A stretch of 51,782 nt of DNA, from positions 1 to 51,782 of the forward strand of contig CAMESG010000008.1 in assembly GCA_945936135.1 (NCBI GenBank), given 5' to 3'. Made by a program: the position numbers and the translations under genes. Source of the DNA: an uncultured Mollicutes bacterium (GTDB taxonomy: Bacteria; Bacillota_I; Bacilli_A; RFN20; CAG-826). This document shows positions 1 through 51,782 of this stretch, piece after piece; the first letter of the stretch is position 1; the number at the start of each line of letters is the position of its first letter. The notes below the pieces were generated by a model. It searched no databases and was not told the DNA's origin. It saw only the letters and a program-made list of their open reading frames with translations.

Positions 1-137
1 GGGGGTACGCCTAAATTCTACGAAAGAGTGTAATATGAACAATTTGGTTACTCCCAAATCAGTGATTTCTCTTGCTTCGTCGTTGACTACTTTTCGTTAG
101 TATCGAGGAGAGGGGGGTGGGCGGTCGGTAGTATCTC

Positions 138-380
138 CTAAGCTTCGTTATCCTCGTTTTTAGTAGTTGGTTCCTCGTTCGATTTGGCGTCTTGTCGCCC
201 TATTCGAGTCCGTTTCAACTTGCCAAAACACGTTTTTATATAGAATCGTAAATCTTTGTTTGTTAGTGCAATGATCGTAGCTACCACAAGGGAGTAAGCG
301 AACGATATTCCAGCGTTGGCGAATAGCTCGATCCATTGATTCTCGTTTTGAACCATTGAAAAATGCAAAGAAATTAACAA
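138..380 (-). CDS. Small single-pass membrane protein, unknown function
   Basis: Hypothetical protein of 80 residues. One hydrophobic stretch at about residues 22-40 (AGISFAYSLVVATIIAL) is followed by a basic segment (KTCFGKLKRTRIGRQ) and an acidic hydrophilic tail ending NEDNEA. This suggests a single inner-membrane span with a cytoplasmic tail. A second ATG at residue 9 (position 356) is an equally good start. I recognise no family. It lies on the same strand as the downstream sugar epimerase gene but about 110 bp separate them, so a shared transcript is unproven. Confidence 0.4.
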   Translation of the reverse strand: MLISLHFSMVQNENQWIELFANAGISFAYSLVVATIIALTNKDLRFYIKTCFGKLKRTRIGRQDAKSNEEPTTKNEDNEA

Positions 381-487
381 AACAATGAAAATGTCCGTAG
401 ACCCCTCTCTCGCAAATTAGCGGATAGCGCTAATAAAGACACACGAGCATGAAAGAAGGGAAAATGAGGGTGACGCAAGCGTGCGAA

Positions 488-1492
488 TTACTCGTCGGTG
501 GCATTAAGAATCGCAATCGTTCTTTTTAAGCCTTCCATCGTTGAGTAACGTGGATGAAAACCAATTTGCTTAATTTTCTTATTATCGAGCAAAGCGTATT
601 GCGCTTGTGACGTGTTTGGGTTGTCCTCAATATCGTAGATAACTTTCACACCGTTCATTGACGCCAAGAATTCCGCGTATTGTCCGAGAGTCATGCCATC
701 GTCATCAGAAGAAATGTTGTAAGCTTCTCCTGTTGCCCCGTCGAGTAAAATTTTTAAGATGCCGGCGACAGCGTCGGCGATATAAACATAGGAATAACGC
801 TGAAGCCCTTTGCTCTTGAGCGTGATATTTTGCTTTGATGCAGCACATTGGATAAATTGGGCCATGGCCTTGGTGTCTTTTTTTGTTTTGTCTGCACCGA
901 AAACACGAGCGAGTCGAAAAACACAAAAATCGATGCCGAATTGCTGTTTGAAGGATTGACAAAGGGCTTCGCTGACTCGTTTTGCTTCGTTATATCCCGC
1001 TCGTGCGGTATTGCAATTGATATACCCACAATAATCTTCTTCCATCGGTTCTTGCTTGCCATTTCCGTAAATTTCGCAAGAAGAAGCAAGGAGAAAGCGT
1101 TCCGCTTTTTTTTCTTTTGCCAAATTGAGGAGATTGTAACATCCGAAAAAATTACTGGTGATTGTTTCAACTGGGTTGTCTTTATATTGCTGCGGGTGCG
1201 TGTTGGAGGCCATATGCAGAATGAAATGAACGTTGCCATTGATGTCGATGGGATCACAGATATTCTGAGCGAGATAATTCACGGTTTCGTTGCTTGGCCG
1301 ACCATTCAAAGAAATAGAAATGATGTGAATGTTTTGCTTATATTTGGCATTTCTATAACGGATTACGTTGCATAGAAAACTTCCAATGAAACCGGTGCCG
1401 CCACTGATGAGGATTGTTTTGTTTTGCAATTTTTCCCAATGATACGGGAGCTCGGCTACTGATTTGATGTCCTCGATTTCTAAATGATTCAT
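488..1492 (-). CDS. NAD-dependent epimerase/dehydratase (extended SDR), nucleotide-sugar type
   Basis: Likely a cytoplasmic nucleotide-sugar epimerase or dehydratase supplying a sugar for a surface polymer. The Rossmann dinucleotide motif GGTGFIG is at residues 31-37 and the catalytic YNEAK (YxxxK) is near residue 165, preceded by a serine-rich LLASSCEIYG strand. The length of 334 aa is normal for extended SDRs. The start is supported by an AAGGAAAT ribosome binding site immediately upstream. The IspD/TarI-like cytidylyltransferase lies upstream on the same strand with a 185-bp gap, and the flippase and glycerophosphotransferase genes follow on the other strand. That places it in a polysaccharide or teichoic-acid-like locus. 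The exact substrate cannot be read from the sequence. Confidence 0.85.
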   Translation of the reverse strand: MNHLEIEDIKSVAELPYHWEKLQNKTILISGGTGFIGSFLCNVIRYRNAKYKQNIHIISISLNGRPSNETVNYLAQNICDPIDINGNVHFILHMASNTHPQQYKDNPVETITSNFFGCYNLLNLAKEKKAERFLLASSCEIYGNGKQEPMEEDYCGYINCNTARAGYNEAKRVSEALCQSFKQQFGIDFCVFRLARVFGADKTKKDTKAMAQFIQCAASKQNITLKSKGLQRYSYVYIADAVAGILKILLDGATGEAYNISSDDDGMTLGQYAEFLASMNGVKVIYDIEDNPNTSQAQYALLDNKKIKQIGFHPRYSTMEGLKRTIAILNATDE

Positions 1493-1677
1493 ATTTCCTT
1501 CTTATAAACGCTTGTATGGCCTGCTTTTTCGTTGCGGGATGGCTTGCCTCACTAAAAAGCCACCGTAAGCGGTTTGCAGCAACTTTAATGTTGCTGGCAC
1601 TCTTTGATATTCACACAAGAATAAATTTAATCTTTTAATTCCAAATTTCGCTTTATGCTTATTTTGAAAAACGGTTT

Positions 1678-2400
1678 TTATTTTTTAATCCACTCGTCGT
1701 TTTTTGCGTTTAGTAACGCCTTAAAGATTTCGATATCTTCGGTTGTGGTGATTTTGATGTTTTTTTCGGATCCTTTCGAGAAATGGGCAACATATCCGTA
1801 TTTTTGCATTAAAGAACAAGAAGCAACCATGTTGATAACCCCATCCTTGATTGCCTGATTGTGAACTTTCCAGAGCTCGGAAAACCAATAAGAATGTGGG
1901 GTTTGGGTTCTCCACAACTCTTCGCGGTTCAAGATCGAATTGGACTCGCGCCCATCTTTGGACTCAAAAACAACTTCGGTGGTGGGAACTACCGCAACGG
2001 CAGAACCGTAAATGCGTTGCTGCACGAGATTATCGGTAATAACATCTTGGGACAACATGGGACGATTTCCATCGTGTACCATGACTACGATGTCGTCTTC
2101 GTCGTGATCGTTCCGAATCGCATTTAAACTATTGAAAATCGATTCTTGACCCGTGCTGCCACCGGGAACGATTTTTTTGAGTTTGGTGATGTTAAATTGC
2201 TTGGCGTAGGCCAAAAGAACCGGTTCCCATCCTTGAAGACAAGAAACATAAATTTCATTGATGTTGGGGTGTTTTTGAAAAGCTTCCAAAGTGTAAATGA
2301 TAATGGGCTTGTTGTTGACCGTAATGAATTGTTTCGGCAAATCTTGGTGGGTTCTTGTGCCGCTTCCACCAGCTGTTAAAATGGCGATGTTCATGGCCAT
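1678..2400 (-). CDS. IspD/TarI-family cytidylyltransferase
   Basis: Cytidylyltransferase of the IspD/TarI family, which transfers CMP from CTP to a sugar- or polyol-phosphate. It has the N-terminal nucleotide loop LTAGGSGTRTHQDLPKQF, the central MVHDGNRPM segment, and the C-terminal RTQTPHSY and KITTTEDIEIF motifs typical of the family. It is 240 aa long. A second, more canonical IspD is encoded at 23822-24532. This copy sits beside an epimerase, a flippase and a CDP-glycerol transferase, so it more likely makes a CDP-activated precursor (CDP-ribitol-like) for a wall polymer than an isoprenoid precursor. ATGs at 2400 and 2394 are both possible starts, and no strong ribosome binding site separates them. 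Confidence 0.8.
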   Translation of the reverse strand: MAMNIAILTAGGSGTRTHQDLPKQFITVNNKPIIIYTLEAFQKHPNINEIYVSCLQGWEPVLLAYAKQFNITKLKKIVPGGSTGQESIFNSLNAIRNDHDEDDIVVMVHDGNRPMLSQDVITDNLVQQRIYGSAVAVVPTTEVVFESKDGRESNSILNREELWRTQTPHSYWFSELWKVHNQAIKDGVINMVASCSLMQKYGYVAHFSKGSEKNIKITTTEDIEIFKALLNAKNDEWIKK

Positions 2401-2601
2401 TACTATAGCCCATTTTCTTGAAAATTACATCGGTATCTATCCAAATCAAAAATTCTGTTAAACCTTTTAAGTAATTGCGGGAACGGTTCGATTCATTTGA
2501 AGTTTTGATTGGGCTCTTGTCGATCGCGTTCGATGAAGGTTGGAATCTTGCCGATATTCATTGGAACGAAAGTACGTTTTAGGGTATAATGTATATCTAC
2601 T

Positions 2602-4159
2602 ATGGATAATCTCTCGGATAGGAAAAATATCAAATTTGGTGTCATTCTTTCTTTTGTCTCACTGGGCGTATCGATTATTGGCACTTTGTTTATTACCAAT
2701 CGAGTCCTGAATTATATTGGCGATTATAATTACGGCCTTTATTCTTTTGTTAATTCAATAACTTCTTGGCTATCTATTGTTTCCGCCGCTCTTTCCGCGT
2801 CGTTTTTGCGATTCGCAACATCGGAATCGAAAAAAATCAAGGGGACGTTCGGAAAGTTAATTCCATTTACTTCTTGTTGCTATTATTCGTCGGAATCGGG
2901 GTCGCGTTGATAGGCTTGAGCATTGTCGGCGGCTTGTATTTTTCGCATGTTCAACTTGGCAAATACGATTGGGCCGACAGTAGTTTAATGTACGGTTTAT
3001 TTGCAATTTCCATTCTCAACATTGCCTTTTCGATATCGACAAGCGTTTTCTCTTTATTCGTCAATTACAAGAAGAAATTTATTTTTGGCAAGTTACTGAT
3101 AATTTTTACAACCGCCCTTAACTTTGCCGGACATTTTTTATTGCGTTTTTTTCGAAAAGTATCCTACTTTTGTCGGCGTGGTCCATCGTAATTACAGGGA
3201 TTACCGCCATAATGAATTTTGTTTTCGCTTCGAAATGGCTTGGCTTTGAACTGGTGAAAACGAAGTTGGCGGAGAACAAAGCTTTGCTGCGTTCTATTGT
3301 GGTTTTTTCTGCCGTTGTTTTCTTAAACGCCATCGTTGATCAGATTAATTCTATGGTGGATCGAACGCTGCTTGGCATTTTTTCAACGCCCAACGATGTT
3401 ACGATTTATCAAATGGGGCAGCAATTTTCCGTTTATCTAGTCACAATGTCGGTTGCAGTTTCCGGAGTTTTTGCTCCAACCATTCATGAATTAAATTCCA
3501 AAGGAAAAGAAGAAGAAATTAATGCTCTTTATCTCAAAATCTCCAAGAGTCAAACCATTATTCTTTGCTTGGTTTCTTTTGGGTTTTTAGCATGCGGATA
3601 TAATTTTGTTTTGTGGTGGATTGGCCCGGAAAGAAGCGACGCTTATTATGTCGGGGCTATTTTAATGTTGATTGATTTGTGTCCGCTCACGATGAATTCA
3701 TCAATAGAAATTCAGCGCGCGAGGAATAAACACCTTTTTCGGGCGATTGCCTATATTGCTGTTGCCTTGGCGAACATTGGGCTTTCTATCGCGTTTTTGT
3801 ATATGTTCCCTATTCAATATGCGATATTTGCTTGCTTACTTGGCTCTGTTATCGCGAGAATTTGTTCTCACTGGATAGCGATGAATATTTACAACAAGAA
3901 GGAAATGCGCTTGCCGGTCGGAAAATATATGCTGGAGTTAGTCAAATATTGTTTAATCGGGCTTTTCGGTGCCGCTATAGTGATGATTTTGAGTAAAGCA
4001 CTTCTTGATACAATGCCGCTTTCTGTTTTGGATAAATTTTTAATTGAGGGATTGCTATTTGTTCTTCTATACGCCGCTTCCGTTTTTGTTTTCGACCGCA
4101 AAATTTTCTTATCGTTCTTTTCGCGGTTTTTAAGAAAGGGAGAAAAAGGGCCGCGGTGA
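2602..4159 (+). pseudogene. Wzx/MATE-type polysaccharide flippase, two frameshifts
   Basis: Polytopic membrane protein of the oligosaccharide flippase (Wzx/MATE-like) type that would move lipid-linked oligosaccharides across the membrane. Three reading frames carry it in order: 2602 to about 2835, about 2835 to 3130, and about 3130 to 4159. The first break falls at an A7 run near 2830 and the second in or between T6 and T7 runs at 3133-3151. Adding one base at each gives a continuous protein of about 519 aa, the usual family length, starting MDNLSDRK and ending in a basic tail. Hydrophobic helices recur throughout, and the segment QINSMVDRTLLG resembles the TM7-8 region of Wzx proteins. Either the gene is dead or phase-variable, or these are homopolymer errors in the assembly. 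Confidence 0.75.
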
Positions 4160-4189
4160 TAGACCGTAGAAATTGAATGGGTTTTAAAA

Positions 4190-5323
4190 ATGATGACGGT
4201 TATGAAAAAACTTATCAAAGCAATACTGTGCTGTTTACCTTTGAAAAACGCCATTGTTTTCGAAAGTATTCCTGACTTTTCCGATAATACTAAAGCGGTT
4301 TTCGATGAAATGCTGCGCCGCGGATACGCTAAAAAAATGAAATTGATTTGGCTGGCTTATGATGAATGTCATGAAAAAGTCAGTGAAATTCAAGGCGCGC
4401 GAGTAATCAGCGTGAGAAGGAAGCCTCGGATATCGGCTTGGTGGATTCGCCGTTCGAAGTATCTGGTTTTCTGTAATTGTTTTCTTGGCGGCGGTGATTC
4501 GCGACAAATTCGGTTTTATCTCGGCCATGGATCTCCGATCAAAGATGCGCGCAGTTATTACACTTGTCCGCCTGGGATTTCGGCGGTAATTTGCACTGGA
4601 GAAGGGATGCGACGTCCTTTTGCTCGTGCCGTGAATTATGATTTTAACCGAGTAATGCCCCTCGGATATCCCAGAAACGATGAATTGGGTCATGTCAAAC
4701 TGAACCTTTCGAAGTTTTTTGGAAATTACCGAAAGATTATTGCCTGGTATCCGACGGTGCGTTTTTTCACATGGGGGAAAAAGGCCGGATCTGGCAAACC
4801 GATTCCGTTGATTGATTCCGAAGAGAATGCTAAAAAGATTAACGAAGCTGCTAAACGGCTTGGGGTATTGATCGTCGCGAAGCCTCATTTCGCCCAATTA
4901 ACTGAATCGCTCAAGATGGCAAACTACAGCAATCTTCGGATTATCGATGATGATTTTTTCGAAAAGAGCAATATGACATCTTACGAATTTATTGGCTCGT
5001 GCGATGCGTTGCTAACAGATTATTCTTCGGTGTATTACGATTTTATGCTTGTTGATAAGCCGATTGGTTTAATCTGGGATGATTTGGACGAATACAAGAA
5101 GAATCCCGGGGTAATTGAAGAATTCGATTACTTTATGGAAGGTGGCGAAAAACTTTATACGGCGGATGATCTTTGCGGTTTCGTAGAAAGGGTCGCGAAC
5201 GGCGAGGATTCTTTGCGTTCTCAACGAAATAGATTGTGCGACGAAGTTCACGTCTCTAGAGATGGAAAAAACGCGATTCGGGTCGTGGATTATTTTGAAG
5301 AAATAACAAAAATCCGCATTTAG
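4190..5323 (+). CDS. CDP-glycerol glycerophosphotransferase family protein
   Basis: Member of the TagB/TagF glycerophosphotransferase family (Glyphos_transf), which adds glycerol- or ribitol-phosphate units to teichoic-acid-like polymers at the inner membrane face. Recognisable pieces are YLGHGSPIKD, PLGYPRND, IAWYPTVR, AKPHF and the terminal block DALLTDYSSVYYDFML followed by KPIGLIWDD. The conserved His of GHG and of KPHF and the TDYSS segment are all present. Length 377 aa fits the family. ATGs at 4190, 4193 and 4202 compete; MKKLIKAI at 4202 is a natural N-terminus. It follows the flippase by 30 bp on the same strand and probably shares its transcript. Confidence 0.85.
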   Translation: MMTVMKKLIKAILCCLPLKNAIVFESIPDFSDNTKAVFDEMLRRGYAKKMKLIWLAYDECHEKVSEIQGARVISVRRKPRISAWWIRRSKYLVFCNCFLGGGDSRQIRFYLGHGSPIKDARSYYTCPPGISAVICTGEGMRRPFARAVNYDFNRVMPLGYPRNDELGHVKLNLSKFFGNYRKIIAWYPTVRFFTWGKKAGSGKPIPLIDSEENAKKINEAAKRLGVLIVAKPHFAQLTESLKMANYSNLRIIDDDFFEKSNMTSYEFIGSCDALLTDYSSVYYDFMLVDKPIGLIWDDLDEYKKNPGVIEEFDYFMEGGEKLYTADDLCGFVERVANGEDSLRSQRNRLCDEVHVSRDGKNAIRVVDYFEEITKIRI

Positions 5324-5499
5324 AAGCACGAAAAAACGATGAGGTCTTGCAATTCTTTTGCTGTCCCCTTCCGGTAATGAGTTATTTTGTTGGCATGGCG
5401 CCACGGTTGGGTTCAAATCCCAAGAACAGTTTTGGGTGGACGAAATATGCTAGAAAGTGGATATCAATGTGCCTTAAATAATTTTTTCTACAAAAATGA

Positions 5500-5765
5500 A
5501 CGATCGGAAGTTTAGATTAAGTTTTTTCGGACTGGTTTTACGGAAAGGGGCGCGCGACCGCGGAGACGAAGGCGGAGACCGTCGCGAGGATCCCCGATGG
5601 GCATGGGCCCATGATGGGCGCGTCGATCGCAGCGGGCTGCGGCGGGGTCGCCCCATGCAAACGGCTTGGGCAATGCCGAGGCAACGGCACAATCGGTCTC
5701 GCGGGGAACGGAAAAACGAAGCGCAAGGAAGCGGGAGGGGAGCCGGGCGCCGGGCTTTCGAGAAG
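5500..5765. other. GC-rich intergenic stretch with no convincing gene
   Basis: The 5324-5765 interval has no gene I can support. From about 5540 the base composition jumps to strongly GC-rich, unlike the flanking AT-richer genes, and long open frames exist on both strands only because stop codons are rare in such DNA. This stretch abuts the IS3 remnant and is probably the more decayed upstream part of the same imported element, but I could not align it convincingly to a transposase. A T-arm-like 17-bp hairpin lies at 5407-5423. Confidence 0.4.
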
Positions 5766-6262
5766 GCCGGGCTCGCCCTCGGCGACGGGAAGGCTTGCCT
5801 CTCCCCCGCGATCGGCCGCTTCGGCGGCATGCCGATCGCTTGGGCGATGGGGGCCTCCCCGGGCCCAAGCTTGGCCAGCGGCATGCTCCGCAAAGCGTCC
5901 CGCCCCGTCCCCGAAGGGGTTCGCCGCGCAATCCGTTCGGGCCGCGGACGCCATCGCCGACGGCCCGGCCGGATCGGGCCAATGGATAAATTCGGATTCG
6001 TTCGATCGATGCCGAAAAAAGGCCGCTCGCCCGGCAATTCGGCGCGCGAAGGCTTCTTTGGGGCAATCAAAAACGAGATGCTTTATAACGAGGGCCAGCC
6101 GAGAACGGCCGCGAGGGAATTCGTTCCCTATCCGGAAAAATGCCTCATCTGGTCTAGGGAAAGGGGCATTGAGGAATCGCTCGGTTGCAAAAGCGTGATC
6201 GATAGGAGAAGAGAAATCGGGATATCATAGTGAAAACGGTCCAGTTTTTTGTCCGCAGCCCC
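5766..6262 (+). mobile_element. Decayed IS3-family (IS150-like) orfB remnant, copy 1
   Basis: Translation from about 5790 reads as the C-terminal catalytic half of an IS3-family transposase: GKACLSPAIGRFGGMPIAW, then a degenerate HSDxG region, then FVRSMPKKGRSPGNSAREGF and FGAIKNEML, and finally GIEESLG and RRREIGIS at the stop. The aspartates expected in ITDxF-type and HSDxG positions are replaced by glycine, so it cannot be active. The right end, gtccagttttttgtccgcag, resembles IS150-group terminal inverted repeats. Bases 5786-6262 are identical to 11998-12474. The 20 bp just upstream differ by three transitions. Confidence 0.75.
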
Positions 6263-6263
6263 C

Positions 6264-6380
6264 TCCCCTTTTTTTCGGCATCATCCCGTCAAAGCGATCG
6301 ATGGTGGGCGAGAGGCAAGCCTTCCCACCAGACAGCCCGAATTCCGTTATGTCGGTTGGGATCTTCTCGAACGGCTTCTC
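6264..6380 (-). mobile_element. Third IS3 orfB relic, inverted, less mutated
   Basis: On the minus strand this short relic reads PFEKIPTDITEF, then GLSGGKACLSPTIDRFDGM. It is the same transposase segment as the two larger remnants but keeps the catalytic aspartate of TDITEF and the aspartates of IDRFDG. After DGM it jumps to MPKK, a deletion of most of the catalytic domain. It abuts the right end of copy 1 tail to tail. It serves as an in-window reference for what the mutated copies once encoded. Confidence 0.6.
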
Positions 6381-6479
6381 CGTAGGCCCGTCTCAAGATG
6401 GCATAGGGGAGTAGACTAAAAATCCGCGGTTCTATATAGTCGCGTTAGCTTGTCGCGATAATTTCGTAACGGCGCATGA

Positions 6480-6952
6480 CTAACCCTCGTATTTTGGTTC
6501 TAGCAATTCTTGGAGAACGCCTTCGATGAAATTTCGAACGATCTTATTGTTCGAGAATTTCGTTTTAACCAAGATGTCATATCTGACCAAATTCTTTTTC
6601 ATCCAATCTTTGACATTGTCTTTCGACAAGCTAAGTTGTGCTTTGAAGTCCGGGTCATCGATCAGCCGATTCGCCAAAGTGGATGCTTTATTGCCTTTTT
6701 GGTTTTGGTTTCATAGTGTTGATATTGGTATCTGGACCGAGAGCGTGGCCCTGCTTGGGCGACTTTTAAACATTGAGTTCCGTAAAAGAAAGAGTATACC
6801 GCCATATGCCCTGCTTCCAAAGGAAGATCTTCTTTTCTGTTTTTGGGTTGGAAACGCAGAGTAATTGCGCCTTTCGCATTAATTTTGCCACCACAAATCT
6901 CGTCACATTTATTGATGGCTTCCAGGATTTGATTCTCGATTTTTTGGCCCAT
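6480..6952 (-). pseudogene. Small GIY-YIG-like protein gene, one frameshift
   Basis: Two frames join at about 6687-6695 into one protein of about 157 aa: MGQKIENQILEAINKCDE to KKA, then ASTLANRLIDDPDF to LLEPKYEG at the stop. One missing A in the run near 6690 accounts for the shift. The centre, LKVAQAGPRSRSRYQYQHY followed by ASTLA, recalls GIY-YIG-like small proteins with a VGK(A/V)GP..S..R...QHY core found in defence loci. That assignment is from memory and tentative. It lies just downstream of the broken DUF3883 gene on the same strand, so the two probably formed one module. Confidence 0.5.
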
Positions 6953-7070
6953 GCTTTGCCCTCACATTTTTCGCTATCGTTATTATCGTTCGGCAGGTTC
7001 CTTCTGGGAACCTCGATCACGGGGAAAATCTAACTTCTAGCTATAGGGCTTCGGAAATGCGCCTTTGGCG

Positions 7071-8259
7071 TTATCCCACAATTCCCGCAAATCTATATTT
7101 CGATGGTTTGGGCGAAACAAGATTGGCCGGAATCATCTTGATTTTGGTTCCTTCGAACACGTTGTTTATGTAGAAAACGAAATAGGAATCCATGTGTTCG
7201 TTCATGAACCCGTATTCCAAATCGCTCATTTCGAAATGGATTTCTTCTGGATGGTTGGCTTTGGTTGCCTTGGATTCGATGTATATCGTCTTGCCGTCCT
7301 CTTGAGTATAAGAGAAATCGTAATGCTTCGTGTCGTCGTATTCGCGCGGGCAATCAATCTTGCCGACGATGCCGAGCTCTTTCTTATGCGTTAAAAGAAA
7401 CTGTTTTGTGATCTCCTCCCCTTTCTTGCCCGTGATTTTCTTTTGGGAAAGGCTTTCCACATTTTCCGAAACCAAGCCGCGTTCATTATTTTTCCCGTTG
7501 GTCGCGGCTTCACTTAATGATGTTACCTTCTCTAGTTCATACTGCTTTGCGTTTGTTTTGTTTGCGAAGCATCGGGATTCTTCGCTTCTTAAATATGGTC
7601 TGAGCCCGGCATCGTTATAAACAAACATCATAAAAGAAAGGGGCGTGATGTCTGGGCGGTTTAACGAGACATAGAAATCGAAGAGTTTTTGGCGTTTAAA
7701 CACACGATCCTCATCAATGCTGTAAGGTATTGCAAGAACCGAAAGAATAAATACTTAAGTCGTGATCTCCGTAAATTGGAAGCCAGTGTTCAGAGTCATA
7801 AAGATAGGTCAGTTTATTTTTGAACAAGGGGTTCAATCTGTTTTGCGCAATGCCATTCAAATCGTGTTTCCGCAAAGATTCAAGCAATTGAACGATGCTC
7901 GCGATTACGCCTTCGAACACCTCGTCCTTGTGAGCGCCAAAACGATTTTTCTTGGCACTTGAGTTGTTAAATACATAATCGCTTTTATCTCTGCTGTAAT
8001 AGATTCCGAATCGTTGAAAAGCGCTCAATTGCCCGCCTCGGATATCTCCCAACTCCGATAAGTTCGTTTCAACCCACCAGCAAAAAGAGCTTTCTCTTTT
8101 CCCTATGACGTAATCGTCAATGGCCATGCCGGGTATGGCGTCCACCGGGAAACGCTCCAAAAACTTCTTTAAAAGCGCGTTGTCTCTTTTGGCCCTTTTG
8201 TTGATTTCTTGTTCATTGGAAGCGCACCAACAGTCGTATCTTTCCAAAAAGTTGTCCAT
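7071..8259 (-). pseudogene. DUF3883-domain protein, frameshifted
   Basis: Defence-type protein split by one frameshift at about 7735-7750. The N-terminal part (182 codons, 8259 to 7714) has FPVDAIPGMAIDDYVIGK, FCWWVETNLSELGDIRGG and FGIYYSRDK, a module I associate with restriction and AAA proteins. The C-terminal part (7703 to 7071) carries DUF3883 with GKKGEEITKQFL, YDFSY, IYIESKAT and MSDLEYGFMNEHMDSYFVFY, a nuclease-like fold related to PD-(D/E)XK in which IESKAT is the (D/E)xK-like strand. Removing one T in ctttcg near 7742 yields about 396 continuous codons. Function would be nucleic acid restriction, but in its present state it is likely inactive unless the shift is an artefact. Confidence 0.65.
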
Positions 8260-8385
8260 GGTTCTGCTCTCCGTTTATATCAGTATAGCAGGATCTCTGT
8301 GTATTCGATTTTCATTGTGGCGAACCTGTGTCTTTTTTCCGTCCACGTGTTAAAATGATCGAGCAATGATTCTAGGAGCAAAACA

Positions 8386-9522
8386 ATGAGGCGTAATTTG
8401 TGGTTTGGACTACTGGGCACCGCCCTTTTCTCGATGGCGGCGGTCACTTTTTCGTCAAACGTCATGGATTTTAAAGCGGAGCCGGAAGAGAAGCTTCTTC
8501 GGACCATCGATTTCGAGGATCTTAAAGCCGGGAATATGAACGGAAACGCAAGGGATAAAACCTATTACGACGGTTTGATCGTCGCAGACGGCGTGGTCAC
8601 TAAGACTTCGACCGCTCAGATCAGCGCCGAGGACGGGAACGCTTTGGGCATGCGGATGCTCGCGGACCCAGCGCCCGATTTCTTGAAATGCACAATCCAA
8701 ACGATGGGGTGCACGCGAATTGTCTTGGATGTTCATCTCGACACTACCGGAACCGAAGTTAGATCCGGGTGTGGAGAGTTTTTCATCGCACAAAGAAACG
8801 TAAAGGTCATGCGTGACTTATCTATTCCGACGCACGATTGGAGCGAAGTCACCTTGAAATTCTCGAAAGGGGCCACCACAAGCGCCGCCCCGTACAATTG
8901 TGGCATCGACAACATCCGTTTCTATGGCGTGTCAGAGCAAGACTTCCCCTATGCCTCTTCCGTTTCCTCTTCCGAATCGATTGCGGAATCCTCCACGATT
9001 GAAGAGACGTCTTCTTCAAGCGTAGACTCCGTGCCTACAAGGGAAGAAACCCCCGCGATCGTGGATGGAAACATCACCATGCGCGGTCTTGCAGATTATC
9101 TAGAGACGAAGGACGAGCATTATCCCTTGTCCGATGAATTCATCCACGAATATCAGCAAGCAAGCGGAGGATATATCGATTACGCCAAAAAGCTCGGCGT
9201 GAAGGTGGACAAGGCTAAAGCCGAGCCCAATCAGAAGTGGCATTTCTTCACTTCTTGGTTAGGACAATCCCTAGAGGATAATTCGTTACGTTGGGATGAT
9301 ACCGCCAAAAAGAAAACCTACTCTGCGTTCAAATGCCCTGAATTGCTCCTTTGGTTGTTTGAAGCTACAGGAGTATCGAACGACAAGGTTATCGCCGCGC
9401 GAGAGGTCGCGATCCAAGGTAAGCAAAACGGAACGCATACCGCGACCGTCGCCGCCGGGATGCGCGCCTGCGTCCCTTGGGAAGACATCGAGACCAACGT
9501 CTTGGCGTTTTTGAACGCCTAA
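8386..9522 (+). CDS. Secreted protein with Ser-rich linker, unknown function
   Basis: Exported protein of 378 aa. Residues 1-26 form a signal peptide (MRRN, then a hydrophobic core LWFGLLGTALFSMAAVTF). Residues about 40-185 look like a beta-sandwich domain (IDFEDLKAGNMNG at the start and CGIDNIRFYG at the end, as in carbohydrate-binding or concanavalin-like folds). Residues about 190-225 are a Ser/Glu-rich linker (SSVSSSESIAESSTIEETSS). Residues about 230-378 form a helical domain with repeated Trp and Tyr that I do not recognise. An AGGAG site precedes the ATG. There is no LPxTG motif or lipobox, so it may be secreted or held by the uncleaved signal. Confidence 0.6.
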   Translation: MRRNLWFGLLGTALFSMAAVTFSSNVMDFKAEPEEKLLRTIDFEDLKAGNMNGNARDKTYYDGLIVADGVVTKTSTAQISAEDGNALGMRMLADPAPDFLKCTIQTMGCTRIVLDVHLDTTGTEVRSGCGEFFIAQRNVKVMRDLSIPTHDWSEVTLKFSKGATTSAAPYNCGIDNIRFYGVSEQDFPYASSVSSSESIAESSTIEETSSSSVDSVPTREETPAIVDGNITMRGLADYLETKDEHYPLSDEFIHEYQQASGGYIDYAKKLGVKVDKAKAEPNQKWHFFTSWLGQSLEDNSLRWDDTAKKKTYSAFKCPELLLWLFEATGVSNDKVIAAREVAIQGKQNGTHTATVAAGMRACVPWEDIETNVLAFLNA

Positions 9523-9614
9523 CTTCATTTGCCCTAACGAGGGCAGCGCGGTGAAGCGAAACAAAATTCTTCAAAAAGCCCCTGCTGGATTTTTGGGGCG
9601 AGAAAAAAGACGGG

Positions 9615-10082
9615 TTAACAAAGCCCGTTTTCTTTTTGAAGATAAGCGAGCAGCCTTTCGCACCCTTCCTTGATGTCGTTAAAGGCGGATTCGAAATCCC
9701 TGGTGTACCAAGGATCATCGACGTCTTTTGGATTGTCGGTGTAGTCTAACAACAAATGAATCTTTCCTAGGGGGTCGTCGTTGTAGAAACGCCTCAGGCT
9801 CCATCGATTCTCCGAATCCATCCCAATCAATAGGTCGAAGTCTTCGTAATCTTTCTTGGTGATCTGCCTGGCGCGGTGGGTGCCTGGATCGATTCCATGC
9901 ACGATCAACGTTTTCCGTATCGGGGGATAGATCGGATACCCGATCTCCTCCCTGCTCGTCGCGGCGGAATCGATTTGAAAATGCTTTTCCAAGCCCCGCT
10001 TTTTGACGAGGCTTAGGAAGATTTGCTCCGCCATTGGGCTGCGGCAGATGTTGCCGTGGCAACAAAAGAGAATGCGAATCAT
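9615..10082 (-). CDS. Low-molecular-weight protein-tyrosine phosphatase
   Basis: Cytoplasmic phosphatase of the LMW-PTP family. The P-loop CHGNICRSPMAE near the N-terminus supplies the nucleophilic Cys and the Arg of C(X)5R, and the DDPWY segment near residue 120 supplies the general-acid Asp. Length 155 aa is standard. In Bacillota these enzymes often counteract tyrosine kinases that control polysaccharide synthesis or stress, but no kinase gene is visible here. The flanking DUF4143 gene ends 12 bp upstream on the same strand. The gene itself is intact, unlike most of its neighbours. Confidence 0.9.
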   Translation of the reverse strand: MIRILFCCHGNICRSPMAEQIFLSLVKKRGLEKHFQIDSAATSREEIGYPIYPPIRKTLIVHGIDPGTHRARQITKKDYEDFDLLIGMDSENRWSLRRFYNDDPLGKIHLLLDYTDNPKDVDDPWYTRDFESAFNDIKEGCERLLAYLQKENGLC

Positions 10083-10093
10083 GAGGGATGCCT

Positions 10094-11340
10094 TTAATCG
10101 TTTAAACTGTTGTCGTTTAAGAGGAAATCGTAGAGATTCAAGATGAAGATCCCCTCTTCATTATAATAAGGTTCCGTTTCGTCCAAGGTAATGATGATCT
10201 TTTTGAAAAAATCCCCCGTTAGCGTCAACGAGCGTTGCTCTTGCTCCATCTTGGCTCGATTCGGCAGGGAATAAGCGGATTGGATGTAGTAGCGTTTCGA
10301 TCCTTTGTTGCACACGAAATCGATTTCCAATTGTTTGCGGATCCCGTTCCCCTTTTCGTTCGTTTCGTTCAAGGCAACGACTCCTACGTCGACGTTGAAT
10401 CCGCGGACTTTCAATTCATTGAAAATGACGTTTTCCATGGCGTGGGTCCGTTCGAACTGTCGGAAATTTAAACGCGCATTCCTCAACCCGAGGTCGCTGA
10501 AGTAGTATTTGACGGGGGAGGCGATGTATTTCTTTCCCTTCACGTCATAGCGAGCCGCCTCTTCGATCAAGAAGGAATCGCAAAGGTATTCGATGTATTT
10601 GTGAATGGTTGCGCTGCTAAGGGATTTTTGCTTGACGCTTTTAAATGTGGCGGATAGTTTGCTCGGATTGGTCAAAGAGCAAATGGAGGAGGAGAGGATG
10701 TTTAAAAGCTCTTCCAATTCCGCGGAGTTCCGAATATTGTGCCTCCCCACGATATCGGGAATATACGTTTCTTTGAAAAGGGATTTGAGGAAACCGGTTT
10801 TTGCTTCGGGGCTAGAAAGTTCTAAAATGAAAGGCAACCCACCATAAACCATGTATTCGCCCAAACCTTCGTATTTCGTCCCCTCGTACGCGGTCATGAA
10901 TTCGGCAAAACGAAGAGGGCGCATTCGTATTTCGTCCCCTCGTCCTCGAAACTCCGCGAGGACGTCTTTGGACAAAAACGAGCGTTGCTTCCCGTTACGT
11001 ATACATCGACATTTTCCAAGCGAATGAGACCATTCAACACCGCTTCAAATTCATTCAACAATTGAATTTCGTCCAGCAAGACGTAATACATTCCCTTATC
11101 TTTGAAATTCTCTTCCAAATAAGGGTACAAAATGTTCGGATCGCGGAAACGCTTGTTTGGGAAGGCATCGAATGCAATCTCAATGATGTGATCTTGGGAA
11201 ACCCCTTTCGAAAGCAAATGGTTTTTGAATAAGGTGAAGAGCAAGTAGGATTTCCCACAACGGCGCATCCCGGTAACTACTTTGATCAATCCGTTTCCTT
11301 AGCGTTCGATGAGCTTGTTTAAGTAGAGGTCCCTTTTGAT
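10094..11340 (-). pseudogene. DUF4143 AAA ATPase, broken by a stop and a frameshift
   Basis: ATPase of the AAA_14/DUF4143 family. It is a close paralogue of the intact gene at 31125-32390. The Walker A motif is GMRRCGKS and the Walker B region is YYVLLDEIQ. The frame breaks at about 10985 in a T5 run; one more T restores NARFLSKDVLAEFRGRGDE, matching the paralogue. Upstream of the apparent ATG at 11289 the same frame reads RDLYLNKLIER, then TAA at 11299-11301, then GNGLIKVV, where the paralogue has RDRYLNLLISKKWNGMVKVV. So there is also a premature stop. Two independent lesions argue for real decay. The C-terminal region keeps IDFVCNKGSKRYYIQSAYSL, the nuclease-like core of the family. Confidence 0.8.
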
Positions 11341-11371
11341 TTGCGTAGATTCTTTTTCTATTTCAAATTTT

Positions 11372-11385
11372 TGCGAGTATCCGCA
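11372..11385 (-). promoter_or_regulatory. Palindromic operator TGCG-N6-CGCA upstream of the DUF4143 relic
   Basis: TGCGagtatcCGCA lies about 35-45 bp upstream of the start region of the broken DUF4143 gene. The same TGCG-N6-CGCA pattern occurs twice upstream of the intact paralogue (31026-31039 and 31101-31114). A half site TGCGTA at 11342-11347 sits where the proximal operator would be. Conservation of the motif in front of paralogues at two loci suggests a regulator binding site. The regulator is unknown. Confidence 0.5.
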
Positions 11386-11866
11386 AAAAAATTACGCAGA
11401 TGAATTTATTGTCTTGCTGACATAAATCAATGGCCTAGTAAGATTGCGCATCCGTGACCTCGATCGATTTCGTTCTTCGGCGAGGAGGCGAGCGACATTG
11501 ATCGGACTCGCATCGATGGGGGATCTTGAGATTGCTTAAAGGGGCTCCGGCTGACCATCGCTTCGTTCTGTAATCACGTCAACGGATGGCATATACCCCT
11601 TTATCCTTAATTTGGTTTTTCTTGTGGTGTCACTGACGATTATGGCCAGGGGAACGCGAACCGACCCCAGACAGCGGAAAAGCGTTCTCGTGCATCTCAT
11701 TGTAAATTTGTGCATGGGGCGTGCGGACAAAAAACCGGACCGCAAAGGAAGGGAATTATGGTCGACGAAAATTCAAAGAAACGCGCATCGAGGCATTGCC
11801 GCAAGCGCCACAACATGGCGAAGACACTTAGGAAATGCCCCCATTGTCCAACCCGCGATCGAAAAA
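11386..11866. other. Intergenic region between the DUF4143 relic and IS3 copy 2
   Basis: No gene is convincing here. Composition changes from AT-rich near 11390 to GC-rich after about 11700. Open frames on both strands have no recognisable motifs. Part of the region, from about 11700, may be the decayed 5-prime half of the IS3 element that becomes recognisable at 11867. Confidence 0.35.
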
Positions 11867-12474
11867 AAGCGAGCGAAGCATTCCTCGTGCCCGGGCGAAT
11901 TGCCGCCGTCGGCGCCTAACTCGCTGAGCAGGGATTTCTCCGCCGACGGGCCCTTCGAGAAGATGGCAACGGGCATCGCCGGGTTCGCCCCCGGCGGCGG
12001 GAAGGCTTGCCTCTCCCCCGCGATCGGCCGCTTCGGCGGCATGCCGATCGCTTGGGCGATGGGGGCCTCCCCGGGCCCAAGCTTGGCCAGCGGCATGCTC
12101 CGCAAAGCGTCCCGCCCCGTCCCCGAAGGGGTTCGCCGCGCAATCCGTTCGGGCCGCGGACGCCATCGCCGACGGCCCGGCCGGATCGGGCCAATGGATA
12201 AATTCGGATTCGTTCGATCGATGCCGAAAAAAGGCCGCTCGCCCGGCAATTCGGCGCGCGAAGGCTTCTTTGGGGCAATCAAAAACGAGATGCTTTATAA
12301 CGAGGGCCAGCCGAGAACGGCCGCGAGGGAATTCGTTCCCTATCCGGAAAAATGCCTCATCTGGTCTAGGGAAAGGGGCATTGAGGAATCGCTCGGTTGC
12401 AAAAGCGTGATCGATAGGAGAAGAGAAATCGGGATATCATAGTGAAAACGGTCCAGTTTTTTGTCCGCAGCCCC
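11867..12474 (+). mobile_element. Decayed IS3-family orfB remnant, copy 2
   Basis: Longer copy of the IS3 remnant. The frame reads KHSSCPGE, APNSLSRDFSADGPFEK, MATGIAGFAPGGGKACLSP and then continues exactly as copy 1 to RRREIGIS and the terminal repeat. In family members the segment after PFEK is xxTDITEF; here the Asp, Thr and Glu have become Gly, Ala and Gly. The HSDxG aspartate is also Gly. The reading frame is open for 276 codons from 11612 only because A/T-rich stop codons are absent. Bases 11998-12474 match 5786-6262 without a difference. The element end abuts the next gene with 6 bp to its likely ATG. Confidence 0.75.
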
Positions 12475-12480
12475 AACAGT

Positions 12481-13086
12481 ATGGAAAACTACGTTGAGAT
12501 TAACACTGTATCCGAGCTTTTGAACGAGATTAAGCTTTTGCTTGATGGCAAACGTTATCTCGGCGCCCTTTTCCTCGCACTTACTCTTCCGGATTCGCTT
12601 GGCAAATTGGCCTACCCGTCCATCGACAAGGTCGGGGAGCGGTATATCAAGTGGTTTGACGAGAACGTCTACAACATCTTTGGCTTGCTGTATTCCGACC
12701 CGTTCTTTTCCAATTCCGTCCATTTCGACGGGAAGGCATGCTACCAATTGCGGTGCAAACTGCTCCACGAGAGCACGAACGACATCGCCGAAAAGACCGG
12801 TATCGAGGAATTCGTTCTTGGTTTCAACGACCAAAGGTTCTTCACGGGAGGCCTTTCCGGCAACGAATACCGTTTTGAAGAATGGACGCCAGGCATGGAC
12901 GAGGTCCCTCAGACGCTCTATCTGTATGTCGGCGTTAAGGAAATCTGCACCGATGTGATGGAGGCGGCCGAACGCTTCTTGGCAAACAACCCGCATCTCG
13001 ATTATCCGAAGCTCAAAATGAACCACGGCGGCGGCAAATTCCCAAAAGACCTGTGGATTGGTTGGCCGAAAAAGAATAAGCAGTGA
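12481..13086 (+). CDS. Uncharacterised protein, first gene of an AlbA_2-SMEK module
   Basis: Protein of 201 aa from the ATG at 12481 (MENYVEINTV). An upstream in-frame ATG at 12442 lies inside the IS3 end and is unlikely to be native. Features are a helical N-terminus, GKRYLGALFLALTLPDSLGK, the segment VGERYIKWFDENV, and the motif CYQLRCKLLHEST around residue 95 (R-x-x-x-LH, as in HEPN-like helical proteins). A HEPN-like RNase or nucleotide-handling role is possible but is inference. The IS3 remnant ends 6 bp upstream and has removed any native promoter and ribosome binding site. The AlbA_2 protein and SMEK gene follow on the same strand. Confidence 0.6.
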   Translation: MENYVEINTVSELLNEIKLLLDGKRYLGALFLALTLPDSLGKLAYPSIDKVGERYIKWFDENVYNIFGLLYSDPFFSNSVHFDGKACYQLRCKLLHESTNDIAEKTGIEEFVLGFNDQRFFTGGLSGNEYRFEEWTPGMDEVPQTLYLYVGVKEICTDVMEAAERFLANNPHLDYPKLKMNHGGGKFPKDLWIGWPKKNKQ

Positions 13087-13166
13087 ACAAGTTAGAGAAC
13101 AAGCTGGTGAACAAGTTAGAGAACAAGCTGGTGAACAAGTTAGAGAACAAGCTGGTGAACAAGTTA
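13085..13166. repeat. 24-bp tandem repeat, 3.4 copies
   Basis: Three perfect copies of gaacaagttagagaacaag plus ctggt (24 bp, itself two diverged 12-mers), at 13085-13108, 13109-13132 and 13133-13156, plus a 10-bp partial copy. It begins at the stop codon of the preceding gene. Read in the frame Glu-Gln-Val it would encode EQVREQAG repeats, a type of linker seen in some AlbA_2 proteins, but here it is out of frame with both neighbours. It ends 40 bp before the AlbA_2 ATG. Confidence 0.9.
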
Positions 13167-13205
13167 AAATGCGTGGATAATACGCATATGTAAGGAGGAC
13201 AGGTT

Positions 13206-14630
13206 ATGCTTCTTAAAGAATTAATTCCGGAACACCTTTTTGAGAACACGGATTTTGACTACAAAGCCAAGTTAAACGACAAGGAAAAAGAAACGCGGAA
13301 GTGGGCAAAATCATTGGTTGCCTTCGCAAACGAAGAGGGCGGGACCATTTATGTCGGCGTGAATGACGATTGGACGGTTTTCGGCCTGACCAGAGAGGAA
13401 GCCGACAAAACCCGCCTCTTGGTAATAAAGGAAAACGATAGACACGTATTTCCGCATGTAAGATTGTCTTTTTCCTTTATCGAGGTCCCAAACCGCGAGG
13501 ATCGTTTTGTTTTGGCGATTTATGTCTTTAAGGCGGAGTCCATTGTAAGGTATCGAGAAGGGGACTTCGACGAGACCGTTTACAAGCGAAAAGACGGAGC
13601 GAGCACAGAGGCGACCCCCGAGGAAATCGTTTCAATGGGCCGCGGGCGAAAGGGCTTTGACTTGCAACTGACCGGGTCTTTCTTCAAAGAGGAGGACTTC
13701 TCCCAATACTTATCTCTGGCAAAAGAGTTTAGGAAGGACCACCAAGTCCCCGAATTCAATGACCTCGTCTCTGAGCAAGTCATTTCAGATTCGGGAGAAA
13801 CCACGTTTGGCCTCTCACTATTTGCGGATTCCTGCATCGACAGCCTAACCCTTGTATCCTGCAGGCTCTGGCGCGGCTTTGGTAAAGGCGAAGATGAAAT
13901 CATTGACAAGAAATTTTTCAAAGGCCCATTGGGCGAATGTTTCCGCTTTGCTAGGTCCTTCATTATTCGGAACACAAAAACAGGAGTCATAAAGAATCAG
14001 GACGGCAGCCGCACTAATACCTATTCCTATCCTGAATTGGCCATCAGGGAAGTCCTCGTCAACGCAATCGCGCATCGGGATTATTCAATGGCTGGAACCC
14101 AGATAGACATAGATATCTTCGCGGACAGAATAGAGGTGAAGTCGCCAGGCGGATGGCTTCTTTCGAAAAAGCCGTCGCAATACGCCTTGGACAGGATTCC
14201 ATCCAAAAGGAGGAACGACTCTATTTCTGCCTGCTTCGAATTGTGCGGTCTAATGGAAAGGAGCGGCACCGGTTTCGAGAAAATAGCAAACTTCTATAAG
14301 GCTTATCCGCAGTTGATGCCAGTCCTTGAAGACTTTGGCGATTTCTTTTGCATTACGCTATTTGATTTGCAGTATGAGAAAACGGATTTTGACGAGCAAG
14401 GCATCGACGAAACACCAGAATCAGGGGCCGAGCAGCTTATTTTGAGACTATGCGGCGAGAGCCCGAAGAGTCGAAAAGAACTTCAGGAGGCAGCCGGAAT
14501 CAAAAGTAGAAGCTATTTCATGAGGAAGGTTCTTCAGCCCATGCTTGAGAAAGGCTTAATCGAAGCCGTGTCCCCCAAAAATTCCCCCAATCAAAGATAT
14601 AGGCCGAAAAATGGCTCGGGAATAGATTAG
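13206..14630 (+). CDS. AlbA_2 (Schlafen-type) and HATPase-like putative regulator
   Basis: Protein of 474 aa with an N-terminal AlbA_2/Schlafen nucleic-acid-binding domain (DFDYKAKL, then LVAFANEEGGTIYVGVNDDW at about residues 40-60). A GHKL-like ATPase C-terminal part follows (REVLVNAIAHRDYS near residue 280, DRIEVKSPGGW, and RNDSISACFELCGLMERSGT with GFEKI). A winged-helix segment (SRKELQEAAGIKSRSYFMRK) lies at the end. This arrangement is usual for so-called RecG-like ATP-binding regulators, many of them in defence or mobile regions. AAGGAGG precedes the ATG. The function is unproven; DNA/RNA-binding regulator or effector is the safest reading. The SMEK-domain gene follows after 16 bp. Confidence 0.85.
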   Translation: MLLKELIPEHLFENTDFDYKAKLNDKEKETRKWAKSLVAFANEEGGTIYVGVNDDWTVFGLTREEADKTRLLVIKENDRHVFPHVRLSFSFIEVPNREDRFVLAIYVFKAESIVRYREGDFDETVYKRKDGASTEATPEEIVSMGRGRKGFDLQLTGSFFKEEDFSQYLSLAKEFRKDHQVPEFNDLVSEQVISDSGETTFGLSLFADSCIDSLTLVSCRLWRGFGKGEDEIIDKKFFKGPLGECFRFARSFIIRNTKTGVIKNQDGSRTNTYSYPELAIREVLVNAIAHRDYSMAGTQIDIDIFADRIEVKSPGGWLLSKKPSQYALDRIPSKRRNDSISACFELCGLMERSGTGFEKIANFYKAYPQLMPVLEDFGDFFCITLFDLQYEKTDFDEQGIDETPESGAEQLILRLCGESPKSRKELQEAAGIKSRSYFMRKVLQPMLEKGLIEAVSPKNSPNQRYRPKNGSGID

Positions 14631-14646
14631 TTTTGCGAGACGATGT

Positions 14647-15021
14647 ATGACCGAAAAGATAGCTTTTGTTGCGGATTGTCTTGTTTGCCTTGAGGCAAAG
14701 ATTCGGCTTTTGAACAGGCTTGGCCTTTTTGATGAGGCCAAGATGTTTGAAACTTTCGCCACGAAAGCATGTTCCTTATATTTTGGTCAGTCATTTAGAA
14801 ACTTGAACCAAGTGGAAATCAATTTCCCATGCGTCGATCTGGTTTCGGATGATGGACAGATTTACGTTCAAGTAAGTACCCGCGCCGATGTATTAAAAAA
14901 GATTAAAGATACTTTGGCGGATTTGCGAGATTCCAAACAAGAATTTGCCAAAAGCATTGAGAGTGTTTGGAATCTTGTGCAAATGAAGTTCCGCCAAGGA
15001 GCTGAATGCCAGAACCCCTAG
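14647..15021 (+). pseudogene. SMEK-domain protein, 3-prime end lost to an IS256 fragment
   Basis: The N-terminal domain matches SMEK-domain proteins: ACSLYFGQSFRNLNQVEINF, then DLVSDDGQIYVQVSTRADVL with KKIKDTL, the conserved (A/C)xDLxxxxxxxxxQVS...KI.KT pattern. SMEK domains are found at the N-terminus of anti-phage and NTPase-type proteins. The frame runs into the GC-rich left flank of an IS256-family fragment at about 14995-15010 and stops at 15021, so only about 115 native residues remain and the effector half is gone. It forms one operon with the AlbA_2 gene. Confidence 0.7.
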
Positions 15022-15029
15022 GGGTTCGG

Positions 15030-15400
15030 GCCCGACCGCCGGGCGACAAAAAAGCAGGCGTCCCGAACAATTGTTTTTGCTGAGAAAACTGGAAAGGAAG
15101 CCTGCGTGGATAATTTTGGCGAACAATTGGCGTCCGCGATAGCGGAAAGCGACGGAAGCCTGGAGAGCGCGATGAGGAAGATCCTCAACGCCGCCGTCCA
15201 AAAGGCCGTCAACGACGCCCTCCAAAGCGAGACGACCGCCCTCTTGGGAAGCGGGAGGCACGAAGCGTGGGGCCGGAATAGCGGCGACTCCCGCAACGGC
15301 AGCTACGAAAGGACCGTGGCGACCTCCGTCGGCCCCGATAACCGTGACCGTTCCGAGGGACAGGAACGGGGATAAGCAACCCACCCCGCAATCCGATGAA
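15030..15400 (+). mobile_element. IS256-family transposase, N-terminal fragment
   Basis: The frame from 15106 reads AMRKILNAAVQKAVNDALQS, ETTALLGSGRHEAWGR and SRNGSYERTVATSVG, the N-terminal region of Mutator/IS256 transposases, whose consensus has a helix ending ExxxxLG, then RNG, then a TxxG strand. At about 15338 the frame shifts; the other frame continues ITVTVPRDRNGD, the expected PRDRNG motif. After this the element is cut off; the catalytic DDE domain is missing. Its insertion truncates the SMEK gene. It ends about 100 bp before hipB. Confidence 0.75.
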
Positions 15401-15507
15401 AATATAAAGCGCAATATTATTCACTTTAACAAAGAAAAGCTTGGATTAAGCGAAACTGCTTGCACTTTATAATCCTGTGATATTATGATGATCTCGGAGA
15501 GCAATGA

Positions 15508-15813
15508 ATGGAGCAAAATTACCTTAGGCTGATCAAAAAACTCAAAGCTTACCGGATCTCGCAATTCAAGACCCAAGAAGACGTCGCCTTAGAAAGCGGA
15601 CTATCCAAACGCACGATCGTGAACCTCGAGAAAGGGGAGAACGTCTCGATGGAGAACTTTTGGAAGTACCTCGATGTCTTGGGCTTGACCCAAGCCTTTG
15701 TCAGCTTCCCCCCGTTCGCCGATATGCGTTTTGAAGACATCCCGAAGAACAAATACGAAAGGCAGAGGGTGCGAGAAAGGAAGACGGACTTCCATTGGGG
15801 CGATGAGGAGTGA
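15508..15813 (+). CDS. hipB: HipB-like antitoxin, XRE-family HTH
   Basis: Protein of 101 aa with a helix-turn-helix of the XRE type (TQEDVALESGLSKRTIVNLE at about residues 21-40), followed by a helical segment and a basic tail. Directly followed and overlapped by a hipA-family gene, so it is the likely antitoxin and autorepressor of a type II toxin-antitoxin pair. The stop TGA at 15811 lies in the Shine-Dalgarno region of hipA, which suggests translational coupling. No upstream palindrome is obvious. Intact and complete. Confidence 0.8.
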   Translation: MEQNYLRLIKKLKAYRISQFKTQEDVALESGLSKRTIVNLEKGENVSMENFWKYLDVLGLTQAFVSFPPFADMRFEDIPKNKYERQRVRERKTDFHWGDEE

Positions 15814-15818
15814 TCGAG

Positions 15819-17072
15819 ATGGACGTCAACGTGAAGATGTGGGGCACCAAGGTCGGGGTGTTGCGGTTCAACGAAGAGCACAACACCTCTGCCTTTCAAT
15901 ACGACCGCGCCTTCCAAAAGTCTCGCATAGAGCTTTCCCCGATCCTCATGCCTTTAAGCGATGCAACCTATGCGTTTGGAAAGGAAATCCCCTCGAATTA
16001 TGGCTTGCCTCCCTTGCTCCGCGATTCCTTGCCCGATACCTATGGGAATAAGGTCATCAACCTTTATTTGGCTTCTTTAGGCCGAGAAGAGAACTCCTTG
16101 AATCCCGCCGAAAGGCTCCTTTATGAAGGGAAGCGCGGCATGGGGGCCTTGGAGTTTGAGCCCGCGAAGTCCGATCTTAGTCTCTCTTCCTCGATTGATA
16201 TCGACGCCTTGGCCAAGATCGCGGATGACGTCTACGAAGAGAGGAAGGCCTTTCATGCGGAGGATATCCAAGCCTTGATCTCCGTTTCGACTTCCGCGGG
16301 AGGCGCCAGAACAAAAGCCGTTGTCCAATATAATCCTGATACGCACGAATTCAAAAGCGGGCAAGTCGATGAGTGTTCGCCCGGTTTTGATTTCTGCCTC
16401 ATCAAATTCGACAACATGAAGGAAGAGGCCTATTTCACGAGGATCGAATACGCCTATTACCTTATGGCGAGAGATTGCGGTATCGATATCCGCGATAGCT
16501 ATCTTCTCTCCATCAACGGCAAATACCATTTCTTGACCAAGCGGTTTGATCGCATCATTAAGAATGGAAAGGTGCAGAAGGTCCACGTGCAAACCCTCGC
16601 TTCGCTTTGTGGACTTGATTACGACGTTCCTTGCCAAATCGATTACGAAGAAGTCTTCAACGTTTTGAAACGGTTGAAGATCCCCAATAAAAACGAGCAA
16701 TGGTTCCGCAGAATGGTATTCAACGCGGTGATGTGCAACCAAGACGACCACGTGAAAAACACCTCTTTCGTCATGGATCGCAAAGGGGTTTGGGATCTCT
16801 CCAACGCCTATGATTTAACGTATGCAAACGATCCGCCGAATCGTTGGTTGTCCGCTCATCAGATGTCGATCCATGGAAAAAGCAAGGGAATCGAACTTTC
16901 CGATTTGCTGGCGGTTGCAAAGAAGGGCAATATTCTCGAAGCAAAAGCGCTGGAAATCATCGATGAGATTCAAAAGGTCGCTCGATCGTTTGCAGCGTAT
17001 GCCAAAAAGGCCCACCTACCAAAAGCAGTAGCGGAACGGCTCGCCAAAGAATTCCTCTATTTCGATCTATAA
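15819..17072 (+). CDS. hipA: HipA-family serine/threonine kinase toxin
   Basis: HipA-like kinase of 417 aa from the ATG at 15819, which has GAGGAG 8 bp upstream; a GTG at 15810 is a less likely start. The N-terminal HipA_N part ends with LNPAERLLYEGKRGMGALEF. The kinase part holds STSAGGARTKAVV (gly-rich/Ser-loop), FCLIKFDN (ATP-binding Lys), YYLMARDCGIDI, FLTKRFDR and the catalytic block FNAVMCNQDDHVKNTSFV (N-x-D-x-H-x-KN). HipA toxins phosphorylate aminoacyl-tRNA synthetases and trigger dormancy; the target here is unknown. All key residues look intact. Confidence 0.88.
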   Translation: MDVNVKMWGTKVGVLRFNEEHNTSAFQYDRAFQKSRIELSPILMPLSDATYAFGKEIPSNYGLPPLLRDSLPDTYGNKVINLYLASLGREENSLNPAERLLYEGKRGMGALEFEPAKSDLSLSSSIDIDALAKIADDVYEERKAFHAEDIQALISVSTSAGGARTKAVVQYNPDTHEFKSGQVDECSPGFDFCLIKFDNMKEEAYFTRIEYAYYLMARDCGIDIRDSYLLSINGKYHFLTKRFDRIIKNGKVQKVHVQTLASLCGLDYDVPCQIDYEEVFNVLKRLKIPNKNEQWFRRMVFNAVMCNQDDHVKNTSFVMDRKGVWDLSNAYDLTYANDPPNRWLSAHQMSIHGKSKGIELSDLLAVAKKGNILEAKALEIIDEIQKVARSFAAYAKKAHLPKAVAERLAKEFLYFDL

Positions 17073-17075
17073 GTT

Positions 17076-17402
17076 TTAATCTCTTAGCAAGTTGATTGGA
17101 ACAACGTAGACCCCAGTTGGATCTTTATAACAAGGCCCATGCGCCGTGAGGACCATGGAGAAAGAAGGCTCGCGATAGGAGGTGTCGTCCACCTTATTCT
17201 TCAGCTTTGCGAGGTTTTTGATCCCCTCCTTTACGCCTTCCTTACTGCCCAATTTGATTTCGATGAGCCCATAACGCCCATCGTCAAGGCGGAGAATGGC
17301 GTCGACTTCGAGGTTGTCGCTATCGCGGTAATGATCGATTTTTCCTTCGTTCGCCATCGCGAGAGTGGTAATAAGTTTGGGTAATCGTGTTTTTCGTCGC
17401 AC
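17076..17402 (-). pseudogene. DUF4143 ATPase, C-terminal fragment
   Basis: About 85 residues of the C-terminal nuclease-like domain of a second DUF4143 subtype: IDHYRDSDNLEVDAILRLDD, then GRYGLIEIKLGSKEG, KNLAKLKNKV and DPTGVYVVPINLL at the end. The (D/E)xDxIL...IEIKLG pattern is the PD-(D/E)XK-like core. The ATPase half and most of DUF4143 are missing, and the first about 15 residues look frameshifted. It converges tail to tail with hipA with 3 bp between stops. A relic without function. Confidence 0.75.
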
Positions 17403-17611
17403 CCTTAAAGGTAATCGTTTGGCCTGTCGCTTAATTCGGCACAGTTTGGCACACGGTCGCTCTTGTTCTTAGTTCAAACACAAGCCCGAAGGTAAAGGAA
17501 AAAGCCCACAAATCGCCTTAAAACGGCAAAATACGTGCTAAAACACAGAAATATAAAGAAAAAAGGTTCAATGCTTAGGAAATTCCATTGCATCAAACCT
17601 CTTCATTCAAT
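17403..17611. other. Intergenic region, no gene
   Basis: Nothing coding is supported here. An imperfect hairpin at about 17566-17597 (ggttcaatgc / ...gcatcaaacc) resembles the terminator hairpins next to the tRNA clusters and may be a relic of one. The following 92 bp are a dispersed repeat described separately. Confidence 0.35.
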
Positions 17612-17703
17612 ATGTGGTTGTGCATCAATATTGATACATTTAGCCCTTTTTGCAAGGGGTTGCACGACGACATTGATACATTTCAAAGGGGATGGGAGGA
17701 ATC
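17612..17703 (-). repeat. Dispersed 92-bp repeat, copy A
   Basis: Aligned without gaps to 32607-32698 at roughly 90% identity. Inside are two related sub-units, each starting ggttg and containing attgatacattt. It carries the small dyad tgcatcaatattgataca and ends in gggatgggaggaatc. On the minus strand that end resembles a tRNA T-arm plus acceptor (gattcctcccatcccc). Both copies sit just downstream of the stop codon of a minus-strand accessory gene, 29 bp here and 6 bp at copy B. Confidence 0.8.
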
Positions 17704-17731
17704 AAAATCTTCCAAACGTTCCGTCTACCTG

Positions 17732-18340
17732 TTATTCGATCCAACGGTAATCGACTTGGTTCACGGTGAGATTCAAAATGGCAAGGCTAGCGCCGCAAAG
17801 CTTTATTATGACCGATTTATAACCAACGTATTCACAAAGATAAACAAGGCCTTCGTTAACCAAATCCTTGAGCGTTTCGCATGGGGTGGGGATTATTCTC
17901 CCTCCTTTCGCCAAATAAAGGTCAGGTTCATCAGTGAGATGGTATTCGATTTCCAGCGAATCCGCTCTCGGGTGGTGGGAACGAACCGAGTCATGGCGGG
18001 CGATGCCTCGTTCGAAAACAAGGGAAAAAGAATCCTTACCGACAATGATCCTTTCCACTTTGCAATCATGGATATTCGGAAACGTCGGGAGGTAGTCAAA
18101 GTCAAGGCGATAGATACCTTCGACCTCATCCAAACTGTAATTGAGAAGGTCGGTTGCGCTGAGGCCAAGAGCCTCGGCGTATTTGAAAAGCGTATCGATG
18201 GTGATGTCGTTCACTCCCGTTTCGACCTTAGCGAGCGTTGAATGGTCCTTATACCCAAGCCTTGAGGCGAGTTCGGATTGCGAAAGGCCGAGTTCCTTTC
18301 TCCTCCGTTTTATCGCCAGACCGATTTTCCTTTCGCTCAT
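17732..18340 (-). CDS. XRE-family HTH protein paired with RhuM
   Basis: Protein of 202 aa. Residues about 5-60 form a Cro/CI-type helix-turn-helix (RRRKELGLSQSELASRLGYK, then DHSTLAKVETGVNDI and TLFKYAEALGLS). The remaining 140 residues are a mixed alpha/beta domain without recognised family, with IIVGKDSFSLVFERG and LVNEGLVYLCEYVGYKSVII. Its ATG is only 4 bp after the RhuM stop codon, so the two are cotranscribed. It could be a repressor or antitoxin-like partner for RhuM; the C-terminal domain may sense a ligand. Both ideas are inference. Confidence 0.7.
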   Translation of the reverse strand: MSERKIGLAIKRRRKELGLSQSELASRLGYKDHSTLAKVETGVNDITIDTLFKYAEALGLSATDLLNYSLDEVEGIYRLDFDYLPTFPNIHDCKVERIIVGKDSFSLVFERGIARHDSVRSHHPRADSLEIEYHLTDEPDLYLAKGGRIIPTPCETLKDLVNEGLVYLCEYVGYKSVIIKLCGASLAILNLTVNQVDYRWIE

Positions 18341-18344
18341 AAAC

Positions 18345-19337
18345 CTATTTCTTTTTTAGGACGTCCAGCAATTTGCTATCCAGCTCGTGTCCCATCCTGA
18401 GCTGCCGGGCACGATCAAACTTCTCGTATTCCTTATGGGCTTTCTGCACCGCCAGGGCGTGTGAAATCTTGCCAGAACCCGTCAAGATGTCCGCCCTTTC
18501 GAACCGCAGAAATTCGTCGAGGGCGCTCACCCAATCGCTCATATGCATGGGAATGGCGCTCTTTGCCATTCTCTCGGCATGGTCGAGGTACATGTTTACG
18601 ATTTGGTTCAAGGAATCGATTTCCTCTTTAGACAAGTAATTCTTCGCGATTGTCACGTCCGACTTTTGGACATGTTCACCACTCCACGAGGTCAAACCCA
18701 TGTTGTCTTTTTCGGCATCGGCCCGATGATAAACGATCTCCGCCGCGGTCTCACCGGAAATCGCGAAATGGAGCTTGTTCTGGACCGTTTTGAAGAAGGT
18801 GATGGTCTGTTCGTCGTTGGCGTTGTAATCGACGCTAGTTGAATAGATGTCGAGCACCTTTTGATAGAACCTCTTCTCGGAGGCCCGAATCGCGCGGATT
18901 CTCAAATAGAGCTCGTCAAAATAATCTTTGCCGAATCGCTCAGGATCTTCCAAACGCCTGTCGTCCATGGCGAACCCTTTCACCATGTATTCCCTAAGAA
19001 CGTTGTTCGCCCAAATTCTAAACGAGGTTGCAGCAGAGCTCTTCGCACGCATTCCGATGGCGATAATCATTCGAAGGTTATAGAGTTTGATGGTCCTTTT
19101 AACCGTCCTTGAGCCTTCATTTCGAACTAGTAAGTCAGGCTTACTGGTTGCCTCCTCCATAAGCTCGCCTTCCTTATAGATGTTTTGGATATGCATTGTA
19201 ATGTTGTTTCTCGAGGTTTGAAAAAGATCAGCGAGCGCAGCTTGGGTCATCCAAATGTCCTCATCGCATAAATAGACTTCTACATTGGAATTCCCATTAG
19301 GCGTGTTGTAAATCAAAATGTCATTTTTGTCAGGCAT
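18345..19337 (-). CDS. RhuM-family protein
   Basis: Protein of 330 aa of the virulence RhuM family (PF13310 type). Diagnostic stretches are YLCDEDIWMTQAALADLFQT near residue 30 (a winged-helix Bro/KilA-like element), NNITMHIQNIYKEGEL, VKRTIKLYNLRMIIAIGMRA, FRIWANNVLREYMVKGFAMD and, near the C-terminus, ADILTGSGKISHALA. The biochemical role is unsettled. Members are common in genomic islands beside restriction and toxin-antitoxin genes. The ATG has AAGGAGA upstream and a good promoter at 19364-19392. Full length. Confidence 0.88.
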   Translation of the reverse strand: MPDKNDILIYNTPNGNSNVEVYLCDEDIWMTQAALADLFQTSRNNITMHIQNIYKEGELMEEATSKPDLLVRNEGSRTVKRTIKLYNLRMIIAIGMRAKSSAATSFRIWANNVLREYMVKGFAMDDRRLEDPERFGKDYFDELYLRIRAIRASEKRFYQKVLDIYSTSVDYNANDEQTITFFKTVQNKLHFAISGETAAEIVYHRADAEKDNMGLTSWSGEHVQKSDVTIAKNYLSKEEIDSLNQIVNMYLDHAERMAKSAIPMHMSDWVSALDEFLRFERADILTGSGKISHALAVQKAHKEYEKFDRARQLRMGHELDSKLLDVLKKK

Positions 19338-19363
19338 GATTCGCGTCTCCTTGCTCTACTACA

Positions 19364-19392
19364 ATTATACTTTGTTGGTGATTAATAATCAA
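19364..19392 (-). promoter_or_regulatory. SigmaA promoter of the rhuM operon
   Basis: On the minus strand TTGATT (19392-19387) is followed after 17 bp by a perfect TATAAT (19369-19364). The predicted transcription start is about 20 bp before the rhuM ATG, leaving a short leader with AAGGAGA. Confidence 0.75.
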
Positions 19393-19420
19393 TATTTGTT
19401 GAAACACAAAGACGTTAGAA

Positions 19421-19450
19421 ATAAAACAGCCCCGAATGTATCGGGACTGT
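19421..19450 (-). terminator. Rho-independent terminator of the PD-(D/E)XK gene
   Basis: Minus-strand stem ACAGTCCCGA / TCGGGGCTGT with a 5-nt loop, followed by TTTTATTT. It lies about 85 bp beyond the stop of the gene ending at 19537. Confidence 0.75.
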
Positions 19451-19536
19451 AGTCTGCATATGTTTGTAAACAACAATACTGATACAAAACGGCTAAAACT
19501 CCAATTCATAGTCCGTTTTTATGGACATTGAAATGG

Positions 19537-20646
19537 TTATTTTAATAGCTTTTCAAATTTAGGAAATACCTCGTTTGAAATAAAGCATTCGTATTCAGTG
19601 AATAAATTAATGACTTTTTCAACGAATTCTTTTTTCCATTCATCAGAAAGCGGAGTGTGTTCGCTTACAAATTTTTCAGTTTTTAAAACATACCATCTAT
19701 TGTTTCCTGAATCAGATTTGCTGCTAGCTAACTTGCTATAATCCTTTTCTATCAATCTATCCACCAATGAATCAGGACAATATCTCTTGATTACAGCTTG
19801 TACTTCCAGCTTCAAAAAATCATGGTCTCTTAGAATGTATTCTAAGTAAAAATAATATTGTTTTTTGAGATCTTCTTTCTGATAATCGCTCCACCATTTT
19901 TGATAATAAAAACGACGCGATTGCCCTTCCTTTTCGAATCTAAAGTCAAGGAATTTCGATTGAATTTCATTTTTGACCTCGTTGTCGAAGAAATAATCCA
20001 GTTCTTTATCTAGTTTAGAGATACAATCTCTTATTTTTTTAAAGTTGCCTTGTTTTAGCAATAATTGTTCGAGCTCAGTCATATTGACATCCAAGAAATT
20101 ATTTTTAATTGTTTTATTAAGTTCAGCTGCATATTGATTATTAATGCCGCTCAATAATTCATATAGTTCAGTATAAGTAATTACCTTATATTTATCGCAA
20201 TGTGGAGTAGTAATATTACTTGATGGTTTTAAAAATAAATAATACTTGTGACCATCGGTGTAATTGCTCTCTAACCATTTTGCATATAAGGCACATTGGT
20301 TGTCATGTTCGCCGCTCCATGTCTTATTTTCAATGACAACATAGAATTTTTCCTTATTAGAAAAAGTTCCATATAAGAAAATGTCGATTCTTTTTTGATC
20401 ATCGATCGCTCTTTCGGTCTCAACATTAAAATAATCTTGGTTGATAATTCTCTCTTCAAAGTAATAGTTACTAATTAATTGTTCCAACAATTCTGGATTC
20501 TTTCGTAGCACATATGCAAGAACCTTTGAGATGTCATTTTCTGTAACACCTAAAACATCTAGAATTGAATCTTCTTTCTCAATTCTCTCAGTCTTATTTA
20601 GAGCGTCTTCTAATAAAGAAAGATCTTTAAAATAGTTATTTTCCAT
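19537..20646 (-). CDS. PD-(D/E)XK nuclease-family protein
   Basis: Protein of 369 aa from the ATG at 20646 (an ATG at 20655 is alternative). The nuclease-like core is at about residues 80-120: KRIDIFLYGTF supplies the Asp, and FYVVIENKTWSGEHDNQ supplies the E-x-K strand followed by Q, as in the PDDEXK_4 group. LYAKWLES and YYLFLKPSS follow. The N-terminal part is helical. The gene is markedly more AT-rich than its neighbours, which suggests acquisition. It starts inside the 3-prime end of a WYL-domain gene relic, so it was probably regulated by a WYL protein. Defence nuclease is the likely role. Confidence 0.75.
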   Translation of the reverse strand: MENNYFKDLSLLEDALNKTERIEKEDSILDVLGVTENDISKVLAYVLRKNPELLEQLISNYYFEERIINQDYFNVETERAIDDQKRIDIFLYGTFSNKEKFYVVIENKTWSGEHDNQCALYAKWLESNYTDGHKYYLFLKPSSNITTPHCDKYKVITYTELYELLSGINNQYAAELNKTIKNNFLDVNMTELEQLLLKQGNFKKIRDCISKLDKELDYFFDNEVKNEIQSKFLDFRFEKEGQSRRFYYQKWWSDYQKEDLKKQYYFYLEYILRDHDFLKLEVQAVIKRYCPDSLVDRLIEKDYSKLASSKSDSGNNRWYVLKTEKFVSEHTPLSDEWKKEFVEKVINLFTEYECFISNEVFPKFEKLLK

Positions 20647-20802
20647 ATTTATCAATCGTCCTATGAGCGGTTTCTAATACTTTATCAATTAACGATGAAG
20701 GCGAGAGAACTTTCATAAATTCTCCATATTGCATAATCCAATAGATTAATGCAGTCTCATTGCATTGTACCGCACCCCTGACATTGGACTTTAAATAGAA
20801 CT
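20636..20802 (-). pseudogene. C-terminal fragment of a WYL-domain regulator
   Basis: About 54 codons on the minus strand read FYLKSNVRGAVQC, NETALIYWIMQYGEFMKVLS, PSSLIDKVLETAHRTIDKYG and K-stop, a typical WYL C-terminal extension with the (Y/F)G...VLxPxxL signature. A stop codon precedes it and the rest of the gene is absent. Its stop overlaps the first codons of the PD-(D/E)XK gene, as in intact WYL-nuclease operons. It is a deletion scar of the regulator. Confidence 0.7.
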
Positions 20803-20909
20803 ATAGTACAACATTAAGGGTTCAGTACGTTTTAAGGTTCTAAATTGATACTTTATCTCTTCTTATATTTCGAATAAGTGGCTTAGTTATCCGGTTTTCA
20901 CGTTTATAT

Positions 20910-20950
20910 AAAGAAAAAGGCTTGATACCTTAATTTCATTGTATCAAACC
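20910..20950 (-). terminator. Terminator of the five-tRNA operon
   Basis: Minus-strand stem GGTTTGATAC / GTATCAAGCC with a 12-nt loop, followed by TTTTTCTTT. It lies 14 bp after the tRNA-Leu gene, the last of the cluster. Confidence 0.85.
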
Positions 20951-20963
20951 TATGCTTTCAATA

Positions 20964-21052
20964 TGGTGCCGGCTGCCGGACTCGAACCGGCATGAAGTTT
21001 GACCTTCGAGGGATTTTAAGTCCCTTGCGTCTACCATTTCGCCAAGCCGGCA
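20964..21052 (-). tRNA. tRNA-Leu (anticodon TAA)
   Basis: Class II tRNA on the minus strand, with encoded CCA. The acceptor starts TGCCGGC and pairs with GCCGGCA. The anticodon arm is GGGA-CTTAAAA-TCCC with anticodon TAA. A long variable arm and the T-loop GGTTCGAGTCC are present. Confidence 0.95.
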
Positions 21053-21131
21053 GGCCTGGAAGAAAGAAACCCGAAGCTCGTGCTTCGGGCGATTGGATTC
21101 CCTTTGCGCGAGGGAGAGAGTTCTAGGGGTT

Positions 21132-21207
21132 TGGTCCCCCGCGTGAGGCTCGAACTCACGACCCCTTGATTAAAAGTCAAGTGCTCTACCACTGAGCTAG
21201 CGGAGGA
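21132..21207 (-). tRNA. tRNA-Lys (anticodon TTT)
   Basis: Minus-strand cloverleaf starting TCCTCCGCTAGCTCAG with anticodon arm TTGA-CTTTTAA-TCAA (anticodon TTT), T-loop GTTCGAGCC and encoded CCA. Confidence 0.95.
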
Positions 21208-21282
21208 TGGCTGGGGTGGCTGGGATCGGACCAGCGCATGCGAGAGTCAAAGTCTCGTGCCTTACCGCTTGGCTACACCCCA
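21208..21282 (-). tRNA. tRNA-Gln (anticodon TTG)
   Basis: Minus-strand cloverleaf starting TGGGGTGTAGCCAAGCGG. The anticodon loop CTTTGAC gives TTG. The 3-prime end is CACCCCAGCCA. It abuts tRNA-Lys directly. Confidence 0.95.
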
Positions 21283-21289
21283 AGAAGAG

Positions 21290-21375
21290 TGGTGGGCGAA
21301 GATGGATTTGAACCACCGAACCCGAAGGAACTGATTTACAGTCAGCCGCGTTTGGCCACTTCGCTATTCGCCCAC
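21290..21375 (-). tRNA. tRNA-Tyr (anticodon GTA)
   Basis: Class II tRNA on the minus strand starting GTGGGCGAATAGCGAAG, with anticodon loop CTGTAAA (GTA), a long variable arm, T-loop GTTCAAATCC and encoded CCA. Confidence 0.95.
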
Positions 21376-21405
21376 GTTGTCTTTGCGCTTTGCCGAAGCA
21401 AGGTT

Positions 21406-21480
21406 TGGTGGATGCTGTAGGTTTCGAACCTACGACCCCCGCCTTGTAAGGGCGATGCTCTCCCGCTGAGCTAAGCATCC
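21406..21480 (-). tRNA. tRNA-Val (anticodon TAC)
   Basis: Minus-strand cloverleaf starting GGATGCTTAGCTCAGCGG, with anticodon loop CTTACAA (TAC), T-loop GTTCGAAACC and encoded CCA. First gene of the five-tRNA cluster. Confidence 0.95.
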
Positions 21481-21609
21481 GCGGGTCGCTTAAAAGCGCT
21501 TGAAAAATATAGCATCGGGCAAGGGAGAGGTCAAGCGGTTTTTCACTCGTTTCGCGGGTTCTTTTTCGCGATTGGATGCCAAGGCAAATATGGGCATCGA
21601 AAAGGAGCG

Positions 21610-21633
21610 AAAAGAAAGGGGCCCGAAGGCCCC
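21610..21633 (-). terminator. Terminator after ferritin
   Basis: Minus-strand stem GGGGCC-ttcg-GGCCCC followed by TTTCTTTTC, 6 bp after the ferritin stop codon. The ttcg tetraloop is a stable terminator loop. Confidence 0.85.
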
Positions 21634-21639
21634 AAGAGT

Positions 21640-22149
21640 TTATAGAACGAGCGAAGGCGCGCTATAGACGCGGGTCGCGAGCTCTTGGTTCAAGAGGTAG
21701 AGCGCTCTTGCATCGTCCCCGAAGAGCTGCATCTTGGTGATCAGGTCTTGGGCGTTCTTTTCTTCTTCGCCTTGCTCCTTGACGAACCAATCGAGGAATT
21801 GGGTCGTGCGGAAGTCGTTGGCCTCTTTCGCCGCGGCGTAGATCGTGTGAATGAGCGAGGTCACGTAGCGTTCATGCTCCAAGCCCACAAGAAGCGGATC
21901 CATCATCGTCTTGAAGACTTTGTCCGGCTTTGCGATCGGGCAAAGGGAGACGGCTTCCCCGTTGTTTTGGAGGTAGTGGTACATGAGCATGCCGTGATCG
22001 AGCTCTTCCTTGGCCTGGATTTCGTACCAGTTCGCGAAGCCTTCGAGTCCTTTCGATTCGAAGAAGTTCGCGATGTCGAGGTAGAGGTAGGCACTGTAGA
22101 ATTCCTTGCCGATCTGGTCGACGAGGAGGGCGGAAACTTTTTGATCCAT
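21640..22149 (-). CDS. ftnA: Ferritin (non-haem iron storage)
   Basis: Bacterial ferritin of 169 aa, forming a 24-mer cage that oxidises Fe(II) and stores iron in the cytoplasm. The four-helix bundle is evident. Ferroxidase residues are in place: Glu of IGKEFYSAYLYL, Glu/His of AKEELDHGMLMYH, Glu of LEHERYVTSLIH and the Glu/Gln of VKEQGEEEKNAQDL. The start at 22149 has AAAGGAGAA upstream. It lies between pgi and the tRNA cluster with its own terminator. Intact. Confidence 0.93.
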   Translation of the reverse strand: MDQKVSALLVDQIGKEFYSAYLYLDIANFFESKGLEGFANWYEIQAKEELDHGMLMYHYLQNNGEAVSLCPIAKPDKVFKTMMDPLLVGLEHERYVTSLIHTIYAAAKEANDFRTTQFLDWFVKEQGEEEKNAQDLITKMQLFGDDARALYLLNQELATRVYSAPSLVL

Positions 22150-22169
22150 TGGGTTAATTCTCCTTTGTT

Positions 22170-23450
22170 TTATTTAGTATATCCCGGTTTTCCAAGAAGA
22201 CGGAACATGTTCTTCTTGTAGACTTCAACGCCCGGTTGGTTGAAGGGGTTGATTTCGTTTAAGTAGCAAGATAAGGCGCAGGCCCTGCAGAAGAAGTACA
22301 TGAGCTCGCCCATGTGGAAGGCATCCATCTCATCGATCGTAAGGAGGATGTTCGGGACTTTGCCTGTTTCTTCATGTGCTTCTAAGGTTCCATCATGCGC
22401 CTGCTTGCAGACGTAGTCTAGGCCCTTGCCCTCAAGGTAGTTCAAGCCATCGAGGTTGTCTTCATCGTGGGGGATGATGACATCGACCGCGGGCTTTTCG
22501 ACATCAAGGACGGTTTCAAACAAGACGGGGGATCCTTCTTGGATGAATTGTCCTAAAGAGTGGAGATCGGTCGAGAAGGTCGCGGAATCGGGAAGAAGTC
22601 CCGTGCGGTCCTTGCCTTCGGATTCCCCGAAGAGTTGCTTCCACCACTCGCCAAGTTGGACAAAACGCGGTTCGTAAGTCACGAACATCTCGACGGGGTA
22701 ACCCGCCTTATAGAGTTCATGACGGAGGATCCCGTATTGGTAGCAGGGGTTGATCTCGTCGCTAGAATAGGCGTTCATCGCGTTCTTCGCGCCATCCATG
22801 AAGGCATCGATGTCGATGCCGGCGGCCGCCATCGGAAGCAAGCCGACCGCGGTGAAGACGCTATAACGTCCTCCGACGTCACTTGGCAAAACGAAGCGCT
22901 CGTAGCCGTATTTCTTGCATAGATCCAGAAGGGCGCCTTTTTCTTTGTCGGTCGTCGCGAAAATCGCTTTCGAGAGATTCTCTTCGCCGATTTGCTCTTT
23001 CAATAGATCGCGAAGCAAGCGGAAGCCGATCGCCGTTTCGGTCGTCGTGCCGGATTTCGAGATCACGTTGATCGCGAACTTCTTGCCTTTCAGGTAAGAG
23101 AGGACTTGATGGACGTAGCTCGCGGCGAAGGTTTGCCCCATGTAGATGATTTGGAGCTTGTCGTCGCGATAGAGCCCTTGGATCCCATCGATCGCCGCAC
23201 GGGCGCCCAAGTAAGAGCCCCCGATGCCGCAGACGACGAGGATATCGAAGTTCTCGCGGATGTATTGCCCGGCTTTCTTGATGCGAACGAATTCTTCTTT
23301 GTCATAGGTTTCCGGGTATTTTGCCCAGCCGAGGTAATCGTTGCCCAAAAGGGTGCGGTTTTCAATGCCTTGGTTGATGGCCTTCACCTTGTCGGCGTAG
23401 GCTTCATAATCGATGCTGCGCAACACGTGCGCATCGTTAACGTGGATCAT
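22170..23450 (-). CDS. pgi: Glucose-6-phosphate isomerase
   Basis: Cytoplasmic glycolytic enzyme interconverting glucose-6-phosphate and fructose-6-phosphate. Length 426 aa is the short Bacillota form. Diagnostic motifs are VCGIGGSYLGARAAID (residues about 73-88), NVISKSGTTTETAIGFRLL, SDVGGRYSVFTAVGLLPMA, LFGESEGKD and the C-terminal catalytic Lys region EINPFNQPGVEVYKKNMF. The upstream S1-domain, ispD and HAD genes run in the same direction, and 27 bp separate pgi from the S1 gene, so all may form one operon reading into ferritin. Confidence 0.96.
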   Translation of the reverse strand: MIHVNDAHVLRSIDYEAYADKVKAINQGIENRTLLGNDYLGWAKYPETYDKEEFVRIKKAGQYIRENFDILVVCGIGGSYLGARAAIDGIQGLYRDDKLQIIYMGQTFAASYVHQVLSYLKGKKFAINVISKSGTTTETAIGFRLLRDLLKEQIGEENLSKAIFATTDKEKGALLDLCKKYGYERFVLPSDVGGRYSVFTAVGLLPMAAAGIDIDAFMDGAKNAMNAYSSDEINPCYQYGILRHELYKAGYPVEMFVTYEPRFVQLGEWWKQLFGESEGKDRTGLLPDSATFSTDLHSLGQFIQEGSPVLFETVLDVEKPAVDVIIPHDEDNLDGLNYLEGKGLDYVCKQAHDGTLEAHEETGKVPNILLTIDEMDAFHMGELMYFFCRACALSCYLNEINPFNQPGVEVYKKNMFRLLGKPGYTK

Positions 23451-23477
23451 AGATGTTGATGTTCCTTTTTCCTCGCT

Positions 23478-23825
23478 TTATCGAGGATAGTTTTCAATCC
23501 AGCCTTGCAGGTGTTCCTGCAGGCCGGTGAAGGAGATCTCCTCCTTCGGAATGGGATGATGGGCGAAGGACTTCCGCTTGTCGCTTGGGGTCATCCGCTT
23601 CAAGGAGACGCGAACGGTCCCCTTTTCTTCTTCGACGGCGATCACCTTAACGCTATAGATGCTCCCTAGCTTCACGAAGCTTTCGAAGCAGCGGATGTAG
23701 CTCGTCGATAGCTCCGAGATATGAAGCAGGCCCGTCCAGCCTTCTTCGAAGAGGAGGATCGCGTAGGATGGGTACATGCGGATGACGGTGCCGCTAGCGA
23801 CATCGCCGACTTTCGGCAAGTTCAT
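23478..23825 (-). CDS. S1-domain RNA-binding protein (YugI/CvfD-like)
   Basis: Protein of 115 aa with one OB-fold S1 domain over residues about 5-78: VGDVASGTVIRMYPSYAILL, then GLLHISELS and VKVIAVEEEKGTVRVSLKRM. The C-terminal tail SFTGLQEHLQGWIENY is like that of Bacillota general stress/CvfD-type S1 proteins, which bind RNA or ribosomes. Its start codon overlaps the ispD stop by 4 bp (ATGA), so translation is coupled. Confidence 0.85.
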   Translation of the reverse strand: MNLPKVGDVASGTVIRMYPSYAILLFEEGWTGLLHISELSTSYIRCFESFVKLGSIYSVKVIAVEEEKGTVRVSLKRMTPSDKRKSFAHHPIPKEEISFTGLQEHLQGWIENYPR

Positions 23826-24532
23826 TCGTTGTTCCTCCTTCCTTCATAGAAGAGCGCTAAGTCGCTCTTGGTGGTGATTTTGACGTTTCCTGCTTCGCCA
23901 AGCACGATCGCGACCTTATGCTTAAGGCTTCGATAGATCGAGGCGTCGTCCGTGAATTCGTCAAGACGATGCTTCCGATGGACCTTGTCGAAGGCTTTCT
24001 TCAAGGGTCCGTAGCGGAAGGTCTGCGGCGTTTGGGCCAAGTAGATCTCGTTTCGCGGCAAGTAACGTTCGACTTCTAGGCCTAGAGGGCTAACGAAGAC
24101 GGAGCTATTCGAGGGGATGGCCGTCACCGCCCCGCCATGAAGATACGCTTGCTTGAAGTTCTCTTCAATCATGGATTTGTCGATATTTGGGCGATCCCCA
24201 TCGTGGATGAGGATCAAACTTCGCGCAGAAGTTCCAATGGAATGAAGGTGTTTTAAACCCTTATAAACGCTCTCTTCGCGGGTTTTGCCTCCGACGAGGA
24301 TCCCTTTGATCTTGGGGAGGCGGTATTTCTCGATCAACCCCGCGGTCAAGGCTTGATCTACTTTCCTCGTCACGACGTAGATTTCTTCAACGCTGGAAGA
24401 AGAGGCAATCCTAGACAGGGTTTCGATCATCATCGGCTTGTCGGTGATGAAGGCGAATTGCTTGGGCACCTTCCCTCCAAAGCGCTCGCCGTTGCCCCCA
24501 AAAAGGACGAGGGCGATGTTTTTCGCGTGCAT
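23822..24532 (-). CDS. ispD: 2-C-methyl-D-erythritol 4-phosphate cytidylyltransferase
   Basis: IspD, third committed step of the MEP isoprenoid pathway (CTP + MEP to CDP-ME). The N-terminal loop is FGGNGERFGGKVPKQF, then PMMIETL, IHDGDRPNIDK, TPQTFRYGPL and TDDASIY, ending with VKITTKSDLALF. The first Gly-rich loop has Phe where many IspD have Ala-Ala. Length 236 aa is normal. It overlaps the HAD gene by 1 bp and the S1 gene by 4 bp. A second IspD/TarI family member at 1678-2400 probably serves wall polymers. I cannot exclude that this one does too. Confidence 0.82.
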   Translation of the reverse strand: MHAKNIALVLFGGNGERFGGKVPKQFAFITDKPMMIETLSRIASSSSVEEIYVVTRKVDQALTAGLIEKYRLPKIKGILVGGKTREESVYKGLKHLHSIGTSARSLILIHDGDRPNIDKSMIEENFKQAYLHGGAVTAIPSNSSVFVSPLGLEVERYLPRNEIYLAQTPQTFRYGPLKKAFDKVHRKHRLDEFTDDASIYRSLKHKVAIVLGEAGNVKITTKSDLALFYEGRRNNE

Positions 24533-25359
24533 CAGAACTTCCCTTCGTGGTATTTGAGCGATTCGTTGATTTCGATGCCCTGGATGATCAACTTCATGAT
24601 CTTCTCAAGGTTCGAGTCCTTCGAATAGTCCGCGACGCAGGCGTAGTTGATGCGCCCATCGGCTTCCAAGGAGATCGCCTTCTCTTCTTTGCCTCTAGGA
24701 TAGACGGCGATCGATTTCCCGCCGTTAGACTTCACGAGGATCATGGAAGGGACGTCGGTCAATCCGTCCCCGATATAGACCATGTTGCTATAGGGGATGC
24801 GACGGAAGGAGGTCTTCTCGTTGACCGCATCGTCGTCATTGGGGTTTTCGACCCCTTTGGAGATGCGGAAGAAGTATTGGGTCTTCTGAGTGTAGTTGAT
24901 CGCAAGCTTCGGCCAATAGACATCGCCTTCTTCGTTGAAGATGAACTCGCAGCCATAGATCTCCTTGAATTCCTTGGCGATCGGGCAGCCTTCGAGGATC
25001 TCTTTGTTGCCGGAAGAAACGATGTAGTGCTCGATGATGACCCCATGCTCCTCGGCATAGGCGTTGATGCGGTTGAACCAGGTCGTGACCCCGGGGAAGA
25101 ACTTGATGTCCTTGCCGCATTCTTCGAGGAAGGCGCGATCCATCTTGATCCCTTTTTCCTTGGCGACTTCGACCATCGTGTAAAGGTAAGAGAGGATGCG
25201 TTCGCAGCCGGTGCGTTTGGAGAATTCGCCGGTCCGTTGCCAGAATTCCTGGGGGGTCATCCCCATTTTGGGAATGAAGCCAAAGGCCTGCATATCGGTG
25301 GTGGCTAACGTAGAATCGAAATCGTAGAGGATGGCACAAATGGGTTTGCGGTTAGGCAT
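24532..25359 (-). CDS. HAD-family phosphatase
   Basis: HAD hydrolase of 275 aa from the ATG at 25359, chosen because AAAGGAGG lies 8 bp upstream; the longer frame to 25386 would begin before that site. Motif I is YDFDSTLATTD, motif II is HYIVSSGNKEI, and motif IV is VYIGDGLTDVPSM. A large cap lies between motif I and II (MTPQEFWQRTGEFSKRTGCE). Substrate unknown. It is the first gene of the HAD-ispD-S1-pgi run. Confidence 0.85.
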   Translation of the reverse strand: MPNRKPICAILYDFDSTLATTDMQAFGFIPKMGMTPQEFWQRTGEFSKRTGCERILSYLYTMVEVAKEKGIKMDRAFLEECGKDIKFFPGVTTWFNRINAYAEEHGVIIEHYIVSSGNKEILEGCPIAKEFKEIYGCEFIFNEEGDVYWPKLAINYTQKTQYFFRISKGVENPNDDDAVNEKTSFRRIPYSNMVYIGDGLTDVPSMILVKSNGGKSIAVYPRGKEEKAISLEADGRINYACVADYSKDSNLEKIMKLIIQGIEINESLKYHEGKF

Positions 25360-25467
25360 GGACGAGCCTCCTTTCGTGTCTTTCATTATAGGCGCGCGCC
25401 CGCATATTGGTCAAATCATGCGCATTTTGTTGCAAAAGAAGCGCCCTTCGCCCTAGACTAGTGCGGT

Positions 25468-26013
25468 ATGGTGATCCTCGCGAGTCTAGAAACGTATCAG
25501 GTGGTCTTGCTGGTTTTGATGATCGCCACGTTTCTTTATATCGTGGTCCTGCTTTACGTTGCGGGACACGGGATGGAATTCGCCAAGCGTTTGCGCGCAA
25601 GAACCAAGGCTTTGCTCACCTTGATGAGCGAAAAGAGGCGGTTATTGCTGCTTCTTGATGGGGAATTGCGCCATTATCAAGCAGCCTACGAAGAAAGCGA
25701 CGAAGAGGCCGTTTCCGCGCTTAAATCCTTGAACTTGATGGAGATAACCTACAAAGAAGCCAAGGATACCCTTTCCTTTATCGGACGGGTCGAGACGCGT
25801 CTTCGTTTCCTTGGCCACGACCTTGACGGCTTTGAAAAGGACCCTCAATGCGTGGAATGGCTCGCTTCCCTGGAAGAGATCGATCATTCGATCCGTCGCG
25901 GGACGAGCTTCTACAACATGGAAGCCGCGGCTTTGAATTATTGGGTCTCCATCCCGATGGCCGGGTGGATCAATTACCTATTTGGGATCAAGAAGCGCGA
26001 TCCGATTGTTTAA
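25468..26013 (+). CDS. LemA-like membrane-anchored helical protein
   Basis: Protein of 181 aa with an N-terminal membrane anchor at residues about 10-33 (VVLLVLMIATFLYIVVLLYV) and a long helical cytoplasmic or extracellular body. The C-terminal end, NYWVSIPMAGWINYLFGIKK, resembles the FP..(L/W)..(L/F)FGF end of LemA proteins. The assignment is tentative and the function unknown. It converges with the ABC-F gene; the two stops overlap by 4 bp, so no terminator separates them. Confidence 0.55.
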   Translation: MVILASLETYQVVLLVLMIATFLYIVVLLYVAGHGMEFAKRLRARTKALLTLMSEKRRLLLLLDGELRHYQAAYEESDEEAVSALKSLNLMEITYKEAKDTLSFIGRVETRLRFLGHDLDGFEKDPQCVEWLASLEEIDHSIRRGTSFYNMEAAALNYWVSIPMAGWINYLFGIKKRDPIV

Positions 26014-27545
26014 AAGTGCATCTCGTAATCGACGAGGCCATCGTAGAAGTCCCGTTCGTGCGAGACGAGGATAACGGCGCCTGGGAAACGCGCGATCGCG
26101 TCGAAGAGGGCGTCTTTTGCTTTTTGGTCGAGGTGATTCGTCGGTTCGTCGAAGACGAGGAAGTTGCTTTTTCTCAAGGTCATGAGGGCGAATCTCGCCT
26201 TCGTGACTTCGCCTCCCGAAAGCTCCTTCATGGGGCGCATCGCGAGCTCTTTTCTTACGCCTACTTTGCCTAAGCAGGTACGGATCTCCGTGTTCGACAT
26301 CATGGGGTAGAAGGATAGGATGTATTCAAAGGGGGAGAGATTCAAATCGACGTATTCATCTTGCCCGTATTCGTTGATCACCGTTCCATCGAGGAAGCGA
26401 AAGCCTCCTTCAAGGGCGGGAATCTTTCCTAGAATCGTCTTCAAGAAGGTGGTCTTCCCAACCCCGTTTTGCCCAAGGATCGCGATCTTCTCGCCTTTCT
26501 TCAAAAGGAAGGAGATGCCGTCAAGGAGAGGCTCCCCGTCATAACCGATCGAAAGGTCTTCGACGATCAAGGGCTTTTCTCCGACATCATGGGTAAAGGG
26601 GAAGGAGAAAAAGACGCTTGGGGCTTCTTTTCCCGGGGGCTCTAGGCGTTCGAGGTGATTGAGCCTCGCGCGATGGGACTTCGCGGCTTTGGCGCTCGTT
26701 GCGCGGACGATGTGCTTCGCGATGAAGTCCTCTTCCTTTTTGATGTAACGCTGCTGGGCCGCGTAGTTCTTGGCGTTTTGCTCCTTATCGAGTTCATGTT
26801 GGACGAGGTAGGCTTCAAAGCCTCCTTTATAACGGGTGATCGTCTGATTCTCCAAGCAAAAGACGACGTCCGCGATCGTTTCGAGGAAGGCTTCGTCGTG
26901 GCTTACGACCAAGAAGGCCTTTTGGTAGGATCGAAGGTAGGAAGATAGCCAAGCAACCTGGATCGCATCCAAGAAGTTCGTGGGCTCGTCCATCAAAAGG
27001 ACGTCTTTTTCTTCGAGGAGCATCTTTGCGAGGTAGGCTTTTTCGCGTTGGCCGCTCGAAAGAATGGCAAGGGGCTTTTCTAGATCGGATTTATCGAAGC
27101 CTAAGCCATCGGTCAAACGGCCGACCTTTTCTTGGAGACTATAGAAGTCGGACTGTTGGAGCTCGTCTCCTAAGCGCATCGCCTTATCGAGCAGGACTTC
27201 ATAGTTATCTCCTCCAAGCGAAGCTTCGGCGTAAAGATCTTCCATCCTCTTTTCCTTTTGAAAGAGGGGCTCGTAGACGCCATAGAGGTATTCGATGGTC
27301 CGCATGTCGTTTTTTACCTTCAACTGCTGATCAAGATAGCTGAAGGTCACATGGGGTTCCCAGGTAATGGTTCCAGCGTCCGGGCGAAGATCTTGGACGA
27401 TCAAATTCAAAAGGGTCGTCTTCCCCGCCCCATTGCTCCCGACGAGGACGCAATGTTCCCCGGGGTTGATTTTCATGCAGACGTGGCGGTAGAGCTCTTT
27501 GTCTCCGTAGGAGAAGTTGACGTCTTTGACTTCAAGAATAGCCAT
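26010..27545 (-). CDS. ABC-F family ATPase (ribosome-associated type)
   Basis: Soluble protein of 511 aa with two ABC ATPase domains and no membrane segments. Domain 1 has Walker A GSNGAGKTT near residue 36, signature LSSGQREKAYLAKML and Walker B DVLLMDEPTNFLD. A charged linker of about 80 residues (AAQQRYIKKEEDFIAKHIV) follows. Domain 2 has Walker A GQNGVGKTT, signature ELSGGEVTKARFAL and Walker B FLVFDEPTNHLD. ABC-F proteins act at the ribosomal E site in translation control or antibiotic protection. Subfamily unassigned; antibiotic resistance cannot be inferred. The LSSGQ signature departs from LSGGQ. Confidence 0.93.
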   Translation of the reverse strand: MAILEVKDVNFSYGDKELYRHVCMKINPGEHCVLVGSNGAGKTTLLNLIVQDLRPDAGTITWEPHVTFSYLDQQLKVKNDMRTIEYLYGVYEPLFQKEKRMEDLYAEASLGGDNYEVLLDKAMRLGDELQQSDFYSLQEKVGRLTDGLGFDKSDLEKPLAILSSGQREKAYLAKMLLEEKDVLLMDEPTNFLDAIQVAWLSSYLRSYQKAFLVVSHDEAFLETIADVVFCLENQTITRYKGGFEAYLVQHELDKEQNAKNYAAQQRYIKKEEDFIAKHIVRATSAKAAKSHRARLNHLERLEPPGKEAPSVFFSFPFTHDVGEKPLIVEDLSIGYDGEPLLDGISFLLKKGEKIAILGQNGVGKTTFLKTILGKIPALEGGFRFLDGTVINEYGQDEYVDLNLSPFEYILSFYPMMSNTEIRTCLGKVGVRKELAMRPMKELSGGEVTKARFALMTLRKSNFLVFDEPTNHLDQKAKDALFDAIARFPGAVILVSHERDFYDGLVDYEMHF

Positions 27546-27623
27546 GAGGCTTATTTAAAAGGAAATCGTTTCATTCTTCAAGCAAGGCAAGGAGAAATGG
27601 GCGTTTTTCACCCCTTGAATTTT

Positions 27624-27662
27624 TGAAAGCGTTTTCGGAAAGCGCTTGCGGAAACGCTTTCA
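27624..27662 (+). promoter_or_regulatory. Triple cre-like operator
   Basis: Three overlapping CcpA/LacI-type boxes: TGAAAGCGTTTTCG (13 of 14 match to TGWAANCGNTNWCA), GGAAAGCGCTTGCG (11 of 14) and CGGAAACGCTTTCA (12 of 14). The outer two arms also form a large dyad centred on AAGCGCTT. It lies just upstream of the -35 box of the small-ORF operon. Confidence 0.7.
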
Positions 27663-27675
27663 CGAAGCACCCTAC

Positions 27676-27703
27676 TTGCAACTTGTTTTTCTTGCGCTTT
27701 ACT
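27676..27703 (+). promoter_or_regulatory. Candidate promoter of the small-ORF operon
   Basis: TTGCAA (27676-27681), 16-bp spacer, TTTACT (27698-27703). It sits 13 bp after the cre-like boxes and 50 bp before the first small ORF. Both hexamers deviate from consensus, so activation or repression by the upstream binder is plausible. Confidence 0.5.
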
Positions 27704-27752
27704 TAGGGCGCCTGAAGGAAATCAGGCAAGAAAATCAAAGGAGGAAACCCTT

Positions 27753-27866
27753 ATGAATCAACAAGAAATGGCCTACACCGAATTGCTTGAAGAAATCGCC
27801 GAATCGGGCTTCCGTTTCGACGCGATCGATGAAGAAGAGACCGAATCCAACGAAGAAGACTTCTGA
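27753..27866 (+). CDS. Small acidic protein, paralogue 1 (37 aa)
   Basis: Not a known family. The ATG is preceded by a strong AAAGGAGG 7-8 bp upstream. The protein starts MNQQEMAYTELLEEIAESGF, continues RFDAIDEEE and ends in an acidic tail NEEDF. It shares the pattern YTxxLExxAxSGFxxxxIDxxE with the next ORF, which has its own ribosome binding site, so both are very likely translated. It is strongly acidic, with no signal peptide, cysteine or membrane segment. A role as a small regulatory or adaptor protein is inference. Expression is probably tied to the triple cre-like operator. Confidence 0.7.
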   Translation: MNQQEMAYTELLEEIAESGFRFDAIDEEETESNEEDF

Positions 27867-27911
27867 TCTCTTTGATCGAACCCTTAACTTCTATCTCTAG
27901 GAGGCAACGAC

Positions 27912-28073
27912 ATGAATTACGCTATGAACCATAATCAAAACAAAGAATATACCCGCGTCTTGGAGGCGCTTGCCGCCTCGGGCTTCGCCCTTGGCAAGAT
28001 CGACCCCAAGGAAGATGGATCCCGCGCGGAAGACGATCTCTCCGGGTATTGGAACATCATTCTCAATTTCTAA
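27912..28073 (+). CDS. Small acidic protein, paralogue 2 (53 aa)
   Basis: Paralogue of the 37-aa protein 45 bp upstream. It has TAGGAGG ahead of the ATG at 27912; an ATG at 27924 is possible. Residues EYTRVLEALAASGFALGKID align to YTELLEEIAESGFRFDAID of the first. The C-terminus differs, ending SGYWNIILNF with a short hydrophobic patch. No database family is known to me. Tandem duplication followed by tail divergence is the simplest history. An IS3 relic begins 35 bp downstream and may have removed further genes. Confidence 0.7.
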   Translation: MNYAMNHNQNKEYTRVLEALAASGFALGKIDPKEDGSRAEDDLSGYWNIILNF

Positions 28074-28108
28074 AGCGAGAAAACATAGATAAAGGGATCC
28101 TTTTGACG

Positions 28109-28658
28109 TGTACCCAAAAGTTTGGACTGAAGAAAGTCTGAACCGGAGGGTACTTTTTCATGAAGTGGACGTTTGAGCAGAAGATGGCCTGGATCAAGGC
28201 TTACAAGAACGGGGGCACGGTCCCGAAGCCCGAAGATTTCCGCAACAGCCAGAAAAGATGGCACGATAAAATCCGCAATTGGATCCATGTCCTCGAAGAA
28301 TTCGGGAAAGACGGCCTCAAGCACCTCGGAACGAGGGCTTTCAAAGCGGGGGAGAAGCTCGCGGCCGCCCTCCGCGTCGAGGAAGGGGAATTGCCTCGAC
28401 AACTGCATCATGGAATCGTTTTTCGGGACGATGAAGAACGAGATGTATTGCGGCCGCCAGGCCGAATACGGGAGCTTCGAGACGTTCGCGAAGGCGGTCG
28501 GCGAGTACATCGCCTGGTACAACGGGACGAGGATCAGATACCAGAAATACATGAAAAAAATGGATGACCCCTTTGGCCTGCTTCGAGGCAAGCTTCGGTG
28601 GACATCCGTGCGGAGCGCCGTTATGATGGTTCCAATTCAGTCCAGCAAATTGGGTACA
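28109..28658 (+). mobile_element. Internally deleted IS3-family element with both ends
   Basis: Imperfect terminal inverted repeats tgtacccaaaagtttggact at 28109 and, on the other strand, tgtacccaatttgctggact ending at 28658. The frame from 28160 encodes an OrfA-like start (MKWTFEQKMAWIKAYKNGG). From about 28385 another frame encodes the OrfB C-terminus: NCLDNCIMESFFGTMKNEMY and VGEYIAWYNGTRIRYQKYM. Everything between, including the first two catalytic aspartates, is deleted. It resembles a non-autonomous derivative that a related transposase could move. No target duplication is obvious. Confidence 0.8.
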
Positions 28659-28789
28659 CATCAGATCATGCCGTTTTGTCCTTGACCGGGAGAGAACGTC
28701 TTTTTCGTCAACAAGCGATCCTACAAAGGCGGTTTTAATTGCTTTTCCCTTTGCTGAAGAAATAATTAAAGAAAAACGGAGAAAGAACG

Positions 28790-29392
28790 ATGGAGCCAAA
28801 GCTTGAGGAAATGGACAAAGAGATCGCGGAAGAAGTGCTAAAGAAGAACGTCTCCGACATTTCGGAGGAGATTCTTGGAAGGTATTTCACGATTCAAGGG
28901 AAGACCGCGATCGTCCATTTGAATTTCGATACTTTCGCGGAACTCGTGGATTCCTCCCTCGGGGATGATTCCGTCGAGAAGCTCAACGACACCCTTTTCG
29001 ACAAGTTGAAGGAGGTCTTCGCCTTGCTTCCTCGTAAGTACAAAATCAAGGTCGACGTTTACATCAAGGACTACGGCGATTACACGATCCAAGAGGCGGA
29101 GAAGATCGTGAAGGACAATTTCATTTTGATGATCTATACGTTCGCTTTAGAAAGAAGGAAAAAGAACATCGCCGGCCTTGGAATGCTGTTTGGTGGGATT
29201 GGGCTCTTGCTCCTTAGCTATTTTCTGGATAAGCAGGCGCTGCCTCAGCTTCTCTTCGACGTGATCAACATCAGCGGGACTCTTTTGGTTTGGGAAGCCG
29301 CGGATCTGACGCTCATTGAAAAGAATGAAGAAGCGAAGCAAGTCAAGCAATACCTCCGTAAATTCCAGGGGATTCGCTTGCTGAAAGCGTGA
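28790..29392 (+). CDS. Membrane protein with two TM segments, unknown function
   Basis: Protein of 200 aa. The N-terminal 115 residues are soluble alpha/beta (LGRYFTIQGKTAIVHLNFDT, FALLPRKYKIKVDVYIKDYG). Two membrane helices follow at about residues 125-145 (IAGLGMLFGGIGLLLLSYF) and 152-172 (LPQLLFDVINISGTLLVW). A charged C-terminal tail EKNEEAKQVKQYLRKF ends it. An AGAAAG site precedes the ATG weakly. No family recognised. It stands alone between the IS3 relic and the convergent TetR gene. Confidence 0.65.
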   Translation: MEPKLEEMDKEIAEEVLKKNVSDISEEILGRYFTIQGKTAIVHLNFDTFAELVDSSLGDDSVEKLNDTLFDKLKEVFALLPRKYKIKVDVYIKDYGDYTIQEAEKIVKDNFILMIYTFALERRKKNIAGLGMLFGGIGLLLLSYFLDKQALPQLLFDVINISGTLLVWEAADLTLIEKNEEAKQVKQYLRKFQGIRLLKA

Positions 29393-29419
29393 GTTTCGTA
29401 GGAAAACGATGCAAAATCG

Positions 29420-30018
29420 CTAGATCTTCTTTTGATTCTCGCTTCCGATCACGCAACGCTCCATGAGGCTTGCCACCTCTGGAATGGGTTTTTCGCAATC
29501 GTGTTCGATCCATCGATGGAGGATGGCTATCAAACCGTTCATATAGAAGTCCATGAGATAGGGGCGTTCTTGCTCCGGCACGCCGAAGCGTTGAAGGACC
29601 GGGGAAAAGACGGATTGGAACATCAAGGCATAGGAACGGTTCAACTGAAGTACCGAGGAGTGTTTCCTCGCGGCGCGAAATAAGGCGCGGTTCTTTTTGA
29701 CGTATTCTAGATAGGGAAAAGGTATTTCGGCGTGATGAAATTCAATTGTTCCAACGGCTGCGCGGGCAAGCCTTGGATCAATGCTTTCGGGTCTTCGTTC
29801 ATGTAGGAGAGGAAATCCCGGTTCATGTATTCCATCGCCTCATGCAAAAGATCGTCGATCGTTTCGTAGTGGAGGTAGAACGTCGAGCGATGGACGCCGG
29901 CCTTTTGGCAGATCGCCTTGACGGTGATGTATTCGAAACCCGTTTTTTCCAACAGCGAAAGGAAGGCTTGGTCCATGCATTCCGCGGTATGGAAGTATTT
30001 GCTTTCGGCGTGATTCAA
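29420..30018 (-). pseudogene. TetR/AcrR-family regulator, one frameshift
   Basis: N-terminal HTH of TetR type: FEYITVKAICQKAGVHRSTF followed by YLHYETIDDLLHEAMEYM. The frame breaks at 29712-29717 in a C3 run. One extra C restores FPYLEYVKKNRALFRAARKH and joins to the second part MFQSVFSPVLQRFG, the ligand-domain region. The restored protein has 199 aa, normal for the family. The adjacent small membrane proteins on the same strand may be its targets. Either a pseudogene or a sequencing artefact. Confidence 0.75.
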
Positions 30019-30039
30019 ACCTCAATTCCCTTTCAATGG

Positions 30040-30416
30040 TTATTTTGCATTGGTTTTGTCTTCGGCTTCGCCGCTGATTTCCTTGGCGAGTTCGATGATT
30101 TCGAAGGCGTATTTCCCTTTGCCTTTTTCCAGAATCTTTTTATAGACCGGATAATTGATCGCGGCTCCGGCGAATCCAAGAAGGCCAATGACGATGCCAA
30201 GGGCCACCATCCACGCGGATCCATCGCCGATCACTTTCATATAGAGGCACATTCCCGTCCCGGCGATCAAGATAGAGGCGACGCCGAAGGCATACCCGAA
30301 AATCGTTGTGGGCCTTTTGGCTTTTGGTCCAGCTTCTTGAGGGCGATGACCTTGGAATCCTCTTTGACGGAATATTCGTTTGCGAGGTGTTCGGCATAGA
30401 TTTTATCGGTATCCAT
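30040..30416 (-). pseudogene. Two-TM membrane protein, one frameshift
   Basis: Start ATG at 30416 gives MDTDKIYAEHLANEYSVKED, then SKVIALKKLDQK. The frame shifts at about 30328 in an A4 run; adding one A gives KAKRPTTIFGYAFGVASILI followed by AGTGMCLYMKVIGDGSAWM and a second TM, ending KILEKGKGKYAFEIIELAKE. This matches a widespread 125-aa Bacillota membrane protein with a conserved MCL.MKVIG core, sometimes loosely annotated as a reductase; its function is unknown. It lies 22 bp before the TetR gene in the same direction. Confidence 0.7.
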
Positions 30417-30436
30417 ATTGTTTCTCCTTGCCGCGC

Positions 30437-30844
30437 CTAAAGAGTATTCGCAAACGAAGGCGTTTCAAACGACTGAAGGCGGCGTTGCTGTCGAGTTGTA
30501 GGAATCGACCTCCTTGAGAGAGAAGAGGCGTTGCTGTTCCGACATCGCGAGTCGAACACGCAAAACAAGAACAATTCGATGCCGGCGGATAGCCAAAAGA
30601 AGATGGGAAGGATCCAAGAGAGGATGATTCCAAGAATCCCAAGCGCCAAGCTGATAGAGCCAAGGACGAACGATCGATGGATGAAGCAATGGAGGTCAAC
30701 CGCGATGGAGAACACGCCCGAGATGGTCCCTATGGCATAACCGGCGGGGTAATTTGCCCCCAGTGTGAAAACCAATACGGTCGACATGGTGAGGAGGCAA
30801 AACGCGACGATGGCAATCCCGCGGAATCTTTTTGCAAGTATCAC
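30437..30844 (-). CDS. Four-TM membrane protein, possible C-terminal frameshift
   Basis: Protein of up to 135 aa with four hydrophobic segments (IAIVAFCLLTMSTVLVFTLG, YAIGTISGVFSIAVDLHCFI, VLGSISLALGILGIILSWIL and LSAGIELFLFCVF). The last 35 residues in this frame look unnatural. An alternative frame from about 30560 reads MSEQQRLFSLKEVDSYNSTA and stops at 30465, which could be the true tail after another one-base shift. No family recognised. First gene of a minus-strand run with the two-TM protein and TetR. Confidence 0.5.
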   Translation of the reverse strand: MILAKRFRGIAIVAFCLLTMSTVLVFTLGANYPAGYAIGTISGVFSIAVDLHCFIHRSFVLGSISLALGILGIILSWILPIFFWLSAGIELFLFCVFDSRCRNSNASSLSRRSIPTTRQQRRLQSFETPSFANTL

Positions 30845-31025
30845 GTTTCTATTTTCCTTTATTGGGAACGCTTTTTCGAGTGAAACAAAATAAAGGCGTT
30901 CTCAAGTCCCGAAAAAACTTGCGTGCTGTTTTAACCTTTTCAGCGCGTGGGTGATCCTTTTCTGTGTTCGGGAATGTTTGAGGAGTAAAGACGGGAACAT
31001 TGAAATTCCTTTCACTTCCTAAAAA

Positions 31026-31039
31026 TGCGTATTTCCGCA
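31026..31039 (+). promoter_or_regulatory. Palindromic operator TGCG-N6-CGCA, distal
   Basis: TGCGtatttcCGCA, 99 bp upstream of the DUF4143 ATPase ATG. Same architecture as the site at 11372-11385 in front of the decayed paralogue and as the proximal site at 31101. Confidence 0.55.
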
Positions 31040-31100
31040 ATTGTTGAAAGTATGGTTTGGTTTTTCGTCGCTTATCATGTATACTTTCGCTATCTAAAAA

Positions 31101-31114
31101 TGCGTCTAGACGCA
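31101..31114 (+). promoter_or_regulatory. Palindromic operator TGCGTCTAGACGCA, proximal
   Basis: Perfect 14-bp palindrome 10 bp before the ATG at 31125 and just after a TATACT (31080-31085) that may be the -10 box. Binding here would block transcription start or translation. The distance to the distal operator is 75 bp. Confidence 0.6.
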
Positions 31115-31124
31115 AAAGTAGTTA

Positions 31125-32390
31125 ATGGGTAAGCATATGATTCATCGAGATCGTTATCTGAATTTGCTGATTTCGAAAAAATGGAACGGGATGGTCAAAG
31201 TCGTCACCGGAATTCGTCGATGCGGGAAATCTTATCTCCTATTTCAGATTTTTAAGAAACACTTGGTCGAATCCGGGGTTCAAGGCGATCAGATCATCGA
31301 AATCGCCTTGGATGACATTGAATTCGAGGAATTGCGAGATCGAAAAATACTGAATCAGTACATAAGGTCGAGAATCTCGGACGAAAGGCAATATTATGTT
31401 CTGCTCGATGAAATACAGCTTGTCGATGGATTCGAATCATTGTTGAACGGCCTTTTAAGACGGGGCAATGTCGATTGTTACGTCACCGGCTCCAATTCGA
31501 AATTCCTCTCCAGCGATGTCATCACCGAGTTTCGGGGAAGAGGAGATGAAATCCGCGTTCACCCGCTGTCCTATTCCGAATTTTATGCCGCCTATTCGGG
31601 AGACAAATCAAAAGCCTATGAAGAATACTCTTTGTATGGCGGAATGCCTGCGCTGTTAAGCCGGAAAACGCATGAAGAAAAAAGCTCTTATCTAGAACAT
31701 CTGGTTCGTAACGTTTACCTCAACGATATCGTTGAACGAAACCATTTGAAAAACGATACGAAAATTCTCGGCGAATTGCTGGATGTTCTCTCTTCGAACA
31801 TCGGCTCGTTGACCAATCCGGCGAAATTGGAAAAGACATACAATTCCGTTGCGCATCTTCCGCTTAGCCGTGCTACGATCTCCAAATACCTCGATGCCTT
31901 TGCCGACTCTTTTCTCATCAACAAGGTGCAACGTTACGATATCCGGGGAAAGTCCTATATCGATTCCCCTTTCAAATATTATTTCGAAGACATTGGGTTG
32001 CGAAATGCCCGGATCAATTTCCGGCAAAACGAACCGACCCACATCATGGAAAACATCGTATATAACGAATTGGTCCTACGGGGCTACTCCGTCGATGTCG
32101 GCATCGTGGAAATCAATTACAAAGGCGCCGATAAGAAGAGCAAACGCAAGCAGTACGAGATTGATTTCGTTTGCAACAAAGGAAGCAAACGATATTACAT
32201 CCAATCCGCTTTCGCGCTTCCAAGCGAAAACAAAGCCAACCAAGAAACTCAAGGGCTATTGAGAATCGACGACTCCTTCAAGAAAATCGTGATTCAAAAA
32301 GATTGCTATCTCCCATGGTACGATGAAAACGGGATTTATTACCTTGGCTTGGAACAATTCTTGCTGGATGTGGACGCACTAGAAAAATAA
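31125..32390 (+). CDS. AAA_14/DUF4143 ATPase, intact
   Basis: Intact P-loop ATPase of 421 aa; an ATG at 31137 (MIHRDRYL) matches relatives better than the one at 31125. Walker A is GIRRCGKS near residue 31 and Walker B is YYVLLDEIQ near residue 93. The middle has GSNSKFLSSDVITEFRGRGD and EYSLYGGMPALL; the C-terminal DUF4143 part has SLTNPAKL, FKYYFEDIGLRNARIN and the nuclease-like core YEIDFVCNKGSKRYYIQSAF. Such proteins occur widely in bacteria and archaea as mobile-like paralogues with unknown role. A broken paralogue lies at 10094-11340. Two TGCG-N6-CGCA operators precede it. Confidence 0.9.
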   Translation: MGKHMIHRDRYLNLLISKKWNGMVKVVTGIRRCGKSYLLFQIFKKHLVESGVQGDQIIEIALDDIEFEELRDRKILNQYIRSRISDERQYYVLLDEIQLVDGFESLLNGLLRRGNVDCYVTGSNSKFLSSDVITEFRGRGDEIRVHPLSYSEFYAAYSGDKSKAYEEYSLYGGMPALLSRKTHEEKSSYLEHLVRNVYLNDIVERNHLKNDTKILGELLDVLSSNIGSLTNPAKLEKTYNSVAHLPLSRATISKYLDAFADSFLINKVQRYDIRGKSYIDSPFKYYFEDIGLRNARINFRQNEPTHIMENIVYNELVLRGYSVDVGIVEINYKGADKKSKRKQYEIDFVCNKGSKRYYIQSAFALPSENKANQETQGLLRIDDSFKKIVIQKDCYLPWYDENGIYYLGLEQFLLDVDALEK

Positions 32391-32606
32391 GCGGTTTTCC
32401 CGTTCGGAGAATGGCCGAGAGGCATGGCAGATCCCTACTTTTCGTTCGGACAAAGAGACAAGGACCAAAGCCAAACCAGAAAAACCCCTCCAGTTGGTTG
32501 TCCAACTATTAGGGTTCACTTCAAAAAGGCGTAACGGTGGGACTTGAACCCCTATAAAAAGAAAAAATCCCGATACATTTAATTGTATCGAGATTAGTAG
32601 TCTCAA
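32391..32606. other. Intergenic region with a terminator hairpin
   Basis: No gene. A hairpin atcccgatac / gtatcgagat at about 32567-32594, with flanking A-runs that would be U-runs on the minus strand, could terminate minus-strand transcripts. A T-arm-like piece, ggtgggacttgaaccc, lies at about 32533-32548 but has no matching acceptor or anticodon arm. Confidence 0.4.
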
Positions 32607-32698
32607 ATGTGGTTGTGCATCAGTATTGATGCATTTGGCCTTTTTTGCAAGGGGTTGCACTGCAATATTGATACATTTCAAAGGGGATGGGAGGAATC
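32607..32698 (-). repeat. Dispersed 92-bp repeat, copy B
   Basis: Same repeat as 17612-17703. This copy contains the better dyad tgcatcagtattgatgca and ends with gggatgggaggaatcgaagc, which on the minus strand reads like a tRNA T-loop (ggcttcgattcctccc). It lies 6 bp beyond the stop of the zinc-ribbon gene. Confidence 0.8.
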
Positions 32699-32703
32699 GA
32701 AGC

Positions 32704-33735
32704 CTATTTTCTATACTTCACTCCACAAATTGGGCATCTTTTTCCTTTATGCATCTGTTGAATCCTTTTATAGAAGGAAGCATTGCAAGATGGACAAACC
32801 CACCACTTTTCCTTGCCACTATTACAAGTATATTCGCTTGGCTTATCTGCATTCTTTGTGTAATCCCAAAGTTTCGCTAATTCAGGATCATTGGAAGCAA
32901 GTGAATTAGAACTATCGGTTCTTTTACCTGAACAAACAGGACACCCTTGACTGCCCTTTTTAACAACTGGGCTCGAAAGATATGAATGACCTTTTGGGCA
33001 CTTCCACCAATATTCTTTTTTAGAAGTCGGTGCAATTGTTTTTATATCAATGCCCATATTTTTCTTATAATCCCATTGTTCGAGCAATTCGGGGTAAAAA
33101 TCAAAAATATTGCCCCTTTTCTTGGTTGTGGTTATTGTTCTCTTTTCGTACGAACATCTCTTACAACCATATCCTTTTGTTCTTGTCTTAATAATGGCTT
33201 CCCATTCATTACCGCATTTGGAGCACTTCCACCACACTTTTTTGTTTGATCCTGGGGTAACGTCCTTAGGAGTCAAATCCCCATTTTTTGTTGGATGCCA
33301 CTCGCTTGCGATAGATGGAAACAAGTCTGCCAATGAGTATCCTCTTTTAGATTCAACGTCATATGTCCTTTCGTCTGCGTGAACGCACTTAATACAAGTC
33401 AGTGTATCGGTTAAATTTTCCACTGCGCCTTGCCAATGGTAACCACAAGTGGGGCAAACCCAAAAGAATCGTTTCTTTGAACTAACAGGGATGGTTTCGG
33501 GGTTCACATCACCATTTTTGTCATAATCCCATTTCTTTATTCCTATAGGTTTTTTAAAAGCGACGCTATTTTCCTTTATGTTGTTGACATACCTTCCGAT
33601 AATCTTTGTTCTATCCGAATCGATATCAACATCAAATTTGCAACAAACCTGCCTCTCCGCTAATAGTATTTGTCCAATGGCGGTCATCAACGCATTAATA
33701 AAATGGTAGTTTTGGGAATACAAAACATTGAGCAA
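32704..33735 (-). CDS. Zinc-ribbon repeat protein (DUF4379-like)
   Basis: Protein of 343 aa. From about residue 75 it has four tandem units, each with WDYxKN or similar, a KKxxWW or F core and two CxxC knuckles: WVCPTCGYHW with TCIKC, WWKCSKCGNEWE with GCKRC, WWKCPKGHSYL with GCPVC, and WWVCPSCNASF with RCPIC. This is the probable zinc-ribbon DUF4379 type, often found in mobile or defence-associated proteins, sometimes with a nuclease domain; none is recognisable here. The N-terminal 60 residues may be an over-extended start. Codon usage is AT-richer than the core genes. Confidence 0.75.
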   Translation of the reverse strand: MLNVLYSQNYHFINALMTAIGQILLAERQVCCKFDVDIDSDRTKIIGRYVNNIKENSVAFKKPIGIKKWDYDKNGDVNPETIPVSSKKRFFWVCPTCGYHWQGAVENLTDTLTCIKCVHADERTYDVESKRGYSLADLFPSIASEWHPTKNGDLTPKDVTPGSNKKVWWKCSKCGNEWEAIIKTRTKGYGCKRCSYEKRTITTTKKRGNIFDFYPELLEQWDYKKNMGIDIKTIAPTSKKEYWWKCPKGHSYLSSPVVKKGSQGCPVCSGKRTDSSNSLASNDPELAKLWDYTKNADKPSEYTCNSGKEKWWVCPSCNASFYKRIQQMHKGKRCPICGVKYRK

Positions 33736-33992
33736 ATACCCATATTTTGTTTTCTTCGGTGAAGAATCGACAGGACCCTTCTTTTTTCATATGCGTTTTC
33801 CTTTCTCCGCCCGAACCTTTCCCGAGTCCGTTTGGCATCGTCGTTCCACCAAGTCCGACACGAGGGGGAAATCCGTTTAGCTGGAACGGCAGTCGCATCA
33901 GGTTTGGCGAGATTATTCTTGCATACCGCCTATGTTTTCACCGTTGGCTCAAGGAGGGTCAGCGTTGGGCATCCTACGCTTTTGAAGGCAAA
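33736..33992. other. Intergenic region, nothing recognised
   Basis: About 260 bp between the zinc-ribbon gene and the groEL terminator. Open frames exist on both strands but none has a ribosome binding site or recognisable motif. Confidence 0.4.
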
Positions 33993-34031
33993 CAAAAAAG
34001 GATTGCCTTAATTTGATTTAAAGCAATCCTT
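33993..34031 (-). terminator. Terminator of groES-groEL
   Basis: Minus-strand stem AAGGATTGC / GCAATCCTT with a 16-nt loop followed by TTTTTTG, 21 bp after the groEL stop. Confidence 0.85.
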
Positions 34032-34051
34032 AGAGCCTAGAAAATGAGAGA

Positions 34052-35979
<1,928 letters not shown>

Positions 35980-36009
35980 TTTTGAATGCCTCCTTGAAGT
36001 ACGAATACT

Positions 36010-36037
36010 ATGTTAGACGCTATTTTGGCACTGTCAA
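36010..36037 (-). promoter_or_regulatory. SigmaA promoter of groESL
   Basis: On the minus strand TTGACA (36037-36032), 16-bp spacer, TAACAT (36015-36010). The -35 box lies inside the CIRCE element, so HrcA binding would directly exclude RNA polymerase. Confidence 0.75.
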
Positions 36038-36051
36038 TGGCCTAGTGCTAA
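36025..36051 (-). promoter_or_regulatory. CIRCE element (HrcA operator)
   Basis: On the minus strand TTAGCACTa-N9-cAGTGCcAA, matching 15 of 18 arm positions of TTAGCACTC-N9-GAGTGCTAA. It is positioned upstream of groES as in other Bacillota. hrcA itself is not in the window. Confidence 0.85.
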
Positions 36052-36149
36052 AAAGAATTTGGAAATACAGTATTTATCGAAAGAAAAAATGCGAAAAAAA
36101 TCTATTTATCTTCAAATACATCCTAAAACATGCCAAATCTAGAAGAGAA

Positions 36150-36840
36150 GAATAACTATCCGCCGGACAATCCGGTGGTTTTTCATTTTCGGGCACTTAA
36201 GCCCTCTGCCGCCAGCTGCCACTCAAGGTGGCCGCGGAAGGGGCCGACGCCCGCATCTATTGCTGGCCACCCTTTGAAAGGGTCCCCGTCGAAGTCGATC
36301 GAAAGCTGCACTGCAGCCTGATCTTCCTTGAGCTGATTTCGGATGCGTTCCTCTGTCTTCTTCGCGTTTTTCCCAACCGTGTCGACGTAGTACCCCCGGC
36401 ACCAGAATTCCCGGTTCCGGCACTTGAGTTTCGCGTTCCCCCCACTTCTGGTAGATCATCAGGGACGATTTGCCCTTGAGGTATCCCATTATCCCGGAAA
36501 CCGAGAATTTGGGCGGGATCGAAATCAGCATGTGCACGTGGTCGGGGCAGACCTCGGCCTCGTGTATCGTGATTCCCTTCCATTCGCAGAGCTTCCGAAG
36601 GATCTGTCCGATCTCCAGCCGCTTCAGGCCGTAGAACTCCTTCCTCCGGTACTTCGGCGCGAAAACCACGTGGTACTTACAGTTCCAGCTGGCGTTCGCT
36701 AAACTTAGGTTGTCGGTATTCGACATTTGGCTCCTTTCAATGCTTGCGTTGGTCCGCAAGGCTATTGTAAGGAGCCCTTTTCGTCTGCGCAAAGCTATAA
36801 GCTCCACCGAACTCCCCGACTATCGGGGAGTTTTCACTCG
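36150..36840 (-). mobile_element. IS200/IS605-type element
   Basis: A frameshifted tnpA flanked by two subterminal hairpins: CCGCCGGA-caa-TCCGGTGG at 36160-36178 beyond the gene 3-prime end, and CTCCCCGA-cta-TCGGGGAG at 36812-36830 beyond its 5-prime end. Such hairpins are the TnpA recognition structures of IS200/IS605 elements. No tnpB is present, so it is the IS200 type. Exact tips are not determined. Confidence 0.8.
36183..36726 (-). pseudogene. tnpA: IS200/IS605 transposase TnpA, one frameshift
   Basis: HUH/Y1 transposase. The start MSNTDNLSLANASWNC at 36726 fits better than the longer frame. It has YHVVFAPKYRRKEFYG, the HUH motif CPDHVHMLISIPPKFSVSGI and, in another frame, FWCRGYYVDTVGKNAKKTEE with the catalytic Tyr. 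The frame changes at a G6 run at about 36437; five Gs would keep it open (KWGNAKLKCRNREF). A C-terminal extension of about 40 residues follows to the stop at 36183. Inactive unless the run length is an assembly error. Confidence 0.85.
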
Positions 36841-36892
36841 CTCGACGTTGCGCGTCGGCTCAAACAACAAAAGCGAAATAAATTTCGCATGA

Positions 36893-36920
36893 AACTCGGA
36901 ATTGCAATCCGAGTTTTTTA
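36893..36920 (+). terminator. Terminator-like hairpin before the IS91 transposase
   Basis: Stem ACTCGGA / TCCGAGT followed by TTTTTTATAAT, 11 bp before the transposase ATG at 36931. It may block read-through transcription into the element or form part of its end. Confidence 0.6.
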
Positions 36921-36930
36921 TAATATCGCC

Positions 36931-38281
36931 ATGTACTACAGAAACTCCGACCTGAGCATCAACCGGTACTTCACGAAGTTCAAGGACGACATCAACGAAG
37001 CCAAGAAGCACGGCAAGGAAGTTTTTTATAATGAAGTAAGAAAGAAGAACAACTGCTACCATGCGAGGAAACTTCAAGGCGATGTCTACATAAAGGACAT
37101 CTTTATAAAATATTGGCCTGAATTTAAGGAAAAGTATGCGGACAGACTGCAAAGACCTGGTTTGATTGAATCGATAGACAAGTTCGTAGGATGTCATAAC
37201 TTTGAAAATGGATACTTGTATTTCGAATGTCCGAACTGCAACGAATTCTACATGATTGGATTCTCCTGCGCCATTCCAGGATGTGCGCTTCATGCGGGAA
37301 GAAATACAAAGACCAAAGGACAATCAAGGTAAGCGAGAAGTGCTTACAGGTCCCCCACAGACAATTCGTCTTCACCGTCCCGTTCCAGCTGAGGGATTAT
37401 TTCCGCCTGTATCGGAAGCCTTTGCTGAACGCCTGTTCAAATCGGTGGACGATGCTTTTAACCTGCTCTTAAAGAACCATGCTCCAATTGCATACAAAAA
37501 GGAAAAAAGAAGACTTGGGCACATCGACTTCCTGCACACATTCGGGAGGGACATGAAATGGCATCCGCACATTCATGTGCTGATCGCAGAGAGGTATCTC
37601 AACAACAGGAGCGAGCTCAAGAAGCACGACTATTTTCATTTCGATTTCCTCAGGATCGCCTTCAGGAATTCGCTCTTCAGCAACATTTACGCCTATTTCA
37701 AAGCCCACCGCCCGGCCAAGGAACAGCGCGAGATGTATCAGCTTCTCAAAAAACTCAGAAATAAATACGAACTTGGCTACTATGTCTACGGAAGAAAGCT
37801 TTCCGAAAATAAATCCACCACTAAGGATATAACCGATTTGGTGAACTACATTGCTAGGTATGCCTCCCACCCACCAATATCCGAAAGAAGAATCACAAAG
37901 TGCAACATAGAAAACCTCACCATCACCTGGTTCTTCGACCCTCATGAGGACGACGACATCGAAGACGAGAAAATGAAACAGGGAAGGCAATACATCACCG
38001 AGGACGTATTCAAATTCATGTCGAGATTGGTCATGCACGTGGCCGACAAAGGCTTCCAACAGATAAGATATTATGGATTCTACTCAAATAAATTTAAGGA
38101 GAAGGTAACGAATGGATTGCTCTTTAGCGACAAAGAGCTAAAAAGGATGGCAGATGATACAATATGGGTCAACGGACTGAGGAAATCCTTCGGCTATGAC
38201 CCGCTTCCATGCAAATGCGGCAGCTATATGTTCCTCAACCCAAAACTATCATGCTATGGCAAGAGGCAGGATTTTGGCTAA
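36931..38281 (+). pseudogene. IS91-family transposase, two frameshifts
   Basis: Y2-type HUH transposase. The N-terminal zinc finger runs FECPNCNEFYMIGFSC then, in a second frame, RMCASCGKKY. The catalytic domain has FVFTVPFQLRDYF, WHPHIHVLIAERY (HUH) and VNYIARYASHPPISERRI with the paired tyrosines. It ends CKCGSYMFLNPKL. Shifts lie at about 37270 (one C missing) and about 37425 (C3 read as C2); repair gives about 450 aa. The stop TAA overlaps the ATG of the next small gene (TAATG). Confidence 0.85.
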
Positions 38282-38523
38282 TGAGATACAACTTCAGGGT
38301 GAGAAAAGACGAAAGCACGGGCGAATTCGCCGTCGATATGAAATGTCTAGGATGCGGATACGAGGAAGAGATCCCGCTAGACATATTTTCGGAATTGTTC
38401 GATCCAGAGGTTGAGGAGAATCCGGCGTTGACGTGCCCGCATTGTGACCGCGATTTACTCGTTCCGAAAGATGTTTACGACCAAATAAAGGGAAATTTCG
38501 TCTATAAACCCACCAAAAAATGA
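38281..38523 (+). CDS. Small zinc-ribbon protein coupled to the IS91 transposase
   Basis: Protein of 80 aa translated from an ATG that shares its A with the transposase stop, so translational coupling is expected. It has CLGCGYEEEIPLDIFSELFD and CPHCDRDLLVPKDVY, two CxxC knuckles about 35 residues apart that would bind one zinc. It appears to be a standard companion of this transposase group, possibly an accessory DNA-binding factor; that role is inference. A terminator follows at once. Confidence 0.75.
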   Translation: MRYNFRVRKDESTGEFAVDMKCLGCGYEEEIPLDIFSELFDPEVEENPALTCPHCDRDLLVPKDVYDQIKGNFVYKPTKK

Positions 38524-38549
38524 ACCGCAGCTAAAATGCGGTCTTTTTT
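38524..38549 (+). terminator. Terminator after the IS91 module
   Basis: Stem ACCGCA-gctaaaa-TGCGGT followed by cTTTTTTG, starting at the stop of the zinc-ribbon gene. Confidence 0.8.
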
Positions 38550-38582
38550 GTGTTTATAGGCTTAAATAGAATTTCCTAATCA

Positions 38583-38621
38583 ATTAAAAAAGCCCCAATA
38601 ATCGTATTGGAGCAATTTTTT
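38583..38621 (-). terminator. Terminator of tRNA-Leu(GAG)
   Basis: Stem GCtCCAATA-cgat-TATTGGGGC on the minus strand flanked by T6 on the exit side; A-T symmetry lets it work in both directions. Confidence 0.75.
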
Positions 38622-38626
38622 AAAGA

Positions 38627-38712
<86 letters not shown>

Positions 38713-38792
38713 GCGAAAAGAATTATAGTAGAGGTTCTTTCTTGCCGCAAGGGGGAATTTTCGTTCTGCGAATTCCTTCGATCGGCAGCCGA

Positions 38793-40340
38793 TTAAAGGA
38801 GTCTCGGGAAGAACGCGCAAGCCATTCCGAAGTAAACGAGCAAGGTCGTGACGTCCATGATGGTCGTAAGCATTGGCTGGGCAAGGAGCGCTGGATCCTT
38901 TTTCAAGGCTGCGGCCGCCATGCATAGAAGCGTGCCGATGCCCTTGGAGACGGAGATCGCGATGAACATCGTCGTGGAGACAAGCGCCGAGAAGGTCAAG
39001 GCGTGGATGGCGAACATCCCGGCGTGCTCGCCGGAGAAGGCCAAACCATTCCAGACGTTGTAGTTGCTGAAATCGTAGGTCGCGCCGTTGGTTTCTTCAA
39101 TAACACCTAGGCTAACGATCCCCGTGTATTGCTCGATCGTGATCCAAACAAAGGAGAACAAGGCAACGAACAAGGCAATGACCAACGCGCCGCGGAATTC
39201 CTTCCACAGGACTTTCATCGTGTCTTTTGGGGTGAACTCGCGGACGGCGAGAGCGCGGATCATCATCCCGGTCGTTTGCCCTCCGGCATTGCCGCCGGTA
39301 TCCATCAAGGTTGGGATGAAGGAGATGAGGATCGGCAAGGAAACGAAGATCGCTTGGCTTTCTAGACGATTCAAAACCATCGTCGTGAAGGTTCCTAGGA
39401 TCAAAAGGGCAATGATCCAGGGGACGCAGTGTTTGGCGTTTTCCCAGATCGAAGTCTGCATGTAAGGACGCTCCGCGGGTTCCATCAAGGCCATACGGGC
39501 CAAGTCCTCGTTGCTTTCTTCGGCGATGACGTCGATCGCGTCGTCGATGGTGATGACGCCGACGATGCGGTCATCCGCGTTCAAGACGGCCAAGGCGTTG
39601 AGGTCGTACCGTTGGAACATGCGGCCGACTTCTTCCTGGTCGGTGTTGACCGAGACGCTTACGACGTCGCGGTTCATAATGTCCGAAAGGGTTTCTTCGG
39701 GTTTCGCAAAGATCAAGTCGTCGAGGTCGACGGTGCCGACGAATTCGCGGGAGGCGTTGCGGATGAAGATCGTGTAGATCGTTTCCGCGTCCTTGCCACG
39801 TTGGCGGAGGAAGGAGATCGCGGCGTCCACGCGGGTGCTATCAAGGAGGTTGATGTACTCCGTGGTCATGATCGACCCGGCGGTGCCATCCTTGTATTTT
39901 AGAAGGGCGTTGATGTCGTTTCGCATCTCTTTGTCCGCGGCTTGCAGGACTTTTGAGGCGAGGTTTGCGGGCATATCGCCGACGGCATCCGCGAGATCGT
40001 CCGCATACTGGGAGTTGATCAAGGTCACCAAGTCGCGATTGGTCATGGCGCTGATCAAGGTCTCCTTGGTCTCTTGCGATAGTTCGTCAAAGAAGTCCGC
40101 GGTGTATTCGCTTTGGATGTTGTGGAAGATGTAGATCAATTGCTCCGGCGTGAGCTCGTTGGCGGCGTCAGCGATATCGATCGTCGGGACGGTCTCGAAG
40201 ACGAGCAAAAGCCCGGTGCGGTCTTTACGCGCGATCAAAGAGGAGAGCTCTTCGGTCGAAGTGGTCTCGATGTCGACGCCAGTCTCGTCTTCGTCTTCTT
40301 CAACCGGGGTTTCTTCTTCTGGGTCTTTTTCTTCGTCCAT
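38793..40340 (-). CDS. mgtE: MgtE-family magnesium transporter
   Basis: MgtE of 515 aa, a Mg2+ channel/transporter in the cytoplasmic membrane. The N-terminal superhelical domain begins after an acidic leader (DEEKDPEEETPVEEDEDE). Tandem CBS domains follow (MTTEYINLLDSTRVDAAIS, IMNRDVVSVSVNTDQEEVGR). A five-helix transmembrane domain has the family signature PILISFIPTLMDTGGNAGGQ with TTGM. AAAGGAGG precedes the ATG. The acidic N-terminal leader of about 25 residues is longer than usual. Confidence 0.95.
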   Translation of the reverse strand: MDEEKDPEEETPVEEDEDETGVDIETTSTEELSSLIARKDRTGLLLVFETVPTIDIADAANELTPEQLIYIFHNIQSEYTADFFDELSQETKETLISAMTNRDLVTLINSQYADDLADAVGDMPANLASKVLQAADKEMRNDINALLKYKDGTAGSIMTTEYINLLDSTRVDAAISFLRQRGKDAETIYTIFIRNASREFVGTVDLDDLIFAKPEETLSDIMNRDVVSVSVNTDQEEVGRMFQRYDLNALAVLNADDRIVGVITIDDAIDVIAEESNEDLARMALMEPAERPYMQTSIWENAKHCVPWIIALLILGTFTTMVLNRLESQAIFVSLPILISFIPTLMDTGGNAGGQTTGMMIRALAVREFTPKDTMKVLWKEFRGALVIALFVALFSFVWITIEQYTGIVSLGVIEETNGATYDFSNYNVWNGLAFSGEHAGMFAIHALTFSALVSTTMFIAISVSKGIGTLLCMAAAALKKDPALLAQPMLTTIMDVTTLLVYFGMACAFFPRLL

Positions 40341-40453
40341 AAGTGCCTCCTTTCTTACATTGGTAAGAATAGGCTAATTGAAAGGGAAAAGGTAGCCTTT
40401 TTTCTCCTTCGAGAAATTTGGAGCACTCTTCTTTTTAAAACCCGTCAACGTGC

Positions 40454-40491
40454 TATAATGCCCGGGCAAAGGAGAAAACCTTTATTCAATA
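40454..40491 (+). promoter_or_regulatory. Extended -10 promoter of pduL
   Basis: TGC-TATAAT (TATAAT at 40454-40459) forms an extended -10 element. The -35 position has no good match. The leader to the ATG at 40491 is about 25 nt and contains AAAGGAG, rather far (about 15 nt) from the start codon. Confidence 0.6.
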
Positions 40492-41192
40492 TGGAAAATA
40501 AAATCTTAGTAGAGACGAGCGCGCGTCACGTGCACGTCACCCAAGAAACCTTGGAAACCCTCTTCGGCGAAGGGCACACCCTCGAAGTCCGTAAGATGCT
40601 CTCGCAACCTGGCCAATTCGCTTCGACGGATCGCGTTGAAGTGATCGGCTACAACAAAAAAGACCCGAATGGCCCGCGTCCTAGCGCCATGCTTTCGATC
40701 CTTGGCCCGGTCCGCAAAGGCGACCAGGTCGAATTGAGCTTCACCGATGCCCGTACCTTGGGCATTACCGCCCCAGTTCGCGAATCTGGCGATACCAAGG
40801 GCTCTGGCAAGTGCACCCTCCGCGGCCCGAAAGGTGAAGTGGATCTCGAAGAAGGTGTGATCATCGCCAAACGCCATATCCACATGACCCCGGAAGATGC
40901 CAAAAACTTCGGCGTCTCCAATGGCGATAACGTCGCGGTCTACGTCCGCACGGGCAATGGGCGTGACACGATCTTCAACGACACCGTCGTTCGCGTCTCG
41001 CCTAGCTACGCCCTTGCGATGCACATCGACACCGATGAATGCAACGCGGCTGCTGCCTTTGGCACCGTTTATGGCGAGCTTTGCCTCATCGATGGCGGCG
41101 ATTGCTGCTGCGGCGAGGAAGAAGAAGGCTGCTGCTGTGGCGAAGGCCATGGCCACCACCACGAGGATGGCTGCTGCCATCACGGCCACTGA
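40491..41192 (+). CDS. pduL: PduL-type phosphate acyltransferase with Cys/His-rich tail
   Basis: Phosphotransacylase of the PduL family, converting acyl-CoA and phosphate to acyl-phosphate; in organisms lacking Pta it serves acetate formation. Length 233 aa. Zinc-binding motifs are SARHVHVTQE near the N-terminus and AKRHIHMTPEDA in the second barrel; SILGPVRKGDQVELSFTDAR and GVIIAKRH are typical. After residue about 199 a tail unlike other PduL contains eight Cys and seven His in clusters (DCCCGEEEEGCCCGEGHGHH). No microcompartment gene or encapsulation peptide is visible. Its stop overlaps the TSCPD gene start (TGATG type). Confidence 0.88.
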   Translation: MENKILVETSARHVHVTQETLETLFGEGHTLEVRKMLSQPGQFASTDRVEVIGYNKKDPNGPRPSAMLSILGPVRKGDQVELSFTDARTLGITAPVRESGDTKGSGKCTLRGPKGEVDLEEGVIIAKRHIHMTPEDAKNFGVSNGDNVAVYVRTGNGRDTIFNDTVVRVSPSYALAMHIDTDECNAAAAFGTVYGELCLIDGGDCCCGEEEEGCCCGEGHGHHHEDGCCHHGH

Positions 41193-41476
41193 TGGAAAAG
41201 ACCTTCGTTTATAAGCCGAGTAACGTCTGTTCGATGGAGATGGATATCGTCTACGATGACGAGACGATGGAAATCCTCTCCTATAAATCGATTCGTGGTT
41301 GCGTCGGTAACTCTCAAGGCTTGGGTGCCTTGATCCGCGGGATGAAGGTTGAGGAGGCTTTGAATCGCCTTCGCGGCATCCAATGTCCTGGCAGCAGGAC
41401 AAGGATGACTTCCTGCCCCGATCAATTGAGCTATGCCTTGGAAGAAGTTCTTCGTCAAGAAGGAAAAATCGATTAA
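41192..41476 (+). CDS. TSCPD-domain protein
   Basis: Protein of 94 aa of the short TSCPD family (TIGR03905 type). It starts MEKTFVYKPSNVCSMEMDIV and has KSIRGCVGNSQGLGALIRGM, QCPGSRTRMTSCPDQLSYAL. The conserved cysteines suggest metal binding, and related domains occur at the C-terminus of class II ribonucleotide reductases; the role of the stand-alone form is unknown. The ATG at 41192 overlaps the pduL stop, so the two are coupled. Confidence 0.88.
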   Translation: MEKTFVYKPSNVCSMEMDIVYDDETMEILSYKSIRGCVGNSQGLGALIRGMKVEEALNRLRGIQCPGSRTRMTSCPDQLSYALEEVLRQEGKID

Positions 41477-41487
41477 TTCAAACGACT

Positions 41488-41512
41488 AGGACGCGATTTG
41501 CGTCCTTTTCTT
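41488..41512 (+). terminator. Terminator of pduL-TSCPD
   Basis: Stem AGGACGC-gattt-GCGTCCT followed by TTTCTT. Confidence 0.85.
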
Positions 41513-41524
41513 ATATTCAAAAGC

Positions 41525-41553
41525 AAAAGAAAAAGCGGGACGAAGCCCGCTTT
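41525..41553 (-). terminator. Terminator of the 797-aa repeat protein gene
   Basis: Minus-strand stem AAAGCGGGC-ttcgt-CCCGCTTT followed by TTCTTTTGC, 17 bp after the stop. Confidence 0.85.
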
Positions 41554-41569
41554 GGATGAAAAGTTTTGA

Positions 41570-43963
41570 TCAAGGAATCATCTCGACGAGGTTGAGAATC
41601 TCCTGGATGGAATAGGACTTGACGGTATCGCTGTAGCCTTGGTCGGTCAAAAGGCCCGAGGCGATCAATTGGTAGACGGTCGCGTTCTGCAAGGACTCGC
41701 CGGCGGCGTTGCCTTCGAGTTCCGCGAAGGTCGTCTCGTTGACTTCGTAGGTCTTGCCACGCCCATTGGTCGCGTCTTTGTCGGTGACGTCGAAGCAGAG
41801 CAGGGACCAAATGCTCGCATCGGCTCTAAGATAATAGGCTTCTTCATTGGCAAGCGTCGGGTCGTAAACGTAAGAGGTTTTGCCCGCTTCGTTGACCTCC
41901 ATGCGATATTTATCGCCCGTGTACGAAACAACCGAGCGTTGAACGAAGCAATCCTTGCCGTAGACATCATAAAGCGTGATTCCGTCCACGACGGCTCCAA
42001 GATTCCCCAAAGTCGCGTTTTTGTCGATCAAGGATTGGATGATGGGGTTTTCGCTCTCGGTCATGACCGTTCCAAGATGGACGTTGTTAAGGTCGAATCC
42101 CCCGTTGAGGGCGCCGATGGTAATTTCGTCGTTTGAACTGATTCCCGGCAACGATTCGCGCAAACAATCGTAGAGTTTTTCATTCCCTTCCACGGGGATG
42201 AAGGCGGTCAACTTGACATTGTCTGTTGCCAAGGTTCCGTTTTCAAGCATGGCGAGGGTGATGTTTTCCCAAGACTCGTTGGTGGCCTGTTCCAAGAAGT
42301 CTTTCATCTTGGCATCGGGGTTGGTGATGACTTTTGCTAGATGCAATTCATCGAGCTGCATGTGCTTGAGATCGTCGATGATGAGATCCGCGTAACTCGT
42401 TTTATGCGAAAGATCGAGAAGGACCTTCGAAATGTCGCCCATGGTACCTTCGTCAATCAAACTCGCGAGATGGATGTTGTAGATGTTGAAGCCATCGCCT
42501 TTGAGGTCGCCGACGACGATGTCGTTGTAGTCTTTGTTCGTCGCGTCGACGAGAACTTTCACAAGGACATCATTATCCGCGGAGGTGATGAAGTGGTGGA
42601 AGGGGATCTTGTCGATCTTGAAGTGCTGGATATCGCCGATTTTGATGTTGTCGTCGGTGAGTTCGGTGCGGTCATCGCCTTCCTTGATTTCAACTGCGGC
42701 GATCAAAAGATCGTAGATGTCTCTGCTTTCGGCGGGATCTAGGACTGTTTTCAAAAGGATGTTATCGATCTCGATGCCCGAGATGTCTTGCAAGGTGACT
42801 TTTTCAAGTTCTTCATCACTCATGGCGTTCGTCGCACCACGGATGAGATCGTAGAAATCGGTGTTGATGTAGTTGCCGCCTTCATCTTTATATGGGACGA
42901 CGGTGACGATGCGGATGTTGTCCATGTTGATGTGACGAAGATCGCCGATTATGAGGTTTTCTTTTGTCGCCCCTTCGCGATCGACGGCGTCCAAAAGGAT
43001 GTCGAAGAGATCGGTGGCTTCGTCATCGCCTAAAACCGATTGGATACGGATTTTATCAAGATCGAGATTGCCGTTAATATCGAAGAGGGTGATGTCTTCT
43101 CTGTCGCCTTTATAGCTCAAGGCATCGACGATGACGTCGTAGAAGATTTCATTGTCTTTGACCGGCATGAAGTAATCGAGCTTCAATTCTTTGGAAATCT
43201 GGTCGGGGGTAAGAGTGCCCATTTCATTGACGGCATAGTCCTGGAGGATGACGTCAACAAGGCTTCCTTCCTCGACTTCACCCGCCAAAGCGAAGATGTT
43301 GCGGGCCTTTTCTTGACCGAGACGATCGGGAAGAACCTTGAAGAGATCGAGGATGTTGACGTTCTTCAAGGCGGGATAGTAATAGTCTTTGCCTTCGGCC
43401 TCGGGAACTTTGACTCCGTCGCGGCCATAAACGCGGGCATAGGTCGGGGTGTCGCTTGTTTTGTAGTAGTAGAGCTCGGGGATGAAGTCGTTGCTCGTTT
43501 CATCGATCGCATCGAGGGCCTCTTGGCTTAATTGATCGAAGTTGTTGAAAACGGGGAGGGTCGCAAGTTCGCCAAACTGCGGGGCGAGGTCGAGACTATC
43601 GATGGTCGCGGTGACCTCGATCGCCTTTTCGAGGGCTTCTCCGGCGTTGGTTAGATCCTTGAAGGCGAGCTGATCGAACTCGTCCCAATGGACGATCGCG
43701 TATTTGTCGAGCTCGTTTTGATCCCAAAAATCCTGAAGCGCTTTTTTGATGAAGGGCAATTGCTCGACGCGGACATCGCCGAATTGAGCGATGAGCGTGT
43801 AGAGGTTCAACTGCTGAAGCTCTTGGGCGATCAATTCGTCGTTGTTTTGGAAATAGGTGCCGACGGGAACGGCAAAAATCGCGATAGCAGCGGCCCCTGC
43901 AACCAAAACGACAGAAGAAAGAAAGCCACAAAGCCACCAATAGAATTTATGCAAAGCTCTCAT
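41570..43963 (-). CDS. Large membrane-anchored repeat protein, unknown family
   Basis: Protein of 797 aa. Residues 11-35 form one hydrophobic anchor (LCGFLSSVVLVAGAAAIAIF) with positive residues before it, so the rest is probably extracytoplasmic. Residues about 290-665 contain at least eight units of about 45 residues, each opening with a pattern (I/L)xx(G/Q)D(I/L)xxxx(I/L)DxIxLxTV and later a helix with (L/I)xDxLxxA. Examples are residues 291-310, 338-356, 389-407, 440-459, 482-503, 527-546, 568-590 and 614-633. The remaining C-terminus has IWSLLCFDVTDKDATNGRGK. It is intact, unlike accessory genes, so it is probably a maintained surface or envelope protein. No family recognised. Confidence 0.7.
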   Translation of the reverse strand: MRALHKFYWWLCGFLSSVVLVAGAAAIAIFAVPVGTYFQNNDELIAQELQQLNLYTLIAQFGDVRVEQLPFIKKALQDFWDQNELDKYAIVHWDEFDQLAFKDLTNAGEALEKAIEVTATIDSLDLAPQFGELATLPVFNNFDQLSQEALDAIDETSNDFIPELYYYKTSDTPTYARVYGRDGVKVPEAEGKDYYYPALKNVNILDLFKVLPDRLGQEKARNIFALAGEVEEGSLVDVILQDYAVNEMGTLTPDQISKELKLDYFMPVKDNEIFYDVIVDALSYKGDREDITLFDINGNLDLDKIRIQSVLGDDEATDLFDILLDAVDREGATKENLIIGDLRHINMDNIRIVTVVPYKDEGGNYINTDFYDLIRGATNAMSDEELEKVTLQDISGIEIDNILLKTVLDPAESRDIYDLLIAAVEIKEGDDRTELTDDNIKIGDIQHFKIDKIPFHHFITSADNDVLVKVLVDATNKDYNDIVVGDLKGDGFNIYNIHLASLIDEGTMGDISKVLLDLSHKTSYADLIIDDLKHMQLDELHLAKVITNPDAKMKDFLEQATNESWENITLAMLENGTLATDNVKLTAFIPVEGNEKLYDCLRESLPGISSNDEITIGALNGGFDLNNVHLGTVMTESENPIIQSLIDKNATLGNLGAVVDGITLYDVYGKDCFVQRSVVSYTGDKYRMEVNEAGKTSYVYDPTLANEEAYYLRADASIWSLLCFDVTDKDATNGRGKTYEVNETTFAELEGNAAGESLQNATVYQLIASGLLTDQGYSDTVKSYSIQEILNLVEMIP

Positions 43964-44043
43964 AATATTTGTTCCTCAATATCCACAATTATTACACGTC
44001 CGCGCGCATAAATAAAGATTTTCCCGAAACAGGCAGTTCGGTC

Positions 44044-44072
44044 TTGAACCGGGTGCCCCTTTGGCCTAGACT
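44044..44072 (+). promoter_or_regulatory. Promoter of the metK leader
   Basis: TTGAAC (44044-44049), 17-bp spacer, TAGACT (44067-44072). It predicts a leader of about 185 nt ahead of metK. Confidence 0.65.
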
Positions 44073-44089
44073 ATCCGCACCGACGAAAG

Positions 44090-44245
44090 AAGGGACATCA
44101 AGAAGCGCCTCTGCAACGTAACCACGGCGCTAGCAACTCCTGGGAATACCCTCGTAAGTGCTCGTTGAAGCTTCTCCCCACAAGAAGAACGATGTCACCT
44201 TGGATGGCGCAAGAATTGCCTTCCCCAATGTGGGAAGGCTTTTTG
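44090..44245 (+). promoter_or_regulatory. SAM-I-like (S-box clan) riboswitch with terminator, metK leader
   Basis: An outer stem GACATC (44094-44099) / GATGTC (44191-44196) encloses a three-way arrangement. AAGA follows P1 as in S-boxes, an inner arm pairs AGCGCC with GGCGCT, GCAAC occurs at 44133-44137, and AAGTGCTCGTTGAAGC resembles the S-box AAGGTGCxAAxTCCxGC segment. A separate arm pairs AGCTTCT with AGAAG near 44180. It ends in a strong terminator GCCTTCCC / GGGAAGGC plus T5 (44218-44244) just before the metK ribosome binding site. Class assignment is by eye; the P2 kink-turn is not canonical. Confidence 0.6.
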
Positions 44246-44263
44246 TCGGAGAAGGAGAAAACC

Positions 44264-45436
44264 ATGAACGAAAAAATTTTATTCACCAGCGAGTCCGTGT
44301 CCGAGGGCCATCCCGACAAAGTTTGTGACCAAATCGCCGACGCGATCCTTGACGAATGCCTCCGTTTGGACCCGAATTCTCATGTTGCCTGCGAAGTTTT
44401 TGCAACCACGGAATTCGTGTTGATCGGCGGGGAAATCACCTGCGCCGGTAAGCCGGATTACGAAGGCATCGCCCGCCGCGTCTTAAAAGAAATCGGCTAC
44501 ACGTCGAAGGAAATTGGCATTGGCTGCGATAGCTGTGAGATCAAGGTCCTGGTCAAAGAACAAAGCCCGGATATCGCCCGCGGGGTCAATCGCGGTGACA
44601 TCTTGGATCAAGGCGCAGGCGACCAAGGTATTATGTTCGGTTACGCGACGAACGAAAGCGAAGGCTATATGCCCTTGCCGATCTCGATTGCCCATAAGCT
44701 TGTTCGCGTCGCGACTTCGATGCGCAAAGAAGGCAAGTTCCCTGGTGCCCGTCCAGATATGAAAAGCCAGGTCACGATCGACTATACCGAACCCGGGAAA
44801 CCCCGCATCCAAACGATCCTCATGTCGGTTCAACACGATCCGGAAGTCAATTTGGAATCCTTCCGCGACTTCATCCGCGACGAGATCATGATCCCGGTCG
44901 CAAGATCCTTCCACATGAACGAAGACTTTGAGGTCTTGGTCAACCCGACCGGCCGTTTCGTGATTGGGGGACCTGATGGCGACACCGGTTTGACGGGCCG
45001 CAAATTGATCGTTGACACCTATGGCGGAAGTGCTCGTCATGGCGGCGGAGCCTTCTCGGGAAAAGACCCTTCGAAAGTCGACCGCAGCGCCTCCTACTAC
45101 GCGCGTTACATCGCCAAAAACTTGGTGGCCGCGGGAGCCGCGGATCGGTTGGAAGTTCAACTTTCCTACGCGATCGGCGTTGCCCGTCCCTTGTCGATCT
45201 CCGTCTCGACATTCGGAACCAGACATGTTCCCGACGAATGGATTCTTGAGGCGATCGATCGATATTTCGACGCTCGTCCAGGAGCGATTATCTCTTCGTT
45301 CCATATGACCAAACCAACTTGGAAATATTCCGATACCTCCAATTACGGGGTCTATGGACGCCCCGATATGGACGTCCCTTGGGAGAAACTCGACAAAGTT
45401 GAAGAAATTAAATCCTTCTTTGCTTCCAAGAAGTAA
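44264..45436 (+). CDS. metK: S-adenosylmethionine synthetase
   Basis: MetK of 390 aa, making SAM from methionine and ATP in the cytoplasm. The ATG at 44264 follows GAAGGAGAAA; an in-frame upstream extension lies inside the leader terminator and is not translated. Motifs are SEGHPDKVCDQIADAILDEC, the hexapeptide GAGDQGIMFGYA, and GGGAFSGKDPSKVDRSASYY. Downstream of a SAM-riboswitch-like leader, consistent with feedback control. Confidence 0.97.
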   Translation: MNEKILFTSESVSEGHPDKVCDQIADAILDECLRLDPNSHVACEVFATTEFVLIGGEITCAGKPDYEGIARRVLKEIGYTSKEIGIGCDSCEIKVLVKEQSPDIARGVNRGDILDQGAGDQGIMFGYATNESEGYMPLPISIAHKLVRVATSMRKEGKFPGARPDMKSQVTIDYTEPGKPRIQTILMSVQHDPEVNLESFRDFIRDEIMIPVARSFHMNEDFEVLVNPTGRFVIGGPDGDTGLTGRKLIVDTYGGSARHGGGAFSGKDPSKVDRSASYYARYIAKNLVAAGAADRLEVQLSYAIGVARPLSISVSTFGTRHVPDEWILEAIDRYFDARPGAIISSFHMTKPTWKYSDTSNYGVYGRPDMDVPWEKLDKVEEIKSFFASKK

Positions 45437-45445
45437 GGGAAAGCA

Positions 45446-45470
45446 AGCGGGCGATTTGCCCGCTTTTTGC
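45446..45470 (+). terminator. Terminator of metK
   Basis: Stem AGCGGGC-gattt-GCCCGCT followed by TTTTGC. Confidence 0.88.
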
Positions 45471-45534
45471 ATGGTTTTCCTAGGATTTGCATGGTTCTTG
45501 AAGGAACGAGAACCCGCGAAGACCTTTTCCAAAA

Positions 45535-45548
45535 TGTAAGCGGTTACA
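45535..45548 (+). promoter_or_regulatory. Perfect cre site upstream of hpf
   Basis: TGTAAGCGGTTACA matches TGWAANCGNTNWCA at every position and is extended to a 9-bp-arm palindrome AAAATGTAA-gcgg-TTACATTTT. It lies 77 bp before the hpf ATG, so a CcpA-like LacI-family protein probably ties hibernation to carbon supply. Confidence 0.7.
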
Positions 45549-45624
45549 TTTTTGCAAAAGTCAAGGCTTTTCTCTTTTTGAAAAGCAAATACAATAATGG
45601 TGTAGTCCTAGGAGGACCATATAG

Positions 45625-46173
45625 ATGCAATACCAAATCATTGGCAAGAACATCGACGTGACGGATGCGATCCACGAGAGCATCGAGCGCAAGCTCCATC
45701 GCATGGATAAGTACTTCGTGATCAACGATGATGTCCTTTGCCGCGCCGTGGTGCGCAGCTACACCGTCGGCGCCAAGGTGGAAATCACCATCTTCACCAA
45801 ACAGATGGATTTCCGTGCCGAGGTCAAGAACGATGACCTGTACGCTGCCGTCGATCTCGCCGTCGACAAACTCGAAGGTCAGATGCGGAAGCTCAAAACG
45901 CGCATGGACCGCACCAAGGAATCCGATTCCCTTGGCCGCGCCCTCGCGATGGAAAACATTCTCGCGGATTTGAAGGACGAACCCGAAGAAGTCGTCCGCA
46001 CCAAATCGATCCGCTTGGAACCGATGTCGATTGACGAAGCGATCACCCGCATGGAGGCCCTTGGGCATTCCTTCTTCCTCTATCTTGACGAAGAAGACGA
46101 TGCGATCTCGGTCGTCTACCACCGTCTTGATGGCGGCTATGGCGTGATCGAAGCGGAAAACCGCCTCGCGTAA
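45625..46173 (+). CDS. hpf: Ribosome hibernation-promoting factor, long form
   Basis: Long HPF of 182 aa, which dimerises 70S ribosomes into inactive 100S particles in stationary phase. The N-terminal domain (residues 1-95) has MQYQIIGKNIDVTDAIHESI and DLYAAVDLAVDKLEGQMRKL. The C-terminal dimerisation domain (residues about 120-178) has VVRTKSIRLEPMSIDEAITR, GHSFFLYLDEED and VVYHRLDGGYGVIE. AGGAGG is 9 bp before the ATG. A perfect cre site lies upstream. Confidence 0.95.
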   Translation: MQYQIIGKNIDVTDAIHESIERKLHRMDKYFVINDDVLCRAVVRSYTVGAKVEITIFTKQMDFRAEVKNDDLYAAVDLAVDKLEGQMRKLKTRMDRTKESDSLGRALAMENILADLKDEPEEVVRTKSIRLEPMSIDEAITRMEALGHSFFLYLDEEDDAISVVYHRLDGGYGVIEAENRLA

Positions 46174-46200
46174 TTCGAAGCTCATCCCTCCCTTTCCCTA

Positions 46201-46250
46201 GGAAGGCCCGTTCTTCCCCACGGGCCTTCCTCCCGGGAGGGTTTTCTTTT
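46201..46250 (+). terminator. Double terminator hairpin after hpf
   Basis: First stem GGAAGGCCCG / CGGGCCTTCC with a 10-nt loop, then a second CCTCCCGGGAGG followed by GTTTTCTTTT. Both end just before the HAD gene. Confidence 0.75.
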
Positions 46251-46287
46251 AATGCACAAGGCGCTCTCTTTGATTACAATAACGCCC

Positions 46288-47169
46288 ATGAGCGGAAAAG
46301 TATTGGTCACCGACCTCGATGGAACCTTGTTCTTCCCCAAAAGCCACGTGAGGATGATCCCAAAGTCCAACGTCGAGTTTTTGAAGAAGTGGGTCCACGA
46401 TGGGAATCGCATCGTCTTGAATTCTTCGCGGGGCGAGTATTTCGCAAAGAAGATCTTCAAGAAGTTCGGTATTCCTTTCGATTTCATCGGTTGCGACGGG
46501 TGTTACGTCCGTTGCGACGACAAGGTGATCAAGGAAAGCACCTTCGAGCCTGAGCCCTTCAAGAAGCTTTTGACGACGTTGAAACGGGATTTCAACCCTT
46601 CGGTCTTCATCGGTTCGAGCAAGGATCGCCCCATTCTGCAGGCGAAGGCCTACAACACGTTCTTTGGAACCGTGTTCTATGGGATCTACATGGCGACCCA
46701 ACTTGTTTATCGCGAGCCTTGCATCCGCAGCGACACCTTCTTCTATAACGAGATCGAGAAGGGCAACATGTGCAAGATGATGGTCTGCGTCGGCCTATCG
46801 AGAAAGCGTCAACGCCTTGCCTATCACCTCACCCAAGTTTTGGGCAAGCAATACCCCGAATTCCAATTCTTCTGGCTCAACCAGTTTATCGAAATCACCC
46901 CTAAGGGGTGCGATAAGGCCACGGGACTTGCCTTTTATCTTGACTATCTCGGCATTCCGAAGGAAAATGTCATGGTTATCGGGGATTCGGGAAACGATAT
47001 CCCGATGTTCGATGCCTTCTATGAGCAAAGCTATTGCATGGCCCATAGTCCGAAAGAAGTGAAAGTCCACGCCAAAAACGTGATCTCCCGCGTCAGCGAC
47101 TTGAAGGAATTGCTATACCCATCGGCGGATAGCGAACATCCCCAGAAAAAAGGAAAAAAGAAAAGATGA
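46288..47169 (+). CDS. Cof-type HAD phosphatase
   Basis: HAD-IIB (Cof-like) hydrolase of 293 aa from the ATG at 46288 (MSGKVLVTDLDGTLFF). The frame also offers an ATG at 46252 with GGAGGG upstream, which would add 12 residues not seen in relatives. Motif I is VTDLDGTLFF, motif II NSSRG, the cap C2 lies between, motif III the Lys of TPKGCDKATGL, and motif IV VIGDSGNDIPMFDAF. Substrates are typically sugar phosphates or flavins. Its stop overlaps the next ATG by 4 bp. Confidence 0.85.
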   Translation: MSGKVLVTDLDGTLFFPKSHVRMIPKSNVEFLKKWVHDGNRIVLNSSRGEYFAKKIFKKFGIPFDFIGCDGCYVRCDDKVIKESTFEPEPFKKLLTTLKRDFNPSVFIGSSKDRPILQAKAYNTFFGTVFYGIYMATQLVYREPCIRSDTFFYNEIEKGNMCKMMVCVGLSRKRQRLAYHLTQVLGKQYPEFQFFWLNQFIEITPKGCDKATGLAFYLDYLGIPKENVMVIGDSGNDIPMFDAFYEQSYCMAHSPKEVKVHAKNVISRVSDLKELLYPSADSEHPQKKGKKKR

Positions 47170-48038
47170 ATCAAAACACGCAAACGATCGTCACCCTCAT
47201 CCATTACAACGTGGCGGTGCGCGATACCTTGGAGTACTGCCTCCAGAAGAACGTCTATGACGTTAAGGCGTTCGAGGCGAAGAAGAACACCCTCTTGACG
47301 GAAGTCAACAACAATACCCCGTTGAAAGCGATCCTCGACAATTCCGGCGACAACGGCAAGAAGATGGACGATGCGATCCGCGCCATGGTCGACGAAGTCT
47401 ACGGCGAGAAGTCCACGATCTGCAAAGTTTCGGGCAACGCCCTCACCGTTGATCACGCCCAACACCTTGCGATCTTCGCTCATGCCCTTCCGATCCACGA
47501 CAACATCACCTCGATGATCCGCGGCGTCATCGCCGACGGCGAGCAAAAGATGGCCGCCGCGAAAGAAGAAGACAAGGCCGCTCTTTCGATGGAAGACGCC
47601 CGCAAGCTCTGGCTTGCCGAAGACCGCATGTTCCGCGCGGTTGCCTTCCTCACCCTCGTCAACGAGCTCAACAAACTCTTCAACGATTACAACATCGCCC
47701 GCAACGAAGCCCACGGTGCCAACACCCCGGCCTCGAACTTCATTGGACAAGACATCCAAAAGATCGTCGGCAACATCGGTGGCGTCCGCGCCAACGCGAT
47801 CGAGACCGACGCGATCTATAAGAATATGGAAGACAAGATCAACGCTCTTGTTGAAATGTGCATCGGCCGCCGCGATTTGCCCGCCGGCAAGCGCTTCCCG
47901 GACGTCCAACGCGATGTTCTTGAAACGATCAACCTCTACCTCCGCGACGCGGAAGCTGGCTTCAACGCCGTTTATCCCGACATGGTCAATGCCCTCATCG
48001 AACAGGTGAAGGCCGACCAAGCCAACAAAGCTGCTTAA
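47166..48038 (+). CDS. All-helical cytoplasmic protein, unknown function
   Basis: Protein of 290 aa, translationally coupled (ATGA) to the HAD gene. It starts MNQNTQTIVTLIHYNVAVRD. It has no membrane segment or signal peptide and is rich in Asn, Asp and Ala; predicted helices cover most of it, for example AKEEDKAALSMEDARKLWLA and VERNELNKL-like segments. No motif or family recognised. Codon use is that of the well-expressed core genes here, suggesting it is abundant. It precedes a small membrane protein. Confidence 0.7.
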   Translation: MNQNTQTIVTLIHYNVAVRDTLEYCLQKNVYDVKAFEAKKNTLLTEVNNNTPLKAILDNSGDNGKKMDDAIRAMVDEVYGEKSTICKVSGNALTVDHAQHLAIFAHALPIHDNITSMIRGVIADGEQKMAAAKEEDKAALSMEDARKLWLAEDRMFRAVAFLTLVNELNKLFNDYNIARNEAHGANTPASNFIGQDIQKIVGNIGGVRANAIETDAIYKNMEDKINALVEMCIGRRDLPAGKRFPDVQRDVLETINLYLRDAEAGFNAVYPDMVNALIEQVKADQANKAA

Positions 48039-48062
48039 TCCAAAACTAGAAAGAAGAAGACC

Positions 48063-48425
48063 ATGAAGAAAAAGAAGATGCAACTCGGAAGGAAAGAACT
48101 CACCTGGTACGTGATTTCTGGAATCATCGCCTTGGCAGGCCTCACGTTCGTGGTCTTTGGCATCGTCGGAGACCACTTGCCCGTCATCTCTTCGGAGAAC
48201 TGGATCCTCGTTTCGGAGAACGCTTGGCTTAAGAACTGGAGCGGGATGGGTTACCGTTATTGGGGTTTGATCCTCCTTGGCATCGCCGCCGTGATCGCTT
48301 CGATCGCCCTTACCCACTTCGCCAGAAGCGGAGACCGCGACTCCGAACGCGCCGCGCGCCGCGCTCAGCGTCTCGCCCTTGATGAAGAAGAAGTCAAGGA
48401 AGTCGAAGAAGTCGCTTCGAAGTAA
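48063..48425 (+). CDS. Two-TM membrane protein, unknown function
   Basis: Protein of 120 aa with a basic start (MKKKKMQLGRKEL), TM1 at residues about 15-36 (WYVISGIIALAGLTFVVFGI), an extracytoplasmic loop with SENWILVSENAWLKNWSG, TM2 at about 66-86 (YWGLILLGIAAVIASIAL) and a charged cytoplasmic tail (EEEVKEVEEVASK). It lies 24 bp after the 290-aa gene and ends with a terminator, so the HAD, 290-aa and 120-aa genes form one operon. Confidence 0.7.
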   Translation: MKKKKMQLGRKELTWYVISGIIALAGLTFVVFGIVGDHLPVISSENWILVSENAWLKNWSGMGYRYWGLILLGIAAVIASIALTHFARSGDRDSERAARRAQRLALDEEEVKEVEEVASK

Positions 48426-48442
48426 GATAATATCATTGATCA

Positions 48443-48473
48443 AAGAGAGTCCTGGCAACAGGGCTCTTTTTTC
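48443..48473 (+). terminator. Terminator of the HAD operon
   Basis: Stem AAAGAGagtCCTG-gcaa-CAGGgctCTTT followed by TTTTC. Confidence 0.85.
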
Positions 48474-48528
48474 ATTGAAATCCGCTTTTCGTGTGCCTAA
48501 ACTTATGCACGAAAAAGGAGGGAACATT

Positions 48529-49008
48529 ATGTCAGTTAAAAAGATAACCTTCACGACCTCTTCCTCGATCCTCTATGCCGTTATGATGATCGTCTTCGGC
48601 GTCTTGCTGATCGTTGGAGGCGTCAATACCGCGGACTTGCTTTTGAAGATCCTCGTGACCGTCTCGGGCGCTTTGGTCCTTGGCCTTGGGGCCTTCTGCC
48701 TCTTCAACCGATCCTATTTCCTTGGTGTCACATATCTTGTGATCGGCATCCTCTTGATTGTCCTTGCCTGGACGATGATGTGGATCGCCTACCTTGCCGC
48801 GGGCATCGGATTGATGATCGTTGCGACCTTGGGTTTGATCCGTCGCACGGGCTGGGTTTGGTCGAACGTCATGAACCTCGTGACAGGCTTGTTCTTGGTC
48901 TTGCTTTCCTTGGGCGTCAACTTCGCCTGGAGCTTCGCGAACATCCTTTTCATCGTGATCGGGGCGTTCTTGATCGTCGATGGCATCGTGATGTTGATCA
49001 AGCGATAA
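48529..49008 (+). CDS. DUF308/HdeD-like membrane protein
   Basis: Protein of 159 aa from the ATG at 48529, chosen for the AAAGGAGGG 7 bp upstream; the longer frame runs through the preceding terminator. Six hydrophobic segments in pairs, for example ILYAVMMIVFGVLLIVGGV, LLLKILVTVSGALVLGLGAF, YLVIGILLIVLAWTMMWIAY and ILFIVIGAFLIVDGIVMLI. The repeated G(V/A)LLIVxG pattern is that of short-repeat DUF308/HdeD-type proteins, some linked to acid stress. Function here unknown. Confidence 0.75.
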   Translation: MSVKKITFTTSSSILYAVMMIVFGVLLIVGGVNTADLLLKILVTVSGALVLGLGAFCLFNRSYFLGVTYLVIGILLIVLAWTMMWIAYLAAGIGLMIVATLGLIRRTGWVWSNVMNLVTGLFLVLLSLGVNFAWSFANILFIVIGAFLIVDGIVMLIKR

Positions 49009-49027
49009 ACCCATTCATTCAACGTTG

Positions 49028-49056
49028 ACGGCGCGCTTTTGCGCCGTTTTCGTTTG
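49028..49056 (+). terminator. Terminator after the DUF308-like gene
   Basis: Stem ACGGCGC-gctttt-GCGCCGT followed by TTTCGTTT. Confidence 0.85.
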
Positions 49057-49214
49057 GAATGGGAGGGATTCGAAATTCAAAGGAAGGGGAAAGAAAAAAG
49101 GCTTGGTCCGGTTTTCTAACGAGGTTAATTAAAACCAAAGAAGATAGAAAATAATCGTTGCGAGGTTGGGTGCTTCGGGCGAGTCGAAGACATAATATTC
49201 ATCAGGCAGCCAAT

Positions 49215-49400
49215 TGTTTGGTTGAACAAATATTCAAATTGACCCATTTTTCGTGATCGAATTGGCCCGAATTTTGAGGAAAAACTGACCCATATTTCAA
49301 GAAAAAACTGACCGATATTTTCAAGTTTCGGTGAGCAATATTTTTGACTTTCATTGAGCAATATTTCACATAGCCAGCACAGGTTACCTAAAAGTAGACA
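49215..49400 (-). mobile_element. Solo IS21-type terminus with repeated binding sites
   Basis: On the minus strand a tip TGTCTACTTT (49400-49391) is followed by a series of similar motifs about 20-35 bp apart: AATATTGCTCA twice, AATATCGGTCAGTTTTT, AATATGGGTCAGTTTTT, AATTCGGGCCAATT and AAATGGGTCAATTT. Multiple spaced repeats behind a TGT tip are characteristic of IS21-family ends. No istA/istB remains. The rest of 49057-49475 holds nothing coding. Confidence 0.5.
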
Positions 49401-49474
49401 CTTCCAAATTTTCCTGGAGACACGCATCCCGTGCCGTGGAACCATGGAAAAGAAGGATTGGCCCAAAGGAACGA

Positions 49475-49516
49475 AGAAAAAAGCTTAATACCACGATCTC
49501 TCGTTGCATTAAGCCG
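49475..49516 (-). terminator. Terminator of the serine recombinase operon
   Basis: Minus-strand stem GGCTTAATgca / (t)ATTAAGCT with a long loop, followed by TTTTTTC, just after the recombinase stop at 49523. Confidence 0.65.
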
Positions 49517-49522
49517 CTGTTT

Positions 49523-51025
49523 TTACTGGCGGAGCACTAGCTTCTCCGTACGAACACCATTGACTACGCCATCGATGCTTTCGATTTTGGCTTTTGTGGC
49601 GAAGACATCGACGTTTACGACTATCTTTCCGTCTTTGTAGGCAACAACCTTATCCACGAATGCTTCGAATAAGGCGCGCTTATGCATATCGTTTTCGGAT
49701 AAGTAATCTCCGAGGATTTCTAGGGAGGCAACGATCTCGGCTTTCGTGCATCGGCGGCTCGTGATTTGCTCACGCTGGATCCTTTTCTCCAAATCGGACT
49801 TCTCGCCCTCGAGCCTCAGCAATGCGCTTTTGGTCGTCTCGGTGATGATGCCCATGCCGATCGCCTTCTCGAAGTTCCCGATTTGGGTTTGGACGTTTGT
49901 GAGTTGGGCTTTTAATCTGCTCAGTTCCGTAGAATCCTGCCTTTGGGCGCGATAGATGCGGTCGGCGACTTCATTAATGACCTTCCTTTCCTTGAGGGAA
50001 TCCAAAATGAGCAAAGCGACTGTGTTCTCGACGTCTTCCTTCAAGAGCCTCCTGGTATCGCATTTATGGGCCCTTGCGCCTTTGCAGTGGTAATAGGAAT
50101 AGAGCCTCTTGCTCTTCGATGTGCCGGATTCCCCGATAAGCATCTCGCCGCATTCCCCGCAGAAAAGCCTGCCGGTCAAAGAGTATTCCACGTTGGCTTG
50201 GAACGCGCCTCCGCAATGCCTTTTTTGGGCTCTGCGCTCCTGGACTTTGTTAAAGGTCGCATCATCGATTAAGCGCGGAATGGCGTTGTCGTTTACGGCT
50301 CCATCGCATTTAAGCCTTCCGATATATCTTTCCGACGCCAGGGCCTTCTCCAAAGTATTTCTTCTTAGCGGAGTGCCATCGAACCTTGTGTAGCCTAAGA
50401 CTTGGAACTTCTCGGCTATCGCTTTGATGCTCATTCCCTCGTAGGCGTATAGCCTGAATAGCTCTTTGACTACCGGCCCCTCCGTTTCGTCGATGACGTA
50501 TCGGCCATCGATTATTCGGTATCCGAGTTGTCTAAATCCGCCGGTCGTCTTTCCTTTGAGGACGTTCTCGGTCATACCTCTTTTGACTTTTTGGGACAAG
50601 TCCGCCGAGTAATATTCGCTCATGCCGTCCAGCAGAGATTCCATGATGATGCCGTCGGGGCCGTCCATGATTCTCTCGGTGGCGGAGATTACCTTCACCC
50701 CGTTGCGCTTCAGAATGGCCTTGTATTCGAGAGAGTCGTATCTGCTTCTTGCGAACCTGTCGAATTTCCAAACCAAGACGATCCCGAAGGATCTCGATGC
50801 CGATTCCCTCATCATCCTTTGGAAATCGGGTCGGTTATCCGTGGTCGCGGACTTCGCCCTATCCACGTATTTGGCGATGACCTCTATGCCGTTCTTCTTG
50901 GCGTATTCAAGGCACTCCCTCCGCTGGCCTTCGATGGATTCCTCTCGCTGGTTCTCGCTGGAGAATCGGCAGTAGAGGACGGCTTTGTCGGCGTTCTCGC
51001 CATTGATGAACTTATCGCTGGTCAT
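49523..51025 (-). CDS. Large serine recombinase
   Basis: Site-specific recombinase of 500 aa. The resolvase domain carries the nucleophile Ser in AVLYCRFSSENQREESIEGQ and the active-site Arg residues in VWKFDRFARSRYDSL. The recombinase domain has FRQLGYRIIDGRYVIDE and LRRNTLEKALASERYIGRLK. A zinc-ribbon domain has LFCGECGEMLIG and YYHCKG...CDTR. A coiled-coil of the type that controls integration direction follows (STELSRLKAQLTNVQTQIGN). Such enzymes integrate phages or conjugative elements. Its start overlaps the 151-aa gene by 4 bp. Intact. Confidence 0.93.
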   Translation of the reverse strand: MTSDKFINGENADKAVLYCRFSSENQREESIEGQRRECLEYAKKNGIEVIAKYVDRAKSATTDNRPDFQRMMRESASRSFGIVLVWKFDRFARSRYDSLEYKAILKRNGVKVISATERIMDGPDGIIMESLLDGMSEYYSADLSQKVKRGMTENVLKGKTTGGFRQLGYRIIDGRYVIDETEGPVVKELFRLYAYEGMSIKAIAEKFQVLGYTRFDGTPLRRNTLEKALASERYIGRLKCDGAVNDNAIPRLIDDATFNKVQERRAQKRHCGGAFQANVEYSLTGRLFCGECGEMLIGESGTSKSKRLYSYYHCKGARAHKCDTRRLLKEDVENTVALLILDSLKERKVINEVADRIYRAQRQDSTELSRLKAQLTNVQTQIGNFEKAIGMGIITETTKSALLRLEGEKSDLEKRIQREQITSRRCTKAEIVASLEILGDYLSENDMHKRALFEAFVDKVVAYKDGKIVVNVDVFATKAKIESIDGVVNGVRTEKLVLRQ

Positions 51026-51477
51026 AAGGCACCCTCCATTCTCTGGAGGCCGATCTCGGCGAGGAAAAGGACTCCATCCATCACAGTATCGGGCCTTAAT
51101 CCGTTTAAGCGGAAATCGGAATCTCGATATGCTCTCGCGAAGAAAGAGGAAAGCGACAGGAGGTTGTTGACTAGAATTATCCCTTCCTTGCCCGTCGCCT
51201 TGATAATCTTGCGTTCCTCTTTGTTTATCAAGGTCTTGAGTCGGACGTGTTCCTTGAAGACCGTGTCATTCGATAGCGTGAATAATGCGTGCGAGATTTG
51301 GGTTACGAAAGCGTTTATGCGCATCGCGCCGTCTTTGTCAAAAGCACAGCGTGGGTCTCCCACCTCCGACTCAGTCGGAACGGGAGTTGGCGCAAATTGA
51401 GCCAGCTCCTTATCCTGTTTAGCAAAAGTGACGGAAAATGAGGTGTTTTGGCTATTAGCCATTGTGTTTGCTCTCAT
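51022..51477 (-). CDS. Small protein cotranscribed with the recombinase
   Basis: Protein of 151 aa. The ATG at 51477 has AAAGGAGG 9 bp upstream; a second ATG is at 51462. The N-terminal 45 residues are low complexity and Pro/Thr-rich; the rest is helical (AFVTQISHALFTLSNDTVFK, HVRLKTLINKEERKIIKA). No family recognised. Because it overlaps the recombinase start it may be a recombination directionality factor or DNA-binding accessory; that is inference from position only. Confidence 0.6.
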   Translation of the reverse strand: MRANTMANSQNTSFSVTFAKQDKELAQFAPTPVPTESEVGDPRCAFDKDGAMRINAFVTQISHALFTLSNDTVFKEHVRLKTLINKEERKIIKATGKEGIILVNNLLSLSSFFARAYRDSDFRLNGLRPDTVMDGVLFLAEIGLQRMEGAL

Positions 51478-51483
51478 TCAAAA

Positions 51484-51550
51484 GAGCCTCCTTTCTTGTG
51501 GTAAGAAGAGGCTCAAACAGCAAAAAGAGCCTTCTTCTTTTTGAGGGCTC
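51484..51550 (-). promoter_or_regulatory. Alternative-hairpin leader sequestering the ribosome binding site
   Basis: Four complementary segments on the minus strand: A GAGCCCTC (51550-51543), B AAGAAGGCTC (51536-51527), C GAGCCTCTTCTT (51514-51503) and D GGAGGCTC (51491-51484), the last containing the Shine-Dalgarno sequence of the 151-aa gene. A can pair with B, B with C, and C with D, so C-D hides the ribosome binding site unless B-C forms. No protein factor or ligand is evident. Confidence 0.5.
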
Positions 51551-51642
51551 ATTAATGGTTAGAGGCTAGAGATCTCTATGAGGATCAGCTGAACTATTTG
51601 TTCATCCTGCCTGCCCGGTTTTCCCGTCTTATGAGTGTTTTA

Positions 51643-51651
51643 ATTATATCA
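51643..51651 (-). promoter_or_regulatory. Extended -10 promoter of the recombinase operon
   Basis: Minus strand TGA-TATAAT at 51651-51643, an extended -10 box without a good -35. It gives a leader of about 160 nt before the ATG at 51477. Confidence 0.55.
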
Positions 51652-51782
51652 CGGCTTGTTGCCCCCTCACTTAATACCTTTGGAAAATAGCAAAACTTGA
51701 GAAAACTAATGAAGCCACCCCTCATATAACCTTTTGAGAACGTTAAAACTTAAGAAAAGTCGCTTGGCCAAATCGCGGTTTA

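Follow-up and report, generated by a model that had tools for sequence, protein, structure and literature searches.

The window, by which we mean the whole stretch of 51,782 nucleotides analysed here, encodes a 797-residue protein that consists, from its N-terminus, of a single membrane helix, an N-domain of about 220 residues, nine tandem repeats and a C-domain of about 150 residues. The repeat is real, and it is new relative to the libraries that we searched. We put the chances at about even that this protein is a bitopic, surface-exposed repeat stalk of a wall-less cell, with its conserved C-terminal domain presented as a head.

The open reading frame starts with ATG and runs without an internal stop. 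About 16 nt past its stop codon lies a hairpin with an 8-bp stem, followed by T-rich sequence. Since both adjoining genes, a small TSCPD-like ORF and metK, run on the opposite strand, the gene is monocistronic, and the earlier description of an intact, monocistronic gene with a terminator was therefore accurate. The host genome (1.23 Mb, rated 100% complete) holds this gene once. The features of the locus are as follows:

41570–43963, minus strand: open reading frame of the repeat protein, 797 residues plus stop, single copy in its own genome
43972–43977, minus strand: Shine-Dalgarno-like GAGGAA upstream of the ATG, read from the sequence
41532–41553, minus strand: intrinsic terminator (stem-loop and T-rich tail)
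43859–43963, minus strand: basic tail and membrane helix, residues 1–35, pI 9.3 against 4.2, aligned in the genus and in distant members
43190–43858, minus strand: conserved N-domain, residues 36–258, from the alignment, AF2 pLDDT mostly 70–90
43118–43189, minus strand: repeat 1 (partial), residues 259–282, from the repeat profile, as are repeats 2 to 9
42983–43093, minus strand: repeat 2, residues 291–327
42821–42949, minus strand: repeat 3, residues 339–381
42692–42799, minus strand: repeat 4, residues 389–424
42527–42646, minus strand: repeat 5, residues 440–479
42395–42520, minus strand: repeat 6, residues 482–523
42272–42379, minus strand: repeat 7, residues 529–564
42155–42262, minus strand: repeat 8, residues 568–603
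42029–42124, minus strand: repeat 9, residues 614–645
41573–42028, minus strand: conserved C-domain, mixed alpha/beta, residues 646–797, from alignments, AF2 pLDDT >90 over most of its length

The sole hydrophobic stretch of the protein is N-terminal, with a short basic tail ahead of it (pI 9.3), while the remainder is acidic (pI 4.2); going by charge only, this difference implies an N-in, C-out topology. The repeat array is acidic and cysteine-poor. The N-domain contains an insertion (LYYYK...YARAF...YYPAL), and the C-domain carries degenerate repeat-like segments at either end. Because inspection of the sequence revealed neither an LPxTG motif nor a lipobox, the protein does not qualify as a sortase-anchored or lipoprotein adhesin. 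The earlier note had rightly recognized a single N-terminal anchor followed by a long repeat region, but it had not told the two non-repetitive, conserved end domains apart from the array.

An iterated repeat profile matched the window protein nine times, at domain E-values between 4e-6 and 7e-13. This profile was seeded from family members that include the window protein, so that these values are not independent; the stronger evidence for the repeat is its excess over shuffled sequences and its recurrence in 13 homologues. Only three of 200 shuffled window proteins gave a match, a single weak one at most, and the rest were empty. These results uphold the claim of eight or more regular repeats. 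The proposed period of 45 residues was nearly right: 14 related proteins gave a median spacing of 44, with 43, 44 and 45 being the commonest values. The consensus of 109 units reads ITIGDLsgFdtdNIkLttVLpy..NEkLYdILxdATGk. Mean identity among the units inside the window protein is only about 28%, and the array is therefore old.

Searches of Pfam, NCBIfam, PHROGs and PDB sequences produced no convincing match for the repeat protein, which bears out the earlier statement that no known family corresponds to it, and a literature search returned nothing on this family. For 13 members analysed with hmmscan, no AsmA or TamB/DUF490 model matched at E ≤ 1. The Pfam scan gave no SLH or S-layer profile and no ARM/HEAT profile, and no known carbohydrate- or matrix-binding domain was found in the family. 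Pfam matches of distant members to POTRA (0.003) and PqqD (0.002) occurred in a single member each and were held to be chance.

Homologues with the same architecture are present in 16 of the 31 genomes of the genus, with one copy wherever they occur and no paralogues found within the genus. The search with the window protein gave homologues in 14 of the 31, the window's own genome counted, and a second, divergent form was found in two further genomes (G012 and G025). The full-length ORFs of 13 relatives encode 494–1147 residues, and all 14 genus members that define the repeat keep the order of membrane helix, N-domain, repeats and C-domain. The family as defined here combines these four elements, with 44-residue repeats, in this order; its alignment comprises the membrane helix with the N-domain, a variable middle and the C-domain. 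By the repeat profile, 10 of 13 near-complete genus genomes contain the protein, and three near-complete, wall-less members have no detectable copy. Profile searches uncovered distant relatives with the same architecture in seven or more further genera within the taxonomic family to which the genus belongs (g7, g26, g31, g40, g44, g46 and g53), and distant members from other genera retain the C-domain. A class-wide sample of 395 genomes gave no match outside that taxonomic family.

The contig collection gave no match when searched directly with the window protein. A pattern search was impractical with the alignment of the whole family, which varies too much, so three short members served as the query. 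This query reached three metagenome-assembled genomes (MAGs), all assigned to unclassified Bacilli and obtained from the stomachs of ruminants (goat rumen, roe deer rumen and water deer abomasum). Viral contigs gave no match to the genus-subset query, and an origin from phage or plasmid was rejected on the grounds that tblastn found no match in the phage or plasmid collection. Neighbouring genes are kept locally between the window and the related genome G007, and likewise inside other genera. Since the neighbours vary by species and no family-wide gene neighbourhood was found, we dropped operon-based inference of function.

The number of repeats ranges from 3 to 15 across family members by the repeat profile, in contrast to the conserved ends. 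The syntenic locus in G007 encodes 13 units compared to 9 in the window protein. The best-matching units of the two proteins are collinear, the G007 copy having two additional ones at each of two internal places, as read from a unit identity matrix rather than from a formal test. The two repeat proteins are 48% identical, compared to 80% for the flanking MgtE and 87% for MetK. This divergence is spread across all domains, and the membrane segment is best kept (60%). By analogy, divergence this fast relative to the flanks would be usual for an exposed protein.

Between the repeat-protein gene and metK (plus strand, ATG at 44264) lies a leader of roughly 150 nt (44072–44240, plus strand), nearly identical to its G007 counterpart (L031 12604–12779); the DNA ahead of it is only loosely alike. 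This leader has a long closing stem, internal hairpins and an intrinsic terminator at its end, and the two sequences differ by four paired changes. Its fold is no more stable than that of shuffled sequences (z −0.56), and an Rfam search of this strand gave no family match. An unrecognised SAM-responsive attenuator is one possible reading of these two sequences. Elsewhere in the window, judged from translation only, two putative transposase ORFs (IS200/IS605-like, minus strand, and IS91-like, plus strand) lie at 36223–38281, and the N-terminus of an ORF at 49523–51025 (minus strand) resembles a large serine recombinase, which suggests an integrated element at that contig end. Five tRNA genes are clustered at 20967–21480 (minus strand).

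Structure prediction of the full-length protein by AF2 (13-sequence alignment) resulted in a model with a pLDDT of 81.6 and a pTM of 0.34, and prediction of residues 440–797 (23 sequences with arrays in register) in one with a pLDDT of 91.0 and a pTM of 0.62. In both models each repeat contains two copies of a motif in which a short turn leads through a one-residue beta-bridge into a short helix, and ends with a helix of about 10 residues. The repeat is thus predicted to be mainly helical and linked by single-residue beta-bridges. Tandem repetition of homologous units makes an extended solenoid likely, though the low full-length pTM weakens the case for a straight stalk. The regular, repetitive array that the earlier note had described is upheld, and an elongated form outside the membrane is probable, but the models replace the proposed beta structure with helices.

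Foldseek searches of the PDB with either model gave best E-values of 0.6–0.7, VIA found no solved structure with a Z of 2 or more for either model, and the full-length model had no match in BFVD with E <1. The predicted fold is therefore one without a solved counterpart, its novelty being relative to the PDB and to viral models. ARM/HEAT alpha-solenoids share the period of about 44 residues and the three helical segments per unit, but two of the helices in the repeat described here are very short, and an isolated beta-bridge precedes each of them; the Foldseek matches all lie at E 0.6 or above. The paired I-x-L beta-bridge motif led us to consider EF-hand and dockerin pairs, which also contain two helix-bordered motifs with single-residue bridges. 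Here, by contrast, the bridge residue is variable and mostly polar, the DxDxDG loop is absent, and no Pfam profile matches.

The cell that carries this protein almost certainly has no wall, judging from its gene content: penicillin-binding transpeptidases (PF00905) and the SEDS proteins FtsW/RodA were found in none of the 31 genus genomes with searches whose controls worked. FtsZ is kept in 28 of the 31. We rejected MreB as a possible partner, since length and position suggest that the PF06723 matches of about 610 residues are DnaK and that the weak ones beside ftsZ are FtsA; MreB itself appears to be absent from the genus. Without PBP transpeptidase, FtsW/RodA and apparently MreB, and with FtsZ and an adjacent FtsA-like match retained, the genus reads as a wall-less lineage that still holds the core division filament. 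A published survey, to which the wall-less gut Bacilli are known through sequence only, predicts an absence of peptidoglycan for certain families of the uncultured order RFN20 (PMC10868615), and the window genome fits this prediction.

On such a cell, the N-in, C-out helix would anchor the protein, and the helical array would act as a spacer or stalk that keeps the C-domain off the membrane. Array length could be adjusted by gaining or losing 44-residue units, and the C-domain would be the part likeliest to bind a ligand or partner. This arrangement fits the fast divergence, the variable repeat number, the conserved ends and the lineage restriction. Membrane-anchored tandem-repeat surface proteins with stalk or spacer function share the single anchor, the array of variable copy number, the conserved terminal domain and the fast divergence, but the repeat sequence and predicted fold found here match no entry of Pfam, NCBIfam, PHROGs or the PDB. 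A single copy instead of a paralogue family, which is less typical for adhesins, the lack of a family-wide gene neighbourhood, the full-length pTM of 0.34 and a topology deduced from charge only all weaken the case for a stalk with a head.

The same divergence, repeat number, conserved ends and restriction do not discriminate between an adhesin, a coat and a household spacer. Slightly in favour of a general envelope function are the gene's single copy and its occurrence in most of the near-complete genomes of the genus. It is unlikely, though the most plausible of the alternatives, that the array or the C-domain attaches to plant fibre, to the mucus of the host or to other microbes, with repeat number setting the reach. 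Rapid change beside conserved neighbours, variable repeat number and the ruminant gut origin of members would suit such an adhesin. The solitary gene, the lack of a known binding domain and the retention of the C-domain in other genera, which would call for a shared and not a host-specific ligand, do not. Somewhat less probable is a structural coat or exoskeleton, in which many copies form a layer that stiffens or protects the membrane without peptidoglycan. PBP genes occur in 29 of 245 genomes of the order sample, and none of these 29 encodes the repeat protein, while 10 of the 13 near-complete genus genomes do carry it. However, the taxonomic family includes no more than five PBP-positive genomes, too few to separate their lack of the protein from phylogeny statistically; this overlap is a coincidence of distribution and no evidence of a causal link. 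The three near-complete, wall-less members in which no copy was detected and the missing SLH or S-layer match also speak against a coat. We are more doubtful still that arrays of a new solenoid fold form a protein outer layer that in part replaces the lost peptidoglycan in its mechanical or spacing role.

A role in division or envelope organisation, as an outside partner of the retained FtsZ/FtsA machinery, is improbable. Retention of FtsZ without SEDS or PBP, the conserved membrane helix and the single copy would be compatible with it, but the gene is not near ftsZ (on contig C8 and C1, respectively, in G000) and is not universal in the genus. The lipid-transfer bridge of the AsmA/TamB type and the beta-solenoid that the earlier note had proposed share with our protein a lone N-terminal anchor followed by a long, regular array. 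We consider them very improbable, because the models show mostly helices and one-residue bridges in place of a long beta groove or stacked beta coils, profiles for AsmA, TamB and beta-solenoids give no match, and a second, outer membrane is not expected in this lineage.

For the surface organisation of wall-less Bacilli in the gut, a single-copy, lineage-specific repeat protein whose fold is confidently predicted provides a concrete handle. Its repeat merits structure determination and would, on confirmation, constitute a new Pfam repeat family.
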